64,000 bases of DNA, from contig NZ_RPDH01000001.1 in NCBI RefSeq assembly GCF_003813775.1, positions 1,550,001-1,614,000 on the forward strand, read 5' to 3'. The notes below the pieces were generated by a model. That model was given only the letters and a program-made list of their open reading frames with translations, had not been told where the DNA came from and did no database searches. This document shows, in pieces, positions 1 to 64,000 of this stretch (position 1 is the stretch's first letter; every line of letters starts with the position of its first letter). The stretch is from Chitinophaga lutea. GTDB lineage: Bacteria; Bacteroidota; Bacteroidia; Chitinophagales; Chitinophagaceae. The position numbers and the translations under genes were made by a program.

Positions 1-126
1 GATGCCGTCTTCCAAGGCGATGTGCCGGATATTGTATGCCACAAACGGTGGCCAGGATATTTCCCCTGTTTTTTATACGATGTCATTTGCGGTCAGGACC
101 CCATCGTCGCCCGGCCGCAAATTGCT

Positions 127-134
127 TACCTTTG
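127..134 (+). promoter_or_regulatory. Bacteroidota -7 promoter element before the YheT-like gene
   Basis: The sequence TACCTTTG matches the Bacteroidota -7 consensus TAnnTTTG. It ends only 7 nt before the ATG at 142, so the transcript would start within a few bases of the start codon. No good -33 TTG is visible at the usual spacing. This also supports the start at 142 over an upstream in-frame ATG at 22. Bases 1-126 show no other supportable gene. Confidence 0.55.
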
Positions 135-141
135 CGTAAAA

Positions 142-1107
142 ATGCCGGTTCTCCATCATACCGATTACAAAGCTCCCTTCCTGCTGCGGAACCGCCATCT
201 GCTCACGATCTTCCCTTCCCTGTTCAGGAAAGTGAAAGCAGCGCAGTACACCCGCCGGCGCATCCGCACCGCGGACAATGACTTCATCGATCTCGACATC
301 AGCAGCGTGAACAGCAAACGGCTCGTGATCATCCTGCACGGACTGGAAGGCAATTCCCGCCGGCAATATGTCACCGGCATGGTGAATATTTTCAATGAAG
401 GCCGGTACGACACCGCCGCCATGAACTTCCGCGGCTGCAGCGGCGAAAGCAACGAGGCGCTGCGTTTTTATCACAGCGGCGAAACTGGCGACCTGCAAAC
501 CGTGATCGATCACATCATCGCTTCCGGCCAGTACCAGCAGATCCATCTCGTCGGGTTTTCACTGGGCGGCAACGTCACCCTCAAATACATTGGCGAACAG
601 GGCGCAGGTATTCCGTCCATCGTACGTTCCGCCGTAGCCATCTCCGTCCCCTGCGATCTGAAAGACAGCTCCCTCGAACTGGAGAAAAGCCACAACGCCA
701 TTTACATGAAACGGTTCATCCGCTCGCTGGGCGCCAAACTCGAAGCTAAAGCACAACGTTACCCTGAAAAAATCTCGCTGGACCGGTTCGGTGAAATCCG
801 CAGCTTCCAGCAGTTCGACGACCGCTATACCGCTCCCATTCACGGTTTCAAAGATGCGGAAGAATACTGGGCGAAAAACAGCTCACGGCAATTCCTGCCA
901 GACATCCGCATTCCCACGCTCCTCATCAACGCACTCGATGATCCGTTCCTGGGCAGGGGCAGCTTTCCGTACGAGGAGGCGGAACAGAATCCCTTCTTCC
1001 ATCTCGAAACACCCGCCACCGGCGGCCATGTGGGTTTTGTGACCTTCTCAGGCAAACACTACTGGTCGGAAAGAAGGGCCTTCCAGTTCATCCACGATCA
1101 TCCCTGA
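142..1107 (+). CDS. YheT-family alpha/beta hydrolase
   Basis: This is a 321-residue cytoplasmic alpha/beta hydrolase of the YheT/ABHD1-3 family, whose members are esterase-like enzymes of poorly defined substrate. The oxyanion region HGLEGNS lies at residues 66-72. The nucleophile elbow GFSLGGN places the catalytic serine at 140. A likely acid lies in NALDDPFLG and a histidine in GGHVGFV near the C-terminus, so the triad looks intact. The start at 142 was chosen because the first family-like sequence begins there and a promoter element sits directly before it. The gene converges on clpP and overlaps its end by 10 bp, so no intergenic terminator separates them. The family call is firm; the substrate is unknown. 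Confidence 0.88.
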
Positions 1108-1730
1108 ACCGGTATTCCGTCGCCCACCACGGGCGGTTGCAGAATGGCCACTAGGTCGTTCACATCGCCCAACACCTCATCCACAAAACCGTATTCCTTT
1201 GCTTCGAGGGCATTCATGAATTTATCGCGGCGGAACATTTCCTCGATTTCTTCCCTTTTATGATTGGAATTGCGCTCCAGCAGCCGGAAAATCTGGTTTT
1301 GCAGCCTTTCCTGCTCCTGGTAGGCGATCCGTACGTCTTCCGTATATCCGCGCGCACCGCCTCCGGTGGGGTGCATATGTACGGTGGCGTGTGACAGGGC
1401 GTAGCGTTGGCCGCGTGTGCCGCAAGTCAGCAATACGGTGCTCATGCTGCCCGTAAAACCGACAGACACGGTGGAGATCGGCGATTTGCAGATGCGCATC
1501 GTGTCGTAAATCGCCAGGCCGGCGTACACGCTGCCGCCCGGGCTGTTGATGTAAAGGCGGATCGGGTAATGATTTTCGCTGTCGAGGTACAGCAACTGCG
1601 CTACGATGAGGTTGGCTACGTTTTCATCGATGGCAGTACCGAGGAAAATGATGCGCTCTTTGAGCAAAAGACTGTATATGTCGAAAGCTCCCCGCGAGGA
1701 ACTGTCGATCACGGTGGGAATGATAGACAT
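1098..1730 (-). CDS. clpP: ClpP-family serine protease (paralogue)
   Basis: The 210-residue product is an ATP-dependent Clp protease proteolytic subunit, which forms barrel-shaped 14-mers and degrades unfolded proteins delivered by Clp ATPases. The expected triad is visible as Ser95 (GFTGSM), His120 (HMHPTG) and Asp169 (FRRDKF). The start at 1730 gives a normal mature-like N-terminus; an upstream ATG at 1778 would add residues unlike the family. There is no clpX or tig neighbour, which suggests a second, stand-alone paralogue. The His-region [10 protein letters not shown] differs from the usual MIHQP, consistent with a divergent subgroup. A GGATGCC hairpin lies upstream at about 1750-1766. 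Confidence 0.88.
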
Positions 1731-1793
1731 ACAATACGTGTTTGAGCGGATGCCGGGCGGCATCCACGATAAGTACATAACACCGGCAATGGG

Positions 1794-2051
1794 TTACCGG
1801 AAGATTTCTTCGATGGTTTGCCGGAATGTCGGCTCGGTCAGCAATACTTCATGCAGGTCGCGCAATTTTTCCCGCCTTGCATCACGTGCAAACCAGCGCA
1901 CCATCCGGTGCGCCTGCCGCTGGTGCGTTACCTGGCGCCGGAGATCTGGCCGCAGGGCGCATTCCGCTTCGAACTGCCGCTTTTCCGCTTCCGGCATGGC
2001 ATGCAGCAGATAGCGGTCTATTTCAGCGATATCATGCAACGGTTTCCTCAT
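1794..2051 (-). CDS. Small soluble anti-sigma-like protein
   Basis: This small charged protein of about 85 residues begins MRKPLHDIAEIDRYLL. The pattern of an N-terminal helix followed by EAEKRQFEAE and an Arg-rich stretch resembles the N-terminal part of Bacteroidota anti-sigma proteins, but there is no transmembrane segment or zinc-finger HCxxC motif. It overlaps the end of the upstream sigma-factor gene by 20 bp, so the two are probably co-transcribed and translationally coupled. A start at 2150 is possible but would lie deep within the sigma gene. An anti-sigma or sigma-modulating role is inference from position. Confidence 0.6.
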   Translation of the reverse strand: MRKPLHDIAEIDRYLLHAMPEAEKRQFEAECALRPDLRRQVTHQRQAHRMVRWFARDARREKLRDLHEVLLTEPTFRQTIEEIFR

Positions 2052-2532
2052 ATACTTCGGTTTTTTGCACCTGGTCCCGCACCTTTTCGAGGCATTTGTG
2101 CTTCTGTACGGTAGCGGAATGAGGGCTGCTGTAACGGAACTGCTCCGCAATCTCGGTCATGTTCAGCCGGTCGTAGTAAAACGCCTGCAGCAGCTGCATA
2201 CATTTGGCGCCTGCGGATTTGAGGCGCTCCAGCAGCGGCTGGTGTTGTGGCGGCGTGTAAAAATCGGCGGGAATGGAGAGGTTATGTTCCGCCATGCTCA
2301 GCGGAACATACCGGTTATGGTGCTGTTTCAACCACAATATCTTGGTAATGCCCAGCAGGTATGCCCTGGGCGACACTTCCACCTGGAGGGTGCCGTTCCG
2401 GCTCTTTTCCAGGTAAATGATCATGGCATCGTGAAAAAAATCGCGGGCCGTTTCCGGGTCGCCTCCCAGCTGGCGGACAATACGCGCCGCATGCGGAAAG
2501 GCGTCCCTGTATAAAGCTGTTATCCAATCCAT
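2032..2532 (-). CDS. Sigma-70 family (ECF-like) RNA polymerase sigma factor
   Basis: The 166-residue product has the two-domain layout of ECF sigma factors. Region 2 is near residues 10-70 (PETARDFFHDAMIIYL) and a region-4 helix-turn-helix lies near 110-155 (LNMTEIAEQFRYSS followed by ATVQKHKCLEKVR). It probably directs RNA polymerase to a small regulon. The sequence is divergent and lacks the canonical DAxDLxQE wording, so it belongs to a less typical subgroup found in Bacteroidota. It is the first gene of a two-gene unit with the small protein at 1794-2051, and is divergent from the AraC regulator at 2628. Confidence 0.75.
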   Translation of the reverse strand: MDWITALYRDAFPHAARIVRQLGGDPETARDFFHDAMIIYLEKSRNGTLQVEVSPRAYLLGITKILWLKQHHNRYVPLSMAEHNLSIPADFYTPPQHQPLLERLKSAGAKCMQLLQAFYYDRLNMTEIAEQFRYSSPHSATVQKHKCLEKVRDQVQKTEVYEETVA

Positions 2533-2615
2533 ATTGAAGGGTTTTATTATATAGTACCGGAAACATTACAAATATCACCTCCTTTTCAAAAAAAATGTCA
2601 AAAAACATTTCTTCG

Positions 2616-2623
2616 TAGATTTG
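2616..2623 (+). promoter_or_regulatory. -7 promoter element immediately before araC-type gene
   Basis: TAGATTTG fits TAnnTTTG exactly and ends 4 nt before the ATG at 2628, which predicts a leaderless or nearly leaderless mRNA. The divergent 95-bp gap also serves the sigma-factor gene. Confidence 0.5.
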
Positions 2624-2627
2624 GTAT

Positions 2628-3530
2628 ATGGAAAAGACCCAGACCCTGGAAGAATTTTACCGTGCCAAACAGCTCCAGGTACCGGATGGACTGGAGAAGG
2701 AGATCGGTCATTTTAACGTATTCAAGGCGGACGAATTTGTAGGCCTGGCCCCGAAGCCACTTCCCTACAGCCGCAGGGATTTTTACAAAGTAGCCCTCAT
2801 CAGCGGCAAAAACCGCTATTCTTATGCAGATAAGGTGATTGAAGTGGAAGAGCACGCCATCCTGTTCGCCAATCCGCAAGTGCCGTATCAGTGCGAGCAT
2901 CTTTCGGACGACCAGGGCGGCTATTTCTGCATCTTTACGGATGCATTTTTCCGTCAGTTCACTTCCATCCGGCTCCTCGATTACCCGGTATTCAAACCCG
3001 GCGGCCAACCCGTGGTGCACCTCCCCAAAGAGCAGGTGCAGGCGGTGCGCGACCTCTTCGAGAAAATGCTGGCGGAAAAACAATCGGATTACACGTATAA
3101 ATACGACCTGCTGCGCAACTACGCACTGGAGCTGATCCATACCGGCCTCAAGCTGCAGCCCATTGCCGGCACCTCTTCCCACACCAACGCCGCCGGCCGT
3201 ATCTCTACGATGTTTTCCGATCTGCTGGAACGCCAGTTTCCCATCGAATCCACCGTGCAGCAGGTAAACTTCCGCACCGCCATCGACTTTGCCAACCAGC
3301 TATCGGTACACGTTAACCATTTGAACAAGGCCCTGAAAGACACCACCGGCAAATCCACCTCCGAGCTCATTGCCGACCGGATTGTGCAGGAAGCCAAAAT
3401 GCTGTTGCGGCATACCGACTGGAATGTATCTGAAATCGGCTACTGTCTTGGTTTCCAGGAGCCCGCTCACTTCAATAACTTTTTCAAGAAAAAAACGCAG
3501 GTTACACCCCGTTCGTTCCGGGCAGTTTGA
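2628..3530 (+). CDS. AraC-family transcriptional regulator
   Basis: This 300-residue regulator has an N-terminal cupin-like ligand/dimerisation half and a C-terminal double helix-turn-helix. The DNA-binding part is clear: AIDFANQLSVHVNHLNKALK for the first HTH, then the conserved AxxLLRxTDWNVSEIGYCLGFQEPAHFNNFFKK for the second, ending in TPRSFR. The next gene, an SDR oxidoreductase on the same strand, is a likely target; AraC-SDR pairs are common in Bacteroidota. The ligand is unknown. Confidence 0.9.
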   Translation: MEKTQTLEEFYRAKQLQVPDGLEKEIGHFNVFKADEFVGLAPKPLPYSRRDFYKVALISGKNRYSYADKVIEVEEHAILFANPQVPYQCEHLSDDQGGYFCIFTDAFFRQFTSIRLLDYPVFKPGGQPVVHLPKEQVQAVRDLFEKMLAEKQSDYTYKYDLLRNYALELIHTGLKLQPIAGTSSHTNAAGRISTMFSDLLERQFPIESTVQQVNFRTAIDFANQLSVHVNHLNKALKDTTGKSTSELIADRIVQEAKMLLRHTDWNVSEIGYCLGFQEPAHFNNFFKKKTQVTPRSFRAV

Positions 3531-3582
3531 TTTTTGCAATTTTTCGTTTGAATTCATTAACAGCCGTGGCGTGCTGCTGCAA

Positions 3583-3590
3583 TAGCTTTG
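3583..3590 (+). promoter_or_regulatory. -7 promoter element of the SDR gene
   Basis: TAGCTTTG matches TAnnTTTG and lies 21 bp upstream of the ATG at 3612, indicating that the SDR gene has its own promoter rather than depending on read-through from the araC gene. Confidence 0.55.
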
Positions 3591-3611
3591 TGTTATCAAA
3601 AACACACAAGT

Positions 3612-4454
3612 ATGGCACAACAACAAAAAGTATGGTATGTCACAGGCGCCTCACAGGGATTCGGCCTGATACTCGTCAAAAAACTGCTGCAACAGGGATA
3701 TAAAGTAGCCGCCACTTCGCGCAAGGCGTCTTCGCTCACCGAAGCTATCGGCAAACATGAAAACTTCCTCCCTTTGCAAACGGATGTGGCCGACGAACAG
3801 AGCGTGCAGCAATCCATCCGCGAAACCGTGAAAACCTTCGGCACCATCGACGCGGTGGTGAACAATGCGGGATACGGATTGCTCGGAACGCTCGAAGAAC
3901 TGTCTGACGAAGAAGTCCGCGGCAATTTCAACGTCAACGTATTCGGCCCGCTGAACGTTATCCGCCACGCGATGCCTGTGCTCCGTTCACAGCGCAGTGG
4001 CATCATCTTCAACATTTCCTCGATTGCCGGCTTTACCGGTTCATTCCCCGGTTTCGGCAGCTATTGCGCCACCAAGTTCGCGCTGGAAGGCTTGTCAGAA
4101 TCCCTCGCAGCCGAAGCGGCGCCTTTCGGGATCAAGGTGGTGATCGTAAGCCCCGGCTATTTCCGCACGAATTTCCTCGCATCCGGTTCCCTGGCCGTAC
4201 CCTCCAATCCGATCGCCGAGTACACCAGCACCCGCGAATCGCAGCAGTTGCATACGCAGCAGATCAACGGTGCGCAGCCCGGCGACCCGGAAAAAGCGAT
4301 CGATGTGATACTGGCCGCCGCCAACGCGGAGCATCCGCCGCTGCACCTGTTCCTCGGCCCGGACGCGTACGACCTCGCCCGGCAAAAGATCGTAGCCGTG
4401 GAAAACGACCTCAACGGCTGGCAGCAGCTGGGTGCAGCCACCAATTTCAACTGA
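3612..4454 (+). CDS. SDR-family NAD(P)-dependent oxidoreductase
   Basis: This is a classical short-chain dehydrogenase/reductase of 280 residues. The nucleotide-binding motif TGASQGFG is at residues 11-18, NNAG is in the central region, the catalytic serine is within FNISSIAG, and Tyr151-x3-Lys155 form YCATK. The substrate cannot be told from the sequence. The start at 3612 (MAQQQKVWYVTG) fits family length; an in-frame ATG at 3588 lies inside the promoter element. It follows the AraC regulator and ends at a strong terminator. Confidence 0.92.
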   Translation: MAQQQKVWYVTGASQGFGLILVKKLLQQGYKVAATSRKASSLTEAIGKHENFLPLQTDVADEQSVQQSIRETVKTFGTIDAVVNNAGYGLLGTLEELSDEEVRGNFNVNVFGPLNVIRHAMPVLRSQRSGIIFNISSIAGFTGSFPGFGSYCATKFALEGLSESLAAEAAPFGIKVVIVSPGYFRTNFLASGSLAVPSNPIAEYTSTRESQQLHTQQINGAQPGDPEKAIDVILAAANAEHPPLHLFLGPDAYDLARQKIVAVENDLNGWQQLGAATNFN

Positions 4455-4480
4455 TTTCTCCAGCTATCGGAGGAAACTGA

Positions 4481-4508
4481 AAACCCGCAATCCATGCGGG
4501 TTTTCTTA
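4481..4508 (+). terminator. Rho-independent terminator after the SDR gene
   Basis: A stem AAACCCGCA / TGCGGGTTT with loop ATCC is followed by a T-rich tract. It lies 27 bp after the SDR stop codon. Confidence 0.85.
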
Positions 4509-4524
4509 TTTGCGGGAAATTCCG

Positions 4525-4532
4525 TACCTTTG
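4525..4532 (+). promoter_or_regulatory. -7 promoter element of the RNA helicase gene
   Basis: TACCTTTG matches TAnnTTTG. Transcription would begin near 4538, giving an unusually long leader of about 130 nt before the helicase start. Confidence 0.55.
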
Positions 4533-4670
4533 CATAGATTTTTTATATCCCCTCTCCGCAAATCTGCAGTTAGGTTCATTAAAATGATGTGTGGATATAC
4601 AATCTAGCCATCCTTCTCTTTTCATCAAGCTCAGGATTGTTAGCATCATTTTAGCATAAAACAAAACATA
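4533..4670 (+). promoter_or_regulatory. Long, potentially structured 5' leader of the helicase gene
   Basis: The leader holds a perfect 10-bp inverted repeat, TAAAATGATG at 4580-4589 and CATCATTTTA at 4646-4655, whose 3' arm ends 15 nt before the start codon. A seven-codon upstream ORF begins with the ATG at 4584, inside the 5' arm, and stops at 4607. Such leaders on DEAD-box helicase genes often respond to cold or autoregulate, but that role here is inference. Confidence 0.4.
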
Positions 4671-5945
4671 TTGTCATTCGAGAAATTAAGTCTCATTGCG
4701 CCGATATTGCGTGCGCTTGAAACCCAGGGCTATCATACGCCTACACCTATCCAGCAGCAGGCCATCCCGGTAGTGCTGCAAAAGAAAGACCTGCTGGCCT
4801 GTGCGCAGACCGGCACCGGTAAAACCGCCGCGTTTTCCATTCCCATCCTGCAGTTATTGTACCAGGAGAAACAGACAGCGCAGGCGCCGGACAGGCATAT
4901 TAAAACACTGATCCTGACGCCGACCCGCGAGCTGGCCATCCAGATCGCCGAAAACGTCCGTGATTATGGCGCCCATACCGGCCTTAAACACCTCGTGATC
5001 TTCGGCGGCGTATCCGCCCAAACGCAGATCCAGGCGCTGAGGAACAGTCCCGACATCCTGATCGCCACACCCGGCCGCCTGCTTGACCTATGGCAGCAGG
5101 GGCATATCAACCTCCGCAACATCCGCCAGTTTGTGCTGGATGAAGCAGACCGTATGCTCGACATGGGTTTTATTCATGATGTGAAAAGGGTGATCACCAA
5201 ACTCCCGGAAAAACGGCAGACGTTGTTTTTCTCCGCCACTATGCCCGCTGAGATCGCCGGCCTGGCTAACTCCATTCTCACCAACCCGGTGAAAGTGGCC
5301 GTTACGCCGGTTTCTTCCACCGCGGAGAAAGTGGAGCAGCGCCTGTATCACGTGGATAAAAGCGCCAAACGTTCCCTCCTGGTGCACGTATTGAAGGATG
5401 CGTCCATCACCAGCGCGCTGGTATTTACCAGAACCAAACACGGGGCAGACCGTGTGGCGAAAGAGCTGAACAAATCCCAGATCTCCGCCAGCGCCATCCA
5501 TGGTGATAAATCGCAGAACGCCCGCCAGCGTGCGCTCACTGATTTCAAATCCGGCCGCATCCGCGTGCTGGTAGCCACCGACATCGCCGCGCGCGGTATT
5601 GACGTGGATAACCTGGAATATGTGATCAACTACGAAATACCCAATGTGCCCGAAACGTACGTGCACCGCATCGGCAGGACCGGCCGCGCCGGCGCCAGCG
5701 GCATTGCGCTGTCGTTCTGTGAAGAAGAAGAAGTTCCGTACGTAAAGGATATCACCAAACTGATCGCGCAGGAAATTCCGGTGGTGAAGGACCATCCGTT
5801 CCCGGCGAGCCAGGCGGCAATAGCCATCAAACCCGCTCCGGCGGTGCAGATGCGGCAATCATCTTCACAACAGATTTCCGCTAAAAAAAGGAACAACAAA
5901 CCGAAATGGCACAGCCGGCCGGGGAACAGGCAGCAACAAAATTAA
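4671..5945 (+). CDS. rhlE: DEAD-box ATP-dependent RNA helicase, RhlE type
   Basis: The 424-residue product unwinds short RNA duplexes, usually in ribosome assembly or mRNA turnover. All core motifs are present in order: Q motif (GYHTPTPIQQQAIP), Walker A AQTGTGKT, PTRELA, TPGRLLD, DEAD, SAT, then in the second RecA lobe VLVATDIAARGID and HRIGRTGR. The tail is short, basic and Asn/Gln-rich. Translation starts at a TTG: an in-frame stop at 4659 leaves no ATG or GTG upstream, and the N-terminus MSFEKLSL is typical of the family. It is monocistronic with a terminator at both ends. Confidence 0.93.
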   Translation: MSFEKLSLIAPILRALETQGYHTPTPIQQQAIPVVLQKKDLLACAQTGTGKTAAFSIPILQLLYQEKQTAQAPDRHIKTLILTPTRELAIQIAENVRDYGAHTGLKHLVIFGGVSAQTQIQALRNSPDILIATPGRLLDLWQQGHINLRNIRQFVLDEADRMLDMGFIHDVKRVITKLPEKRQTLFFSATMPAEIAGLANSILTNPVKVAVTPVSSTAEKVEQRLYHVDKSAKRSLLVHVLKDASITSALVFTRTKHGADRVAKELNKSQISASAIHGDKSQNARQRALTDFKSGRIRVLVATDIAARGIDVDNLEYVINYEIPNVPETYVHRIGRTGRAGASGIALSFCEEEEVPYVKDITKLIAQEIPVVKDHPFPASQAAIAIKPAPAVQMRQSSSQQISAKKRNNKPKWHSRPGNRQQQN

Positions 5946-5950
5946 CGACC

Positions 5951-5982
5951 AAAGGGGCTGCAGTTGTCAGCCCCTTTTTTTA
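5951..5982 (+). terminator. Terminator after the RNA helicase gene
   Basis: The stem GGGGCTG / CAGCCCC is followed by eight T residues, directly after the helicase stop codon and before the RNA-repair operon. Confidence 0.9.
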
Positions 5983-6006
5983 TATTTATCGCCTATACTT
6001 ACATCC

Positions 6007-7386
6007 ATGCTTTTAACGATCAGCACAACCCGTTACCCTGCAGATGATCTGAGCTTCCTGCTGCATAAACACCCCGCCCGGGTACAGGAGGCCGACATCC
6101 CCGGCGGCATCGCACATATTTTTTATACCGAAGTATCGCCCCAGAAATGTACCGCGGCTTTACTGCTTGATATCGATCCCGTGTCGCTCGTACGCCGGCC
6201 CGCCGGTAACGATTTCGCACTGGAACAATACGTCAACGACCGGCCTTACGTAGCCAGTTCATTTATGTCAGGAGCGATTGCCAAGGCCTTCTCATCCGCC
6301 ATGAACGGGCGGTGTAAAGACAAGCCCGAACTGGCCGGTGAAGCCTGGCCTTTCGAAGTGACGCTCGATGTATTGCCCGTGCGTGGCGGAGAAACCGTGC
6401 TCCGGCAGCTTTTCGAGCCGCTGGGATATACGGTGGAAGCCTCCGGCATCCCCGTCGACCCCGCGTTCCCCGAATGGGGCCAGAGCCGCTATTTTTCCGT
6501 GAAACTGCGCCACACCATCGCGCTCAGTACATTGCTGAGCCAGCTGTATGTACTGATACCGGTGTGCGATAACGATAAACATTATTTCGTAGGCAGCGAA
6601 GAGGTATCGAAACTGCTTGCCAAGGGACAGGACTGGCTGGGCGCCCACCCCATGCGTGAGCTCATCATCATGCGTTACCTGAAACACCAGCGGAAACTTG
6701 CCTCCGGTGTCATGGCGGTGCTGATGGAGCAGGAAGGAGAAGAAACGGAAGAGGAAGTCGCGCAGATACCGCCGGAGAAAATCAAAATCCACGACATTCG
6801 GTTGATGGCGGTAAGGGATGCGTTGCTAGCGTGCGGCGCCTCGTCCGTGGCCGATCTGGGTTGTGGCGAAGGCAAACTGCTCCGGCTGCTCCTGGAAGAA
6901 AAACAGTTCTCGCGCGTATTAGGCATGGACGTGAGTTACCGCAGCCTTGAAATCGCAAAGGATAAACTAAAAACGGACCGTATGCCGCCCCGCCAACAGG
7001 AGCGCATTCAACTGATACAAGGCTCGCTGGCTTACCGCGATGCGCGGATAGCTGGTTTTGACGCCGCCGCCCTTACGGAAGTGATCGAGCACCTCGATGA
7101 ACCGCGCCTGACGGCACTGGAACGCGTGCTCTTCGAATTTGCCAGTCCCGGTACCGTGATCATCACCACGCCCAATGCCGAATACAATGTAAAACTCGGC
7201 CCGCAGGGCAATGGCCGGATGCGGCATAACGACCATCGTTTTGAATGGACGCGCGCTGAATTTGAAAACTGGGGGAGCCGTGTGGCCAGTCTTTATGGCT
7301 ATAGCGCCGTTTACCGGCCCATCGGCGACGAGGACCCCGAGGTGGGCGCAATCAGCCAAATGGCCATCTTTACAAAATCCAGCTGA
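6007..7386 (+). CDS. hen1: Hen1 3'-terminal RNA ribose 2'-O-methyltransferase
   Basis: Bacterial Hen1 methylates the 2'-OH of the 3' end of cleaved RNA before Pnkp seals the break, protecting the repaired RNA from renewed cleavage at that site. The 459-residue length is normal. The N-terminal half (1-240) is the bacterial Hen1 region that activates the Pnkp ligase. The C-terminal methyltransferase has the SAM motif DLGCGEG at 283-289 and the metal ligands Glu358, Glu361, His362 (TEVIEHL) and a histidine in RHNDHRF at 407-410. It opens an operon with two nucleotidyltransferases and Pnkp, separated from the next gene by 3 bp. Confidence 0.95.
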   Translation: MLLTISTTRYPADDLSFLLHKHPARVQEADIPGGIAHIFYTEVSPQKCTAALLLDIDPVSLVRRPAGNDFALEQYVNDRPYVASSFMSGAIAKAFSSAMNGRCKDKPELAGEAWPFEVTLDVLPVRGGETVLRQLFEPLGYTVEASGIPVDPAFPEWGQSRYFSVKLRHTIALSTLLSQLYVLIPVCDNDKHYFVGSEEVSKLLAKGQDWLGAHPMRELIIMRYLKHQRKLASGVMAVLMEQEGEETEEEVAQIPPEKIKIHDIRLMAVRDALLACGASSVADLGCGEGKLLRLLLEEKQFSRVLGMDVSYRSLEIAKDKLKTDRMPPRQQERIQLIQGSLAYRDARIAGFDAAALTEVIEHLDEPRLTALERVLFEFASPGTVIITTPNAEYNVKLGPQGNGRMRHNDHRFEWTRAEFENWGSRVASLYGYSAVYRPIGDEDPEVGAISQMAIFTKSS

Positions 7387-7389
7387 CCT

Positions 7390-8145
7390 ATGGAAAACAT
7401 CATCAGGGAGAAACTCTCCGGGATAGAAAAAGAAATGAACGTCCGCATCCTGTACGCCTGCGAATCGGGCAGCCGTGCCTGGGGCTTCGCATCGTCCGAC
7501 AGCGACTTTGACGTACGCTTCATCTATGCCGCGCACCGCGACGATTATCTCAGCATCCGCGAGCAACGGGACGTGATAGAAGTGCCGGTAAACGAAGTGC
7601 TCGACATCAGCGGCTGGGACCTCCGCAAAACATTGCGCCTGTTCCTGAAAAGTAATGCACCGCTGTACGAATGGCTGCAATCGCCTGTTTGTTACCGGCA
7701 GCATGATGACTTCGCCGCCAAGATACTGCAACTGATGCCGGATTATTTTTCCAATCGCGCAGGCTGTCACCATTATCTGTCAATGGCTGCCAATACATTC
7801 GAAAATGATCTGCACGGCGGTGAAGTGCGCCTGAAAAAATACTTTTACGCCCTCCGGCCCGCCCTCGCGGCGTTGTGGATTGTCAATAATGAAACGCTTC
7901 CCCCGATGGAGTTCCGCCTGCTGAGAACACAGGTAGACGATGAGCCATGGCAGGATGCAGTGGATGCGTTGCTGGCGCTTAAGATTCAGTCCAACGAAAA
8001 AACAATGGTACCGTCGCATCCCCTGCTGCACCAGTGGTTGCAATCGACACTGGATTATTGCAGGGCAAAGGCCATGCACCTCCAGCCGCACAGGGAACAA
8101 TACGAACCGCTGGATAATATGTTCAGAAAATTCATCGCACCATGA
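7390..8145 (+). CDS. RlaP-like nucleotidyltransferase of the RNA-repair operon (first copy)
   Basis: This 251-residue protein belongs to the DNA polymerase beta-type nucleotidyltransferase superfamily, RlaP group (named for association with RNA repair). The signature GSRAWGFASSDSDFDVRF at about residues 23-40 carries the Gly-Ser and Asp-x-Asp pair that bind nucleotide and metal. The remainder is helical with an RxxxxL-rich region but no further motif that I recognise. It overlaps the next gene by 4 bp (ATGA), showing tight coupling. Its reaction is not established; terminal nucleotide addition to, or nucleotidylation of, a repair substrate is inference. Confidence 0.85.
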   Translation: MENIIREKLSGIEKEMNVRILYACESGSRAWGFASSDSDFDVRFIYAAHRDDYLSIREQRDVIEVPVNEVLDISGWDLRKTLRLFLKSNAPLYEWLQSPVCYRQHDDFAAKILQLMPDYFSNRAGCHHYLSMAANTFENDLHGGEVRLKKYFYALRPALAALWIVNNETLPPMEFRLLRTQVDDEPWQDAVDALLALKIQSNEKTMVPSHPLLHQWLQSTLDYCRAKAMHLQPHREQYEPLDNMFRKFIAP

Positions 8146-9191
8146 CGTACGAACAACTCATGCAGGCACCGCAGCACCTGCTGCTGAAATGCATCAGCGG
8201 CAGCAATGCGTACAATCTCAACATTCCCGGGTCCGACATCGACTACAAGGGCGTGTTTGTGCTGCCACGGCAGGAATTGTACGGCATGCATTACACACCC
8301 CAGGTGTCGAATGAAAGCAACGACGAGGTGTACTATGAAGTAGGACGGTTTGTTGAACTGCTCTGCAAAAACAATCCCAATATCCTGGAACTGCTTAGTA
8401 CGGATACAGATGCAGTATTGTTCCGGCATCCGTTGATGGACCTGATCCGACCGGAAGATTTTTTATCGAAGCTTTGCCTCGATAGTTTTGCCGGTTACGC
8501 CAAAACACAAATCAAAAAGGCGCGGGGGCTGAACAAAAAAATCAACCGGCCCATCGGGAAAGCACGCAAATCTGTGCTTGATTTTTGTTTTGTGCAGGAA
8601 GGAACAGGCACTCTTCCCCTGCAGGAGTGGTTGGACAAAAAAGGCCTGCGGCAGGAAAAATGCGGCCTTACACAACTGTCCCACTTCCGCGACGGCTATC
8701 TCGTTTATGCCGCCGGCAACGGTATCGTCAGCAGCGATGCAGCCAACGACGTATCCCTCAGTCCGATTTCCAAAGGCGAGCCGCCACTGGCTGTCATGCA
8801 TTTCAATAAAGACGGGTATTCCGTGTACTGCCGCGAGTATCGCGAATACTGGCAGTGGATGGACGAGCGGAACGACCTCCGCTATGAGCAGGCGCTGGCG
8901 CACGGTAAACAGTACGACGCTAAAAACATGATGCATACCTTCCGGTTGTTGAATATGGCACTGGAGATCGCCACCCGCGGGGAGGTGATCGTGCGGCGGC
9001 CCGACCGCGACTTTTTGCTACGGGTTCGCAGTGGAGAATTTGAATATGAAGCGCTGATGGCCATGGTAGAAGAAAAAACCGAACAGATCGACCGTGCGTT
9101 TGCCGCATCGCCGCTGCAGGCGGCACCCGATGAGCAACACGCCGAAAAAATCCTGAGACAAATACGTACAACATTTTATGAGAACAGATAA
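8142..9191 (+). CDS. RlaP-like nucleotidyltransferase of the RNA-repair operon (second copy)
   Basis: The 349-residue product is a second, diverged pol-beta-type nucleotidyltransferase. The core motif reads GSNAYNLNIPGSDIDYKG at about residues 20-37, again with Gly-Ser and Asp-x-Asp. It is about 100 residues longer than the upstream paralogue, with an extra central region including the basic KKARGLNKKINRPIGKARK. It sits between the first nucleotidyltransferase (4-bp overlap) and Pnkp (14-bp overlap). Having both a short and a long version suggests distinct steps or a heteromeric enzyme; that is inference. Confidence 0.85.
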   Translation: MTYEQLMQAPQHLLLKCISGSNAYNLNIPGSDIDYKGVFVLPRQELYGMHYTPQVSNESNDEVYYEVGRFVELLCKNNPNILELLSTDTDAVLFRHPLMDLIRPEDFLSKLCLDSFAGYAKTQIKKARGLNKKINRPIGKARKSVLDFCFVQEGTGTLPLQEWLDKKGLRQEKCGLTQLSHFRDGYLVYAAGNGIVSSDAANDVSLSPISKGEPPLAVMHFNKDGYSVYCREYREYWQWMDERNDLRYEQALAHGKQYDAKNMMHTFRLLNMALEIATRGEVIVRRPDRDFLLRVRSGEFEYEALMAMVEEKTEQIDRAFAASPLQAAPDEQHAEKILRQIRTTFYENR

Positions 9192-11724
9192 CCACACTTT
9201 ACATATACCCGACATGAGCCTGGTACTGCTGATAGGCGCCTCCAGCTCCGGGAAATCCTCATTCGCCAAAAAACATTTCCTGCCGTCGGAAGTCGTATCC
9301 TCAGACGCCTGCCGCGCTATGGTCAGCAACGATGAAAACTCGCTGGCTGCATCTACCGACGCTTTTGAGCTGGCGCGGTTTATCGTGGGCAAGCGCCTTA
9401 AAAACGGTCTCACAACGGTGATCGATGCCACGAATGTGCAGGAAGAAGCCCGGAAAGAATGGGTGCAGCTGGCCCGGCAATACCATGTATTACCCGTTGC
9501 TATCGCATTTAACCTGTCCGAAAAAATCTGTACGGAACGCCACGCCGCCCGTACAGACCGGAGTTTTGCCGGCCATGTGATCCCCCGGCAGATCGTGCAG
9601 CTGAAAAGAAGCCTCCGCCGTTTGAAGCTGGAAGGCTTCCGGCAGGTGCATGAATTCAAAAGGCCCGAAGACGTGGAACAGGTGACAGCCATCGTACGCG
9701 ACCCGCTTTACAACAACCGCAAACACGAAACCGGCCCCTTCGACATCATCGGCGATATTCACGGCTGTTATACCGAACTGGTGCTCCTCCTGCAAAAGCT
9801 CGGCTATGCACCAAACGCCGAAGGGCGCTGGCAGCACCCGGAAGGCCGGAAACCCGTGTTTCTCGGCGACCTTGTGGACCGCGGGCCAGACAGCCCGGCA
9901 GTTCTGCGCCTCGTCATGGATCTCGTGCAGTCAGGTCTTGCATTATGTGTGCCCGGTAACCACGACGTCAAATTGCTTCGCTGGCTGAACGGCAAGCAGG
10001 TGCAGATCAACCACGGGCTTCAGCAAACAGTGGCGCAGCTTGCAGAACAGCCTGCCGCTTTCCACGAAGAAGTAAAAAGGTTTATTGACGGACTGATCAG
10101 TCACTATGTGCTCGACGACGGCAACCTGGTGGTAGCGCACGCCGGCCTGAAAGAAGAGATGCATGGCCGCGGCTCCGGCAAGGTGCGCGAGTTTTGTTAC
10201 TATGGAGAAACAACCGGCGAAATAGATGAGTTCGGCTTACCCGTCCGGTACAACTGGGCATCCGAATACAAGGGCAAAGCCATGGTCGTATACGGGCACA
10301 CGCCTGTGCCTGCGCCCCAATGGCTAAACCGCACGATCGATATCGATACCGGCTGTGTATTCGGCGGCAGCCTTACCGCGCTCCGCTATCCCGAAAAGGA
10401 ACTGGTGCAAGTGCCCGCGCTGCAGGTCTACTGCGAACCGGTGCGGCCGCTGCTGCCTCCTGAGCCGCAGCTGAACCTTCAGCAACAGCATGATGATGTA
10501 CTGGACATCGCAGACTATTCCGGCAAACTGCATATCGAAACCCGGTTCGGGCATAACGTCACCATCCGCGAAGAAAACGCCATTGCCGCCATTGAACTGA
10601 TGAGCCGGTTCGCCATTAATCCCAAGTGGCTGATCTATCTGCCGCCCACCATGAGCCCCGCAGAAACCAGCAAACTGCCGGATTACCTCGAGTATCCATC
10701 CGAGGCGTTTGACTATTTCCGCGGTGTAGGCGTAACAAAAGTGGTGTGTGAAGAAAAACACATGGGCTCCCGCGCTGTGGTGATTGTGGCGAAAGGTGAA
10801 AAAACCGTTGAATCAACCTTCGGTATCCGCAACGAAGGAATCGGCGTGATATATACCCGCACCGGCAGAAGTTACTTTACTGATAAACCCACGGAGCAGG
10901 CATTGCTCCAGCGGTTGAATGAGGCGCTGCATACATCCGGCTTTTATGAGAAATTCGATACGGACTGGGCATGCTTTGACTGTGAACTGATGCCCTGGAA
11001 TGCAAAAGCGCGAACGCTGCTCGAAACGCAATACGGCGCCACCGGAGCCGCCGCTTCCCATGCACTGGCGGCTGCCACTGCCGCACTGCAACAAAACAGC
11101 GAAACTGCCCGGCTGCTAGAAAAATATACGCTACGGCAGCAGCAGGCACATCAATTCATCGATGCTTACCGGCAATACTGCTGGCCGGTTAATGCGCTGG
11201 AAGATTACAAACTGGCCCCGTTCCACATACTGGCCACGGCCGGTAAAAACTGGCTGTCGCAGCACCATGAATGGCATATGGAGCACATCGCGGCAGTGGC
11301 TGCCGCCGACCCCGGCATATTACTGGCCACTACTGCTAAAACCGTGCATCTGAACGACCCTGCCGATGTTCAGGAGGCTATTGACTGGTGGACTGCATTG
11401 ACGGAAAAAGGGGGCGAAGGCATGGTGGTAAAACCCTTTGATTTTATTCATCAGCATAACCGGGGCATTGCCCAGCCGGCCATAAAAATCAGGGGAAGGG
11501 AATACCTGCGCATCATTTACGGTCCCGAATATACCACACCCGAACACCTGCAGCGCCTGAAGGCACGCGGGTTGTCGCTCAAACGTTCGCTCGCCCTGCG
11601 TGAGTTTGCGCTGGGTGCGGAAGGGCTGGAAAGGTTTACCGCCAACGAGCCGCTGCGGCGCGTTCACGAATGTGTGTTTGGCGTGCTCGCTTTGGAAAGC
11701 GAACCGGTAGATCCTCGTTTATGA
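9178..11724 (+). CDS. pnkp: Pnkp polynucleotide kinase-phosphatase-ligase
   Basis: This 848-residue trifunctional enzyme heals and seals broken RNA. The N-terminal 5'-kinase has the P-loop GASSSGKS at residues 20-27. The central metallophosphatase (about 186-430) shows GDIHGCY, GDLVDRG and GNHD and removes 2',3'-cyclic or 3'-phosphate. The C-terminal adenylyltransferase has the nucleotidyl lysine in EEKHMGSR near residue 526, with EGMVVKP downstream. Length and domain order match bacterial Pnkp. The ATG at 9178 overlaps the upstream gene by 14 bp; an internal ATG at 9214 (MSLVLLIG) is an alternative start. Its end overlaps the convergent gene by 6 bp. With Hen1 it forms the known Pnkp-Hen1 repair system, active against ribotoxin-cleaved tRNA. 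Confidence 0.96.
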   Translation: MRTDNHTLHIPDMSLVLLIGASSSGKSSFAKKHFLPSEVVSSDACRAMVSNDENSLAASTDAFELARFIVGKRLKNGLTTVIDATNVQEEARKEWVQLARQYHVLPVAIAFNLSEKICTERHAARTDRSFAGHVIPRQIVQLKRSLRRLKLEGFRQVHEFKRPEDVEQVTAIVRDPLYNNRKHETGPFDIIGDIHGCYTELVLLLQKLGYAPNAEGRWQHPEGRKPVFLGDLVDRGPDSPAVLRLVMDLVQSGLALCVPGNHDVKLLRWLNGKQVQINHGLQQTVAQLAEQPAAFHEEVKRFIDGLISHYVLDDGNLVVAHAGLKEEMHGRGSGKVREFCYYGETTGEIDEFGLPVRYNWASEYKGKAMVVYGHTPVPAPQWLNRTIDIDTGCVFGGSLTALRYPEKELVQVPALQVYCEPVRPLLPPEPQLNLQQQHDDVLDIADYSGKLHIETRFGHNVTIREENAIAAIELMSRFAINPKWLIYLPPTMSPAETSKLPDYLEYPSEAFDYFRGVGVTKVVCEEKHMGSRAVVIVAKGEKTVESTFGIRNEGIGVIYTRTGRSYFTDKPTEQALLQRLNEALHTSGFYEKFDTDWACFDCELMPWNAKARTLLETQYGATGAAASHALAAATAALQQNSETARLLEKYTLRQQQAHQFIDAYRQYCWPVNALEDYKLAPFHILATAGKNWLSQHHEWHMEHIAAVAAADPGILLATTAKTVHLNDPADVQEAIDWWTALTEKGGEGMVVKPFDFIHQHNRGIAQPAIKIRGREYLRIIYGPEYTTPEHLQRLKARGLSLKRSLALREFALGAEGLERFTANEPLRRVHECVFGVLALESEPVDPRL

Positions 11725-13140
11725 TTTGATTTTCCTGTACACCATCGTATCCGTGGCCAGCACCGGCAAGTGATACCCGCCGGTATCGATACGCGCGTGC
11801 GGCATGCTCTTTTGCAATGCCAGCGCTTCCGCCGGCGTTACCGCGCTTTTGTACAAATACAGCTCCCGCAGCGTTTTGTTTTTCTGAAGGGCCTGTACGC
11901 CTTTGGCGGTTACCTTGGTGCCCACGAGGTTCAGGTACATCAGTGTTTTGCTGCCTGCCAGCGTTTGCATTCCGCCGTCGCTCACCCGGGTGTTTTCCAG
12001 CTGGAGGCGTGTCAGGCGGGGCAATTGGGCGATCGCTTTCAGGGCGGTATCGCTGATTTGTGTATTGGATAATTTCAACCAGGCGATCTGCGATTTCAGG
12101 GGCAGCAGTAACTCCGCTTCCTTGTCACCGAATTGCGTGGCATTGATGGCGTTGATCATCACATAACCGCTCTGCGCCGCTACGGGCATCACTTTCACGC
12201 CAATCGCTTCCAGCGCCTGCACGGCCTGGGCCGACGGGGGACTGGTTTCTTCTTCCGGTATGAATGGGTTGCTTTCGCCGCCGTGCGAGGGTTGTAGCGA
12301 TTCCAGCACCAGCTGTATGCGCGGGGATTTGTGCAGTTCCTTTACCGTGGCGGTGGCGGAAGCGCCTTCCGCTATCCACCAGTAAATGATTTCGAGCTGC
12401 TGCGGGTTCAGTTGCGGTTTACCTTTGGGCGGCATGCGCTTGTCATCGTCTTCCGACAGCACGAGGCGTTTGTACAGTTCGCTCATTTCGGGCAGACTGT
12501 CTTTCACCACCGGCCCGTTTTCACCGCCGGCCTCGATGTGTTTCATCCCGTCCAGCCGCAGGCCGCCTTTTAGTTTTTGTTCGTTATGACAGCCATAACA
12601 TTTCTGTTCGAGGATAGGCTGCACCAGGTGCTCATACACTTTCATGTCTTCCGGCTTACCTGCGAAGGCCGTTGCAGCAACTTTCTTTTTGCCGATGGGC
12701 ATGGCGGCGGTGAGATAGTCGTCGCCGTGCGTCAGCGAGCCGCCGTAGTGGCCGGCGGCGGAGAGCAGCACGATCATCAGTGCCGATACCGGCAGCCATG
12801 CTTTCTTCAGTAGCGAGTATTTTCTTAATACGCACAGCAGTACCGATATAACGGCTACGCCTATGCCCATCCACATGTGGAGGTCGAGCGCCTTTTCATC
12901 GTACCCGCCGGAAGCGGAGAGCAGCCATCCAGCCACGCAGGCGGCGATGGCGGAGAGGGCGCCGAATATCAATACAGGCAGCACCGCCGCACCGAGCACG
13001 GCCAGCCGCCTGTTTTTGCTGAGTATTTCCAGTATAAACGCCACCATCAGCATACCGATGGGCAGATGCACCAGCAGGGGGTGAAAACGTCCGATAAACA
13101 GTCCCCAGCCTGCCTGCGAAACTTCCAGTGAACAAATCAT
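11719..13140 (-). CDS. Membrane cytochrome c / LRR protein (DUF2231 plus PSCyt1-like)
   Basis: The 473-residue product begins with four membrane segments (about 15-140) of DUF2231 type, containing HPLLVHLPIG. A periplasmic haem-c domain follows with CYGCH at 181-185 and a downstream MPPKGKP methionine. The C-terminal third holds leucine-rich repeats (LKLSNTQISDTALKAIAQLP and similar). This architecture occurs with PSD1/DUF1501 proteins in Planctomycetes and Bacteroidota and suggests electron transfer linked to an exported oxidase or dehydrogenase. It is the last gene of a four-gene minus-strand operon, joined by a 4-bp ATGA overlap to the gene upstream. Confidence 0.85.
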   Translation of the reverse strand: MICSLEVSQAGWGLFIGRFHPLLVHLPIGMLMVAFILEILSKNRRLAVLGAAVLPVLIFGALSAIAACVAGWLLSASGGYDEKALDLHMWMGIGVAVISVLLCVLRKYSLLKKAWLPVSALMIVLLSAAGHYGGSLTHGDDYLTAAMPIGKKKVAATAFAGKPEDMKVYEHLVQPILEQKCYGCHNEQKLKGGLRLDGMKHIEAGGENGPVVKDSLPEMSELYKRLVLSEDDDKRMPPKGKPQLNPQQLEIIYWWIAEGASATATVKELHKSPRIQLVLESLQPSHGGESNPFIPEEETSPPSAQAVQALEAIGVKVMPVAAQSGYVMINAINATQFGDKEAELLLPLKSQIAWLKLSNTQISDTALKAIAQLPRLTRLQLENTRVSDGGMQTLAGSKTLMYLNLVGTKVTAKGVQALQKNKTLRELYLYKSAVTPAEALALQKSMPHARIDTGGYHLPVLATDTMVYRKIKS

Positions 13141-14090
13141 TTGCCGTACCGCGCTTTTAAGAGTTTCATCATATGTACATTAATATCCCATTGGTTGGCC
13201 ACCGGCTGGCGGGTATAGGGCAATGCGGGCATATAGTCCACCGGCCCGAATTCCGTGAGCACGGTCATCACCTCCCCTTTGGCCTTCTTCTGCCGGGCGA
13301 TCTCGTCCCACCAGGCAAAGTGCGCCTTCACAGTGGATTCCCATTCCGGCGCGCGCGGGTCGTTTACCTGCGGGCCTTCAGGATGGCCGATGCGGGCGTG
13401 GATGTGACCTGCGCGGGCAAGCGCCATGGCAACCGTTTCCTGCTGATCCTGCAACAGCGATTCATGCACGTTGCACCAGTGCGAAATATCCAGCGTGAGC
13501 CGCAGCGCGGGCTGTGTTTCGATGAAGCGGCGGGTGACGTGCGCTGCGAACATCATGCGCGACCGGTGCGTTTCATGACACACCATCACTCCGCTTTGTT
13601 GCGAAATGCGTGTGGTCATCTCGATCAGCTTTGTATTCTGCTCAAACGTAAAATAATCTTTGCCGGAGTGACAGTTAATATAGAGCGGGCGCTGCCGTTG
13701 CTGTGTGGCGGCGGCTTTCACAGCCGCTTCAAATTGTTCCGCGTGTTTGGCGAAATCGCTGCTGCCGCTGCCGCAAAGGAAGCCCACTTCCATCTTGTGT
13801 TTCGCCAGCGCGTTGAACAATGCATCCTGGCCGGCGGCATCACCGGGCCACCAAACTTCCATGCCGTCGTAGCCGGCATCTTTGGCGCGTTTGAGGAATT
13901 CGTCGTGTGTGCCGGAGAAACCCCAGTTGGTGGCCAGCACCACCAGCCGGAAACCGTCTGCCGCAGCCGGCGCAGGCGCGGACGCCGGTGCAGTATCGGG
14001 ACTGTAGCTGAAAGCAGGCAGGGAAGGCAGAAATGCGGTAGCGCTCATTGTAGCGGATTGTTTGAGAAAATTTCTCCTGTTCAGTTGCAT
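13137..14090 (-). CDS. Tat-exported sugar phosphate isomerase/epimerase-like protein
   Basis: This 317-residue TIM-barrel protein of the xylose-isomerase-like (AP endonuclease 2) superfamily carries a twin-arginine signal, LNRRNFLKQ at residues 3-11, so it should act in the periplasm. Metal-site-like patches include CHETHRSRM, LDISHW and HIHARIGHPEGPQ. Periplasmic members often act on sugars in polysaccharide or cyclitol catabolism; the substrate here is unknown. It is third in the operon with DUF1501 and PSD1 proteins. Confidence 0.87.
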   Translation of the reverse strand: MQLNRRNFLKQSATMSATAFLPSLPAFSYSPDTAPASAPAPAAADGFRLVVLATNWGFSGTHDEFLKRAKDAGYDGMEVWWPGDAAGQDALFNALAKHKMEVGFLCGSGSSDFAKHAEQFEAAVKAAATQQRQRPLYINCHSGKDYFTFEQNTKLIEMTTRISQQSGVMVCHETHRSRMMFAAHVTRRFIETQPALRLTLDISHWCNVHESLLQDQQETVAMALARAGHIHARIGHPEGPQVNDPRAPEWESTVKAHFAWWDEIARQKKAKGEVMTVLTEFGPVDYMPALPYTRQPVANQWDINVHMMKLLKARYGK

Positions 14091-14093
14091 AGA

Positions 14094-15581
14094 TTAGCTG
14101 ATAATGTCTTTTATGACATGCCCGCCCACGTCTGTGAGCCTGAATGGCCTGCCCTGGAAATGATAGGTGAGTTTTTCGTGATCGAAACCGAGTTGCTGCA
14201 GGATGGTGGCATGTATGTCGTGCACCGCTACCTGGCCTTTGACAGCGCTGAAGCCGATCTCATCGGTTTCGCCATAGGTAAAGCCTTTGCGGATACCGCC
14301 GCCGGCCATCCACATCGTGAATGCTTCGGCATGGTGATCGCGGCCCATGAACGGCATTTCTTTGCCTTCGCGGTTTTCCTGCATGGGTGTACGGCCGAAT
14401 TCGCCGCCCCATACCACCAGCGTTTCATCGAGCAGGCCGCGTTGCTGCAGGTCGAGCAGCAGGGCCGTGATGGGTTTGTCGATTTCGCGGCATTTGTTGC
14501 GCATGCCGATGTCGACCGCCGTATTTTCGTCGGTGCCGTGTGCATCCCATCCCCAGTCGAACAACTGCACGAAGCGCACGCCTTTTTCCACGAGCTTGCG
14601 GGCGAGCAGGCAGTTGTTGGCGAAGGATTCCTTGCCGGGCTGCGTGCCGTACAGTTCGTGGATATACGTAGGTTCGTCGCTGATATCCATCACACCCGGA
14701 ACCGAAATCTGCATTTTATACGCCAGTTCGTATTGCGATATACGGGAAAGGGTTTCCGCATCGGAAAACGCCTCATATTCCAGCTTATTCACTTCATTGA
14801 TGGCCTGGATGGATTGGTAGCGAAGGTCGCGGTCCATTCCCTCCGGATCGGTGATATAGAGCACCGGATCGCCTTTTGAGCGGCATTGCACGCCCTGGTA
14901 AACGGAAGGCAGGAAACCGCTGCCCCACACGCTTTTACCGGCATCGGGCGTTTTACCGCCCGAGGTCAGCACCACAAACCCGGGCAGGTTGCTGTTCTCG
15001 GAACCGAGGCCGTACGTTACCCAGGCCCCGATGCTCGGCCGCCCCAGGCGGGCGCTGCCGGTATGCATAAAGAGCTGCGCGGGACCGTGGTTGAACTGAT
15101 CGGTTTGCACCGCTTTCAGGAAACTCACGTCGTCTACCATCCCGGAAAAGTGCGGCATATAATCAGATACCCAGGCACCCGATTCGCCGTACTGTTTAAA
15201 ATTCGCCTGCGGCCCGAGCATCTTGGGCACGCCGCGGATGAAAGCGAACTTCTTCCCTTCCAATATCGATTGCGGGCAAAGCTGGTTGTGCAGCTTCTGC
15301 AGCTCCGGTTTATAGTCGAACATTTCGAGCTGCGACGGCGCGCCGGCCATATGCAGGTAAATCACGCTGCGGGCGCGGGCGGCAAAATGAGGAGCGCGCG
15401 GTTCGAGCGGATTGAGGCTTTGCGCCATGCCGCCGCTTTTGGAAGAAAACAGGTTACAGCTTCCCAGCAGGGAAGTGAGCGCCGTAGCGCCAAGGCCCGT
15501 TACACAGTTCTGCAGAAAATGCCGGCGGGAAAAATACCGGGCGGCCTGTTCGTTTGCTTCTTTTATCAGTTTCTCTGCCAT
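14094..15581 (-). CDS. DUF1501 (sulfatase-like fold) Tat-exported protein
   Basis: The 495-residue protein belongs to DUF1501, a family distantly related to alkaline phosphatase/sulfatase-type enzymes. A twin-arginine signal FSRRHFLQN is at residues 17-26. Family-typical patches include HMAGAPSQLEMFDYKP, FNHGPAQLFMHTG, GWDAHG and WGGEFGRTP. Biochemistry of the family is undefined. It is almost always encoded beside a PSD1/DUF1553 protein, as here (5-bp gap), which suggests one exported complex. Confidence 0.93.
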   Translation of the reverse strand: MAEKLIKEANEQAARYFSRRHFLQNCVTGLGATALTSLLGSCNLFSSKSGGMAQSLNPLEPRAPHFAARARSVIYLHMAGAPSQLEMFDYKPELQKLHNQLCPQSILEGKKFAFIRGVPKMLGPQANFKQYGESGAWVSDYMPHFSGMVDDVSFLKAVQTDQFNHGPAQLFMHTGSARLGRPSIGAWVTYGLGSENSNLPGFVVLTSGGKTPDAGKSVWGSGFLPSVYQGVQCRSKGDPVLYITDPEGMDRDLRYQSIQAINEVNKLEYEAFSDAETLSRISQYELAYKMQISVPGVMDISDEPTYIHELYGTQPGKESFANNCLLARKLVEKGVRFVQLFDWGWDAHGTDENTAVDIGMRNKCREIDKPITALLLDLQQRGLLDETLVVWGGEFGRTPMQENREGKEMPFMGRDHHAEAFTMWMAGGGIRKGFTYGETDEIGFSAVKGQVAVHDIHATILQQLGFDHEKLTYHFQGRPFRLTDVGGHVIKDIIS

Positions 15582-15586
15582 GATAC

Positions 15587-18277
15587 TTATGATTTGGACA
15601 AAAACTCATCCAGGTTGAGAATAGCGTTGGCAACAACGGTCAATGCGGCCAGGTGCGCGTCCGCATCTGCCTGTACCAAAGCAGCGGCTGCTTTGGCGTC
15701 TTTCCGGTATTTGGCCGCAGCCTGTGCATATAATTTTTCGAGGATCGCCAGTTTGGCGGTATCGATGTCTTTCAACATCGCGGCTTTATAACCTGAACGG
15801 ATACACGCTTTCTGGTCGTTGCCGCCTTTTGTTTTCATATTTTTTGCCAGGTTCCTGGCCGCCTCCACGAATACGGGATCGTTAAGGGTTACCAGCGCCT
15901 GCAAAGGCGTATTGGTGCGTATCCTGCGTTGCAAGCACACTTCCCGGCTCGACCCGTCGAACGTAACGATGGAAGGATACGGGCTGGTACGGCGAATGTA
16001 CGTGTACACGGCGCGACGGTACTGGTTGCCGTTTTCGCTGGTTTTCCACGACTCGCCGCTGTACACCGCCTGCCAGATGCCTTCCGGTTGATAAGGCATC
16101 ACACTCGCACCATACATGTGCTCGCTGAGCAGGCCACTCACAGCCAGCGCCTGGTCACGCACCTGCTCCGCCGTCAGCCTGAAACGCGGCCCGCGGGCCA
16201 ATAAGCGGTTGGCCGGATCTTTTTCCTGCAGCTCCGGTGAACTGCGCGAATCGCGGCGGTAGGCGGCGGACAGTACGATTTCTTTCAGCAGGGCCTTCAT
16301 GCTCCACTGATGCGTATTCATAAAACGGTACGCGAGATAATCGAGCAGGGCCGGATGCGAGGGCAGGAAACCCTGCGTACCGAAGTCTTCCTGCGTTTCC
16401 ACGATTCCCGTCCCGAACAGCTGCTCCCAGAAGCGATTCACCATTACACGGGCGGTCAGCGGGTTTTCTTTGCTGGCCAGCCATTGCGCAAGCCCCAGCC
16501 TGTTGCGCGGCGCTTTCGCGGGGAAAGGATTAAGCGAAGCCGGCACATCGGGTTTCACCAGCTGTCCTTTCACCAGCCAGTTACCTCTTTCGAAAGTATG
16601 GGTGGGCCGGAACATCTCTTCGGGATTTTCCACCATCACCGGCACACCTTCGGGAGATGCGTTCACCAGGTTCATAAAAGCCGTTTCAACCGGCTTGTAG
16701 CCCGGCGCGCCTTTGGCAGGCAGATCGCCGCGGAAGGCCATCCACTCCACCCCGCAAACGGATTGCATGGGCTCGAGGCTGCTGTTGCGGAAGATAAAAA
16801 AGAGATGGTGACGCCCCTGCAGCGGCTGGATGGGCACATTCAGCACACGGTTGCCTTTGGGCAGCGGTTGCCGCGCAATAACGGGACCGGTTAAACTATC
16901 GGCCCGTATTTCCATGGAGCCGCCGTCCTGCCCCGTCCAGTAATGCATGAGCAGGTTGCCGCGGCCGTTGACCGGCGCGTTTTTCAGGCGGCAGCTGCCG
17001 CCGTTGCGGATGCTGATGTATTTGGTATCGGCGAGTTCGCCGTTGATAAATGAGTCGTGGTCGTGCGCGTGAATCTTCGGTTCGAGGGTGCGCAGGAAAT
17101 CACGCAATTCCTTCTCCTCTTTGGTGCCTGCATGCTGCCGCACCCAATTGGCCACCGTGTCTACCTGCCGCCGCCCGATGCTGTCGTACAACCTGATTTT
17201 CGGGTATTCGCCGGGCGTGTCTTCATCGCGGGTGTTATTGAGGAAGGCCATCAGTTTATAATAGTCTTCGAAGCGGAAGGGATCGTAGGGATGACTGTGG
17301 CATTGCACACAGGCGATGGTAGTGCCCTGGAATACTTCCATGGTGGTGTTCACCCGGTCTATCACCGCGGCGGTCCTGAACTCCTCGTCCTGCGTACCGC
17401 CTTCGTCGTTGTTCATGGTGTTGCGATGGAAAGCGGTAGCCACCAGCTGATCGTCTGTGGGTTCCGGCAGCAGATCGCCGGCCAGTTGCTCCACGGTGAA
17501 ACGATCGTAGGGCATATCATTATTAAAGGCGTTGATCACCCAGTCGCGGTACCGCCAGAATTCCCTTTTCGAATCTTTTTCATAGCCTTTGGAATCTGCG
17601 AACCGGGCGAGGTCGAGCCACATCGACGCCCAGCGTTCGCCGTAGTGTGGCGAGGCGAGGAGTGTGTCCACCATTTTTTCATACGCGCCCGGTGTATTAT
17701 CAGCCAGAAAAGCCGCCATCATTTTATCCGTTGGCGGCAGGCCCGTGATATCCAGGCTTACCCGGCGGAGCAGTGTGCTTTTGTCGGCTTCAGGTGCGGC
17801 CTCGAGGTTTTCTTCGTCGAGTTTTTCATTGATGAAGTGATCGATGCCGGCTTCTTTTTCGGCAGGTGCGGCGGGAGACACGTATGCCCAATGTTCGCCC
17901 CATTCAGCGCCCTGTTCCACCCAGCGGGTGAGGATGCTGATTTCTTCCTTACTGAGCGGCGCGCTTTTGTAGGGCATGCGCTCTTTCGGATCCTTGCTGT
18001 GAAGGCGGCGGATAAATTCGCTGCGGTCGGCATCGCCCGGGATAATGGCGGGGTGGCCGCTTTTGGTGGGGCCCAGTGCTTCTTCACGGAATAACACACT
18101 GAAGCCGCCGCTTTGTTTAACGCCGCCGTGGCAACTGATACAATGTTTGTTGAGAATGGGTTTTACTTCGGTGCTGTAGTCGACGCGCTTGCCGCTGCCG
18201 CAACCCGACGCGAAGGCGGCACCAAACGCGATAGCACAGGCGCCCAGCGCTGCACGGTACGTGGAGAATTGATACAT
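15587..18277 (-). CDS. PSCyt1/DUF1549/DUF1553 cytochrome lipoprotein
   Basis: The 896-residue product is a planctomycete-type multidomain protein. A lipoprotein signal ends with FASGC (Cys26). The PSCyt1 haem-c domain has CISCH at 46-50 and a probable axial Met in ERMPYKSAP. The DUF1549 (PSCyt2) domain occupies roughly 140-360 with ERWASMWLDLARFADSKGYE and CVQCHSHPYDPF, a second haem-like CxxCH. DUF1553 (PSD1) covers about 600-870 with TARVMVNRFWEQLFGTGIV. It is the first gene of the operon. The complex probably oxidises or processes an exported carbohydrate-like substrate; that is inference. Confidence 0.93.
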   Translation of the reverse strand: MYQFSTYRAALGACAIAFGAAFASGCGSGKRVDYSTEVKPILNKHCISCHGGVKQSGGFSVLFREEALGPTKSGHPAIIPGDADRSEFIRRLHSKDPKERMPYKSAPLSKEEISILTRWVEQGAEWGEHWAYVSPAAPAEKEAGIDHFINEKLDEENLEAAPEADKSTLLRRVSLDITGLPPTDKMMAAFLADNTPGAYEKMVDTLLASPHYGERWASMWLDLARFADSKGYEKDSKREFWRYRDWVINAFNNDMPYDRFTVEQLAGDLLPEPTDDQLVATAFHRNTMNNDEGGTQDEEFRTAAVIDRVNTTMEVFQGTTIACVQCHSHPYDPFRFEDYYKLMAFLNNTRDEDTPGEYPKIRLYDSIGRRQVDTVANWVRQHAGTKEEKELRDFLRTLEPKIHAHDHDSFINGELADTKYISIRNGGSCRLKNAPVNGRGNLLMHYWTGQDGGSMEIRADSLTGPVIARQPLPKGNRVLNVPIQPLQGRHHLFFIFRNSSLEPMQSVCGVEWMAFRGDLPAKGAPGYKPVETAFMNLVNASPEGVPVMVENPEEMFRPTHTFERGNWLVKGQLVKPDVPASLNPFPAKAPRNRLGLAQWLASKENPLTARVMVNRFWEQLFGTGIVETQEDFGTQGFLPSHPALLDYLAYRFMNTHQWSMKALLKEIVLSAAYRRDSRSSPELQEKDPANRLLARGPRFRLTAEQVRDQALAVSGLLSEHMYGASVMPYQPEGIWQAVYSGESWKTSENGNQYRRAVYTYIRRTSPYPSIVTFDGSSREVCLQRRIRTNTPLQALVTLNDPVFVEAARNLAKNMKTKGGNDQKACIRSGYKAAMLKDIDTAKLAILEKLYAQAAAKYRKDAKAAAALVQADADAHLAALTVVANAILNLDEFLSKS

Positions 18278-18537
18278 TGCTTATCTAAAATAAATGAGTT
18301 TCGCATCACCGCCCATCATTCGTCTGTGTCTTTCGCTACTGTAGTTTTTCCGGCGGAATTTCAATAAATGTACAAAAAACCCGTATAGTTCCAACAATTA
18401 AAAAATAGTCGATTTTCTTATAATTCGAATTTTCCGATACTTTATTGCAACAAATATATCTGGCGGGAGGCGACATCTATGGTGCCGTTTGTTATTTTTA
18501 GGTATTACCATTTAACTCCTCTGAACGACCGCATAAG

Positions 18538-18572
18538 CAAAGGGTCCCTTTACGGGACCTTTTGTATTTTTT
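18538..18572 (+). terminator. Terminator-like hairpin with no obvious upstream gene
   Basis: The stem GGTCCC / GGGACC with loop TTTAC is followed by TTTTGTATTTTTT. On the plus strand there is no coding gene upstream until the RNA-repair operon, so it may end a short untranslated RNA starting near 18510. Confidence 0.6.
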
Positions 18573-18791
18573 CGGTTTGGTGCAGTTGTTCTCAATGAAT
18601 TGTTCTGGCAGTACTGCCTTATGCCAGTCATCCGGTTAATATGGGGCATATGCCGGCCGCGGGTCTGATCTGTATATTACAGTTGTTCCGCCCCGTTCTT
18701 GACTGATCAATATCCCATGCATTATTGCGCTGCGTTATAACTGGATAGCCCCCTACAACCATTTCCCAATTGCTGCAACTGGGTACTACCC

Positions 18792-18966
18792 TCAATTTCG
18801 GGAACTGCGATGCTGCGTCCCATCCCCAACCGCCGCCAGCTGAATACTTCATTTCCGGGGACTGCAATGCGGTAACCCATTCCCAACCGCCTTCGACTGA
18901 ATACACCCTCCATTTCCGGGAACTGCGATGCTGCGTCCCATTCCCAACCGCCTCTGTCTGAATACC
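18792..18966. repeat. Three imperfect tandem repeats of 57-60 bp
   Basis: Units start near 18792, 18849 and 18909. Each contains a CATTTC-like start, GGAACTGC(G/A)ATGC, a CCCAT(T/C)CCCAACCGCC block and CTGAATAC. The first and third are most alike; the second has GGTAAC in place of TGCGTC. A more degenerate copy may precede them near 18757. The minus-strand frame through them is open but looks like a by-product of the repeat. Confidence 0.75.
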
Positions 18967-19146
18967 AAACCTTATTTTATAAAGCTGCAACGCTACGGGT
19001 CGTTTTCATCGGCCATTCCCGGCCAGAAAGCCGGCACCTTCTCTATAAATAGCAGTAGCTCCCAACGGGCAACCGTCCCCCGTGATGCTCCGTCCCCTCG
19101 GGCCGATTACACCGATACTATTTTCACCCATCCACCCATAAAACAA

Positions 19147-19170
19147 GGCCCCCTGGGGAAACAGGGGGCC
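19147..19170. other. GC-rich hairpin
   Basis: The arms GGCCCCCTG and CAGGGGGCC are perfectly complementary over 9 bp around GGGAAA. Only three T residues follow, so terminator function is uncertain. Confidence 0.5.
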
Positions 19171-19667
19171 TTTACGGAGTTTACACAGGGCACAGAGCGC
19201 CCCAATGCAAATCCCGTTTCATAATGTTAGAAGGGTGAAAGAATTCACCCCCCGGTATATGCATACATTAGACATGAGACTATCTTAAAAAAATAAAAAT
19301 GCTGCCTCAAAAGGCTGCACACGTTGGCCATAGTCCGGTATTGGGGTATGGAACGATGAAAGGCCGGGCCGGCAAAAACAGCTCCTCCACCCCTAACGGG
19401 CAGCACCGTCTGAAAATGCCAATTCAGTGACGCTTGGCCGGACTAGCCTTTACGGCTTTTATTCCGCAAATCGGAGTATCCCTCGTTTCCGGCCCGTTAT
19501 TCACAAACCGGTGCGTTCCTTTGAGCGCTGAGGTACCCCCATATATTATATAGAGTGATTTTGGGGGTGGGTGGGGTGAATGGGGAAAGAAAAAATATTT
19601 TTTTTGCCCGCAGGCTTCACCCTCTTTTGGCATTTTGCCACTCTAAAGAGAAAGATCTGTTTTTATT

Positions 19668-19946
19668 ATGGAACCGATTGCTAAAAGACTGAGCTGTTTT
19701 TTACAGCATAAAAACATGACGGCTTCGGCGTTCAGCCGCCGTCTGAACTACAACAGCTGCGAGAAAGTAGCGCGGCTTTTCAGGATTCAGGGGGCCAAGC
19801 CCAGCGTAGACATCATCAAGGACATTGCCCAGCAGTTCGAGGAACTGAACATCCGCTGGCTCCTGACAGGTGATGGAGAAATGCTGGACCCGGACAAAAT
19901 GCCGCAACAGGAGGCCGACTGGGCCATCGCCCAGCCTGCAACGTAA
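19668..19946 (+). CDS. Small XRE-like helix-turn-helix protein
   Basis: This 92-residue protein reads like a minimal XRE-type DNA-binding protein: RLSCFLQHKNMTASAFSRRL followed by a second helix region and KPSVDIIKDIAQQFEELNIRWLLTGDGEM. The final WLLTGDGEM motif is typical of Bacteroidota XRE proteins. It is monocistronic, in a gene-poor region, with a terminator after it. Its target is unknown. Confidence 0.7.
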   Translation: MEPIAKRLSCFLQHKNMTASAFSRRLNYNSCEKVARLFRIQGAKPSVDIIKDIAQQFEELNIRWLLTGDGEMLDPDKMPQQEADWAIAQPAT

Positions 19947-19986
19947 TTCAAAAACCACATCATGTGTCCGATGTTCCCCCCTATTA

Positions 19987-20016
19987 AAAAGGGCTGCCTG
20001 GACAGGCGGCCCTTTT
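19987..20016. terminator. Bidirectional terminator between HTH gene and susD
   Basis: The stem AAAAGGGCTGCCTG pairs with CAGGCGGCCCTTTT with one G-U pair. A-runs and T-runs on both sides let it serve the plus-strand HTH gene and the minus-strand susD-like gene ending at 20057. Confidence 0.8.
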
Positions 20017-20056
20017 ACCTAACATCTACTTTAATATATCGCTTTTATCAAAAACT

Positions 20057-21592
20057 TTAATTATACCCTTCATTTTGCTGCAGGTTGCCTACCCGCACAT
20101 CTTCATTGGGAATCGGCAGCAGCTCGTGTTTTTTCGTTTTGAAGCCCAGCGGGCCCAGCTCCTGTGCGGCCAGTCCCCAGCGTACCAGGTCGAGGTAACG
20201 GAAACCTTCAAAAGCCAGTTCCAGGAAACGCTCGTTCACGATCGCCGTAAATAGGGCGGCCCCGCCGGCCGTTACTTCCGGCAGTCCCGCGCGCAGCCGT
20301 ACCTTTTTCAGCTCGGCGCGGGCACGGCCTTCATTCCCGGCGCGGTAATACGCTTCCGCCGCCATCAGCAGCACATCCGCGTACCGTATCAGCTTGTAAT
20401 TGGTGCCGTAATTCAGTTCCGCCACGGCGCCTTTATCGTCGCGGGTATAGGTAGAAAAAGAGCCGTATTTCCGTTGCAGGTAGCCTTCATAATCCCAGGC
20501 GGTAGGCGCGGTCCATTTACCGCCGCCGGCCACCAGTTCGGCTTCCGACATCACGGTCTGTTTTCTGCGCACCACGTCGCCCGCGGCAGTATAGGCATTG
20601 TATAATTTGGGTTTGGGCATATTGAATCCCCAGCCGGACTTCAGGGAATCGGCGGTGGCTTTGGTGTAATAATCCTCGCGCGGGCCCATCAGCTGCACGT
20701 GGATATTGCTTTCGATCTGCCGGAACGTTCCCCAGGGAAAGTTGTCCCAGTTATACGCCTTTTCCTCCGAAAAGGGCACTTCAAACACGCTTTCCACACC
20801 AAACTCCGTTTCTTTGGCGAAAGCGTCCTTAAACTGCGCTTCCAGGTCGTACTGGCCGGATACGATCACCTCGTTGAACTGGGCGGCGGCCTGCGGCCAT
20901 TTCTCCTGGTACAGGTATATTTTGCCCAGCAGCGCCTGGGCGGCGCCTTTGGAGATGCGGAACCGGTCGGCCCGCGACTGTGCGCTCTTCAGCGGCAGCA
21001 ACGGGATAGCTTCCAGCAGGTCTTTTTCCAGCTGTGCATATACATCGGCGCGTTTGGTGCGCGGGGTGGCGTTGTACTCCTCCGTTTTCAGTTCCCTTAA
21101 TATCAGCGGCACATCGCCCCACAACGACGCCAGCTCGAAATAAAAGTGCGCGCGCAATGCTTTGCATTCGGCGATCAGCCGCTTCTGCACCTCCGTTTCG
21201 CCCTTTACCCGGTTGATCACCATGTTCGCGCGGTAGATCCCGAAGTAGTTCACCCGCCAAACCCACAGCACGCCCTGGTTCTGCGACTCGAACGTGAATT
21301 TGTCGAGCGCCTGGTAATGCGGCTGGTCGGCGGGACCGTTGCCGCCTGCGTTGCTTTCATCGGAAGGCAGCGTTTTCACCATGAGCGGGCTGCCCCAGCC
21401 CCAGTTATATTCCGCCTGCAGAAAGTCGTAGGCGGCGTACGTGGCGGTGAGTGCGTCGTTGTCTGTTTTGTAATACCCATCCAGCGGCGCCCGGCCGGGA
21501 ATACCCTGGTCGAGGAAACTCTTGGAGCACCCTGCCGCAGCCAGCAGCGTGGTGAGGCCTAATATGGAATATTGTATGATGGAACGTTTCAT
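20057..21592 (-). CDS. SusD/RagB-family nutrient-binding lipoprotein
   Basis: The 511-residue outer-membrane lipoprotein has a signal peptide ending AAAGC (Cys22) and the alpha-helical SusD fold: an N-terminal TPR-like region, the central YNWGWGSPLM-type insert and the C-terminal RAELKKVRLRAGLPEV followed by NERFLELAFEGFRYLDLVRW motif. It captures a glycan or other oligomer for the partner SusC channel encoded 19 bp upstream. The substrate cannot be inferred; no degradative enzyme is adjacent. Confidence 0.94.
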   Translation of the reverse strand: MKRSIIQYSILGLTTLLAAAGCSKSFLDQGIPGRAPLDGYYKTDNDALTATYAAYDFLQAEYNWGWGSPLMVKTLPSDESNAGGNGPADQPHYQALDKFTFESQNQGVLWVWRVNYFGIYRANMVINRVKGETEVQKRLIAECKALRAHFYFELASLWGDVPLILRELKTEEYNATPRTKRADVYAQLEKDLLEAIPLLPLKSAQSRADRFRISKGAAQALLGKIYLYQEKWPQAAAQFNEVIVSGQYDLEAQFKDAFAKETEFGVESVFEVPFSEEKAYNWDNFPWGTFRQIESNIHVQLMGPREDYYTKATADSLKSGWGFNMPKPKLYNAYTAAGDVVRRKQTVMSEAELVAGGGKWTAPTAWDYEGYLQRKYGSFSTYTRDDKGAVAELNYGTNYKLIRYADVLLMAAEAYYRAGNEGRARAELKKVRLRAGLPEVTAGGAALFTAIVNERFLELAFEGFRYLDLVRWGLAAQELGPLGFKTKKHELLPIPNEDVRVGNLQQNEGYN

Positions 21593-21611
21593 AGTTTAAG
21601 CGAATTGCAGG

Positions 21612-24600
21612 TTAAAAACTAAAGGAAAGGCCGACTACTGCTGACCGGGGAATGGGATACACGCCCCTGTCGATGCCCAGGCTGTTATTGTCATTACTGC
21701 CCGCTTCAGGGTCCATGCCCTTGTATTTGGTGAACGTAAAGAAGTTGTCGAGCGAACCGTAAATCCTCGCGTTGCGGAAATGGATGCGCTTCAGCAGCTG
21801 TTGCGGGAAGGTGTAACCCAGCTGCAACATACGGATACGGGTATACGATCCGTTGGCCAGCATCATATCGCTGTTGTACACGAACTCGCTGCCGGTGTTG
21901 GGCGCAAACCATTTGTTGGTGCTGCCTTCACCCGTCCAGCGGTCTTTGTAGAAAAACTCGGGGCGGTTGCCGGTAGGTCGGTCCACACGGTTGAAGCCCA
22001 TCAGCACGTCGTTCCCCACCTGGCCCTGCACTACGGCAATGACGTCGAAACCTTTGTACGCCATGCGCAGGCTGCCGCCGTACACCACATCGGGATGCGG
22101 GCTGCCGATAAACGTATGGTCGCTGTTGGAGATGGTGCCGTCGCCGTCGATATCCACGATGATCGGGTCGCCGGGTTTGGGCGCTACCGTCATCGTGATC
22201 TTGCTGCTGTATTCATCTACCTGGCGCTGGTTCTGGAAAATACCGTCGGTTTTATACCCGCGGAAATACCAGATAGGATATCCCTTTTCGAACCAGGTGG
22301 CGCCCCAGCCCGTACCCACAGTAGAGCCGGGAAGGCGGTCCACGAATTCATTCAGCCGAATCACCTCATTGCTGATGGTGGTCATGTTCACACCCACTTC
22401 AAACGTGAACGCATGCGTATTGGCGTTGCGGTACGACAGTTCAAATTCCCATCCTTTATTCCTCACATCGCCGCCGTTCACGATCGGCAGGATGTTGCCC
22501 ACGAAACTCGGCACGGTGCCGGGTGTGAGCAGGCCCTTGGTGGTTTTGTTGTAATAGTCGACGGTAAAGCTCAGACGGTTGTCGAGGAAACCCATGTCGG
22601 CCCCGAAATCGAGCTGCTCGCTTGCTTCCCATTTCAGGTACGGGTTTTCCAGTCCTGCCGGTTCAGCGCCCACATGGAAGTTGCCGGTGCCGTCAGGAAA
22701 CGAGATGCCCTGCGTGGTGATAAGCGATTTCCAGTCGCCGATGTTGATATTGGAGATGCTGCCGTTCTGTCCCCAGCTGGCGCGCACTTTCAGGTAGTTG
22801 AGCACGCTCTGCGGGAAAAACGATTCGTTGGTAACGATCCACCCGGCGGACACGGAGGGGAAGGTGCCCCAGGTGTTCTGCGGTGGCAGCAGCGAAGAAC
22901 CGTCGCGGCGCAGGGTAGCATTCAGGAGATATTTTCCTTGGTAATCGTATTGGATACGGCCATAATATGACACCATGGAAGTGCTGCTGGCCACGCCGGC
23001 AATGCGGTCCTGGTCGTCGGGCAGGTAGTCCGGGTAGCCGAACGCCTCTTCTTCCCTGAACATCCCTGAAGCAGTCCCGTTCAGGCGGTTGTAGTTCCGC
23101 CGCAGGGCGCTCATCCCGGCCATCAGGGTAATATCGTGCTGGTTGAATTTGCGGTTGTAGGTGGCGAAGTTTTCCCACTGCCAGGTGCTCCAGTTTTCGT
23201 TGTTATCCGCCGTGCTGGGCACCGTATTGAGACGGTTCGCGTTGTAGAAAAAGGTGGGCAGCCAGGCGTGCTGACGGAGGAACATCGCATCGAGACCGAA
23301 GCGCGACGTTACTTTCAGCCCGGCCAGCGGCCTGATTTCCGCATACACGTTGCCGACCACTTTATTCTGTGTGGTGGTATTGTGCGTGATGTCCATCTGC
23401 GCCAGCGGGTTGCCGCCTTCACCGAACACATAATCAGAGATGCCGTAATAACGGCCGTGTTTGTCTTTGATCAGTGTATACCCGTCGTCGAGCGCTTTCT
23501 GCGCGCGGGGCGAGAGACCGTCGGTGTACACCACCGGCATGGTGGGGTCCATCATGATGGCGTTGTTGATCACGGCGCCGAATTCGGAATCTTCCACTAC
23601 GCCGTTCCTTTTAAAATAGGCGTAAGAGAGGCGGTTGCCCACGGAGAGCCATGGTTTGATTTCATGATCGGAGTTGAGGCGAACCGTGTAACGGTCGAAG
23701 CGTGCTTTGTCGCCGCCGATCACCCCGTCCTGGCGGAATACGGAACCGCCGAGCAGGTATGTCGATTTTTCCGTACCGCCGCTGAAGTTGAGGGAGTGGC
23801 GCATCATGGGCGCGGTCTGCGTGATTTCATCCATCCACATGGTGCCCGTTTTACCTTTCCAATCGGCGGGGTTGGGGATGTCGCCGGACGTTTTCGCGTC
23901 GGTGAGGTATTGTGTGTATTGTTCGGCGTTCATCATTTTCATGGCGTTTTTGATGGACTGCCGGGCATATTGCATGTTGTATTCCACGCGGGGCGTAGCG
24001 TCGCGGTGGCCTGATTTGGTGGTGATGATCACTACGCCGTTGGCGCCTTCCGCGCCGTAGATTGCCGCCGATGCAGCGTCTTTCAGCACTTCCACGGAAG
24101 CGATTTCCGACGGGTCGAGGTACTCCATGTTGCCGGCGCGCATGCCGTCGATTATGTACAATGGATCAGAGGAGCCGTTGGAGCCTGTGCCACGGATGCG
24201 TACGCGCATACCGCTGCCGGGAGAGCCCGAAACAGGCAGCACGGTTACGCCGGCGGTGCGGCCTTGCAGCGCCTGTTCAACACGGCTGGACGATACCGTG
24301 GCAATGTCTGCACCCTTCACGGATGAGATGGCCCCCGTTACGAGGCTTTTGCGCTGGCTGCCGTAACCCACTACCACCACTTCGTTCAGGGCTCGGTTGC
24401 TCACGGCCAGGGTCACATCGATATTACGCTGCGCCGCAATCGTTACTTCTTTGGATTCGTACCCGAGCAGGTTAAACACCAGCGTTTTGCCCGAAGCGGC
24501 TTCCAGGGTGTACCTGCCTTCACCGTCGGTTTGTGCGCCGCGCAGCTCACCTTTCACCAGTACCGCCACCCCGGGCAGCGGCGTACCGTTTTCACCGTCG

Positions 24601-25124
24601 GTGATACGGCCGGAGATCTTTACTTTTTTCACGGTGTCGGCCGCATTGCTCTGCCCGATACCGCCCGCAGCGCCGTTGAGTTTCAGCAGGGAAGGATTGG
24701 CGGGCGCCTCCTCACCGGCCTGTTGCCGGGAAGGTACGGAAGGTTTGTTTTTGCTGTTGGGCTCGTCTTTCAGCGGAACGATCGCCCAGGTGTTGGGTTG
24801 TACCGCCTGTGCCTGCAAGCCGTACGGCATCAGCAGCGCCCTGAGCATCGCTTCTACATTTTCGTAAGCGGAAGGCGTAAAGCTGACTTTTACTTTAGGG
24901 AGATTTTTTGCCTCGTACAGCAGGTCGATTTTGTATTCTTTGTGGATTTCTTTTAAAAGCTGGACAAGGGTTTTCTGCTGAAGGGAATTGGCGGAAGCTT
25001 GCTGCCAGGTGGCCGGCCGGCGGTTCACCGCCACTTCCTGCAGGGGGCCGGCAAGCGCGCCCACGGAAGTGGCTGTTGAAACCGCGAACAGCAAGGCGCC
25101 GCGCAGCAATAATGATGAATTCAT
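21612..25124 (-). CDS. SusC/RagA TonB-dependent transporter with STN signalling domain
   Basis: The 1170-residue outer-membrane transporter imports the ligand captured by SusD. After a signal peptide comes an STN domain (about 48-118, LVQLLKEIHKEYKIDLLYEA) that contacts the FecR anti-sigma factor. A carboxypeptidase-like domain follows (ISGRITDGENGTPLPGVAV), then the TonB plug (NEVVVVGYGSQRKSLVTGAI, LQGRTAGV) and the barrel ending in the aromatic LSFSF. The upstream fecR and ECF sigma genes indicate cell-surface signalling: substrate binding releases the sigma factor, which activates this operon. Confidence 0.95.
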   Translation of the reverse strand: MNSSLLLRGALLFAVSTATSVGALAGPLQEVAVNRRPATWQQASANSLQQKTLVQLLKEIHKEYKIDLLYEAKNLPKVKVSFTPSAYENVEAMLRALLMPYGLQAQAVQPNTWAIVPLKDEPNSKNKPSVPSRQQAGEEAPANPSLLKLNGAAGGIGQSNAADTVKKVKISGRITDGENGTPLPGVAVLVKGELRGAQTDGEGRYTLEAASGKTLVFNLLGYESKEVTIAAQRNIDVTLAVSNRALNEVVVVGYGSQRKSLVTGAISSVKGADIATVSSSRVEQALQGRTAGVTVLPVSGSPGSGMRVRIRGTGSNGSSDPLYIIDGMRAGNMEYLDPSEIASVEVLKDAASAAIYGAEGANGVVIITTKSGHRDATPRVEYNMQYARQSIKNAMKMMNAEQYTQYLTDAKTSGDIPNPADWKGKTGTMWMDEITQTAPMMRHSLNFSGGTEKSTYLLGGSVFRQDGVIGGDKARFDRYTVRLNSDHEIKPWLSVGNRLSYAYFKRNGVVEDSEFGAVINNAIMMDPTMPVVYTDGLSPRAQKALDDGYTLIKDKHGRYYGISDYVFGEGGNPLAQMDITHNTTTQNKVVGNVYAEIRPLAGLKVTSRFGLDAMFLRQHAWLPTFFYNANRLNTVPSTADNNENWSTWQWENFATYNRKFNQHDITLMAGMSALRRNYNRLNGTASGMFREEEAFGYPDYLPDDQDRIAGVASSTSMVSYYGRIQYDYQGKYLLNATLRRDGSSLLPPQNTWGTFPSVSAGWIVTNESFFPQSVLNYLKVRASWGQNGSISNINIGDWKSLITTQGISFPDGTGNFHVGAEPAGLENPYLKWEASEQLDFGADMGFLDNRLSFTVDYYNKTTKGLLTPGTVPSFVGNILPIVNGGDVRNKGWEFELSYRNANTHAFTFEVGVNMTTISNEVIRLNEFVDRLPGSTVGTGWGATWFEKGYPIWYFRGYKTDGIFQNQRQVDEYSSKITMTVAPKPGDPIIVDIDGDGTISNSDHTFIGSPHPDVVYGGSLRMAYKGFDVIAVVQGQVGNDVLMGFNRVDRPTGNRPEFFYKDRWTGEGSTNKWFAPNTGSEFVYNSDMMLANGSYTRIRMLQLGYTFPQQLLKRIHFRNARIYGSLDNFFTFTKYKGMDPEAGSNDNNSLGIDRGVYPIPRSAVVGLSFSF

Positions 25125-25241
25125 AATATGGAATTGTAAGGTTAAACAATTTGGCTTTTCCGGTTGACATGCCGCAGGTAATCAGTCTTCGCTGTGGAAA
25201 CTGTCAGTTAAAATCCGATCTGATTTTGGTTGCGCCGTTTT

Positions 25242-26135
25242 CTAATCTTTCACCGAAAACAGCAGCTGTTCATCTTTTGTTTCAATCTGAATGTTCATTG
25301 TTATAGACAATGCGCGGGACAACTGTGTAATGTCTTCTGCGTAAAGATCCCCGCTGATCTTGCGTTGTTTTATTTCAGGCGTCAGTATCACTACTTCGTA
25401 TCCGAATTTGGACCGTATCAGGGCTGAGATATCAGCCATGGAAGTATTCTCGAAATGATACCGGTGATTGCGCCAGTCTGCTATCAGGTCTATATTGATG
25501 GCTTCCTTCAGCCGCGAATAATTTTTTTCCACCAGCACCTCGTCGCCGGGTTTCATCATGATCACGTTTTTTCCTTCGGTGATGGGCGCTTTGGCGGTGA
25601 GCTGCACCTTGCCTTCCTTGAGTGAAACGGTGGTGCGGGCGCCCAGCATGTTAACGTTGAACTTGGTGCCTAACACGGCCACATCGATATCCGGCGTATG
25701 CACTACGAACTGGGCATTGCCGGCGCCGGGCTTTTTGGTGATCTCAAAATAGGCTTCCCCGTCGAGCCACACCCCGCGGCTTTCCGAAGGATTCCATTCC
25801 TCCGCGATGCGCAGGGTGGAATTGGCATTGAGGAATACCACGGAACTGTCCGGCAGCATCACCTGCCTGATTTCCCCGTACGCGGTGCGGTATTCTTTCA
25901 TCCCGCCGCCTACGATATTGCAATAGATGTTGTACGAAGCATAGGCGATCAGGGGCAGCAGCACTACGGCAGACAAAGCCATCCACACGCGGCGTTTCCC
26001 CGCGCCGGATTTTTTCCCGGCTATGCGGGATGCTACCTGCTGCCAGCTGGCGGCCGTTTTTTCCTTCGGCACCGGCTTTCGCCTGAACCGGAAGGGCGGG
26101 TTACCCGGGTCCTGCGTCGAAAATTGATCGTCCAT
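25242..26135 (-). CDS. FecR-family anti-sigma factor
   Basis: This 297-residue inner-membrane regulator has a short cytoplasmic N-terminus, one membrane span near 48-72 (VWMALSAVVLLPLIAYASY) and a periplasmic FecR domain (YGEIRQVMLPDSSVVFLNANS; DIDVAVLGTKFNVNML), followed by a DUF4974-like C-terminus (FENTSMADISALIRSKFGYEV). It holds the ECF sigma factor encoded just upstream and receives the signal from the STN domain of the SusC at 21612. Confidence 0.93.
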   Translation of the reverse strand: MDDQFSTQDPGNPPFRFRRKPVPKEKTAASWQQVASRIAGKKSGAGKRRVWMALSAVVLLPLIAYASYNIYCNIVGGGMKEYRTAYGEIRQVMLPDSSVVFLNANSTLRIAEEWNPSESRGVWLDGEAYFEITKKPGAGNAQFVVHTPDIDVAVLGTKFNVNMLGARTTVSLKEGKVQLTAKAPITEGKNVIMMKPGDEVLVEKNYSRLKEAINIDLIADWRNHRYHFENTSMADISALIRSKFGYEVVILTPEIKQRKISGDLYAEDITQLSRALSITMNIQIETKDEQLLFSVKD

Positions 26136-26200
26136 AACATCCGCGGTTTAATAGAAAGACACCATATCCGTTCGGGGATACTCTTTTTCCGGCATCTTTT

Positions 26201-26800
26201 TTAGAAAAAATATTGAAAAACGTACAGGAACAGCCACCAGAGTGGCGTTTTTCCCATCATGGCACGCAGCTGCGTGATGGCTTTATGGGCCAGGTTGATG
26301 ACCGACTGGTAATTGACTTTCATGATGACGGCCACCTCACTATAGGGCAGCTCTTCATAAAAACGGAGGAAGATCACTTCTTTCTGCCTTTTCGGCAACT
26401 GGTTGAGGTACTGGCTCATGCGCACGCGCAGGGCGGATTGTTCTTCTTCGCCGATGAGGATGTCTTCCGGCGAAAATTCTATGTCCGGCTCTCCGGGCGT
26501 GAGTATCTGCAGGGAACGCAGCCCGCGTAGCTGGTTGAGGGCGCTGCGGCGGAGCGAAGTGAAAAAGAAGGCGCGCACGTTGCGCAACTCCCCGATCGTA
26601 TCTTTTTTGAACCAAATCCTCACGAACAGCTCCTGCACCACGTCTTCCGCCAGCGCGTCGTCGCCCAGCATGGCAAAGGCGTACCGGTATAAAACCGGAT
26701 GCAATTGGCTGTGGATGTGCGCATATGCCCGTGAATCGCCTGCTCTCACCGCAGTCCAATAGCCCGTAAGATCACCGGCCTGATCATAGGTATCCGGCAT
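26201..26800 (-). CDS. ECF RNA polymerase sigma factor (FecI-like)
   Basis: The 199-residue sigma factor has region 2 at about 38-68 (AFAMLGDDALAEDVVQELFVRIW) and region 4 at about 130-180 (LPKRQKEVIFLRFYEELPYSEVAVIM). It is the first gene of the sigma-FecR-SusC-SusD unit. The C-terminus is odd: after region 4 it ends with PLWWLFLYVFQYFF, a hydrophobic aromatic tail that could be a membrane-seeking segment. Tails of this kind are known in some Bacteroidota FecI-like sigmas. Confidence 0.93.
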   Translation of the reverse strand: MPDTYDQAGDLTGYWTAVRAGDSRAYAHIHSQLHPVLYRYAFAMLGDDALAEDVVQELFVRIWFKKDTIGELRNVRAFFFTSLRRSALNQLRGLRSLQILTPGEPDIEFSPEDILIGEEEQSALRVRMSQYLNQLPKRQKEVIFLRFYEELPYSEVAVIMKVNYQSVINLAHKAITQLRAMMGKTPLWWLFLYVFQYFF

Positions 26801-26858
26801 GAGCGGAAATAGATTTGGTCTGCTGTAAAATAAGCAATAACGACGAAAAGAATAGTTT

Positions 26859-28202
26859 TTATGCGGCCATTTCGACGGGCTCGCGTTTCTCCCTGTTTTT
26901 CCGCGCTTTAGCTTTTTTCTTCAGCCGCTGGATCCACATGATGATGCCCGTTACGGGGAACGTGACGCCCAGCAGGCAAACGATGAAGCCGATAATTTTG
27001 GAAGGAATGCCGTAGATGGAACTGACGTGAATGGGCTTGAACGAGCTCCTGACGCGCTGCCCCAGGTTTCTTTCGCTGAAAGGCTGCACTTTAAGCACCT
27101 TCGCGGCGTACTGGTCGATAAATACGTTGGTGGTGGCTGACTCATGTGCGGCATCGGCGGGCAGCAGGTTCACCACAAAAGCGGCGGCGGAATCTTTCGG
27201 CGCCGACAGGTTGTAATAATAAGCGCCGGGCGCAGCAGTGGCCGCCAGCTGGTAAGCGGAATCGAAACTGATCCGGGGTGTGTTTTCGGTGTATTGAGAA
27301 GAAGGTGGCGGCGTGCCTTTCGGGTCGGAACCGGTCACTTTGTAAATGCCGTTATTAAACCATTCGAACGACCAGGCCAGGCCCGTGAACGCAAAAATGA
27401 ACAGGAAGATGGCCGTATAAAAGCCCAGCACGATGTGCAGGTCGTGGTTGAGGCGCTTCCAGCCCGCCGTCCATTTTACTTTGACGCGCTGGATGAGGAT
27501 ATTTTTGGTTTTGGGCCACCAGAGAATGATGCCGGTGAGCAGGATGAACAGGAACACGAGGGTGGAAACGCCCACGATGACTTTGCCCACGGCCCCGCCG
27601 AGCATCCAGCGGTGCAGGGCGAACATGGTGTAGAAAAAGGTATCCTGGTACACGTATACTTCAATGAGCTCGCCGGTGTATGGGTTCATGAAGGCTTTTT
27701 TACCGCCGCCTTTGCCTGCGGGGGCTTTACCGCCTTTGTCTCCGGCCGTTTTTTCCTGTCCGTTCTTTTCCGCTTTTTTACCTTTCGCCTGTAGTGCTGC
27801 AACTGCGGCATCGCCGTTTTGGGCGTTCACCGCCCCTGTATCGCCTTTCAGAGGTGTTGCAACCGCATCGCCGGCTTTCTCACCGGTAGCGGCCCCACCG
27901 TCTTTTTTCCTGCCCTCGCCTTTCTTGCCCGGTGTGAACGTCAGTTCCACGGAACGCTCCGGGTCACCGTACAGGCGGATGCCGGACACTTTCGCGCCGG
28001 GCTGCTTCGCCTCAAGATTCGCGATCAGGGTGGAAACGGGAAGTTTTTCACCGGCTGGCTTTACATAATACCGGTCGTGGTTGAATGCATGGTTCAGTTC
28101 CTCTTCAAAAACCAGCACAGCGCCGGTGAAACAGGTGACCATAATGACCAGACCGGCTGCCAGGCTGAGGTACAGGTGTATACTGCGGAAAAATACTTTC
28201 AT
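26859..28202 (-). CDS. PepSY-domain transmembrane protein with charged insert
   Basis: The product of about 447 residues is a PepSY_TM protein of the group linked to siderophore or ferric reductases. It has membrane segments near 12-34 and about 210-400 and a cytoplasmic basic tail. The start at 28202 (MKVFFRSIHLYLSLAAG) is preferred: AAAGAAG lies 7 nt upstream and the N-terminus is typical. ATG 28220 would add six residues. Residues 91-169 are an unusual Lys/Gly/Ala-rich, low-complexity insert within the periplasmic PepSY region. A promoter with an operator lies far upstream at 28592-28637, giving a leader of about 380 nt. Confidence 0.87.
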   Translation of the reverse strand: MKVFFRSIHLYLSLAAGLVIMVTCFTGAVLVFEEELNHAFNHDRYYVKPAGEKLPVSTLIANLEAKQPGAKVSGIRLYGDPERSVELTFTPGKKGEGRKKDGGAATGEKAGDAVATPLKGDTGAVNAQNGDAAVAALQAKGKKAEKNGQEKTAGDKGGKAPAGKGGGKKAFMNPYTGELIEVYVYQDTFFYTMFALHRWMLGGAVGKVIVGVSTLVFLFILLTGIILWWPKTKNILIQRVKVKWTAGWKRLNHDLHIVLGFYTAIFLFIFAFTGLAWSFEWFNNGIYKVTGSDPKGTPPPSSQYTENTPRISFDSAYQLAATAAPGAYYYNLSAPKDSAAAFVVNLLPADAAHESATTNVFIDQYAAKVLKVQPFSERNLGQRVRSSFKPIHVSSIYGIPSKIIGFIVCLLGVTFPVTGIIMWIQRLKKKAKARKNREKREPVEMAA

Positions 28203-28410
28203 GGTTTGCTTCTTTATCATATCGGGCAGACCAGGCCCGGCCTGCAAAATAACGGCTTTACGACCCGGGGCGCTTACGCAATCGGGAAATTTTTTAAGCC
28301 AATCGGGAAAAACAGGGGAAAAGCAGTCCAAAAAGGAAAAGGCACAAGCAGAAGCCTGCGCCCGTTTTATTAGCAGCATATTCCTATAAGGCGTTTTTAT
28401 GCCCTCCTCA

Positions 28411-28457
28411 CGGATGCCGCAACAGCGTACCAGCGCGATACGCTGCCTTGGCATCCG
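28411..28457 (-). promoter_or_regulatory. Large hairpin in the leader of the PepSY gene
   Basis: A symmetric structure pairs CGGATGCC with GGCATCCG (8 bp) and, inside a 4x4 internal loop, CAGCGTA with TACGCTG (7 bp) around a 9-nt loop. It lies in the predicted leader transcribed from the promoter at 28592-28599 and about 210 nt before the PepSY start. It has no U-tract, so it is more likely a regulatory or stabilising RNA fold than a terminator. Function is inference. Confidence 0.5.
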
Positions 28458-28591
28458 CAAACGGGTGTGCCGTCATGGGAGGTTATTCAAATTCATCTCA
28501 GATTTTATATGTAAACTTTTATGTATATCCGCAGCATCTGTCCATTCGGGGCTCATACATGGGGTTGTTTACAGGCAATGTTTCCTGCATA

Positions 28592-28637
28592 CAAAGGTAG
28601 GCAGTCGCTTTTTGCCGCCAACCACATAAATATGTGA
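28592..28637 (-). promoter_or_regulatory. Minus-strand promoter with CCACAT-N4-ATGTGG-type operator (copy 1)
   Basis: Read on the minus strand, TCACAT-ATTT-ATGTGG (28637-28622) is followed directly by TTG (28621-28619), 19 nt, then TACCTTTG (28599-28592). This is a full Bacteroidota promoter pointing at the PepSY gene, with a dyad immediately upstream of the -33 element. The same dyad lies 73 bp upstream of the divergent sensor kinase gene, where TATTTTTG at 28686-28693 is a possible -7 box. Confidence 0.65.
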
Positions 28638-28709
28638 ATTAGCGGGAATGGCCACCAGGTTGTTATTTTAATGCGCCAAAGCGATTATTTTTGGGGGATT
28701 CGATTCACT

Positions 28710-31700
28710 ATGCATGTATCCCTTAAGGCCAGGCCCCTCTTCCTGATCACCGCGCTCCTGCTGCTACGCCTCGCAGCGGCCGCCATGCCCCAGTCCCACA
28801 TCTTTTCCCGCCTCACGGCGGAAGACGGATTGCGCAGCAATTACGTGCATGCCGTTATGCAGGACAAAAGCGGCTTTATGTGGGTAGGCAGCCAGGGCGG
28901 TCTCCAGCGGTACGACGGGCGGCAGTTCGAATATTTTCCCTTTCCCCAGTTCCCCGGCGTGGCCCGCCAGGGTGTGCAGCACATCATCGAAACCAACGGC
29001 AACACCCTCTGGATCGCCTACAACACCTGCGTGGTGACCTACGACTATGTGAGAGAAAAAGCCGCACTCGTGCCGGTGCAATACCAGTCGCACGAAAAAA
29101 GTTTCCAGGCCACCCAGCTGTTTACCGACAGCCGCGGCCTCATCTGGCTCTGCACCTCCACCCACGGCACTTTTTTATACGACCGGGTGGCCAAAGCTTT
29201 CGTGCCCTTCTCACGATTTTTCGGCGACACGGCGTTCAGGATATTCAACGTGGCGGAAGACCCGCTCACGCATGATTACTGGCTGGGCACCAGCATCGGC
29301 CTGTGCCTGCTCGACTACCGGAACAAACATTGTTACACGCCGGCATGGAACCCGCACCGCATCCCCCTGCTGGCGGAACCGGCCATGCAGCGCACCATCA
29401 CCCGCCTGTATGGTGACAGCCGCGGCGGGCTTTTTATCAATACCTGGGGCCGGCTGGAAGAACTGCCGTCGTTTTTTCACTACAACCCGAAAACCCGCCG
29501 GCTGGGCGCCCCGCAGCGGATGGGCGCCATGGCGCAACTGCTCGAAGACCGCAAGGGCATGGTATGGTCGGCCGGCGACAAACTGCTCCTGTTCTCGTCC
29601 GACGGCAACCTGCAGCAGGAATTTCAGCGCGATCAGTTCGCCCGCTACGGTCTCGACTACACGGATATGTTCTGCCTCGAAGAAGATAACATGCAGAACA
29701 TCTGGATAGGCACCAGCAACGGGCTGTTCATTTTCAACCATACCCGTCAGCAGTTTCAGACCACGGCATTCAAGCCGGCCGGTGTTGCCGGTCCCTCCCC
29801 GTTGCTGGAGGCCGCGGACATCTGGCAGCACCCGAACGGCGACGTATGGGTCGCCAGCTGGGGACAGGGTTTGCTGGTGTACGACAGCACGCTGACGCTG
29901 CTCAAAAAACATCTCCTGCATCCCACGGATTACCAGCGAAACATGCTCTGGTGCCTGCAGCCCCTTCCCGATGGCCGCGTGCTGGCAGGCGCGCAGCATG
30001 CCAACCTGCTCACGATCGACCCGCGCACGTGGGCCGTGGAGTACCGCGTATTATCCGGACTCGATAACCGCACCATCCGCTGCATGACGCTCGATGCCGG
30101 AGGAAATGTATGGATAGGCACGCAACGGGGCCTCATCGCCAAATGGGATTACCGCCGCGACAACATCCGCGTTTTCCGCGACAGCCTGTACCGGAAAGAG
30201 CTCTTTTTATGGAACCACGTCCAGGACATCCATGCCGGCTCCGACGGCCACATCTGGGCCGGCACGGCCAATTACGGGCTGCTGAAACTGGACACTGCCG
30301 GCAACATCGTACAGCGTTTCGCCACGGACGAAAAGCGCCATACACTGCCCGGTGATAACGTGCGCCAGCTGCAGCCCGCGGGCAACAACCTGCTGTTGGT
30401 GGGCGCCGGCGGCATCGCCGTGATAGACATGCAGCATAACATCGTCATCAACACGCTCACCGAGGAGCAGGGCCTGCCCGGGAATGTGATCACCAACCTA
30501 GTGCCCATCAGCGCCCAGCAGGTATTTTTCACCTCCAATTTCAGCGCGGGGAAAGTCAACCTGCAAGCCCGGAAGGTGGTGCACTTCGGGCGCAAATACG
30601 GTGTGGCGGACGAATCGTTCCAGTTGCCCGCCAGCATGAGGCTTCGCGACGGGCGCATCGTGTTCGGCGCTACGAAAAACATCCTGTCTTTTCAGCCGGA
30701 CAGCCTGCGCGAGCCGCAGCGCCCGCCCGACGTGCGCATTCACTATTTTAAAACAGGCGGCGACGTCAAATCGCCCTACCAGCCCATGCAGGCCGGCGGC
30801 GCGCGCATCACACTCGATCATACCAGCAACACTTTTACGATCGGGTACACCTCGCTGGCATACCTCGAGCAGGACAACCTCACGTATTATTACCGCCTCG
30901 AAGGCATCGACGCCGGGTGGGTCAATGCGGGGCAGCGGCAGTATGTGAACTACAGCAACCTGGCGCCCGGGGATTATGTGTTTCATGTGTATTGCGAAAA
31001 CGGCGAGGGCCTTGCCACCAGAAGCATCACCAGCATGGCCGTGAGCATCGCCAAACCGCTGTGGCGGAAAGGATGGTTCTATGCCGCCATCGTGTTGCTG
31101 ATCGCCGGCGCGGTATTCCTCGTGCACAGCCTGCGCGTGAACCGTATCATGGCCACGGAGCAGGTAAGGCGGCGCATCGCGCGCGACCTGCACGACGATA
31201 TGGGATCCACGCTCACATCCATCAACATCATGAGCTCCATGGCGCGGCGCAATGCGGACAGGAACGACCTCTCCAAAACGCTGGAATTCCTCGTGAAGAT
31301 CGGCGAAAGCACTACCCAGATGATGGAAAGCATGGACGACATCGTATGGAGCATCAATCCGCTCAACGACAACACCCAACGCGTCATCGCCCGCATGCGC
31401 GAGTTCACCACCGGCGTACTGGAAGCCCGGCAGATCGGGTTTTCTTTCCTGGTGGATGAAAAGATTTTTACCCGCAAGCTGCGCCTTGAAAGCCGCCACG
31501 ACTTTTTTATGATCTACAAGGAAGCCATCACCAACATCGCCAAATATGCCCAATGCACCTTTACCGACATCCGCGTGCAGCTCCGCAAGGGACAGCTGGT
31601 ACTGCGGGTGCAGGACAACGGCGTGGGCTTCAATATCAGCGAGGCCGGCGAGGGCGACGGGCTACAGAACATGCAGCGGCGGGCCTACCGGATGAACGGG

Positions 31701-31766
31701 CAGCTCAGCATCCAGTCGCAGCTCGGCAAAGGCACCGTGGTGGTGCTGATGTTCCCCACCACATAA
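28710..31766 (+). CDS. Sensor histidine kinase with beta-propeller input domain
   Basis: This 1018-residue membrane kinase has a signal/anchor at 1-25, a periplasmic two-component-regulator propeller built of repeats such as GFMWVGSQGGLQRYDG and NVWIGTQRGLI, and a Y_Y_Y domain near 690-770. One membrane span lies at about 787-808. The HisKA_3 dimerisation region RRRIARDLHDDMGS carries phospho-accepting His828, and a NarL-type ATPase (DNGVGFN) follows. Unlike hybrid HTCS regulators it has no receiver or DNA-binding domain; the next gene supplies those. The start at 28710 puts the signal sequence at the N-terminus; an in-frame ATG at 28671 lies before the -7 box. Confidence 0.92.
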   Translation: MHVSLKARPLFLITALLLLRLAAAAMPQSHIFSRLTAEDGLRSNYVHAVMQDKSGFMWVGSQGGLQRYDGRQFEYFPFPQFPGVARQGVQHIIETNGNTLWIAYNTCVVTYDYVREKAALVPVQYQSHEKSFQATQLFTDSRGLIWLCTSTHGTFLYDRVAKAFVPFSRFFGDTAFRIFNVAEDPLTHDYWLGTSIGLCLLDYRNKHCYTPAWNPHRIPLLAEPAMQRTITRLYGDSRGGLFINTWGRLEELPSFFHYNPKTRRLGAPQRMGAMAQLLEDRKGMVWSAGDKLLLFSSDGNLQQEFQRDQFARYGLDYTDMFCLEEDNMQNIWIGTSNGLFIFNHTRQQFQTTAFKPAGVAGPSPLLEAADIWQHPNGDVWVASWGQGLLVYDSTLTLLKKHLLHPTDYQRNMLWCLQPLPDGRVLAGAQHANLLTIDPRTWAVEYRVLSGLDNRTIRCMTLDAGGNVWIGTQRGLIAKWDYRRDNIRVFRDSLYRKELFLWNHVQDIHAGSDGHIWAGTANYGLLKLDTAGNIVQRFATDEKRHTLPGDNVRQLQPAGNNLLLVGAGGIAVIDMQHNIVINTLTEEQGLPGNVITNLVPISAQQVFFTSNFSAGKVNLQARKVVHFGRKYGVADESFQLPASMRLRDGRIVFGATKNILSFQPDSLREPQRPPDVRIHYFKTGGDVKSPYQPMQAGGARITLDHTSNTFTIGYTSLAYLEQDNLTYYYRLEGIDAGWVNAGQRQYVNYSNLAPGDYVFHVYCENGEGLATRSITSMAVSIAKPLWRKGWFYAAIVLLIAGAVFLVHSLRVNRIMATEQVRRRIARDLHDDMGSTLTSINIMSSMARRNADRNDLSKTLEFLVKIGESTTQMMESMDDIVWSINPLNDNTQRVIARMREFTTGVLEARQIGFSFLVDEKIFTRKLRLESRHDFFMIYKEAITNIAKYAQCTFTDIRVQLRKGQLVLRVQDNGVGFNISEAGEGDGLQNMQRRAYRMNGQLSIQSQLGKGTVVVLMFPTT

Positions 31767-31805
31767 GCATGTGGTTGACGGAATGGCCGCCGGGCACTAC
31801 CTTTA
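31759..31805 (+). promoter_or_regulatory. Operator-promoter for the response regulator gene (copy 2)
   Basis: CCACAT-AAGC-ATGTGG (31759-31774) overlaps the kinase stop codon. It is followed directly by TTG (31775-31777), 20 nt, and TACCTTTA (31798-31805), one base off TAnnTTTG. The regulator gene starts at 31827. The arrangement matches copies 1 and 3. Confidence 0.65.
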
Positions 31806-31826
31806 CAAAAGAGCAATATTCAGGCT

Positions 31827-32459
31827 ATGATCCGAATCGTGTTATACGAGGATAACACCAAACTGCGGGAGAACTTAACATTGTTGATAGACGGAGCACA
31901 GGAATACGTGGTATGCGGCGCGTTCAAAAACTGCGACCACATTCTGCAGCAGACTGCCGAGCTGCTTCCCGACGTCATACTGATGGACATCGACATGCCA
32001 GGCACCAACGGCATTGAAGGCCTGCGTATCGTGCGCAGCCAGCATCCCCTCCTGCCCATCCTCATGCTGACAGTATTCGACGACAACCAGCACGTGTTCG
32101 AAGCCATCAAGGCCGGGGCAGACGGTTATCTTCTCAAAAAAACACCCCCTGAAAAACTGCTCGAATACATCCGCGAAGTGTACGAAGGCGGCGCCCCCAT
32201 GACCTCTTCCATCGCCCGGCAGGTGCTGCAGCTCTTTGCCCGGCCTGCCCCCGACAGGAACGACGACTACAAATTATCCGAGCGGGAAAGGGAGGTATTG
32301 CAATTGCTGGTGAACGGTTACAGTTATAAAATGATCGCCGCGGAAATTTTCATTTCCATCGATACGGTGCGTTCCCACATCAAAAAGATTTATGAAAAGC
32401 TGCACGTGAATTCCAAGTCGGAAGCCGTGGCCAAGGCTTTCCGCGACAAACTGCTCTGA
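31827..32459 (+). CDS. LuxR/NarL-type response regulator
   Basis: The 210-residue regulator has a receiver domain (EDN at 8-10, phospho-acceptor Asp54 in LMDIDMPG, conserved Lys in YLLKKTPP) and a C-terminal LuxR helix-turn-helix (LSEREREVLQLLVNGYSYKMIAAEIFISIDTVRSHIKKI). It is the partner of the kinase encoded 60 bp upstream. The repeated CCACAT-N4-ATGTGG dyads nearby are the best candidate binding sites, one in front of this gene, suggesting autoregulation. Confidence 0.94.
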   Translation: MIRIVLYEDNTKLRENLTLLIDGAQEYVVCGAFKNCDHILQQTAELLPDVILMDIDMPGTNGIEGLRIVRSQHPLLPILMLTVFDDNQHVFEAIKAGADGYLLKKTPPEKLLEYIREVYEGGAPMTSSIARQVLQLFARPAPDRNDDYKLSEREREVLQLLVNGYSYKMIAAEIFISIDTVRSHIKKIYEKLHVNSKSEAVAKAFRDKLL

Positions 32460-32526
32460 TACCTCATCCAGTTCCCGCCGCTCACCCGTTTTCCGTACCG
32501 GTCGTCCCCATTTGCGCGGATGCAAA

Positions 32527-32573
32527 CCACATCGTTATGTGGTTGTATCGGTAAGCGGGGTATCGCAACTTTG
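32527..32573 (+). promoter_or_regulatory. Operator-promoter for the YD-like lipoprotein gene (copy 3)
   Basis: CCACAT-CGTT-ATGTGG (32527-32542) abuts TTG (32543-32545). After exactly 20 nt comes CAACTTTG (32566-32573), a -7 box with one deviation. The lipoprotein start is at 32620. Dyad-to-promoter geometry is identical to copy 2. Confidence 0.62.
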
Positions 32574-32619
32574 CATAGTAAATGAAAACAAAACGGAAAC
32601 CACAATTCAATCACTGATC

Positions 32620-33402
32620 ATGTTTGCTTTTAAACCCCATACTATTGTGCTGTGCGCGTGCAGTTTGCTTTTGCTGGCCGCAGGCTGCCGTAAAAAGAAA
32701 GAAGACAAGGCAGAACACCCCGCCGGAGAGCGGCTGCTGATGAAAGTCTCGGATGGAGACATGAATCACGAACGGTTTGAATATGCCGGCGACCAGGTGG
32801 TGAAATACATCTACTATCCCGGCTTTGGCCGGGATACGTCGTGGCAGCTGATCGAATACAGCGCTGGCCGCCAGCAGAAGGTCACCCTGTGGAACGGCCG
32901 GTACATGACCATGGAATACAGCGGCGACACCCTGGTACGGATGAATGAGTTCAGCAAGGAGCAGGTAGCCACAGGTTACCGTACCTACCGCTACAGCAGC
33001 GGCCGGCTGGCGGAAGAACGGGCTTACAGGGGCGACGCATTGCACAACAGGAGCGAATATACGTATGATGCGCAGGGCAACCGGCTGACAAAAACATATT
33101 ATGTGGATGAGGATGGCAACGGCGTAAAAAAGCGGTCGGTCACCGAATACCTGGATTACACCGATCACCCCGATCCGCTGACGGCGCTGTTCGAAAAGAA
33201 GTTCGCGTTGGGCAGGAAGTTCAGTCCACGCCTCTGGCAGAAAGAAATCCACCGCGACGAAAACGGCTTTGAAGAATGGACCACTGAATTCAGTTATAGT
33301 TTCGACGGCCAGGGTTACCCCGTCAGCAGAAAAATGACATCATATAACCCGGACCGGCAGGTATTGCGCCGTTCGGATGTAAAGTTTGCATACCATCATT
33401 AA
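32620..33402 (+). CDS. Hypothetical lipoprotein with YD-like repeats
   Basis: The 260-residue lipoprotein begins MFAFKPHTIVLCACSLLLLAAGC, with a lipobox before the cysteine at 23. The body contains repeats like RSEYTYDAQGNRLTKTYYVDEDGN, resembling RHS/YD-type beta-strand repeats found in surface proteins. No enzymatic motif is visible. The start at 32620 gives the signal peptide; the longer frame from 32512 would run through the promoter. It has its own operator-promoter resembling that of the regulator gene, so it is probably a target of the two-component system. Function unknown. Confidence 0.75.
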   Translation: MFAFKPHTIVLCACSLLLLAAGCRKKKEDKAEHPAGERLLMKVSDGDMNHERFEYAGDQVVKYIYYPGFGRDTSWQLIEYSAGRQQKVTLWNGRYMTMEYSGDTLVRMNEFSKEQVATGYRTYRYSSGRLAEERAYRGDALHNRSEYTYDAQGNRLTKTYYVDEDGNGVKKRSVTEYLDYTDHPDPLTALFEKKFALGRKFSPRLWQKEIHRDENGFEEWTTEFSYSFDGQGYPVSRKMTSYNPDRQVLRRSDVKFAYHH

Positions 33403-33444
33403 CCCCAAAATTCATTTCCATACGAGCACTCCATTGTTCCCCAA

Positions 33445-33477
33445 AAGGGCGCGCCACCGGTGCGCCCCTTCTTTTTG
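33445..33477 (+). terminator. Terminator after the YD-like lipoprotein gene
   Basis: The stem GGGCGC / GCGCCC is followed by CTTCTTTTT, 43 bp after the stop codon. Confidence 0.75.
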
Positions 33478-33537
33478 GGAGGGGGTGCAACACTTTTGGC
33501 CGGAAATTTGTTATCCATCATCAAAAACATCCAAACA

Positions 33538-34044
33538 ATGACAAAGCAATTGATCCGCCTGTTTACTGTTTTCGGCGCAGCAGCCATGCTGCTGAGCGCA
33601 TGCGCATCCCAGCAGGGAGCCAGTGCCCCCACCGCCAACAGCACCCACAGGGCCGCCAAAGGCAAATGGACGTTGAACAGTGTGAGTTATGAAGGCATGC
33701 CCTCCACTTCCAGGATCAGTACCGTATTTTCCAACATTCCGCCTAAATGCCTGGAAGGCAGCCAGTGGAACCTCCCCGAAAACGGATACGGTTCCTATTC
33801 CATCACCTCCACCGGTGCCGGCTGCACAGCCACCACGCAGAACATTATGTGGTCTACCCGTAATGAAGGCGGCGTGATCATGTTCAAGTTCAAGGAACTG
33901 CTGGAAGGTGTGAAAGCCAAAAACACCACCGACGGTTACGGCGTACAGCTGTCGTCTGTAGACAACACCTCCATGGTATGGCGGGCGCCGGTGACTGTTG
34001 ACGGTAAAACGGCGTACATCGTGTACACTTTCAACCGGAATTAA
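33538..34044 (+). CDS. Hypothetical lipoprotein, lipocalin-like
   Basis: This 168-residue protein has a signal peptide and lipobox LLSACAS (Cys about 22). The mature part starts KGKWTLNSVSYEG and continues with beta-rich sequence, the usual look of small lipocalin-like Bacteroidota lipoproteins. Two cysteines (CLEGSQW and GAGCTA) could form a disulphide. It is monocistronic between two terminators. Function unknown; the fold call is a weak inference. Confidence 0.75.
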   Translation: MTKQLIRLFTVFGAAAMLLSACASQQGASAPTANSTHRAAKGKWTLNSVSYEGMPSTSRISTVFSNIPPKCLEGSQWNLPENGYGSYSITSTGAGCTATTQNIMWSTRNEGGVIMFKFKELLEGVKAKNTTDGYGVQLSSVDNTSMVWRAPVTVDGKTAYIVYTFNRN

Positions 34045-34066
34045 GGGTAAACCCTCATTTTATTGT

Positions 34067-34112
34067 TAAAAAGGAAAAAACCGGCCAAATTTGGCCGGTT
34101 TTTTCCTTTTTA
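34067..34112. terminator. Perfect 46-bp palindromic bidirectional terminator
   Basis: A perfect inverted repeat with no loop spacing centres on AAATTT between 34089 and 34090. Its core is CCGGCC / GGCCGG flanked by A6 and T6 runs. It can stop transcription from both strands. Confidence 0.9.
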
Positions 34113-34119
34113 GTTATTG

Positions 34120-34127
34120 TATCTTTG
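34120..34127 (+). promoter_or_regulatory. -7 promoter element of the TPR membrane protein
   Basis: TATCTTTG matches TAnnTTTG and lies 19 nt before the ATG at 34147. Confidence 0.6.
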
Positions 34128-34146
34128 CCCTTCGTTTCGAATAATT

Positions 34147-34797
34147 ATGAAAGCATTTAACTTATTTATCAAATACCGCCTGCCGTTAGGCATCGTGCTG
34201 CTGGCCGCCGGTATTGCCCTCGGTATCGCGTTTGGATGGTGGGAAGCCGCCATTGTGCTCATTCTGGCCGTTATATGTATCGTGACCCATTTCCTTTTCG
34301 GCCCGATGCGGCTGGTGCAGGAAGCCGTGGAAGCCGGCGATGTGGAAAACGCCATGCGCATCATGAACCAGATCAAATTCCCGAAACTGCTCTATAAACC
34401 CATCCGCTCCGTATACTATTTCATGCAAAGCAACCTGGCCATGTACAACCAGGACCTCGACAAAGCGGAAGCCGCCGTGAAACAAAGCATCAAATCCGGC
34501 AGCCCGATGAAAGAATACGAGGGCATGCAGTTTTTCCAGCTGGGCACTATCGCCTACCAGAAAAACGACATCAAAACAGCGGACGTCAACCTGAAAAAGG
34601 CCCTGCGCCTGGGCCTGCCCGACAAGGAAAACACCGCCGCCGCCCTGCTCACGCTCTGCTCCATCGCCATGAGCCGCCGGGACTTCAAAACCGCCAAAGA
34701 CTACTTCCGCCGCGCCAAAGCGCAGAAGCCCACCACACAGCAGATCGTGGGGCAGATCAAGGAAATGGAAAAATACATCAGCCGCATGCCTGGTTGA
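34147..34797 (+). CDS. TPR-containing inner-membrane protein
   Basis: The 216-residue protein has two N-terminal membrane segments (about 10-50, YRLPLGIVLLAAGIALGIAFG and AAIVLILAVICIVTHFLFGP) and a cytoplasmic domain of three to four TPR-like helical pairs (residues 60-205; AEAAVKQSIKSGSP, ADVNLKKALRLGLP, AKDYFRRAKAQKP). It is probably a scaffold for protein-protein contacts. It is monocistronic with promoter and terminator. The start at 34147 follows the promoter; the upstream ATG at 34117 precedes it. Confidence 0.8.
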   Translation: MKAFNLFIKYRLPLGIVLLAAGIALGIAFGWWEAAIVLILAVICIVTHFLFGPMRLVQEAVEAGDVENAMRIMNQIKFPKLLYKPIRSVYYFMQSNLAMYNQDLDKAEAAVKQSIKSGSPMKEYEGMQFFQLGTIAYQKNDIKTADVNLKKALRLGLPDKENTAAALLTLCSIAMSRRDFKTAKDYFRRAKAQKPTTQQIVGQIKEMEKYISRMPG

Positions 34798-34813
34798 TAA
34801 AATAGTATCATAC

Positions 34814-34857
34814 CAAAAAAATATCCCGGCCATCTGCGTGACCGGGATATTTTTTTT
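34814..34857. terminator. Strong bidirectional terminator
   Basis: AAAAAAATATCCCGG pairs with CCGGGATATTTTTTT around a 12-nt loop, directly after the TPR gene. Confidence 0.88.
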
Positions 34858-34945
34858 GAGCAACACTCGATGCAGGCCCATGGCCGGTTTCAGCACTTTT
34901 TCACACCCCCGTCGGCCCCGCAAACAACTTTGCATGTTAGGGTAT

Positions 34946-34994
34946 CTACGCTTCATCTATGCTTCTGCTATGCTTCATCTACGCTCTTGCTACG
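34946..34994. repeat. 11-bp tandem repeat, about 4.5 units
   Basis: Units CTACGCTTCAT, CTATGCTTCTG, CTATGCTTCAT, CTACGCTCTTG and a final CTACG begin at 34946, 34957, 34968, 34979 and 34990. The consensus is CTAYGCTTCWK. The repeat is intergenic, between the TPR gene terminator and an IS-like repeat region. Confidence 0.8.
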
Positions 34995-35041
34995 GAGAGG
35001 CTTTGGAGCAGCTCACTGTTTTGTAATGGAAAATTAACCTG

Positions 35042-35170
35042 GGGTCTAGTCCTGATACAGGTTTACACCTTTGGTTAGAAAATCCTGTTATCGGTTGTCC
35101 CGTTTGGTTCGCTGTCCTAAACGGGGTTTACAGGGTTGTTTATTGATCCGGTCTAGTCCTGGTAATGAAT
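35042..35170. repeat. IS-end-like direct repeats in intergenic DNA
   Basis: GGTCTAGTCCTGATACAGGTTTACA-like sequence (from 35042) recurs as GGTTCGCTGTCCTAAACGGGGTTTACA-like sequence (from 35105), and GGTCTAGTCCTGGTA appears a third time near 35150. CCCGTTT and AAACGGG (35099-35105 and 35119-35125) also form an inverted repeat. This resembles transposase-binding ends of an insertion sequence, but no transposase is present, so it may be a relic or a non-autonomous element. Confidence 0.45.
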
Positions 35171-35276
35171 TATCTCCAGTATGGTACCGCGAGCGTCCGC
35201 CCCAACCCGCACAAACGGGATTGCCCGGGGATAAGCCTGTCTTTACCCAGGATATGCCGGTTTCGGCCCACGAAGT

Positions 35277-36452
35277 TTATGCTTTCCCTATCTTTTCCAG
35301 CGCCTGTTCCAGGTCGGCTATCAGGTACCCGGGGTCTTCGAGCCCGATGTACAGGCGTACCATCCGGTGCTTCGGCTCGTTCACATTGAAATCTTCGGCT
35401 TTGAGGGAGGCGCAGGCGGGGAAGGCCAGCGATTCGTGCCCGCCCCAGGAAACCGCCATGAGGAAGTGCTGAAGAGAATTGCAGAACAGTTCCACCTGGT
35501 CGCGGTTATCCGCTTTCAGCTGGATGGTGAGCAGGCCGGCCGCTCCTTTCATCTGGCGGGTGGCCAGTTCGTACTGCGGGAAGTCCGGGTCGAGGGGGAA
35601 GAATATTTTTTCGATAAGGGGATGCCGCTTTAGCCGTTCCACCACCTTCGCGGTGCTGGCGGCGCTGCGCTGCAGGCGGATTTCGAGGGTGCGCAGGCCC
35701 CGCAGCAGCAGCCAGGCATTAAAAGGCGCGATGCCGCTGCCGATGTTCAGGAATTCGGACGCAAAAATGCGGCGGATCTTCTCCCGGGTGCCGGTCACCA
35801 CACCGGCCATGGTGTCGCTGTGGCCGCTGATGAATTTGGTGGCGGACTGCAGGCAGAGGTCGATGCCCATTACATGCGCCTGCTGGTATAGCGGTGTGCA
35901 GTAACTGTTGTCGATAATGGTGGTGATGCCCCGGCTGCGGGCCAGCTGCGCGATGGCGGCCACGTCCTGTAGCTCAAAGGTGAGCGAGTTCGGCGACTCC
36001 AGGTAAATCAGCGCGGTATTCGGTTGCAGGGCGGCTTCGAAATGCGCGGTGGCCGTGCCGTCTACAAAAGTGGTGTCTACGCCGAAGCGGGGTAAAATGT
36101 TTTCAAACAGTCGCCTGGCCCAGCTGTAGGGGTCGCGCACGCACACCACATGGTCGCCTTTTTTCAGCTGGGACAGCACGGTCGTGAAAATGGCCGCAGC
36201 CCCGCTGCCGAACACCAGTGCGTCTTCCGCGCCGTCGAGCGCGGCCAGCTTCTGGCGGAGGATGTCTATCGTGGGGTTGTTGCCCCGGGAATAAAGAAAA
36301 CCATTGTACTCGTCGAGCAGCAGCTCCCGGAGCGCCGCTACCGTGTCGAAAGCAAAATTGCTGCTTTGCACAATCGGGGGCGCGATCGCATTGAAATAGA
36401 GGTCCCGTTCTTCACCCAGCTCATTAATTATATAAGATAAATCCATATGCAT
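35277..36452 (-). CDS. PLP-dependent trans-sulfuration enzyme (Cys/Met metabolism family)
   Basis: This 391-residue fold-type I PLP enzyme resembles cystathionine gamma-synthase, cystathionine beta-lyase or methionine gamma-lyase. The PLP lysine is Lys206 in SATKFISGHSD, with Asp181 (IIDNSY) contacting the cofactor ring and FGSGAAAIF binding phosphate. It converts sulphur-containing amino acids; the exact reaction is not decided by sequence alone. The start at 36452 (MHMDLSYIINELGEE) has GGGGAG a few bases upstream; 36446 is possible. An amino-acid permease is encoded just upstream on the same strand, which fits amino-acid use. Confidence 0.88.
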   Translation of the reverse strand: MHMDLSYIINELGEERDLYFNAIAPPIVQSSNFAFDTVAALRELLLDEYNGFLYSRGNNPTIDILRQKLAALDGAEDALVFGSGAAAIFTTVLSQLKKGDHVVCVRDPYSWARRLFENILPRFGVDTTFVDGTATAHFEAALQPNTALIYLESPNSLTFELQDVAAIAQLARSRGITTIIDNSYCTPLYQQAHVMGIDLCLQSATKFISGHSDTMAGVVTGTREKIRRIFASEFLNIGSGIAPFNAWLLLRGLRTLEIRLQRSAASTAKVVERLKRHPLIEKIFFPLDPDFPQYELATRQMKGAAGLLTIQLKADNRDQVELFCNSLQHFLMAVSWGGHESLAFPACASLKAEDFNVNEPKHRMVRLYIGLEDPGYLIADLEQALEKIGKA

Positions 36453-36509
36453 AGAAACTCCCCGCAAAGTACACAACAATCACCGTAACAGCAGCATCGT
36501 GTGACGAAA

Positions 36510-37847
36510 CTACTCTTTTACGCCACCAACCGGCCGCACCGCCCGTTTCATGAAAAAGTAGATGGGAAGGCCCGCCACGAACCAGAACATGCCGCTGAAA
36601 GCCTGGCCGGGGTCTTTGATGAAGATGTTCACCGTCACGAAGAGGTATACCGTAATAAAAAACACCGGCACCAGCGGGTACAGCTTCAGTTTGTAAATGC
36701 CCGTGCCGTCGAGGTGTTTTGTTTTTTTGCGCAGGATGAAGATGGTAGCGGCTGCGGAAGCAAGGCCGATGGAGTCGAACAGCATCACATACCGGATGAT
36801 GTTATCGAAGTTGCTCAGGAAATACAGCATGCCCACGATCAGCACCACGAACACGGTGAGCGCCGTTTCCTGCACCTGCGTTTTTCCGTTCACCCGTTTG
36901 AATACCGCGGGCAACACACCGTCTTCCGCCATCGCGTAATACATGCGCGGGTTGCTCATCAGGTTCACATTGGCATAGCCCAGCACGGAAAGGAAGAGCA
37001 GCACGGAAGTGATCTTGAACCCGTATTCGCCGAAGAAAACGCCGGCCATGCGGGCCGCCAGCGCATCGGTTTGTTTCAGCTGCTCGAAGCCCATCACTTT
37101 CACGTAGGAATAATTCACGGTGATGTACAGCAGCAAAATGATGGTGATGCCGAGGAAGATGGCTTTCGGCATGTTCTTCGACGGCTCCCGCACATCGCTG
37201 CCGAAGTTGATGGTTTGCTGGTAACCGCCGTAAGTAAAGAACACGGGCACGAGCGCCGCACCGAAGATGTAGGCCCAGCCATGCGTGACGGGCGCCGCCG
37301 CCTGCAGCGGCGCGGGCGCAATATGATTGGTAAATGCAGCCAGGCACAGCATCAGCACGAGCGTGATCTTGAACACCGTGAGCACGTTCTGCCAGCTGGC
37401 GCTCATGCGGATGCCGAGCATATTGATGATGTACAGCAGAACGATCGCGCCGATGGCGATGCCCTTGCGCCCGCCTTCATGCTGCAGCGTTTCCGGCAGC
37501 AGCACGGGACCGATGTATTCCGCGCCTACAAGGCATACCGCCGCCACGGACGCGGCGTTTGAAATCACGAGCGTCCAGTTGATCATGAAGGAATAGGCGG
37601 GATGGAAGCCGTAGGATAGTACTTTGTAAAAACCGCCGGCCACGGGGAAGCGCGAACCGATCTCGGCGTAGGTGAGCGCGCCGCAAAGGGTGACCAGTCC
37701 ACCCAGTACCCACACCGTGTAAAACAGAACAGGCGTCCCCGTTTCGCGGGCAACGCTGATGGGCGTTCTGAAAATTCCCATTCCAATCACCAGTCCAACC
37801 ACTATCATGGTAAGGTCGAAGGGACCCAGCTTCGGTTTAATGCTCAT
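36510..37847 (-). CDS. APC-superfamily amino acid permease
   Basis: The 445-residue integral membrane transporter has 12 predicted membrane segments and the APC N-terminal signature GPFDLTMIVVGLVIGMGIFRTP followed by TLCGALTYAEIGSRFP. It imports or exchanges amino acids, driven by ions or antiport. It sits upstream of the PLP trans-sulfuration gene in the same direction (57-bp gap). The divergent cobalamin riboswitch transcript begins just beyond its start. Confidence 0.9.
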   Translation of the reverse strand: MSIKPKLGPFDLTMIVVGLVIGMGIFRTPISVARETGTPVLFYTVWVLGGLVTLCGALTYAEIGSRFPVAGGFYKVLSYGFHPAYSFMINWTLVISNAASVAAVCLVGAEYIGPVLLPETLQHEGGRKGIAIGAIVLLYIINMLGIRMSASWQNVLTVFKITLVLMLCLAAFTNHIAPAPLQAAAPVTHGWAYIFGAALVPVFFTYGGYQQTINFGSDVREPSKNMPKAIFLGITIILLLYITVNYSYVKVMGFEQLKQTDALAARMAGVFFGEYGFKITSVLLFLSVLGYANVNLMSNPRMYYAMAEDGVLPAVFKRVNGKTQVQETALTVFVVLIVGMLYFLSNFDNIIRYVMLFDSIGLASAAATIFILRKKTKHLDGTGIYKLKLYPLVPVFFITVYLFVTVNIFIKDPGQAFSGMFWFVAGLPIYFFMKRAVRPVGGVKE

Positions 37848-37884
37848 ACTTACAAGATAACCGATTATTTAGATAAAATATCCG

Positions 37885-37892
37885 TAGGTTTG
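37885..37892 (+). promoter_or_regulatory. -7 promoter element of the cobalamin-riboswitch transcript
   Basis: TAGGTTTG matches TAnnTTTG and lies just before the aptamer, giving a transcription start near 37898. Confidence 0.6.
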
Positions 37893-37904
37893 CCCCCGGT
37901 AAAC

Positions 37905-38140
37905 GGTTGTCCAGGGCGATAACATCGCCTCCAGGGCATTAATAGGGAATCCGGTGAAAATCCGGAGCTATCCCCGTAGCTGTAATCCCGCTCCCTGCAT
38001 TTGAAGGGAACGTTTTCCGGTATCTGCAACCACTGTTCTGTCTGACGGCAGGATGGGAAGGTACCACCGGAAAGCGGGAAAGCCAGAAGACCTGCCGCCT
38101 GCCTTTTATTCAATCCGCGCTTTCGGGTGAAAAGCGGAGG
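37905..38140 (+). ncRNA. Cobalamin (B12) riboswitch
   Basis: The region carries the usual landmarks in order: GGGAATCCGGTGAAAATCCGG at about 37945-37965 (the GGTGNAAATCC element), CCCCGTAGCTGTAA, CAACCACTG at 38027-38035 (B12-box type), and AGCCAGAAGACCTGCC at 38081-38096 (the closing element). A CCGCGCTTTC / GAAAAGCGG hairpin at about 38117-38139 may be the expression platform. It precedes a BtuB-like receptor gene, so rising cobalamin should reduce expression of the uptake genes. Confidence 0.93.
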
Positions 38141-38216
38141 GTGTCGTGCACCGACGCGCATGTGATACTTTTCAATTTCCCCCTGCAAGCCTAAAATCTG
38201 TCAACCTTTCATTTAC

Positions 38217-40130
38217 ATGAAAACAACCAACTTCCCGTTGCTGGCCATCGCACTCATGACCGCCGCACCGGCTTTCGCCCAGGAACAGGATTCCGCAGGC
38301 GTTTCCCAGCTCAACACGGTAGTGGTGACCGCCACCAAGTTCGCTAAAAAACAAAGTGAAACCGGTAAAGTGCTGACGGTGATCACCCGTGAACAAATCG
38401 AAAGGAATGTGGGCCGCACCGTTACCGATGTGCTCAACGAACAGGCCGGTATCGTTATCAACGGCGCCGGTTCCAATCCCGGTAAAAACAAGGAGCTCTA
38501 CTTCCGGGGCGCCACTTCGCAATACACCCCCATTCTGCTTGACGGCATCCCGGTAGCTGATGCCACCGGCCTCACCGGCGGCGCGATCGACCTCCGCCTG
38601 CTGCCCATCGACGCGGTGGAACGCATCGAAATACTCCGCGGCACACAGTCGACCCTCTACGGCGCCGACGCCATCGCCGGCATCATCAACATCATCACCA
38701 AAAAAGGCGGCAACAAACCCGTGGGTGGTTTCGGTAACCTCTCCTGGGGCAGCAACCGTAGCCTGAAAGGTACGGCCGGCCTGCAGGGCAAACACGAAAA
38801 TGTAGACTACAATATAGCCTTCACGCATTTTGAAACAGACGGCATCTCCGAAGCTGCGCCTTTCGACACGGTGGCCAACCCGAAGTTCGATCGCGACGGG
38901 TACAAGCAGAACAGCTTCATGGCCAACGTAGGCATCCAGGCTACCGAACAGCTCCGCTTCACGCCTTACATCCTTTTCTCGGATTATAAAAGCGCGTACG
39001 ACGGCGGGTCGTTCCAGGACAACCTGACCAACAACAACAAATCCAACATGGTGCACACCGGCATCCGCAGCCTGTACGACCTCGGCAAAGGCAAATTGTA
39101 TGCGAATTTCGGGTACCAGAAAGTGACGCGGCACGATGAATCGGCCTGGGGCACCACCGACCTCGACGGGCGCGCCTACTTCGGCGACCTGTACGGCCAC
39201 TACGACATCAACAGCTGGCTGCAGGCGCTCGTGGGGGTGGAATACCGCAAAACGGAACTGATGGACACCACGCTGACCGGCACCCGCACATTCGGTATCG
39301 GCAGCCAGTACAACACCAGCCCGTATGCCTCCCTGTTCATCAAAAACCTCCGTGGTTTCAGCTTTGAAGCAGGTGGCCGTTACACCCTGCATTCCCAGTT
39401 CGGCAATCACTTTACCTACACCCTCAATCCCTCGTACCTGGTCGCGGACAAAGTGAAAGTTTTCGCCAGCATCGCTTCCGGGTTCAAAGCGCCCACATTG
39501 ACTTCCCTGTACAGCAGGTGGGGCAACCCGCTGCTGAAGCCCGAAAAAGCGACCAGCTATGAGGCCGGTGCGCAAACCTCGCTGCTGGGTGACAAGCTCG
39601 ACCTGCGGGTGACCGGTTTCAAACGGGACATCAAGGATGTGATTTCCTACATCAACTACAAATACGTGAACTATAATAAACAGAACGATAAAGGTGTGGA
39701 AGTGGAAGTAACCGCCCGTCCCGTGAAAGGCCTTGAAATCAAAGCGTTCTACACGTATGTGGACGGCGCAGTGACCACGCAGGCATCCGTTCCCGGTAAA
39801 GACACCTCGTACAACAACCTCGCGCGCCGGCCCGCACATACCGGCAGCCTGAATGTGGGTTACCGCTTCTCCAAATTTTATGTGGGCACCAATATCCGCC
39901 ACACCGGCGACCGCGACGATATTTATTATGCGCCCGGCTCGTTCTCCGGCGTACCGCATCCGCTCAAGGCTTACACCATCTGGGACATGTATGCGGAGTT
40001 CCGTTTCAACAATGCCGGCCGCGTGTTCGTGAATGCCAACAACATCACCAACAACAGGAAATACTGGGAAATTTACGGATATTCGGTGCAGGGCTTCACC
40101 ATGCAGGCCGGTATCGCATTTCAACTTTAA
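38217..40130 (+). CDS. btuB: TonB-dependent vitamin B12 receptor (BtuB-like)
   Basis: This 637-residue outer-membrane transporter is of BtuB/colicin-receptor type without a SusC-style CarboxypepD domain. After a signal peptide (cleavage after AFAQ) come a TonB-box-like VSQLNTVVVTATK, the plug (TDVLNEQAGIVI, ILRGTQSTLYGADAIAGIINI) and a 22-strand barrel ending in AGIAFQL. The cobalamin riboswitch immediately upstream makes cobalamin, or a corrinoid precursor, the likely substrate. It is followed at 17 bp by the DUF6580 gene. Confidence 0.93.
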   Translation: MKTTNFPLLAIALMTAAPAFAQEQDSAGVSQLNTVVVTATKFAKKQSETGKVLTVITREQIERNVGRTVTDVLNEQAGIVINGAGSNPGKNKELYFRGATSQYTPILLDGIPVADATGLTGGAIDLRLLPIDAVERIEILRGTQSTLYGADAIAGIINIITKKGGNKPVGGFGNLSWGSNRSLKGTAGLQGKHENVDYNIAFTHFETDGISEAAPFDTVANPKFDRDGYKQNSFMANVGIQATEQLRFTPYILFSDYKSAYDGGSFQDNLTNNNKSNMVHTGIRSLYDLGKGKLYANFGYQKVTRHDESAWGTTDLDGRAYFGDLYGHYDINSWLQALVGVEYRKTELMDTTLTGTRTFGIGSQYNTSPYASLFIKNLRGFSFEAGGRYTLHSQFGNHFTYTLNPSYLVADKVKVFASIASGFKAPTLTSLYSRWGNPLLKPEKATSYEAGAQTSLLGDKLDLRVTGFKRDIKDVISYINYKYVNYNKQNDKGVEVEVTARPVKGLEIKAFYTYVDGAVTTQASVPGKDTSYNNLARRPAHTGSLNVGYRFSKFYVGTNIRHTGDRDDIYYAPGSFSGVPHPLKAYTIWDMYAEFRFNNAGRVFVNANNITNNRKYWEIYGYSVQGFTMQAGIAFQL

Positions 40131-40147
40131 CGTTTTAAATCATTGGT

Positions 40148-40747
40148 ATGTCTGTTAAAAACTTACAACCCCGCTTTTTCGTATTGCTGCTTTTCATCGT
40201 GGTGGCGGGCGTGTTGCGCGTAACGGCGGCGGGGCACCTTACACCTTTTTCCAACTTCTCTCCGCTGGGCGCCATGGCGCTGTTTGGCGGCGCCTATTTT
40301 GCGGATAAGTGGAAGAGCTACGTATTCCCGCTCGCAGCGCTGTTTGTGAGCGACGTTATCCTGATGCAGACGATTTACAAACAATATGCCGCCGGTTTTA
40401 TGTTCGACGGATGGTACTGGAACTACATCGCGTTTGCGGCTGTGGTGCTCATCGGCCAGTTGCTGATCAAAAAGGTACGCGTGGTGAATATCATCGCCGC
40501 TTCCGTGGCCGGCGCCATCGTGTATTGGCTGATCGCCGATTTCGGCACCTGGATGAACCCGACCAACATCGACCTCACTACCGGGCTGCCATATACGAAA
40601 AACTGGCAGGGCCTGATGAAGTGTTACGCCATGGGCGCGCCCTACATCAAAAACACCCTGATCAGCAACCTCGTTTACAGCGGCATTTTCTTCGGGCTGT
40701 TCGAGTTTATGCAACACAAAATACCGGCGCTGGCCGTTTCAAAATAA
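40148..40747 (+). CDS. DUF6580 membrane protein, candidate vitamin-uptake S component
   Basis: The 199-residue protein has about five to six membrane segments and conserved blocks FSPLGAMALFGGAYF, YVFPLAALFVSDVIL and LIADFGTWM. The family resembles substrate-binding S components of ECF transporters and is often encoded next to B12 riboswitches in Bacteroidota. It lies 17 bp after btuB in the riboswitch-controlled unit, so inner-membrane cobalamin or cobalt passage is plausible. No ECF A/T genes are nearby. Function is inference. Confidence 0.75.
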   Translation: MSVKNLQPRFFVLLLFIVVAGVLRVTAAGHLTPFSNFSPLGAMALFGGAYFADKWKSYVFPLAALFVSDVILMQTIYKQYAAGFMFDGWYWNYIAFAAVVLIGQLLIKKVRVVNIIAASVAGAIVYWLIADFGTWMNPTNIDLTTGLPYTKNWQGLMKCYAMGAPYIKNTLISNLVYSGIFFGLFEFMQHKIPALAVSK

Positions 40748-40750
40748 CCG

Positions 40751-40792
40751 GAAAATGCGGCGCATCGGAATCGGTGCGCCGTTTTCTTTTAT
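40751..40792 (+). terminator. Terminator after the DUF6580 gene
   Basis: CGGCGCA / TGCGCCG stem with flanking AAAA and TTTTCTTTT. It separates the binding-protein gene at 40807 from strong read-through. Confidence 0.75.
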
Positions 40793-40806
40793 AAATTGTT
40801 ACCACC

Positions 40807-41742
40807 ATGATCGCATCTTCCTTTCTTCCCGCAGCCACGCAAATGATCTATGATATGGGCCTGCAGCACCTGCTCGACGGGATCACCTTCGAGTGTCCGC
40901 CCGCCGCACTGGCGGAAAAACAAAAAGTGGTGCGGTGCGTGCTGGAAGGAAAACAATACAGCAGCGAGGAGATCGACCGGATTTTTTCCGCCTCCAAAGC
41001 ACAGGGCAAAAGCCTGTACTATACGGACGACGAGGTGCTGGCCGCCATTGCGCCGGACGTGATCTTTACGCAGGACGTATGCGAAGTGTGCCAGATCGAT
41101 ACGCACTGTACGCAGCAGGCCGTTTACAAACTGCCTAAACAGCCGGAGCTGATCAGCCTCAGCCCCAACAATCTCGAAGATGTTTTTAACTGCGCCATCA
41201 CCATTGGCAAGGCGCTGGGCGAAGAAGCAGCCGCTTACCGCTACCTCGCCGGGTTACAGGGCCGCCTCGATGCCGTGGTGGATACATTGCGCGCCCACCG
41301 CGCCCCCCTTCGCCGCGTGATGATCATGGAATGGATGGCCCCCGTATACAATTGCGGCCACTGGATCCCATACCAGGTGGCCTATGCCGGGGGCGTAGAC
41401 ATGCTGTCCAATCCCGCCGGCGACTCCATTGTGACGCCCTGGGAAAAGATCCTCCGGTACGATCCAGAAGTGCTGGTGATAGCGCCCTGCGGCTTTCTGA
41501 CCGGCCGTTCGGCCGAAGAACTGCACCTGCTCACCCGGGCGCCCGGCTGGGATCAGCTGCAGGCAGTACGCAACAACGAAGTGCACCTGGCCGATTACGA
41601 CCTGTTCACACAACCCAGCGCCAGTACGCTGGTAGACGGCGTGGAAGTGCTCGCCCACCTGTTCCACCCGCAGATATTCGGCGCCCCCGAAGCCCTGGCG
41701 CATAAGTTCAGGCCCGTGGAAACCATTACTGCCGCCCGGTAA
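40807..41742 (+). CDS. BtuF-like cobalamin-binding protein without signal peptide
   Basis: This 311-residue protein has the periplasmic-binding-protein (ABC, TroA/BtuF) fold: IASSFLPAATQMIYDMGL at the start, a middle part with EVCQIDTHC and a C-terminal VLVIAPCGF ... VHLADYDLFTQPSASTLVDGVE. There is no signal peptide or lipobox, and the N-terminus begins directly in the first strand, so it is probably cytoplasmic. Cysteines in CEVCQIDTHC might bind metal. No BtuC or BtuD gene is nearby. Cobalamin binding is inferred from locus and fold. Confidence 0.8.
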   Translation: MIASSFLPAATQMIYDMGLQHLLDGITFECPPAALAEKQKVVRCVLEGKQYSSEEIDRIFSASKAQGKSLYYTDDEVLAAIAPDVIFTQDVCEVCQIDTHCTQQAVYKLPKQPELISLSPNNLEDVFNCAITIGKALGEEAAAYRYLAGLQGRLDAVVDTLRAHRAPLRRVMIMEWMAPVYNCGHWIPYQVAYAGGVDMLSNPAGDSIVTPWEKILRYDPEVLVIAPCGFLTGRSAEELHLLTRAPGWDQLQAVRNNEVHLADYDLFTQPSASTLVDGVEVLAHLFHPQIFGAPEALAHKFRPVETITAAR

Positions 41743-41760
41743 AGGCTGGGAGAATAGTCG

Positions 41761-41768
41761 TATATTTG
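41761..41768 (+). promoter_or_regulatory. -7 promoter element of the CobC-like gene
   Basis: TATATTTG matches TAnnTTTG and ends 9 nt before the ATG at 41778, implying a nearly leaderless mRNA. Confidence 0.55.
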
Positions 41769-41777
41769 CGGCCTGAT

Positions 41778-42335
41778 ATGGACATTTTTCTGATCAGGCA
41801 TACCACGCCTGCTGTGACTTACGGAACCTGTTACGGATTTGCCGACCTGGACCTTGCATCGACCTTCGCTGAAGAAGCGGGCCGCGTGCAGGGAATTCTG
41901 CCCGATAAAAACTTTACGGTATACGCCAGCCCGCTGCAGCGCTGCAGTAAACTGGCCGCATTCCTTTTCGGCCAAACCTTCCGGACAGACGAGCGTTTGA
42001 AAGAAGTTAACTTTGGGGACTGGGAAATGAAAACATGGGACGACATCGCCGTGACCACCGCCAAAACCTGGATGGCCGACTACCTGCACGAGCCGGTGCC
42101 CAACGGGGAAAGTTACACCCAGCTCTACAACCGCAGCATTGCGGCCTTTAAAGAACTGACCGCGTCCGGGAAAGACACCGCGCTGGTGACCCACGGCGGC
42201 GTTATCCGCTCTGTGCTGGCATACGCCACCGGCACGCCCATCGAGCAGTCGTACGACCTGCGCGTGGAATACGGCCGGGCGGTACACCTTCACCTCAACG
42301 GCAACGGTCTGGACGTAAAGGGCGTCAACTTATAA
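41778..42335 (+). CDS. Histidine phosphatase, CobC-like (alpha-ribazole phosphatase)
   Basis: This 185-residue member of the phosphoglycerate-mutase-like histidine phosphatases has the catalytic RHT (LIRHTTPA, His8), the second arginine in YASPLQRCSKLA and a C-terminal VTHGGVIRSVL histidine. CobC removes phosphate from alpha-ribazole phosphate in assembly of the B12 lower ligand. Sequence alone cannot separate CobC from related phosphatases, but its place behind B12-uptake genes favours that role. It has its own promoter element. Confidence 0.82.
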   Translation: MDIFLIRHTTPAVTYGTCYGFADLDLASTFAEEAGRVQGILPDKNFTVYASPLQRCSKLAAFLFGQTFRTDERLKEVNFGDWEMKTWDDIAVTTAKTWMADYLHEPVPNGESYTQLYNRSIAAFKELTASGKDTALVTHGGVIRSVLAYATGTPIEQSYDLRVEYGRAVHLHLNGNGLDVKGVNL

Positions 42336-42375
42336 AGAAATATCACCTGAACGCCTGCCTTTATCAGGCATCCGC

Positions 42376-42427
42376 ATAAAAAAGAAGAGGCTGTATCAAA
42401 GTAAGATACAGCCTCTTCTTTTTTTAT
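42376..42427. terminator. Bidirectional terminator between cobC-like and susD-like genes
   Basis: AAAAAAGAAGAGGCTGTATC pairs perfectly with GATACAGCCTCTTCTTTTTT around a 7-nt loop. It serves both convergent genes and reaches the stop of the minus-strand gene. Confidence 0.92.
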
Positions 42428-43932
42428 TTGATCAGCCACATCTCGCCATTGACATCGTCTGTTCCGCCGAACTGCCTTTGCAGCGCGGCTTTCACCTGCT
42501 CGTTATTCGTCTGGTATTCCCGTTGAGGGTACAGCCAGCGTTTCGGGATACGGTCGCCATTGGCGTTACTGGGGCCGATATCGAAAACGGGATGACCGGT
42601 GCGGCGGTACTGGTAATAGGCCTGCCGCCCCGAGTTCATGAAAAAGGCCAGGTATTTCTGCAGCAGGATCTGTTTCAGCCCTTCCGCATTGTTCCCCTTG
42701 TATTGTGCTGCCGGTGTGGCTGCCAGCCAGCTGGTGAACACATCATCGGCAATACCGTAGAAATTCATCGATGCCTTGATGCCTTTTTTATACCAACTGT
42801 CCGCATCACCCGCTATCCAACCACGGTTAACGGCTTCCGCAATGGTAAAGCATACTTCAGCGTACCCAAGCTGAATGCAGGGCTCGCCGTTGCCGGTTGC
42901 CCAGTAACGTTTTTCATTGCCGTAAGATAAATAACCTTTGGCGTTTTGCGAGGACAGGTTGCTCAGTACATCGCCGGTACGGCCGCCTTTGTATGATGAA
43001 AAACGCTTTTCGAAACCGGGAACATTATTGGTTTTGGCCGTGTCTACCGGTTCCGCCACTTCAAACGTGCGCGGGTCGCGGTAGGCGGTCAGCGAATCGA
43101 GATAGGTAGCGCCCATGTTGTTGCGCGCCCTGTCGAAGCCGCGGTTGTATGGGCCGGTGGGATAACGGTTCTCCTGTATATTCCCGTTGAACACCACGCT
43201 GTAGTTGTCCGCATTGCTTTCCGGCAGCGGGTAAGTGGCCGGAGCGCCTACGATGGCGGCGAATTGCTCTTTCACTTTCAGATCGATTTCCCCCGCTTTT
43301 TTACTCATGTTGATCAGCACACGAAGCCGGAAGGCGTTGATCAGCTTGCGCCATTTATTCAGATCGCCGTCGAACATGAAGTCGCCGCTGACTTTATTAC
43401 GCACCGCCGCACCTAAAAAAGTGTTCATGTTCAGCGCCGTGGTATCCAGCTGTTTGAGGCAGTTCACGAAGATCTCTTTCTGTGCATCGTACTTCGGCGT
43501 GAAGTTGTTGTTGCCGGCATTCATGGCTTCCTGCAGCGGCACGTCGCCGAACTTCATGGTCATGTCCATATAGCACCACACTTTCAGGAAGCGGGCGAGG
43601 ATCAGGTACGGCTCGTTTTCATCGCCGCCCAGCCTTCTGGCCTCTTCTTCCATTTTCTGGATGTTGCGCAGCACGCCGTAGCGCATCCCGGTCGACGACC
43701 AGTTGTAACCCTGCGATGCATAATAATCGAAGTTCGACACCCAGAACTGGTTTTCCCGTTGTGCCTGGTCCCAGGGATTTTCTTTCAGATCGATCAGGAT
43801 GCCCGTGAGCAACAGCGCCGGCGGCGACGTGGTCGGTTTGTTGGGGTTGCCCTGCAGGTCGCTGTATTTTTTACAGGCCGGCATCATGCATACGATGCCT
43901 GCGCATATGATAAGCAAAGAAATGAATTTCAT
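42424..43932 (-). CDS. SusD/RagB-like lipoprotein (SusD_2 type)
   Basis: The 502-residue lipoprotein has a signal peptide with MPACKKYSDLQGNPN (Cys20), the start typical of the SusD_2 subgroup (KYxDxQxNPNKP). Other conserved parts are LARFLKVWCYMDMTMKFGDVPLQEA and a C-terminal FMNSGRQAYYQYRRTGHPVF. It pairs with the SusC gene 19 bp upstream. The ligand is unknown; proximity to the phosphonate locus may be chance. Confidence 0.92.
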   Translation of the reverse strand: MKFISLLIICAGIVCMMPACKKYSDLQGNPNKPTTSPPALLLTGILIDLKENPWDQAQRENQFWVSNFDYYASQGYNWSSTGMRYGVLRNIQKMEEEARRLGGDENEPYLILARFLKVWCYMDMTMKFGDVPLQEAMNAGNNNFTPKYDAQKEIFVNCLKQLDTTALNMNTFLGAAVRNKVSGDFMFDGDLNKWRKLINAFRLRVLINMSKKAGEIDLKVKEQFAAIVGAPATYPLPESNADNYSVVFNGNIQENRYPTGPYNRGFDRARNNMGATYLDSLTAYRDPRTFEVAEPVDTAKTNNVPGFEKRFSSYKGGRTGDVLSNLSSQNAKGYLSYGNEKRYWATGNGEPCIQLGYAEVCFTIAEAVNRGWIAGDADSWYKKGIKASMNFYGIADDVFTSWLAATPAAQYKGNNAEGLKQILLQKYLAFFMNSGRQAYYQYRRTGHPVFDIGPSNANGDRIPKRWLYPQREYQTNNEQVKAALQRQFGGTDDVNGEMWLIK

Positions 43933-43951
43933 GATAGTGGTTTTAAACGGA

Positions 43952-46900
43952 TCAGAATACGATGTTGACGTTCAGGCCGAAGCTCTTAACAGAAGGCGTT
44001 TGCAGCGCACTGGCCCCGTCCACGAACTGATCGAGGTCGATGTTTTTATGTTTGGAGAAATACAGCAGGTTGCGCCCTACCAGCGATACGTTGGCCGACT
44101 TGAACGGTGTGCGCTCGAGGGAGCGGGCCGGGATTGTGTAGGTGATCGACAGGTCGCGCAGCTTCATGAAAGTCTGGTCGATGATATTGGATATTTCGGC
44201 GCCCATCACATTGTTAGCCCAGTCCTGGAACGTGGTTTTGTTCGTGTTTTTGGCGAACTCCCTCGTATCGGAAATCACATTACCGTCACCGTCGCGCTTC
44301 AGTTCTCCTTTCGTGATCACAACGCCTTCGCCGATCCAGTGGGGGATGGTTTTTCCGTCGGGCCCGGTAATCGCGTCTTTCTCTCTTTCAGGAGGCGCAG
44401 CGTCCGGATGGCGGCCGCCCTGCCAGAGTTTCTGGTTCACATAGTTGAGCGTTTTGCCGCCGTAGCGCCCGTCAAACATCACCGACAGCCTGAAATTGCC
44501 GTAACTGAACATATTGGAGATACCGCCAAACCAGTCCGGCGTAAAGTACCCCACACGCTTGGGCAGCGGATCTTTCGGCGGTACGCCGTTCTTGCCGTAT
44601 ATGATCTGGCCATCGGGTGAACGCTGGAAGTCGGTGGTATAATAAGCATCTGACCGTTCCCCGATTTTGATATTGCCGAGTTTTTGCTGGCTGCCGTAGA
44701 TTTCTTTCAGGATGGGTTTGTACGTTGACCAGTTGGCCTGTACTTCCCATTTAAACCGTTGTGTTTTTACCGGGGTGGCCGATACCGTCACTTCAAAACC
44801 TTTCCTTTCATATTTCAGTCCGTTGAGTTTTTTGGCGTTGTAGCCTGATGATTCTGACACCGGGTTGTCGAACACCAGCGGGCCGTCGAGACTGCGGAAC
44901 CATGCCGCGTCGATGCCCAGGCGGTTGTTGAGCAGGCGGATATCTGTACCGATTTCAGCGGAACTGCTGAATGCCGGTTTGATGTCTTCATTAAAGATCT
45001 TGTCCGTATAGGTTGCCGACGGCATGCCGTTCCAGCGTGTGCCCAGTGTATAGTTCGCCACGTTGCTGTATACCTCCAGGTCGCCGCCCACGCGCGCATA
45101 AGAGCCGCGCACTTTCCAGAAGGTAATCGCCTTCGGCAGGTCCACCATTTCAGAAATGATGGCGCTGAGCGAAACCGAGGGATAGAAATAAGCGTTGTTT
45201 TTCAGCGGCAGGGTGGAAGATTTGTCCATACGTCCCGTGAGCCCTAAAAAGAGGTACTGGCGGAAAGCGAGGTCCACTGCTCCGTACACGCTGCCCACCT
45301 GCCGGGTGGCAGTGAAGTTGGACGGCCTCTTCGGTTCGCTGGTGTTCTCGAAGTTATACCACATGGGAATCAGCAGATCTCCGGTTTCCCCGTACATGTT
45401 GCGGTAATTGAGCGAACGGAGATTGGCGCCGGCGTTGACAGACAGCTCCAGGTGGCGGCCCAGGTCTTTGTCGTAGGTCAACAGGAGGTCCGTATTGTTT
45501 TCGAAGTTATAGTAGTACCACTCACGATATTTTCCTTTCAGACTGGCTTCATAGGCTCCGGCGGAGTAAGGCAGCTTGTTGTTCTGGAACAGGTTACTGG
45601 TATTGATGTGCGTGCGCAGCATCACGTTCATGTTCTTGAGTGGTTTGTAGTTCAGGGAGGCATAACCGTACACATCGTCTTTATAATATCCGCGCAGCCA
45701 TTCGTTGGCTACAAACCATGGGTTATTATAACGGAAGTACTCGAAGTTGTATTGCTGGATGCCCTCCTTTCCTTTCTGCCAGTAATTTTTGAGGTCCCTC
45801 ACATCGAAGTCCGCCCCGCCCCAGAGGGTGAGATAATAGATGAAACTATTCGGACCATATTCAACGTTCGGATAGTTGGGGGTGTATTGTTTGTTATAGT
45901 TCACATTGGCTTCGAGCCGGAGTTTGTCCGTAAAGTTGATACCGCCCGTCACGTTGAAGTTCGTGATGTTGACATGCGTATTCGGCACCTGCCCGCGCTG
46001 ATAGGTGTGGGAAGCGGAGAAACGGATATCCGTTTTTTCGTTGCGGGAAGAAACGGCCACGTTGGTGGTGGACAAAAATCCGTTCCGCAGGAAATTCTTG
46101 AGGTTGTTGGGGCCGCGGCGCAGCCAGGGAGTGGGGATAGACTTGCCAGAGGAAGGATCTACCGGGCTGTCGAATTGCGGGAGTTCTTTCCATCCGCTTT
46201 TGGTGGTCGGATCTTTCACATTGAATTTCGGCCCCCACTGGTTGTAGTCCACATCGTTCACTCCACCGCCTTTACCGTCGACGAATGCATAGGCGCCATA
46301 GTCACCCGGGCCGTAATCGTTCTGTGTTTCGGGGATGGCGTTGTAGCCCGTTTGCAGCTGGTTGCTGGCGTTGAACTCGATGCGGGTACCGGTGGTGCCG
46401 CGTTTGGTGGAGATCTGGATGGCGCCGTTCTTACCCCTGGAGCCGTACAATGCTGAAGCGGTGGGGCCTTTCAGTACGCTGTACGATTCGATATCGTCGG
46501 GGCTCAGGTTCCATGAATCGGAACTGATGGGTACCCCGTCCACCACGATCAGCGGTTCCACGCCACGGAGGCGGATCACCGGGTTACCGAAAAGGTTCGG
46601 CGAACTGGCGATGAGCAGGCCCGATACCTTGCCGGAAAGCGAATTGATGGCATTCGGCTCCCTGGCTTTCACCAGTTCCGCGCCTTTTACTTCCTGCACC
46701 GAATAACCCACGGCTTTCTTCTCTTTTTTGATACCGAGTGCGGTAACCACCACCTCGTTGAGCGCTTTTTTATCCTGCGCCAGTATGATGGTGAATTCCT
46801 GGCGGCCGTCCGTGGTCAGTTCCTGGGGAACAAATCCCAGCGAGGAGATCTGCAAAACCGCGCCGGTGGGCACAGAGAGGGAGAAGCCCCCTTTACCGTC

Positions 46901-47080
46901 GGTGGCCGTACCGGTGGCAGCTCCTTTTACTTTGATGGTGGCGCCGGGTACCGGCTGCTGATCTTCAGTCAGAACTTTACCTGAAAGCTGCCGCTGGGCC
47001 AGCGCATGCAGGCAGGGGAACAGGAAAGCCAGCAGTAGCATCAGCGCCGCCTTCCGGGGTGGTTGTAAAATGTGTTGCAT
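43952..47080 (-). CDS. SusC/RagA TonB-linked outer-membrane protein
   Basis: This SusC-type transporter of about 1042 residues has a signal peptide (cleavage after ALAQ), a CarboxypepD_reg-like domain (LSGKVLTEDQQPVPGATI), the plug (NEVVVTALGIKKEKKAVGYS, GVEPLIVVDGVPI) and a barrel ending in LNVNIVF. It lacks an STN domain, so it should not signal through FecR, in contrast to the SusC at 21612. The start at 47080 is chosen because the -7 element at 47141-47134 overlaps the more upstream ATG at 47140. Confidence 0.93.
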   Translation of the reverse strand: MQHILQPPRKAALMLLLAFLFPCLHALAQRQLSGKVLTEDQQPVPGATIKVKGAATGTATDGKGGFSLSVPTGAVLQISSLGFVPQELTTDGRQEFTIILAQDKKALNEVVVTALGIKKEKKAVGYSVQEVKGAELVKAREPNAINSLSGKVSGLLIASSPNLFGNPVIRLRGVEPLIVVDGVPISSDSWNLSPDDIESYSVLKGPTASALYGSRGKNGAIQISTKRGTTGTRIEFNASNQLQTGYNAIPETQNDYGPGDYGAYAFVDGKGGGVNDVDYNQWGPKFNVKDPTTKSGWKELPQFDSPVDPSSGKSIPTPWLRRGPNNLKNFLRNGFLSTTNVAVSSRNEKTDIRFSASHTYQRGQVPNTHVNITNFNVTGGINFTDKLRLEANVNYNKQYTPNYPNVEYGPNSFIYYLTLWGGADFDVRDLKNYWQKGKEGIQQYNFEYFRYNNPWFVANEWLRGYYKDDVYGYASLNYKPLKNMNVMLRTHINTSNLFQNNKLPYSAGAYEASLKGKYREWYYYNFENNTDLLLTYDKDLGRHLELSVNAGANLRSLNYRNMYGETGDLLIPMWYNFENTSEPKRPSNFTATRQVGSVYGAVDLAFRQYLFLGLTGRMDKSSTLPLKNNAYFYPSVSLSAIISEMVDLPKAITFWKVRGSYARVGGDLEVYSNVANYTLGTRWNGMPSATYTDKIFNEDIKPAFSSSAEIGTDIRLLNNRLGIDAAWFRSLDGPLVFDNPVSESSGYNAKKLNGLKYERKGFEVTVSATPVKTQRFKWEVQANWSTYKPILKEIYGSQQKLGNIKIGERSDAYYTTDFQRSPDGQIIYGKNGVPPKDPLPKRVGYFTPDWFGGISNMFSYGNFRLSVMFDGRYGGKTLNYVNQKLWQGGRHPDAAPPEREKDAITGPDGKTIPHWIGEGVVITKGELKRDGDGNVISDTREFAKNTNKTTFQDWANNVMGAEISNIIDQTFMKLRDLSITYTIPARSLERTPFKSANVSLVGRNLLYFSKHKNIDLDQFVDGASALQTPSVKSFGLNVNIVF

Positions 47081-47133
47081 AAGGAACGTTGTTAGGTTGA
47101 TGTATTTTGACAGATTTGATAGCCAATCCGGTG

Positions 47134-47141
47134 CAAACATA
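47134..47141 (-). promoter_or_regulatory. -7 promoter element of the second susCD operon
   Basis: On the minus strand TATGTTTG matches TAnnTTTG, 53 bp upstream of the chosen start at 47080. Confidence 0.5.
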
Positions 47142-47407
47142 TTGTCCTAATACGACCAAAATGTTAAGTCTTACTAAATTAACAGTATATAAATATTAAA
47201 ATAATAATTCCTTAACATTGCCAGAAAGTTTCATGAAAATAAAGCAGCGATCTTCGTACAAACAATAAAAGGTTGCCTACAGTATTGAATTTATGAGTTT
47301 TTTCCGAACTTTTCCCGCTCAAAAGCAGATAAGTTAAAAGAATTTTATAATTTACAAATATTAAACAATATTAGTCAACCAGGTTTGTAATACTAAACAC
47401 CGCGTCA
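47142..47407. other. AT-rich divergent regulatory gap
   Basis: This AT-rich stretch separates the minus-strand susCD operon from the plus-strand phosphonate genes. At 47345-47375 it contains AATATT-AAAC-AATATTAG and ATTTACAAA, which partly resemble sequence around the phnA operator (CTAATATT, ATTTACAAA at 52681-52689). No gene or clear terminator is seen. Confidence 0.4.
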
Positions 47408-48745
47408 GTGAGATTTATTACGAAAAAATTGCAGCAGCCTTCGGGGTTATTCTTTATTGCCTGGTGCCTGACCGCCTCCTTCGGCACGTATTTTTGCATG
47501 TACGCCTTCCGCAAGCCATTTAACACGGGACTGTATGCCGACCTCTATTTATGGGGACTCGGCTACAAAACCATCCTGCTCATTGCCCAGGTGCTGGGTT
47601 ACATGGTGTCCAAGTTTGCCGGTATTAAAGTCATCTCCGAACTGAAACCCTCGCAAAGAATCCCGCTGATCGCGGGCCTGATCGTTTTCTCAGAGCTAGC
47701 GCTGCTGGGGTTCGGCCTGGTACCCTTTCCCTACAACTTCGTTTTCCTGTTTTTCAACGGCCTGCCGCTGGGAATGGTATGGGGCGTGATCTTCAGTTTC
47801 CTCGAAGGCCGGCGGTTTACCGAACTGCTCGGCATGGGCCTTAGCATCAGCATCATCGCCGCTTCCGGTATTTTAAAAACCATCTACTTCGAAGTACAAG
47901 GCATGTTGCCCTTTATCACCGAATTCTGGATGCCTTTCAGCATCGGACTGCTTTTCCTTCCGCTGTTCTTTCTTTTTATCTGGATGCTGTCCGTAATACC
48001 CGCACCGTCCGAAACGGACGTATTACTGCGGGCGGAACGGGTGCCGATGACGCCTGCCGATAAAACGACCATCATCCGTCAGTATGGGCCGGGGCTGCTG
48101 TGCATCGTGCTGATCTATTGCCTGCTGACCACCATGCGCGACTTCCGCGACAATTTTTCCGTGGAAATATGGAATGAAATATCCGGCAAACACTGGCATA
48201 AGAATGTGCTGGCGCAAACGGAACTGATCAGCACCGTCATCGTAATCGTGTGCGTGGGGTCCCTCTCCCTCATCCGCAACAACATCCGTGGCCTGCGGGC
48301 CACGCAGGCGCTGATGGCGGGCGGCCTGCTGCTCACCGGCGGCAGTTCGCTACTGTTCAGCCAGCAGGTGATCGGCCCCTACACCTGGATGCTGACGCTG
48401 GGCACAGGATTGTTCCTTGCCTACATCCCCATCCAGATGGCCATTTTCGAAAGGCTCATCGCCCTCTTCAAAATGAAAGCCAACGCCGGCTTTTTTGTAT
48501 ATGCCTGCGATGCCACAGGCTACCTGGGCAGCGTGGGACTGATGCTGTACCGTGAATTTTTCATGAAAGACCTGCGCTGGAGCAAAGTGCTGATGCAGTT
48601 CAGCTATGTGCTTTGCTTCGCCAGCCTGGGACTGCTGCTGCTGTCCGTGATCTTCTTTAACCGCAAACAGGGTATCCTGCGGCGCCTTCAGCATCAACAG
48701 CAGCCCACCCCTCCGGCAGGATTGCAAAACATTACCGCATATTGA
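47408..48745 (+). CDS. DUF5690 MFS-type transporter, probably for aminoethylphosphonate
   Basis: The 445-residue membrane protein has 12 predicted segments with an MFS-like layout (FGTYFCMYAFRKPFNTGLY in the first loop). DUF5690 members are typically encoded beside phosphonate genes. Translation starts with GTG at 47408; the next methionine (MYAFRKPF) is about 30 residues in, inside the first membrane region. Its stop lies 5 bp before the phnW start, so both form one operon. Import of 2-aminoethylphosphonate is inferred from context. Confidence 0.8.
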   Translation: MRFITKKLQQPSGLFFIAWCLTASFGTYFCMYAFRKPFNTGLYADLYLWGLGYKTILLIAQVLGYMVSKFAGIKVISELKPSQRIPLIAGLIVFSELALLGFGLVPFPYNFVFLFFNGLPLGMVWGVIFSFLEGRRFTELLGMGLSISIIAASGILKTIYFEVQGMLPFITEFWMPFSIGLLFLPLFFLFIWMLSVIPAPSETDVLLRAERVPMTPADKTTIIRQYGPGLLCIVLIYCLLTTMRDFRDNFSVEIWNEISGKHWHKNVLAQTELISTVIVIVCVGSLSLIRNNIRGLRATQALMAGGLLLTGGSSLLFSQQVIGPYTWMLTLGTGLFLAYIPIQMAIFERLIALFKMKANAGFFVYACDATGYLGSVGLMLYREFFMKDLRWSKVLMQFSYVLCFASLGLLLLSVIFFNRKQGILRRLQHQQQPTPPAGLQNITAY

Positions 48746-48750
48746 ATAAA

Positions 48751-49863
48751 ATGATGAAGAAGTTATTATTTACACCCGGCCCGCTCTCCACATCCCGCAC
48801 GGTCAAAGAAGCCGCGCTGGAAGACATGGGCTCACGCGATGAAGCATTTATCAGCACCATCCGTTACATCCGGGAAGAGCTGCTGCAACTCGGCCACGTT
48901 TCGAAAGCCGAAGGCTATGAAACCGTGATCATACAGGGCTCGGGCACCTTCGGGGTGGAAAGCGTGATCAGCAGCGCCATCGGCGAAAACGACCGCCTGC
49001 TCATCCTCAGCAATGGCGCTTATGGAGAGCGCATCGTAAAAATGGCCGCCGTGCACCGCCTGGCGCACGATGTGATCCGGTTTGACGAAGACACCATCAC
49101 AGCACCTGCCGCGGTGGAAGCGTTTTTACAACAGCACCCCGGCATTACGCACGTGGCCTGCATCCACAGCGAAACCACTACCGGGCTCTTTAATCCCATC
49201 GAGGACATTGGGGCCATTTGCGCCGCACACGGCAAAACATTCATCGTGGATGCCATGAGCAGTTTCGGCGGAGTCGACATCCACATCAAAAACTGTCACA
49301 TCCAATACCTCGTTTCATCGTCCAACAAGTGCATCGAAGGCATACCAGGCTTCGCATTCGTGATCGCCGAGCGCCGGGCGCTGGAACGAACAAAAGGGCA
49401 GGCACGTACCCTCAGCCTCGACCTGTACGAACAATGGCATGGCCTGGAAACGAGCGGCCAGTTCCGGTTCACACCACCTACTCTGAGCATGATGGCCTTC
49501 CAGCAGGCGCTGCGTGAATTGCAGGAAGAAGGCGGCATCAAAGCCCGGGAGCAGCGCTACAAAACCAACAAGGCACTACTCGACAGCGGGATGGCCGCGC
49601 TCGGTTTCCGGCAATACCTCCGCCCGGACATCCAGGGGCATATCATCACTTCATTTTTGTACCCCGATGACCCGGCCTTTGATTTTGGGCAATTTTACCA
49701 GAAGCTCAGCGACCGCAACTTCGTGATCTATCCCGGCAAACTCAGCAAAACCAATGCTTTCCGGATAGGGAACATCGGCCAGATTTTCCCGGACGATGTG
49801 AAGGCACTGGTAAAAGCCATCGGCGAGATCATGCAGGAAACGACACCCCCCGTTCAACCATAA
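48751..49863 (+). CDS. phnW: 2-aminoethylphosphonate-pyruvate transaminase PhnW
   Basis: PhnW transfers the amino group of 2-aminoethylphosphonate to pyruvate, giving phosphonoacetaldehyde and alanine. The 370-residue product is a class-V PLP transaminase with the N-terminal LLFTPGPLSTSRTVKEA, SETTTGLFNPI, cofactor Asp in VDAMSSFGG and PLP lysine Lys193 in SSSNKCIEG. The ATG at 48751 is preferred over a TTG at 48742 that overlaps the upstream stop; 48754 is also possible. phnY and phnA lie convergently downstream and complete the pathway. Confidence 0.95.
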   Translation: MMKKLLFTPGPLSTSRTVKEAALEDMGSRDEAFISTIRYIREELLQLGHVSKAEGYETVIIQGSGTFGVESVISSAIGENDRLLILSNGAYGERIVKMAAVHRLAHDVIRFDEDTITAPAAVEAFLQQHPGITHVACIHSETTTGLFNPIEDIGAICAAHGKTFIVDAMSSFGGVDIHIKNCHIQYLVSSSNKCIEGIPGFAFVIAERRALERTKGQARTLSLDLYEQWHGLETSGQFRFTPPTLSMMAFQQALRELQEEGGIKAREQRYKTNKALLDSGMAALGFRQYLRPDIQGHIITSFLYPDDPAFDFGQFYQKLSDRNFVIYPGKLSKTNAFRIGNIGQIFPDDVKALVKAIGEIMQETTPPVQP

Positions 49864-49888
49864 CAACACATTCATAACAAAACAACAA

Positions 49889-49921
49889 GGCCGGCAATTT
49901 TCATTGCCGGCCCGTTTTTTA
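49889..49921. terminator. Terminator between convergent phnW and phnY
   Basis: GGCCGGCAA / TTGCCGGCC stem with a short loop, then CGTTTTTT. It stops the plus-strand transcript and probably the minus-strand one as well. Confidence 0.85.
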
Positions 49922-49937
49922 TCACAAAGAGTAGCGC

Positions 49938-51380
49938 CTACCAGGGCAGGGAGAATGTTTTCACGTAGGTAAAACATTTCATCGCCTCAATCACCCCTTC
50001 TTTTATACCTAAACCGGAATCTTTAACCCCCCCGAACGGAGAATTCTCAATGCGGTAACCGGGCACCTCGTTGATGTTCACGGTACCCATCCGCAAATGC
50101 TTCACGGCATAAATCGCCTTTTCCATATCGCGCGTCACAATCCCCGACGACAGCCCGAAAGCCGTGCTATTAGCAAGCTGTATCGCATCTTCCAGATCTT
50201 TCACTTTCATTACGGGCGCCAGCGGTCCGAATGACTCCTGCACCACCATCTGCGCGTCGCGCGGCACATCCACGATCACGGTCGGCTCCAGCAGCGCCCC
50301 TTCGCGCCGGCCGCCCTGCAATACGCGGGCGCCTGCGGCTACGGCTTTTTTTACCACGTCTTCCAGATAGATCGCAGCCGGTTCATCGATCACCGTACCT
50401 ACCCGCGTATCGGCATGCGCCGGGTCGCCGCACACATATTCTTTGGTGCGCTCCACGAGGCGTTGCACAAATTCGTCGTGTATGCTTTCCTGCACCAGGA
50501 TGCGCTTCACCGCGGTGCAGCGCTGGCCGGAGTTCCGGTAAGCGCCTTCGGCAGCGAGTGTAACCGCCAGCTCCATATCCGCATCTTCGAGGATGATCAG
50601 CGGATCGTTGCCACCCAGTTCCAGTATCACTTTTTTGTATCCCGCCTCTTGCGCGATGTGCTTGCCCACCGCCACACTGCCGGTAAACGACACCAGTTCC
50701 ACGCGCGGATCTTTCACGAGCACTTCGGCCACTTCTTTCGTTGGGCCGAGCAGCACGCTCAGCATGTAATGCGGCAGGCCCGCTTCGTAGAGCAGTTCCG
50801 CCAGGCGGATAGCCGTGAGCGGTGTTTTTTCGGACGGTTTTAAAATCACCGGCGTGCCGGAAGCAATAGCCGGTGCGATTTTATGCGCCACCTGGTTAAG
50901 TGGATGATTGAACGGCGTGATGGCCACGGCGAGTTGCAGGGGCTCACGGAGCGTGAATATTTTTCGTGCTTTTCCCTGCGGGGAGATGTCGCACGAAAAA
51001 ATCTGCCCATCGTCCTTGAGCGCTTCCAGCGCGGCAAAGTGCAGCACGTCCCTTGCACGCCCCACCTCGTAGCGGGTTTCGCGCAGGCACAGGCCGGACT
51101 CTGCAGTGATCAGCTGCGCAAATTCTTCCTTGCGGGCCTCGAGCAGTTGCCGGGTCTTGTCGAGGATAGCAAAGCGGTCGTACCTCGACAGTTTCGCGCC
51201 GCCTTTGAGCGCCGCAGTAATGGCCGCTTCAGTATGCTCCCGGCCGGCAAGGGTAACGGTACCGGCCACACGGTCATCATAGGGACTTTTAACAACCAGC
51301 TTTTCCCCGGACTGGACCGGTTCGCCGGCGATATACCCGGTGAGCGCCAGGGCGCTGCCGGAAACAAGCGTTTCTATCAT
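49938..51380 (-). CDS. phnY: Phosphonoacetaldehyde dehydrogenase PhnY
   Basis: This 480-residue NAD-dependent aldehyde dehydrogenase oxidises phosphonoacetaldehyde to phosphonoacetate. Family residues are visible: Asn158 (TPFNHP), Glu254 (LELGGNDP) and catalytic Cys288 (GQRCTAVKR). NAD-binding FTGSVAVGK is at 232-240. The assignment over other aldehyde dehydrogenases rests on the linked phosphonoacetate hydrolase gene 8 bp upstream and PhnW. It is the second gene of a phnA-phnY operon. Confidence 0.92.
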   Translation of the reverse strand: MIETLVSGSALALTGYIAGEPVQSGEKLVVKSPYDDRVAGTVTLAGREHTEAAITAALKGGAKLSRYDRFAILDKTRQLLEARKEEFAQLITAESGLCLRETRYEVGRARDVLHFAALEALKDDGQIFSCDISPQGKARKIFTLREPLQLAVAITPFNHPLNQVAHKIAPAIASGTPVILKPSEKTPLTAIRLAELLYEAGLPHYMLSVLLGPTKEVAEVLVKDPRVELVSFTGSVAVGKHIAQEAGYKKVILELGGNDPLIILEDADMELAVTLAAEGAYRNSGQRCTAVKRILVQESIHDEFVQRLVERTKEYVCGDPAHADTRVGTVIDEPAAIYLEDVVKKAVAAGARVLQGGRREGALLEPTVIVDVPRDAQMVVQESFGPLAPVMKVKDLEDAIQLANSTAFGLSSGIVTRDMEKAIYAVKHLRMGTVNINEVPGYRIENSPFGGVKDSGLGIKEGVIEAMKCFTYVKTFSLPW

Positions 51381-51388
51381 AAAACAAC

Positions 51389-52633
51389 TCAGTTAAAGTA
51401 TGTACCATTCACGGTGAAATCAAATACGTCGAAGTTGCGCGGGTCGCCGGCGGCTTTGCCTTTATATTCGGCGCGCAACGGGTGCGAAATCAGCAGGGGC
51501 ACCATTTCTTCGTAACGGCCGCCGTGAGAGCGAAGGCCGCTGTCGAGCGCGGAAAGGTCGTGGTGCGCCGGAGTACGGCCCACTACCACGTCGCGCGCGC
51601 TGAGTACCACCAGGTCGCCGATGCGGTCTTCCGGCTGCTCCAGCAGATGTACCGCCATGGCTTTATTGTGCACTTCCGTGATGCCAGGCTGTTGCTGCAG
51701 CCAGGCCGCCACATCAGCCTCATCGGCCCCTTCCGGCAAATGCACCGCCACATAGGAACCCAGTGCACCGTGGTGTTTCACATAAGGATCGGTGATGGGG
51801 CAGATTACCCGGAACCCTTCGCCGAACTGTGCGGTAAGCATGGTTTCGATGAAAAGCACATTGGGGGAGCCGTCTGCTTTCTGTTTGGCGTTCATGCCAT
51901 GGTCCGCCGTAGCGCCTACCACTGTGCCCTGGGCCAGCAGGCGGCCCAGCTCATGGTCTATAGCCTCGTAGAACGCCAGTGAAGGCTCGTCTTCGGGCGC
52001 ATAGGTATGCTGCATATAATCGGTGAGTGAGAGGTACAGGAAATCGGCCATGCCTTTTTCGATCATCGCTACCCCTGCCCGCAGTACGAACAGGCTCGCG
52101 TCGGCGCTGTAAATGGCCGGCGTGGGGAGGCCCAGCACTTCTTCCACATTGCCGATGCCATGCGTGGCCACCTGGGCCTGATTGGCTTTTTCGGCGGAAA
52201 AGGCGATGCCGTTCATTTTATGGCTGAGGATGTCGCGGAGCTTTTCTTTGGCCGTAACCACCGCCACCTTGCGGCCGGCGTTGGCTGCGGCGGCCAGGAT
52301 GGTTTCCGCCCGCAGGTATTCGCTGGAATTCATCATCACTTCTTCACCGCGGCGGGTATCGAAGAAAAAGTTCCCGCAGATACCGTGTACTGCCGGGGTG
52401 ACGCCCGTTACGATCGAAGAGTTGTTGACGTTGGTGAACGACGGCAGCGCCCCTCTGACCATGCCGCGGTAGCCGGCCTGGGTCATCTTTTTGAGGTTCG
52501 GCATGCGATCGCGGGCCATCGTGGCGTCGAGATACTCATCTGCCGACCCATCGAGGCAAATCACCACTACCGGGCGGGCCGGAGGGCTGTAAGTTTTGTT
52601 ATTGACGGTGAATGAAGTGGTGGAAATAGACAT
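51389..52633 (-). CDS. phnA: Phosphonoacetate hydrolase PhnA
   Basis: PhnA cleaves the C-P bond of phosphonoacetate to acetate and phosphate. The 414-residue enzyme has the alkaline-phosphatase-superfamily fold with metal Asp28 (VICLDGSADEY), nucleophile Thr67 (PSFTNVNNSSIVTG) and further metal ligands in LTDYMQHTYAP, ATADHGMN and APAHHDLSALDSG-like sequence. It opens the minus-strand phnA-phnY operon, behind a 45-bp dyad with a -7 box. Together with PhnW and PhnY it allows growth on aminoethylphosphonate as P, N and possibly C source. Confidence 0.95.
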   Translation of the reverse strand: MSISTTSFTVNNKTYSPPARPVVVICLDGSADEYLDATMARDRMPNLKKMTQAGYRGMVRGALPSFTNVNNSSIVTGVTPAVHGICGNFFFDTRRGEEVMMNSSEYLRAETILAAAANAGRKVAVVTAKEKLRDILSHKMNGIAFSAEKANQAQVATHGIGNVEEVLGLPTPAIYSADASLFVLRAGVAMIEKGMADFLYLSLTDYMQHTYAPEDEPSLAFYEAIDHELGRLLAQGTVVGATADHGMNAKQKADGSPNVLFIETMLTAQFGEGFRVICPITDPYVKHHGALGSYVAVHLPEGADEADVAAWLQQQPGITEVHNKAMAVHLLEQPEDRIGDLVVLSARDVVVGRTPAHHDLSALDSGLRSHGGRYEEMVPLLISHPLRAEYKGKAAGDPRNFDVFDFTVNGTYFN

Positions 52634-52636
52634 GGG

Positions 52637-52681
52637 TAATGTTTATAAATGCTAATATTTGATTAGCAAAAGTAAACATTA
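52637..52681 (-). promoter_or_regulatory. Nested 45-bp dyad operator with promoter at phnA
   Basis: Two inverted repeats share one axis at 52659: outer TAATGTTTA / TAAACATTA (9 bp) and inner GCTAAT / ATTAGC (6 bp), with 5-nt spacers on both sides. On the minus strand TACTTTTG (52674-52667), a perfect -7 box, lies inside the dyad, 33 bp before the phnA start. A dimer-of-dimers regulator, perhaps the XRE-cupin protein encoded next, could block or control transcription here. Confidence 0.65.
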
Positions 52682-52830
52682 TTTACAAAGTGTGGTATTA
52701 AATTTTTCTTACGGAGGAGGGATTTTGTAACCGGGATTGGTCCGCAAGACAGGGAAATGAGTCAATCCCCGCCGGGGCGCTGACAAATCGTTTGGTATAT
52801 AGGCGAACGGCTGCCCCACAGGAATTCACC

Positions 52831-53415
52831 CTATTTCTCCGTTTCCTGGAAGAAGTAAATAACCAGCAGCAAGGCATCGTCGTCCCCGACGTTGGAAGGT
52901 TTATGGCCGAGGCGGCCGTCGAAAAAGATGGAGTCGCCGCTGTGGAGGATGTGGGTTTCGCCGTTGATGAGGTATTCCACGGTACCCCTGATCACGTATT
53001 TGTATTCGTAGGCGTCCGTTTTGACGATCTGGTTGCGACGGGCGCCCTGTTTAAGTTCCAGCAGTACGAAGTCGGTGGGGCCGCCCTTGATGCTGCGGGT
53101 AAGGATGCGTTTATACTGGAAACCTTTGGCGCTTTCCTTTTCGAAAGCCTGGTATTCGTCTTTTCGTTTGATCAGCACTTTGGCGGCCTGCTTGTGCTGG
53201 TTGATGTCCATGAAAAACTCGTTCATGTCCAGGTTCAGGGCGCGGATGATATTGACCAGCACCAGTAGCGACGGCACCGTACGGTTATTTTCGATCTGGG
53301 AGATCAGCCCTTTGCTCACGTCCGCTTTATCCGCCAGTTCCTGAACGGTAATCCCTTTTGCCTTACGTTTCTCCTTGATCTTGTTACTGATCTGGATGAT
53401 AATATCTTCTTGCAT
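52831..53415 (-). CDS. XRE-cupin transcriptional regulator of the phosphonate locus
   Basis: This 194-residue regulator has an N-terminal XRE helix-turn-helix (GITVQELADKADVSKGLISQIENNRTVPSL, about 20-50) and a C-terminal cupin (EYLINGETHILHSGDSIFFDGRLGHKPSN, about 145-175) that probably binds a small ligand. XRE-cupin proteins commonly control amine or phosphonate catabolism. It lies upstream of, and in the same direction as, phnA-phnY, with a 197-bp gap containing the dyad operator. The ligand is unknown; a pathway intermediate is likely. Confidence 0.9.
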   Translation of the reverse strand: MQEDIIIQISNKIKEKRKAKGITVQELADKADVSKGLISQIENNRTVPSLLVLVNIIRALNLDMNEFFMDINQHKQAAKVLIKRKDEYQAFEKESAKGFQYKRILTRSIKGGPTDFVLLELKQGARRNQIVKTDAYEYKYVIRGTVEYLINGETHILHSGDSIFFDGRLGHKPSNVGDDDALLLVIYFFQETEK

Positions 53416-53477
53416 ACCATTTCCGTATAATGGGACAAATTAGATATTTTAGCGCATATAGGGCGAAAAGAATACGC

Positions 53478-53485
53478 TACTTTTG
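53478..53485 (+). promoter_or_regulatory. -7 promoter element of marC
   Basis: TACTTTTG matches TAnnTTTG and ends 15 nt before the ATG at 53501. It lies in the divergent gap shared with the XRE-cupin gene. Confidence 0.55.
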
Positions 53486-53500
53486 CCAAAATTCCATCAT

Positions 53501-54070
53501 ATGTTCAGTTTAGACCAGATCATCACCGTTGGATTTACCCTGTTTGCCGTGATCGACATCCTGGGGTCGATCCCCATCCTGCTGTCGCTGAAGGAAAAGA
53601 TCGGCGAGATCAATGCCGTAAAGGCCACGCTGGCTTCGGGCGTGCTGATGGTGGTGTTTCTGCTGGTGGGAGAAGCCTTCCTGAAGCTCATGAGCGTAGA
53701 CTTGCAGTCCTTTGCGGTGGCGGGCTCCATCGTGATCTTCATCATCGGGCTGGAGATGATACTGGGCATTGAGTTTTTCAAAAGCGACCAGGACACCAAG
53801 ACCGGGAGCCTCGTACCCATCGCCTTCCCCCTGATCGCCGGCTCCGGTACACTCACCACTATTATGTCGTTAAAGGCCGATTTCGGCGATTATAATATCC
53901 TGGCGGGCATCCTGGTGAACCTGATCATTATCTACGCCGTACTGCGCTCCCTGAGCTGGATAGAGCGCATCCTCGGAAAGGCGGGACTGATGGTGGTGCG
54001 CAAGTTTTTCGGGGTGATTCTGCTGGCTATTGCGGTGCGTATTTTCAAGAGCAATATCGGTACTTTATAA
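53501..54070 (+). CDS. MarC-family integral membrane protein
   Basis: The 189-residue protein has six predicted membrane segments and MarC/UPF0056 signatures: FAVIDILGSIPILLSL in the first third and VPIAFPLIAGSGTLTTIMSL in the middle. The transported substrate of the family is unsettled. The start at 53501 (MFSLDQIITVG) follows the promoter element; the frame opens earlier at 53483, within the promoter. Its stop is 49 bp before the tRNA-Arg gene. Confidence 0.9.
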   Translation: MFSLDQIITVGFTLFAVIDILGSIPILLSLKEKIGEINAVKATLASGVLMVVFLLVGEAFLKLMSVDLQSFAVAGSIVIFIIGLEMILGIEFFKSDQDTKTGSLVPIAFPLIAGSGTLTTIMSLKADFGDYNILAGILVNLIIIYAVLRSLSWIERILGKAGLMVVRKFFGVILLAIAVRIFKSNIGTL

Positions 54071-54118
54071 AAATCTTTCGGAAATTGGTAAATTAGTTTA
54101 GTTTTGCAGACCTTTTTT

Positions 54119-54190
54119 GGCTCCGTCGTACAATGGATAGTACATTAGTCTCCGAAGCTGAGGATCCAGGTTCGATTCCTGGCGGGGCTA
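54119..54190 (+). tRNA. tRNA-Arg (anticodon CCG)
   Basis: The 72-nt gene folds as a standard cloverleaf: acceptor GGCTCCG / CGGGGCT, D-stem GTAC / GTAC, anticodon arm TTAGT-CTCCGAA-GCTGA with anticodon CCG, and T-arm CCAGG-TTCGATT-CCTGG. The discriminator is A and CCA is not encoded. It reads CGG codons. Its 3' end is the likely attachment site of the integrative element that follows. Confidence 0.95.
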
Positions 54191-54431
54191 CGAAAAATAT
54201 GGTAGTTTGGAACATCAATCACAGGTACCTCTTCGGGTACCCATTGACTTCAGCTGAATCTTTTCAATTGATTTCCATCCTTCCATATCGGCAAGTTCGA
54301 TTCCTGTCAGAACCAGATAAGCGGTAAAATTTCATCGGGTACCTACGCAGGTACCCAATAAAATTTATCATATTTACTTGTCTGTTTTTCACATCGAAGG
54401 GAGCGATCTTTTCGATTCCAGGCGAGGCTAC
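54171..54431 (+). repeat. tRNA 3'-end remnants (attachment-site-like direct repeats)
   Basis: The tRNA T-arm and acceptor sequence TTCGATTCCTGGCGGGGCTAC (54171-54191) recurs with two mismatches at 54411-54431. A shorter match, TTCGATTCCTG, lies at 54296-54306. Spacings are 125 and 115 bp. These look like att scars from successive integrations. Confidence 0.7.
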
Positions 54432-54592
54432 TAAGTCACGATTCAAAGGCGTTCAAACGAACGCCTTTTTTTATGCAAATCCCCGTCCGGCCCACGTTTC
54501 AAAAGATTTTTCAGTTCAATTTAGTCTAACCGGATGCATCCAATCCGGGCACTGATTCGGGTACCTATTCGGGTACCTATATTTGAGGTACC
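54224..54592. repeat. Seven GGTACC palindromes, six arranged in 12-bp pairs
   Basis: GGTACC occurs at 54224, 54236, 54338, 54350, 54560, 54572 and 54587. Three pairs are each exactly 12 bp apart, and most sites extend to (C)GGGTACC(T/C). They lie between the tRNA gene and the recombinase gene, where arm-type integrase or excisionase sites would be expected, or where a regulator of int could bind. Confidence 0.75.
54445..54472 (+). terminator. Terminator downstream of the tRNA-Arg remnants
   Basis: GGCGTTC / GAACGCC stem with loop AAAC, followed by seven T residues. It lies 14 bp after the third tRNA 3'-end copy and may be the original tRNA-Arg terminator, displaced by inserted DNA. Confidence 0.8.
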
Positions 54593-54644
54593 CGAATTTT
54601 TTTCAACGCCCTGCCACTTGCAAACGACATTAAAAACATTCGTT

Positions 54645-56210
54645 ATGCAAGTGCTACAAAAATTATCACTCCGGCTTTATCGCCGGGCTTCGAAAACCGA
54701 CAAGGACGGCTGCGCGCCTATTTATTGTAAAGTCACCATTGACGGGATGGAAGATGTGCTGTCATCCGGCATCAAGGTGCAGCTGGACGACTGGGACAAG
54801 GACGATAAAGTAGTCCGTCCCACCCATCCTGAGTATAAAGCCCACAACAAACGGCTCCGGCAACTCGTCACCGACCTGGAACGGCATTTTGATTTGGTCG
54901 TCGCCAAAAACGGCGTTGCGCTCCCCGGCCAGGTCATTGAATCCTATCAGACGCCGGTGAATGGCGCAAAAATGCGGGAGGAAAAACAGGCCAATGCGGC
55001 CCTGTCGGCGGAGGTAGACCGCGTTTTGCCGCAGGTGATCCAATATTTTACCCTACAGGAACGGGCCGAAAACCGCCGCCTCGGGCACAACATGGAACAC
55101 ATCCAAAAAGAACTGGAACAGCTAAAGACCGTGCTGCAGCAGCAGTTACCGGCCTTGATCAAAAAAGCCAACAAGCTATTCGACGACAAGAGCTGGACAA
55201 AAACCTTTATGCTCGCAATGGACGAAAGTTTGATCCACTTTTTGCAACAGGTCATCAATGGTAACGGTTCCTATAATACCCTGAAAAAAAAGTGGAATAC
55301 CAAAAACCGGTGGAGCGAATTTCTCAATACCCGGTATAACGTTAGCGATATGCACTTTAATTTGCTGGAATCCAAAATACTCGATGCCTTTGTACTCAAT
55401 GAACAAAACATTTATCAGAACCAGCATAACACGATCTGGAAATATGTGTCGGTGACAAAAGCCGTCATTGCAAGGGCCATCCTCAACAAATGGATTGTTG
55501 TCAGTCCATTTGTCGGCTACAAGTTTACCTACCGCGAACCGGAGCGCAAAGAATGGCCCACGATGGAGGAAATGGTGAAACTGATCAAACATGACTTCCG
55601 GGGGAGTCATTTGGAAGTGGTGCGGGATATATTCGTATACCAAAGTTTTGCAGCCCCGGCCTATTCTGAACTGCACCGACTGAGCCGGGAGCAGCTGATC
55701 ACCGGCATTGACGGAAAACTGTGGGCCGATCAGGATCGTCGCAAAACTCAATCCGAAGAAACGATCCCCCTGCTGCCGATCTGCGTAGAAATTTTAGAAA
55801 AATACAAAAATCACCCCCGCTGCATCCGCACCGGCAAGATGCTGCCCGTACCCACCGGCCAGTACTACAATCGATGCCTCAAGGAAATTGGCGAGATCGT
55901 TGGCATCCCCTGCCTGAAACAAAGCCATCAGGCCCGATACTTTTTTGCCAACGAGGTAGCCTATGAAATTGTTCCCGACCGGCAGCTGATCGGCAAGATG
56001 ATGGGGCAGCGGGATGGTAAAACGATTAACACCTATATCAAACCGAAAAAGAAACATATTGCCCGCGGGATGGATCAGATACAGAAAGCGTTGTACGAAG
56101 GCAGCGGGCCACTCGCACCAAAAGAGCCGGATAACAGCATAGTGGACGGTGGGGCAAAGGTGATACAGATGCCGGCTTTAAACAGCGGGTTCAGCAAATT
56201 GACGACCTGA
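54645..56210 (+). CDS. Tyrosine recombinase/integrase of the element
   Basis: This 521-residue phage-type integrase should catalyse insertion at tRNA-Arg. It has an N-terminal arm-binding domain (LRLYRRASKTDKDGCAPIYCKV), a SAM-like core-binding domain (about 225-330) and a C-terminal catalytic domain. His428-x2-Arg431 and nucleophile Tyr464 are present. The usual first arginine is replaced in YQSFAAPAYSEL, and the second His is Gln455 in MMGQRDGKT. Loss of the first Arg is known in CTnDOT-like Bacteroidota recombinases; the Gln is unusual. The start at 54645 (MQVLQKLSLRLYRR) is family-like; the frame from 54534 would run through the GGTACC sites. Confidence 0.88.
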   Translation: MQVLQKLSLRLYRRASKTDKDGCAPIYCKVTIDGMEDVLSSGIKVQLDDWDKDDKVVRPTHPEYKAHNKRLRQLVTDLERHFDLVVAKNGVALPGQVIESYQTPVNGAKMREEKQANAALSAEVDRVLPQVIQYFTLQERAENRRLGHNMEHIQKELEQLKTVLQQQLPALIKKANKLFDDKSWTKTFMLAMDESLIHFLQQVINGNGSYNTLKKKWNTKNRWSEFLNTRYNVSDMHFNLLESKILDAFVLNEQNIYQNQHNTIWKYVSVTKAVIARAILNKWIVVSPFVGYKFTYREPERKEWPTMEEMVKLIKHDFRGSHLEVVRDIFVYQSFAAPAYSELHRLSREQLITGIDGKLWADQDRRKTQSEETIPLLPICVEILEKYKNHPRCIRTGKMLPVPTGQYYNRCLKEIGEIVGIPCLKQSHQARYFFANEVAYEIVPDRQLIGKMMGQRDGKTINTYIKPKKKHIARGMDQIQKALYEGSGPLAPKEPDNSIVDGGAKVIQMPALNSGFSKLTT

Positions 56211-56323
56211 AGCAATCGGTCAGGCACCGGTGACCGGCAACCGCGCCACCGCCCCGGCAATGGATTAACTTTACCAGCCCCCTGCCACCGAGCGCATTAT
56301 TAAACCATCTAATCATTTTACAC

Positions 56324-56566
56324 ATGAACACATTAATCATCTATCGCGTTGTCGCTTTGCTGCTGGCCGGTTTGGGCATCCTCATTCACTACCGGGTAGG
56401 CCGGGCGCGCTTTAACCGTCGAAACGCTGCGGGCGTAGAGCAGTTCCGTGGCTACGGCCAGCAGTTGGGCACCCAGTTCGGGGAACGCCTTGCAAAAATT
56501 ATCGCATGGGGGCTGATCCTCGCAGGATTTGCCCTGTTCGTTCATAGCCTGCCAGCCAAGATGTGA
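56324..56566 (+). CDS. Small membrane protein of Bacteroidota mobile elements
   Basis: This 80-residue protein has two membrane segments (about 5-24 and 58-76) separated by a basic Gln/Arg-rich loop (VGRARFNRRNAAGVEQFRGYGQQLG). It occurs often near integrases of Bacteroidota elements; function unknown. Its last codons, encoding FVHSLP, are duplicated at 59172-59198 beyond the cargo genes, marking a recombination point. Confidence 0.65.
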   Translation: MNTLIIYRVVALLLAGLGILIHYRVGRARFNRRNAAGVEQFRGYGQQLGTQFGERLAKIIAWGLILAGFALFVHSLPAKM

Positions 56567-56797
56567 TTCTGGCATTAACTTCCATGTGTTGCAACCCATT
56601 GCAATGCCAATTTAGCAGCACACACTGTTACACTTAAGTAAAATCTGTCCCAAACGGCCCGCCACTACGGTGATTTTCACACAAACAAGTTGGCGGCCCG
56701 GATTTTGTCTGCCACACATGCCCCGCCAGCCATCCTACCGGTGAACAGTCAACGAGATTGATAATAAGCAGGGACACTAAACCGTAAAAAATACTAT
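56567..56797. other. 231-bp gap before the HEPN-motif gene
   Basis: Nothing coding is seen. Approximate inverted sequences GGCCCGCCA (about 56655) and TTGGCGGCCC (about 56689) could form a loose hairpin upstream of the cargo gene. Confidence 0.3.
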
Positions 56798-58234
56798 ATG
56801 GATAATGAATTACAAAAATTACCAGACCAAACACCCGTGATCGAAAAACAAGTACAGCGCATCACGGACTTTTTAAACGAAATGGGCTTACCCTCCGACA
56901 ACATCATTGCTCCGTTGGATCAGCGCGAAAAAATCGGGAAGAACCTGCCAGACCTGATTTACAATTTGCCCGCTGAAGTAAAAACCGGGGCAAGATACCT
57001 TTCCAAAGTAGTAGTAGGGGCAGGCTTCGGGCTATTTGACTACGCCTTAAATTCGATTTGGAACGAAGTTGTACTGGCCCTTCGGAAAATTGCCATTACC
57101 TACGGACTGGATATATTTTTCGATAAGGCAGTGGGAGCTGCCAGCCGGGGTAACTTCAAGGACGAAGATGATTTGGGGATGCTTAAAGACATCGTGCTGC
57201 TGGACACCTGCAAAAAACTGGAACTCATCTCCGAATCCACTTACAAAAAGTTAGCGCACATCTTAGATATGCGCAATGATATCGGTATCTCACATCCCAC
57301 CAATGCCAACATCAACGCTTTTGAGCTAATGGGGTGGGTTGAAACCTGCATCAAAGAGGTATTACAGGATCAACCGTCACCGGATGCCATTCAGGTCAAG
57401 TCGTTGATCACCAATTTTAAGGAATACGCTGATCTGGTTGATCAGGCATGGATCGATCAGGTCACCCCCAAACTAAAGGCTCTCCCCACCCATCACTGCG
57501 ATAGTATAATCCGAACACTGTTTGGCGTATACGTTTCAAAAGAAACCGGGCCAACACTGGCAAAAAACATCTCCGTATTAGCCCCGGTAGTCTGGCCACT
57601 CACATCTACTGACGAAAAAGACAGGTTAGGGTTCATACTTGCCGGATACAATAATAATTTACACAAAGACAAACACACCAAAGGCATAGAATTTTTCGGA
57701 TTCGTAAAGGGTAACAACCACCGAACAATCAATGAAAGAACTGTTGCACTGGATAATTTAGCCAGCCGGCTAAAAAATGCGCACTTTGGCTGGGATAACT
57801 TCATGAATGAGCCGCCCATTATCGAGGAGATCATGACCTTCATTGAAAAGCCTGACGATATCCCGCAACAGGTTGTTCACAACCTGGTAAAAACAATTAC
57901 CTTATGCAGAATTGGTCGAGGGATTCCTTATAACAACGGTGTGTCGCAACGCGCCAAACCGTATTACAATATGTTCATGAAAATTATTGGCCCGCGCTAT
58001 GCCGATCTTGTCATGTTTGAACTTACACAACCTGACGCACAGCGAAAGCTGCAAAAATCCAGCATAGCCTTAACAGCCTGCAAAGAAATGCTTACTCACC
58101 TTCATTCCACGGTCATCAATGGCCGCCAAAAGGAAGGCTTGGAATACCTTATTGCCAATATTGAAAAATCGGCATCGACTGTATATAGTAAGCAGTTTCA
58201 ACAAATCTCCGCACCATTTATTACATGGTCGTAA
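56798..58234 (+). CDS. HEPN-motif protein of unknown function (defence candidate)
   Basis: I do not recognise the family as a whole. The 478-residue protein has an acidic N-terminus, a helical region (55-185) and a large C-terminal helical part. Residues 135-166 read as a HEPN core: LLDTCKKLELISESTYKKLAHILDMRN leading to Arg159-Asn160 and His166, an Rx6H catalytic-type motif seen in HEPN ribonucleases. There is a possible amphipathic or membrane helix at about 69-100. It is the first gene of a cargo module on the integrative element, with A+T-rich codon use. RNA cleavage in phage defence or growth control is inference. Confidence 0.6.
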   Translation: MDNELQKLPDQTPVIEKQVQRITDFLNEMGLPSDNIIAPLDQREKIGKNLPDLIYNLPAEVKTGARYLSKVVVGAGFGLFDYALNSIWNEVVLALRKIAITYGLDIFFDKAVGAASRGNFKDEDDLGMLKDIVLLDTCKKLELISESTYKKLAHILDMRNDIGISHPTNANINAFELMGWVETCIKEVLQDQPSPDAIQVKSLITNFKEYADLVDQAWIDQVTPKLKALPTHHCDSIIRTLFGVYVSKETGPTLAKNISVLAPVVWPLTSTDEKDRLGFILAGYNNNLHKDKHTKGIEFFGFVKGNNHRTINERTVALDNLASRLKNAHFGWDNFMNEPPIIEEIMTFIEKPDDIPQQVVHNLVKTITLCRIGRGIPYNNGVSQRAKPYYNMFMKIIGPRYADLVMFELTQPDAQRKLQKSSIALTACKEMLTHLHSTVINGRQKEGLEYLIANIEKSASTVYSKQFQQISAPFITWS

Positions 58235-58339
58235 ACCCAATATCGGAAAAATGCCCGGCACTGTACCATACCGTGCCGGGCAGGATTCTGGTAAACTCTA
58301 TTCGATTTCATCTTCAACTTTCACCCCCACGAAAACATC

Positions 58340-59113
58340 ATGGCAACACAAACATTTGGAGAAATTAGAAATGCCGCAGTTGAACTTTGGACAAAATCCC
58401 TCAACAGAACCAGGCAGGAAGGCGATCTCACAGACGATTATAGCGCAAGCCTTCTATGCACATGGCAATCAGACTGCGGAAAAGCCTGCAACAAACATTG
58501 CAGCTTCTATTGCAGTCTGGGGGACTGGCTCAACAACATATCTGACATTCTATATGACGAAAGGTGGGACAACCTAAGCGACGAAGACCATGAGGTAATA
58601 TTTCGCTTTTATACGAAAATAATGTTGCTTGTCTCCGAAGTAGTAGAGGATTTTCTGCACCTTCACAGGCGGGTCAACAACACCAAAGAAAAATCAGACG
58701 CAAGCAGGGATTTTGAAAAGGGTGCATTTGCCGCAGACGAGACCCGGAATCTTTCAAATTTTATCAATTCCGTAGGTAAACACAAAACCGAAAGGAACAA
58801 TCTGCACGTATGCAATCATCACCTCACAACAGAGTTCGAGGATTTTGGTGCCAAACCCACGGCAAATCAAATAAGACTGGATCAATTACAATGGGACGCT
58901 GCCGATCAAAACACCACCATCCTGATGCCCCGGCTGAATTACTTTATTGAAGTAATTGCCAGAATGCACGATCGGTTACATGAATTGCTGCAAGACCCAA
59001 CCTATTCCAAAAGGGTTTACGATCTATACGCAGACAAATTCGGCGACCAGGATGACGAAGACGGCCCAGAAGTGATAATTTATGAAGAAGACCCCACCGA
59101 ACCGGCAGCGTAA
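58340..59113 (+). CDS. Hypothetical cargo protein with N-terminal cysteine cluster
   Basis: The 257-residue protein is not recognised. Five cysteines lie within 19 residues (40, 46, 50, 54, 58; pattern Cx5Cx3Cx3Cx3C), suggesting a metal or Fe-S site. Helical sequence follows, with KHKTERNNLHVCNHH at about 147-161, in which Arg152-Asn153 and His156 or His160 weakly recall a HEPN motif. The C-terminus is very acidic. It follows the HEPN-motif gene by 105 bp on the same strand and shares its A+T bias, so the two may work together. Confidence 0.6.
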   Translation: MATQTFGEIRNAAVELWTKSLNRTRQEGDLTDDYSASLLCTWQSDCGKACNKHCSFYCSLGDWLNNISDILYDERWDNLSDEDHEVIFRFYTKIMLLVSEVVEDFLHLHRRVNNTKEKSDASRDFEKGAFAADETRNLSNFINSVGKHKTERNNLHVCNHHLTTEFEDFGAKPTANQIRLDQLQWDAADQNTTILMPRLNYFIEVIARMHDRLHELLQDPTYSKRVYDLYADKFGDQDDEDGPEVIIYEEDPTEPAA

Positions 59114-59159
59114 CAACGGTAAGGTCACACAGGTCTTAGCGGTGAAAATATTTAATTAG

Positions 59160-59198
59160 TTTTTCAACATTTTTGTTCATAGCCTGCCAAACAAATGA
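59160..59198 (+). pseudogene. Duplicated 3' end of the small membrane protein gene
   Basis: In frame the stretch reads FFNIFVHSLPNK and then stop, matching the end FALFVHSLPAKM of the gene at 56324-56566. The 15 bases GTTCATAGCCTGCCA (59175-59189) are identical to 56540-56554. The rest of the gene is absent. The two copies bracket the two cargo genes. Confidence 0.65.
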
Positions 59199-59233
59199 AG
59201 CACTCCGCTGCTGCCGCAGGGCAAGAAAACAAA

Positions 59234-59258
59234 AAACACACTCATGAAGAGTGTGTTT
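59234..59258. terminator. Hairpin after the cargo genes
   Basis: A perfect 10-bp stem AAACACACTC / GAGTGTGTTT with loop ATGAA and A-rich sequence upstream. The T-run is only three bases on the plus strand, but the A-run makes it a better terminator for the minus-strand crp-like transcript. No gene is supported in the rest of 59114-59437. Confidence 0.6.
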
Positions 59259-59437
59259 GATTGCTACCAGCGAGCCTTTGCCTGAAGTTTTTTTTATAGA
59301 AGCGCAAGACGATGGCTGAAAAGGCTACACCTGCCAAGTCAATCGCCCAGTGCAATAGAAAGTCCCCTTGCCTTGATTGCCTCCTGTGCTATACGTTCAG
59401 CGGACGTTTTATATGCCGCATGCGGGTAAACATCGGT

Positions 59438-60214
59438 TCACACATCTTTCACCAGCTGGCCCACCACCTCATTTTTCACCCGGCTAAAAGTTTCGGGCGA
59501 TACGTCCAGATAGGTTGCCAGTAGCTTGTGCTGAATGCGTATGAAATATTCCGGGTGGCTATCCAACAACGCCTTCATTTGCGTTCGCACGTCCAGTCGC
59601 AGCCAGGCATCTACCCTCGCACGTTCAATCAAAAAGGAAATCATCATCATTCTCACCAAACGGCTGATAAAATGACTGCCGGCCCTCAATTCCAGAAACC
59701 GGGTTCTGGGCAGTGACAGCATCGTGGTTTTGGTAACCGCTTCCAAAAAGTAGTTGGATAGGCTGTCGCTGTAGAAGGAGACCTCAGAGCCGGCCAACTG
59801 GCCTTCCATCGCAAATTGCGCCGTCACCTGATCACCCCTCCTGATAAAATACCGGCGCACGATGCCAGCAACCACCAGATGCAGCCACTCTTCGGTATCG
59901 CCCGCCGCCAATATTTGAGTGCCTTTATCAAACATCCGAAACGCCATGCAGTCCGCTAAGACACTCAGTTCTGCCTCGGGGACCATCAAGGGTTGGCCCG
60001 TACGGGACGGAAGACTTAAACAATATTGCCGTAGCAGTATCATTTTCTGTTCACTGCCCATCCCCGAAGGATCTACCCCGGCGACCGGTAATGCCGGTTC
60101 CGGCACGCCTTTTTCATCCGGGTGCCCCTTTGAAGAAAAATCCATCCGCAAAATTTTTTTGTATAAAATGGCCCGTCTCGATGCACCGTGCTCAAAGCGC
60201 GGTAACTTCATCAT
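59438..60214 (-). CDS. Crp/Fnr-family transcriptional regulator
   Basis: The 258-residue product has a cyclic-nucleotide-binding-like beta-barrel (about 85-180; MFDKGTQILAAGDTEEWLHLVVAGIVRRYFI) and a C-terminal helix-turn-helix (HKLLATYLDVSPETFSRVKNEV). It lacks Fnr cysteines and cAMP-contact residues are not evident, so the ligand is open. The N-terminal 60 residues are an atypical Pro-rich extension. Start choice: TGATG overlap with the upstream stop places the ATG at 60214; a GTG at 60217 or an ATG at 60211 is possible. It is coupled to the small gene upstream. Confidence 0.82.
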   Translation of the reverse strand: MMKLPRFEHGASRRAILYKKILRMDFSSKGHPDEKGVPEPALPVAGVDPSGMGSEQKMILLRQYCLSLPSRTGQPLMVPEAELSVLADCMAFRMFDKGTQILAAGDTEEWLHLVVAGIVRRYFIRRGDQVTAQFAMEGQLAGSEVSFYSDSLSNYFLEAVTKTTMLSLPRTRFLELRAGSHFISRLVRMMMISFLIERARVDAWLRLDVRTQMKALLDSHPEYFIRIQHKLLATYLDVSPETFSRVKNEVVGQLVKDV

Positions 60215-60531
60215 CACCTGCCCACTGCCTTCGCCTGCCCCAGTATGCTGTTGCGAATTTCCATTACCCTTTCACCCACCAAATCCTTTAGGCTTGTAGT
60301 ACCCGCCATTTTAAAGGTCAGCCTGGCAATGAAAAGGTTTTGGTCATCGTCGCCTAAATCCTTTTCCGTCCCGATCTGAAACTGACCGTTCCAGTACAGG
60401 CAAACTTCCGCGGGCAACCCATAGCCCGTTTCCGCCAGACAGTCAGCGTAGCTTTGGAGCCACATGGCACCAATGTCACTGTCATCGGCCGCGGCAAGCG
60501 CCACGTCCAGACGACGTAAAAGATTTTCCAT
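60214..60531 (-). CDS. Hypothetical 105-residue protein
   Basis: This acidic protein begins MENLLRRLDVALAAADDSDIGAMWLQ. No family is recognised; the length and YWNGQFQIGTEKDLGDDDQNLF centre suggest a small globular protein. It shares one base with the start of the crp-like gene, so the two are co-translated. Its role in the element is unknown. Confidence 0.6.
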   Translation of the reverse strand: MENLLRRLDVALAAADDSDIGAMWLQSYADCLAETGYGLPAEVCLYWNGQFQIGTEKDLGDDDQNLFIARLTFKMAGTTSLKDLVGERVMEIRNSILGQAKAVGR

Positions 60532-60742
60532 AAATTAAATAATTAGCGAAGAATGATTTATGCTCTTGCCAGAGACATATATAATAACACGCGCAGGCTC
60601 AGAAATTAACCATCTGATAATTTCTTTTTATTACAACCAAAGTTTCGGAACTTTCACATGCTACGTTGACCTGTAGCCATTTTTGAAGCATTCATTAACC
60701 ACTTGACCTGACACCGTAGAAATAGGTTGATTCTACGATCGT

Positions 60743-60778
60743 GAAAGGGGGTGCAGGTACCGCATCCCTTTTTTTGTG
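60743..60778. terminator. Hairpin with T-run in the 60532-60829 gap
   Basis: GGGGGTGC / GCATCCC around AGGTACC, followed by seven T residues. No plus-strand gene lies upstream; it could end a small RNA or act on the minus-strand gene at 60830. The rest of the 298-bp gap holds AT-rich sequence, probably the promoter of the 60531 gene. Confidence 0.5.
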
Positions 60779-60829
60779 CAACGCTGGAGAAGGTCATTGT
60801 TTGGCCACCCGGAAATTTTACGTCAATCG

Positions 60830-61354
60830 CTATAAGTCGCCCAATCGCCATCTTTTTGTGGAAGCCGAAAGGTCGTCATCAATATATGCAATAAGGTAGT
60901 CCAGTAGATTTTTGTACCGGGATTCCCCGTTTGAATCATACACCCATAATTCAGGTTCTACGACTTCATCGAACCACACCAGATAAATCCGCTCAAACGT
61001 GTCACGGCTGGCCGCAAAAACGGTCAGCCGATCCTGTCGAAACAGACTTCCCGCATCATTGGCCCAGTTTCCCATCGCCGACCCGATATTATTTACTATG
61101 GCCGCTATCCGCTCATCATTGCCACCGTCACGCCAGAGCAGCTCCATTTCATCTATCGCTAACCAATCCCCATGTGTCGCATCTTGCCATCCGCCTATGC
61201 GCTCAAATCTTGCGGTCAGCATGGGTGATGCTTTTTGATAGAAGCCGCTTTTTAATGTCGGAATACCCTTTGAGGGTGGCACGGGTCTACCCATAACGCT
61301 ATCGTCGGACAGCTCCATAATCACTGCCTCGATGGCTTGATGTATTGTTTGCAT
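60830..61354 (-). CDS. Hypothetical protein, possibly SUKH/SMI1-like
   Basis: The 174-residue protein starts MQTIHQAIEAVIMELSDD. The middle WLAIDEMELLWRD and the C-terminal run DRLTVFAASRDTFERIYLVW, then VYDSNGESRYKNLLDYLIAYIDDD, resemble the SMI1/KNR4 (SUKH) fold, in which a signal such as VYDSNG precedes a final helix. SUKH proteins are often immunity proteins of toxin systems, but no toxin is adjacent. Alternative starts lie at 61378 and 61411. The fold call is tentative. Confidence 0.55.
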   Translation of the reverse strand: MQTIHQAIEAVIMELSDDSVMGRPVPPSKGIPTLKSGFYQKASPMLTARFERIGGWQDATHGDWLAIDEMELLWRDGGNDERIAAIVNNIGSAMGNWANDAGSLFRQDRLTVFAASRDTFERIYLVWFDEVVEPELWVYDSNGESRYKNLLDYLIAYIDDDLSASTKRWRLGDL

Positions 61355-61607
61355 GGTTTCAGTTTTTTTTAACCTCATCGAAATGCACAGGCCGGCAATC
61401 TCTCTCTCCAAATTATAATATTACCGCCAAACGAACCGAGCCATTAACAATTAACACCAATCCACACCCGAACTGGTTTCCATCCGCATTGCTCAACCTA
61501 TTTATCCCTGTATCTACTGAAATCAAAAAAATGTAAGGAGTGGTCACCTACCACTCTGCAAAATGCCCTTCCGCCGCCCCCACATTTGCTAAACACAAAC
61601 CAATGTA

Positions 61608-61958
61608 ATGTCACCATCATTCCAGCTACAGCAGGCAACGATGCCATCCACGCCGGATCAGCCGGTAACAGTGGCCGACCTAAATGCTTTCAAAAAGGAA
61701 CTACTGACCGAAATCCGGACACTTTTTGAAATGGCGGCCCCTGCGCCCAAAAAATGGTTAAAATCCTATCAGGTAAAGCAGTTGCTGGGTATTTCCCACG
61801 GTACGCTGCAAACGATGCGGGCCAATGGCTCACTGCCGTACGCCCGCATCGGGAACCTGATCTACTATGATCAGTATGAATTAGACAAGATTTTGGCTGA
61901 ACGGCAACAAAACCGCTGCTACCAGCCTACCAAAGCAAACCGTACACAAAAACAATAA
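61608..61958 (+). CDS. Excisionase-like helix-turn-helix protein
   Basis: This 116-residue protein has a coiled N-terminus and a MerR-like HTH_17 domain at about 47-100: KWLKSYQVKQLLGISHGTLQTMRANGSLPYARIGNLIYYDQYELDKIL. Such proteins act as excisionases or control genes of Bacteroidota integrative elements. It starts a run of small plus-strand element genes leading to mobC. Confidence 0.82.
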   Translation: MSPSFQLQQATMPSTPDQPVTVADLNAFKKELLTEIRTLFEMAAPAPKKWLKSYQVKQLLGISHGTLQTMRANGSLPYARIGNLIYYDQYELDKILAERQQNRCYQPTKANRTQKQ

Positions 61959-61963
61959 GATAT

Positions 61964-62200
61964 ATGGATCAGCCCACCTTCCCACCGGGGATGCCGCCAG
62001 CCTTTAATGACGTGAAAATCTATTTTTCGCAAAAAGGCATCTCAGAAACTGAAGCCACCCAGTTTTTCCTGTTTCATGACGGTAAAGCATGGACGAACCG
62101 AAAAGGTCGTATCCGCCGCAACTGGAAAAATATCGCCTATCAGTGGATTCAGGGCTGCATCGCCGAAAATCCCTGGTTGTTCAGAAAAGATATCCATTAA
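61964..62200 (+). CDS. Small conserved protein of Bacteroidota elements
   Basis: The 78-residue protein (MDQPTFPPGMPPAFNDVKIY) contains FSQKGISETEATQFFLFHDGKAWTNRKGRIRRNWKNIAYQWI, with the basic GRIRRNWK suggesting nucleic-acid contact. It lies 5 bp after the HTH gene, the usual order in these elements. Function unknown. Confidence 0.7.
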   Translation: MDQPTFPPGMPPAFNDVKIYFSQKGISETEATQFFLFHDGKAWTNRKGRIRRNWKNIAYQWIQGCIAENPWLFRKDIH

Positions 62201-62219
62201 CTCAAAAAAAACCGCTCCC

Positions 62220-62465
62220 ATGTATTTTATCCTGAAATTTTCCGAAACATGGTCGTTGTATGACGTAGATCATTCCAGCAGCCGGACCCTCGATGCCGCC
62301 GAAACTGACCTGCTCAAAAAAATCTTTCCGGCACTCAATAACGGCAAAATTCTCACTGCACTGCAGGTTTCTCCAATTTCGCCCAACAAACTGATGGGCC
62401 TTCCCATCGCTGAAAAGCCTGTCGCAAAACCTACAATGCAACTGAGTACCCCACCGCGCAACTAA
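62220..62465 (+). CDS. Hypothetical 81-residue element protein
   Basis: The protein begins MYFILKFSETWSLYDVDHSSSR, and the start at 62220 is preferred because the frame upstream overlaps the preceding gene. It is beta-rich at the N-terminus with a Pro/Lys/Thr-rich tail. It is spaced 19 bp from the previous gene. No family recognised. Confidence 0.55.
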   Translation: MYFILKFSETWSLYDVDHSSSRTLDAAETDLLKKIFPALNNGKILTALQVSPISPNKLMGLPIAEKPVAKPTMQLSTPPRN

Positions 62466-62497
62466 AACAATAAATCCGCTAAAAAGCCTACACGCTT

Positions 62498-63007
62498 ATG
62501 GAACCGATTCAAAACGACAATGAATATACCACCACCGGTCGCGGGGATGCAGTAGGCGAAAAAGCCGGGCTACCCGAGCATATTATTAAAACCATGCAGG
62601 CAATCGGCTTTGCAAAAGGTGATGATGATTTGCGTATTCAGCACCTGCCCGGCGTAACGATCATTACCATGCAGGAGCCTTACGATGCGTTTAGCGTCAA
62701 TGATACCATTGGTTTTGCCTTCTTCACGGTGGCTGACCCGGATCAACATTCCCGCCTTTTCAGCATCACGCTGCAAATACAAAAGGGCGGCGACCGAACC
62801 CGGACAGGTGTACAGTTACGGTATGACCACAGCACGGGTTTTATTCCGAAATCGGAGATGATCAAACGGCTGCATGAATTGGAACTGGCCCGCCGTATAC
62901 AGGCGGTCAAAGATGAAAGGCTGCAACGGCGTATTGAACTGTTGCAGGGGCTGAAACAGGAACCGGTAGAGCGGCAGGATCGCGGGCGTGGTTTCCGCAA
63001 ATTCTAA
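62498..63007 (+). CDS. Hypothetical 169-residue element protein
   Basis: This protein has a central mixed alpha/beta region (TIITMQEPYDAFSVNDTIGFAFFTV) and a long basic helix at the C-terminus (ELARRIQAVKDERLQRRIELLQ). No family recognised; the basic helix could bind DNA or a partner. It is part of the small-gene run upstream of oriT and mobC. Confidence 0.6.
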   Translation: MEPIQNDNEYTTTGRGDAVGEKAGLPEHIIKTMQAIGFAKGDDDLRIQHLPGVTIITMQEPYDAFSVNDTIGFAFFTVADPDQHSRLFSITLQIQKGGDRTRTGVQLRYDHSTGFIPKSEMIKRLHELELARRIQAVKDERLQRRIELLQGLKQEPVERQDRGRGFRKF

Positions 63008-63025
63008 CCATCCAATCAAACGAAC

Positions 63026-63472
63026 ATGATTATGACAACATTTGAGAAGTCAATTGCCCGTGAGCTAAAGGTACTGGGATTCGATCTACAAAACATCGAA
63101 TATGTTTCCACCGAAGCGGATGCCATTAGCCACACGCAACACGTAATGTATCGTGAACTCATAGACGTTGATATCAAACATATTCCGGAACAGCCCCGCA
63201 TATCCGTATCCATCCACATTATCATAAAAGAATCATCAACGCCGGTTGTCAATTCCATCGTAACCGGATTCGTCCCGGCTGGCCTGCCGTACAGGCATAA
63301 AACGCCTTCGTATACTCATTTCAAAACCTACGATTTAAAGAAAGACAACCGAATCCCCACACGGGCAGAGATAATAGATGAGGCCAGGATTAAGTTACGC
63401 GCTGCACAAATTATCAAAAATATGCCCATCAGAGAGGAATCACCGCCCTCAAAAAGGCGGATGCGGCATTGA
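63026..63472 (+). CDS. Hypothetical 148-residue element protein
   Basis: The product starts MIMTTFEKSIARELKVLGFDL; an alternative ATG lies at 63032. It has a beta-rich centre (ELIDVDIKHIPEQPRISVSIHIIIKE) and a basic tail with PPSKRRMRH. No family recognised. It is the last gene before the candidate oriT. Confidence 0.6.
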   Translation: MIMTTFEKSIARELKVLGFDLQNIEYVSTEADAISHTQHVMYRELIDVDIKHIPEQPRISVSIHIIIKESSTPVVNSIVTGFVPAGLPYRHKTPSYTHFKTYDLKKDNRIPTRAEIIDEARIKLRAAQIIKNMPIREESPPSKRRMRH

Positions 63473-63512
63473 CGATTTCAAAATAAATCCCAGTCTGCCG
63501 GAGCGGCGTTCA

Positions 63513-63602
63513 TCACTACAACAACGACGTGATCGAGGAAAATCCGGGACTAACTCCCGGGGCAAGATGTAGTGTTGTTGACACAATACCGCCCTGCGGG
63601 CG
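63513..63602. other. Candidate oriT
   Basis: The gap before mobC has two hairpins: CCGGGA-CTAAC-TCCCGG (63544-63560) and CGCCC-TGC-GGGCG (63590-63602), with CACTACAACAAC (from 63513) and TGTAGTGTTGTTG (from 63569) partly complementary around them. Compact inverted repeats right before a relaxosome gene are typical of a transfer origin. The nic site cannot be told. Confidence 0.5.
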
Positions 63603-63619
63603 ATTAATACGGGCACAAA

Positions 63620-64000
63620 ATGAGAAAAGGCCAAACAAAAGGCGAGGCAGGATTGACAAAACTGGTCTGGACACGGCTCACGGAAAAACAATACACCCGG
63701 CTGCAAAGGGTGTTGGATGGCACCAAAGGCGAAACCCTCAGCAGCCTGATCCGCAAAATCCTCCAGCGGCAGCAGATCAGGATCTATGTCGAAGAAGAAT
63801 CCATGCACGCCACGATGGAAGAACTGGCTGCCATCCGCGCCGAAATTAAGGCCATCGGTCACAACATTAACCAGATCACTCGGCATTTCAACGGGCATCC
63901 GGAACTCCACGAAAGGGTGTGGTCAGCAAAAGAGGCACTCTCCAGCTACACCAACATGGAAGCAAAAACCGACCAGCTTCTCGCCATTATTTCAAAACTC
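63620..64000 (+). CDS. MobC-like relaxosome accessory protein (partial, runs off window)
   Basis: The frame from the ATG at 63620 stays open to the last base, giving 127 residues. It starts MRKGQTKGEAGLTKLVWTRL, contains a ribbon-helix-helix-like region (TEKQYTRLQRVLDGTKGETLSSLIRKIL) and the MobC hallmark IGHNINQITRHFNG. MobC proteins help the relaxase open DNA at oriT; the relaxase gene would be expected just downstream. The C-terminus is beyond the window. Confidence 0.82.
   Translation, partial: MRKGQTKGEAGLTKLVWTRLTEKQYTRLQRVLDGTKGETLSSLIRKILQRQQIRIYVEEESMHATMEELAAIRAEIKAIGHNINQITRHFNGHPELHERVWSAKEALSSYTNMEAKTDQLLAIISKL

Follow-up and report, generated by a model that had tools for sequence, protein, structure and literature searches.

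A predicted YCACAT-N4-ATGTGR operator for a NarL-type response regulator of Chitinophaga lutea and its relatives

Introduction

The LuxR lux box is an example of class II activation from an operator at −42.5, and class II activators usually have their sites centred at −42.5 or −43.5. NarL/FixJ-type regulators, such as NarL, VraR, DesR and DevR, combine a receiver with a GerE/LuxR-type helix-turn-helix and act on palindromic operators. In Bacteroides hybrid two-component systems, a propeller sensor is fused to an AraC-type output. To our knowledge, few response regulator operators have been described in Bacteroidota.

The locus reported here is found in a 64,000-nucleotide stretch of the Chitinophaga lutea genome, termed the window. 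Its kinase displays a Reg_prop/Y_Y_Y sensor like that of the Bacteroides hybrid systems, but kinase and regulator are separate, the output is LuxR-type and not AraC-type, and sensor, receiver and AraC-type output do not occur in one chain. The regulator shares with NarL, VraR, DesR and DevR the receiver, the GerE/LuxR-type helix-turn-helix and a (predicted) palindromic operator. However, the predicted half-site, YCACAT, differs from theirs, the promoters are of the Bacteroidota −33/−7 kind, and one operator appears common to two divergent promoters.

Genes of the locus

The following genes are considered.
21612-25124, minus strand: large outer-membrane receptor-like protein gene, named from its sequence
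25242-26135, minus strand: FecR gene (Pfam), same direction as the PepSY gene
26201-26800, minus strand: ECF sigma factor gene (Pfam), same direction as the PepSY gene
26859..28202, minus strand: PepSY_TM membrane protein gene, 447 aa (Pfam PF03929), heading the sigma factor/FecR/receptor-like group
28710..31766, plus strand: sensor kinase, 1018 aa from the revised start, with Reg_prop propeller, Y_Y_Y, HisKA_3 and HATPase_c
31827..32459, plus strand: NarL/LuxR-type response regulator, 210 aa (Pfam Response_reg and GerE)
32620..33402, plus strand: lipoprotein-like gene, 260 aa, candidate target, with a weak YD-repeat match (TIGR01643, 18.2 bits)

The PepSY, sigma factor, FecR and receptor-like genes, down to 21612, appear to be co-transcribed. 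The kinase ATG is more likely at 28710 than at 28671: TATTTTTG (28686-28693), a −7 box that is conserved, sits between the two candidates. The regulator scores above the cut-off for both Response_reg (85.5 bits) and GerE (65.2 bits), which places it in the NarL/FixJ type. Among the best 25 of 104 NCBIfam rows it is below the cut-off of the named NarL-type equivalogs (NarL, MadR, MctR, NarP and others), the top score being 137.8 bits for NarL against a cut-off of 250. By sequence, the solved structures nearest to it are NarL (1a04) and VraR (5hev), and its recognition-helix residues 178-184 are IDTVRSH. The lipoprotein signal of the 32620..33402 product was assessed by eye; the gene shows no Pfam family at E <= 0.001.

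Predicted operators and promoters

28592..28599, minus strand: −7 octamer TACCTTTG, PepSY promoter, spaced 22 nt from operator 1, whose centre is near −42.5
28622..28637, no strand: operator 1 (predicted), CCACATAAATATGTGA, common to the divergent PepSY and kinase promoters
28686..28693, plus strand: −7 octamer TATTTTTG, kinase promoter, spaced 48 nt from operator 1, whose centre is here near −68.5
31759..31774, no strand: operator 2 (predicted), CCACATAAGCATGTGG; the TAA stop of the kinase gene (31764-31766) falls within it
31798..31805, plus strand: −7 octamer TACCTTTA, promoter of the regulator gene, spaced 23 nt from operator 2
32527..32542, no strand: operator 3 (predicted), CCACATCGTTATGTGG, upstream of the lipoprotein gene
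32566..32573, plus strand: −7 octamer CAACTTTG, promoter of the lipoprotein gene, spaced 23 nt from operator 3

The original prediction described three dyads (that of site 1 with one mismatch), each followed directly by TTG, on the minus strand at site 1, and then by a −7-like octamer starting 19, 20 and 20 nt past the TTG. Re-reading of the sequence bears out all of these positions. The kinase −7 box had been missed; site 1 faces the kinase promoter too. The Bacteroidota primary sigma −7 box, TAnnTTTG, is matched in full by TACCTTTG and TATTTTTG and with one position off by TACCTTTA and CAACTTTG. With the −7 box placed at −12 to −5 (PMC9723704), the offsets of 22-23 nt give a dyad centre of −42.5 or −43.5, a class II position like that of the lux box. 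Unlike the lux box, predicted operator 1 would also serve a divergent promoter from about −68.5, and activation is here suggested by position.

With up to two mismatches, the dyad has 8 matches in the window compared with a shuffle mean of 2.82, and 0 of 100 shuffles reach 8. The exact dyad has three copies in the entire 6.6-Mb genome, two of which are 768 bp apart in the window. The total number is not remarkable: at <=1 mismatch there is no enrichment over the whole genome (13 matches versus 29 for a reversed-pattern control). The unusual features are the clustering and the register relative to the promoters.

Conservation within the genus

The genus sample consists of 79 genomes, that of C. 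lutea included. Fifteen carry the regulator; no ortholog is present at E <= 1e-75 in the other 64. The original prediction was to be given up if relatives with the kinase/regulator pair lacked the dyads. It withstands this check, with sites 1 and 2 present in 15/15 of these genomes and site 3 in 10/15. Site 1 is within one mismatch of YCACATNNNNATGTGR throughout, site 2 has one mismatch in two genomes, and site 3, where present, matches YCACATNNNNATGTGR without mismatch. No site 3 match at <=2 mismatches is found in G015, G068, G082 and G092, and the G006 sequence stops short of the place. The kinase stop is at the same spot within the site 2 dyad in all 15.

On the PepSY side, the 12 main-clade genomes show a −7 box at 22 nt (TACCTTTG in 10, TACCTTTA in two); outside this clade G015 has one at 23 nt and G068 and G082 have none. 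The kinase box is at exactly 48 nt in 12/12 main-clade genomes (TATTTTTG in nine, TAATTTTG in one, TATTTTTA in two), and the three diverged genomes have no box at 48 nt and an octamer-like box at 17 nt. All 15 genomes have the regulator promoter octamer at 23 nt (TACCTTTA in 13, TAATTTTA and TAACTTTA in one each). The lipoprotein promoter octamer in the 10 genomes with site 3 is CAAnTTTG in eight, CAATTTTA in one and CATTTTTA in one. Dyad-to-octamer spacing is fixed across genomes though the intervening DNA is just 38-62% identical. For the regulator promoter, mean pairwise identity over 15 genomes is 95% in the arms, which the search itself selected, and 96% in the TTG and 95% in the octamer, which it did not select, compared with 38% in the 20 nt between.

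TTG follows the dyad in 14/15 regulator promoters and 10/10 lipoprotein promoters. The PepSY-side TTG is kept in only 7/15 genomes; 5 of the 12 main-clade genomes have lost it and retain dyad and −7 box. It is absent as well from the four distal type-b lipoprotein promoters described below. TTG as an obligatory −33 element is thus ruled out.

The PepSY, regulator and lipoprotein genes were all predicted targets, and in C. lutea the promoters do face them, but the PepSY gene is not conserved in this role. Facing site 1 in the 12 main-clade genomes is a PepSY-like open reading frame in four, a sigma-factor-like one in five and none recognised in three; G035, G006 and G092 retain the PepSY-side promoter, yet no recognised gene lies opposite. 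A lipoprotein open reading frame of >150 aa is situated behind site 3 in 7 of 10 genomes.

Composite motif matches number 52 over 14 of the 15 regulator-bearing genomes, as against 11 single matches among the 64 others; the reversed control gives 11 over all 79. At least two copies are found in 12/15 regulator-bearing genomes and 0/64 others (Fisher p = 9e-12). One of the 52, in G021 C13, is located elsewhere and looks like a chance match. The relaxed motif alone is weakly specific, being present in 59/79 genomes; G101 carries eight copies with neither a regulator ortholog nor a composite match. Chance dyads are rejected on register, co-occurrence with the regulator and conservation footprint.

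Distal small-lipoprotein genes with a dyad 23 nt from a −7 box are found in 11 genomes, C. lutea included (with homology calculated in four of them); the C. lutea site, C2:950981, is absent from the original prediction. Seven genomes have a dyad in the gap that separates an SDR gene from another response regulator, and no −7 box stands at 22/23 nt from it. Matches at L067 (G000 C1:451794), L069, L112, L116, L120, L124, L129 and L130 are in or overlap open reading frames and were rejected as background.

Relatives beyond the genus

Flavihumibacter (L131) and Sediminibacterium (L132) are examples of other genera where the same operator adjoins regulators of 62-71% identity. Among 14 such regulators, no YCACAT-class site is found for L217, L218 and L238 within 1.6-3.6 kb, and L239 shows TAGCAT..ATGCGA only. 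Other related regulator genes display palindromes of different sequence at the same 22-23 nt before a −7 box. The paralogous regulators L027-L043 (about 45% identical) show no YCACAT-class dyad, with a weaker TAACAT..GTGTTA repeat in three, and 101 of 135 non-redundant relatives have no dyad at the 22-23 nt register in their own promoter.

Operator sequence tracks the residues of the recognition helix better than it tracks the remainder of the protein. The helix-operator partial Mantel value is 0.564, with 0/5000 permutations as high, among relatives that are not independent of each other; tree-aware tests offer only one or two supported independent pairs, too little power for significance. 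When the variable positions among 60 are taken one by one, 179, 182, 178 and 183 come out best. Phe at 183 is found in 7/8 distinct regulators beside CTACAT sites, only part of them independent of the rows used. In 17 kb of G037, a single YCCCAT site stands at the expected register, as predicted. In a small held-out class test, matched classes gave 3/28 loci, two of the three already seen, and mismatched classes 0/140; two held-out Phe-helix loci show no Phe operator. Exceptions are L246, a Phe helix without a Phe operator, and L213 (excluded as redundant), a Ser helix with one TTACAT half-site.

Since the operator follows the recognition helix, the regulator at 31827-32459 is pointed to as the binder. 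We lean slightly towards a wider rule, in which some regulator genes of a large NarL-type family in Chitinophagales and relatives would have a 16-bp palindrome for autoregulation, held at 22-23 nt before a −7 box and with its half-site readable from residues 178, 179, 182 and 183: IDTVRS with NNACAT (mostly YCACAT), DTVRF with CTACAT, I/LETVR mostly with YCCCAT, YETVR mostly with TCCCCT, and HTVN often with nnnCTA.

Discussion

The assignment of the dyads to the adjacent regulator, made in the original prediction, gains support from motif/regulator co-occurrence, from recurrence of the operator next to regulators of 62-71% identity outside the genus and from helix covariation. It is very probable that the neighbouring regulator binds at the dyads. 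There is good reason, on comparative grounds, to regard YCACAT-N4-ATGTGR as its operator, with class II activation, a shared site 1 and positive feedback. The propeller kinase would phosphorylate the regulator, and a regulator dimer would bind the dyad, each half-site being contacted by one recognition helix. In three promoters the dyad, centred at about −42.5 or −43.5, overlaps the −33 region as a class II activator site does, and the bound dimer most likely draws RNA polymerase to weak promoters. The site 1 dyad is also at about −68.5 of the kinase promoter, and therefore one dimer could serve two divergent promoters. The outcome would be positive feedback on regulator and kinase, and a regulon of the PepSY/sigma/FecR/receptor group and small lipoproteins, including the distal one at C2:950981.

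The same dimer, placed over the −33 position, might instead block sigma, making autoregulation negative, with the kinase signal lifting or imposing repression. The overlap itself would allow this, the TTG of the regulator and lipoprotein promoters is kept as if read by sigma too, and the 17-nt kinase box-like sequence of the three diverged genomes departs from the class II register by roughly half a turn of the helix. However, centres of −42.5/−43.5 are usual for activators, the lipoprotein −7 box begins with C and not T, and TTG is missing from the distal type-b promoters and from the PepSY side of several genomes. Loss of TTG with dyad and −7 box kept is expected if the regulator stands in for the −33 contact. 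Repression is thus considered unlikely.

That a different protein binds, i.e. a global or CRP/FNR-type factor or a second LuxR-type regulator adjoining site c, the kinase/regulator neighbourhood being incidental, is less probable still. Bare dyads do occur in genomes without the regulator, and others lie elsewhere, as in the SDR gap. Against this, the composite motif and the regulator co-occur, and the operator varies with residues 178, 179, 182 and 183 of the neighbouring regulator. CRP-type sites have their arms in reverse order relative to CCACAT-N4-ATGTGG, and a CRP-type site is rejected on this order and on the helix covariation. The dyads are inverted repeats, and operator 2 is within the kinase transcript at the stop codon, as RNA hairpins, attenuators or terminators might be. 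But the register is conserved, the helix covaries, and the dyads lie outside the target transcripts because they are upstream of the −7 boxes. No terminator-like site is found in 31700-32700 and no Rfam family or riboswitch above cut-off in the site 1 region, and an RNA hairpin or terminator is rejected on these searches. RNA elements or chance inverted repeats are very improbable.

Binding and activation by the adjacent regulator remain the preferred reading. No description of a YCACAT-N4-ATGTGR operator was recognised in the titles and abstracts surveyed, which come largely from outside the subscription journals. The predicted operator comes with a fixed register, targets and a feedback topology. 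If the wider helix-operator rule holds, it would allow the operators of many uncharacterised two-component systems, and with them the regulons, to be predicted from protein sequence without experiments.

Putative operators and genes of the locus

All three dyads, together with the TTG that follows each one and the -7-like boxes, lie where the original prediction placed them. The features are:

26859–28202 (minus), PepSY_TM protein (Pfam); an ECF sigma factor and FecR (Pfam) lie beyond it
28622–28637, operator 1, before the PepSY and kinase genes
28686–28693 (plus), box TATTTTTG, conserved within the genus
31759–31774, operator 2, before the regulator gene
31827–32459 (plus), regulator, receiver and GerE domains (Pfam)
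32527–32542, operator 3, before the lipoprotein gene

The kinase directly upstream of the regulator carries Reg_prop, Y_Y_Y, HisKA_3 and HATPase_c domains (Pfam). It probably starts at 28710 rather than at the ATG at 28671, because the conserved box TATTTTTG sits downstream of 28671. No Pfam family matches the 260 aa lipoprotein-like product at E <= 0.001; it displays a weak YD-repeat match. PepSY transcription is predicted to start about 385 nt ahead of the gene's ATG (28202–28592), and an Rfam search of this segment gave nothing over the cut-off. A cobalamin riboswitch (87.7 bits) is found at 37887–38113 (plus).

Allowing two mismatches, the dyad pattern occurs 8 times in the window against a shuffled mean of 2.82. 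There are only three exact copies in the 6.6-Mb genome, two of them in the window and 768 bp apart. Genome-wide, with at most one mismatch, there is no enrichment (13 vs 29 for the reversed control), thus the evidence has to rest on position.

Conservation within the genus

Regulator orthologs (E <= 1e-75, best 39 first-look candidates per genome scored) are present in 15 of 79 genus genomes, the window's own counted. The dyads are kept in these relatives, as the proposed regulon implied: site 1 (at most one mismatch) and site 2 in all 15, and site 3 in 10. Site 3 is missing in G015, G068, G082 and G092, and the G006 sequence stops short of it. The distance from dyad to octamer is 23 nt at the regulator promoter in 15/15 genomes and 23 nt to CAnnTTT[GA] at site 3 in 10/10 (CAAnTTTG in eight). 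On the PepSY side it is 22 nt in 12/15 and 23 nt in G015, with no octamer in G068 and G082. Octamer identity is 91–96%, vs spacer identities of 38% (regulator), 40% (site 3), 54% (PepSY side) and 62% (kinase side). The kinase stop codon occupies an identical place within operator 2 in 15/15 genomes; the left arm is thus partly coding too, while the right arm and TTG are noncoding.

In four genomes (G035, G025, G006, G079; loci L046, L047, L049, L108) the kinase is just 268–317 aa, beside an 86–88% identical regulator. The two tested (G035, G079) keep HisKA_3/HATPase_c with no Reg_prop or Y_Y_Y match. The operators are retained though the sensor propeller is lost.

The original prediction had the site 1 promoter pointing at the PepSY gene. 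This stands in the window, but in some other genomes a sigma-factor-like or unrecognised open reading frame is found instead. Counting open reading frames of 90 aa or more, the first on the minus side is PepSY-like in G000 (the window's genome, the one tested with Pfam), G025, G076 and G079, sigma-factor-like in G003, G021, G062, G070 and G072, and unrecognised in G035, G006 and G092. In these last three (L046, L049, L111) the 22-nt minus-side promoter is kept without a facing PepSY- or sigma-like gene, and its target may be a small RNA or an unrecognised gene. A lipoprotein-like open reading frame >150 aa follows site 3 in 7 of 10 genomes and was not found in G003, G035 and G079. Facing genes vary and the promoters stay, thus conservation is stronger for the promoters than for the genes next to them.

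Candidate distal targets

The composite CACATNNNNATGTG-N23/24-NANNTTT was searched in the 79 genomes. There are 52 matches in 14 of the 15 regulator-bearing genomes (none in G068; one of five in G021 resembles chance), against 11, one each, in the 64 genomes without the regulator; a reversed control gave 11 over all 79. Two or more copies occur in 12/15 regulator-bearing genomes vs 0/64 others. The relaxed motif by itself discriminates less well, with at least one copy in 59/79 genomes and eight in G101, which has no regulator ortholog.

Distal lipoprotein-like genes (~135–150 aa) carry the dyad 23 nt before a box in 11 genomes, including the window's own (C2:950981, box TAATTTTG); homology was computed for four of the 11 and the rest judged by first residues. 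The tested divergent neighbour, at L072, is a TolC-like OEP. In four genomes the dyad also lies at 23 nt in front of genes for a second lipoprotein-like family (~265–275 aa). At L219, from another genus, the dyad lies at 23 nt before a 202 aa open reading frame and before a YD-like lipoprotein, which shows weak similarity to that second family (E = 6e-7, single comparison) and to the window's lipoprotein (E = 7e-4). Seven genomes (L071, L074, L076, L114, L118, L122, L125) conserve a further dyad, flanked by an SDR gene and the gene for another LuxR-type response regulator (helix LRTVDTH), with no -7 box at 22/23 nt.

Promoter register and mode of regulation

A fourth promoter faces the kinase, with a plus-strand box 48 nt past operator 1 in 12/12 main-clade genomes (TATTTTTG in nine, TATTTTTA in two, TAATTTTG in one). 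In the diverged clade (G015, G068, G082; L048, L109, L110) a kinase box-like sequence lies 17 nt from the dyad, not 48, and another gene is found upstream, across from the kinase. If the box occupies -12 to -5, as in PMC9723704, operator centres compute to -42.5 (PepSY), -43.5 (regulator and lipoprotein) and -68.5 (kinase).

The regulator very probably binds the dyads. Most likely it activates in a class II mode, and would work like a NarL-type class II activator; it is a receiver-GerE protein by Pfam, and fell below the cut-off of the best 25 of 104 matched NCBIfam families. The operator position, the lack of TTG at several targets that keep dyad and octamer, and the imperfect octamers argue for activation; repression by the regulator appears unlikely.

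Related regulators and a possible helix-operator rule

Among 14 regulators of other genera (62–71% identity), eight have NNACAT..ATGTNN 22–23 nt before a box ahead of the regulator gene (L131, L132, L133, L211, L212, L213, L214, L215). At L219 this palindrome precedes downstream genes, and at L216 it lies farther upstream without a box; it was not found at L217, L218, L238 and L239. More distant regulators show palindromes of different sequence in the same register. In 131 upstream regions (170 fetched, 135 non-redundant, four genus orthologs left out) there are 9 palindromes at 22 nt and 15 at 23 nt, with 0–4 at each other offset from 2 to 59 nt (shuffled mean 0.3). Near 22–24 nt, TCATTG..CAATGA is seen with helix ATVN (L240, L148, L273), TCCCCTGATTnGGGGA with YETVR (L025, L152, L262), and nnnCTA..TAGnnn with HTVN/NTVN (L143, L228, L237).

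With a slightly wider box, and counting the genus rows, 34 of 135 non-redundant regulators have such a palindrome. Across these 34, operator similarity correlates with helix similarity at r = 0.66, vs 0.39 for the receiver and 0.46 for the remaining HTH. The partial Mantel value is 0.564 (highest of 5000 permutations, 0.316), and the best single positions are 179, 182, 178 and 183. Helices with Phe183 go with YTACAT in 7/8 cases, non-Phe helices in 0/26; one half-site at L213, a redundant Ser row, reads TTACAT.

A scan of 396 genomes from the order for CTACAT composites yielded 39 match rows, spread over 25 genomes, vs 9 control matches, thus some are background. Among 30 loci fetched, 11 have a regulator (eight distinct), with Phe at 183 in 7/8. 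Three of these seven were already in the rule's rows, that of G430 is 96% identical to the already used L146, and that of G070 78% identical to the already used G268 regulator. Thus only G308 and G102 are clearly new, and these resemble each other (helix ATVQFH). G037 has no dyad in its regulator's promoter; its helix LETVRTY predicts YCCCATNNNNATGGGR, and the 17 kb searched contain one such site, which lies 23 nt ahead of GATCTTTG. In a held-out set of 28 loci (27 regulators, L021 and L050 being one) the matched operator class occurred at three, of which L050 and L219 had been seen earlier and only L235 is new, and mismatched classes in 0/140 tests. When the helix residues are left out of the tree, four changes of the Phe operator and five of Phe are counted, with just 1–2 well-supported independent pairs, so tree-aware significance is unattainable.

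From these comparisons, the chances slightly favour a rule that holds generally, and it is this helix-operator rule that is the potentially new part.
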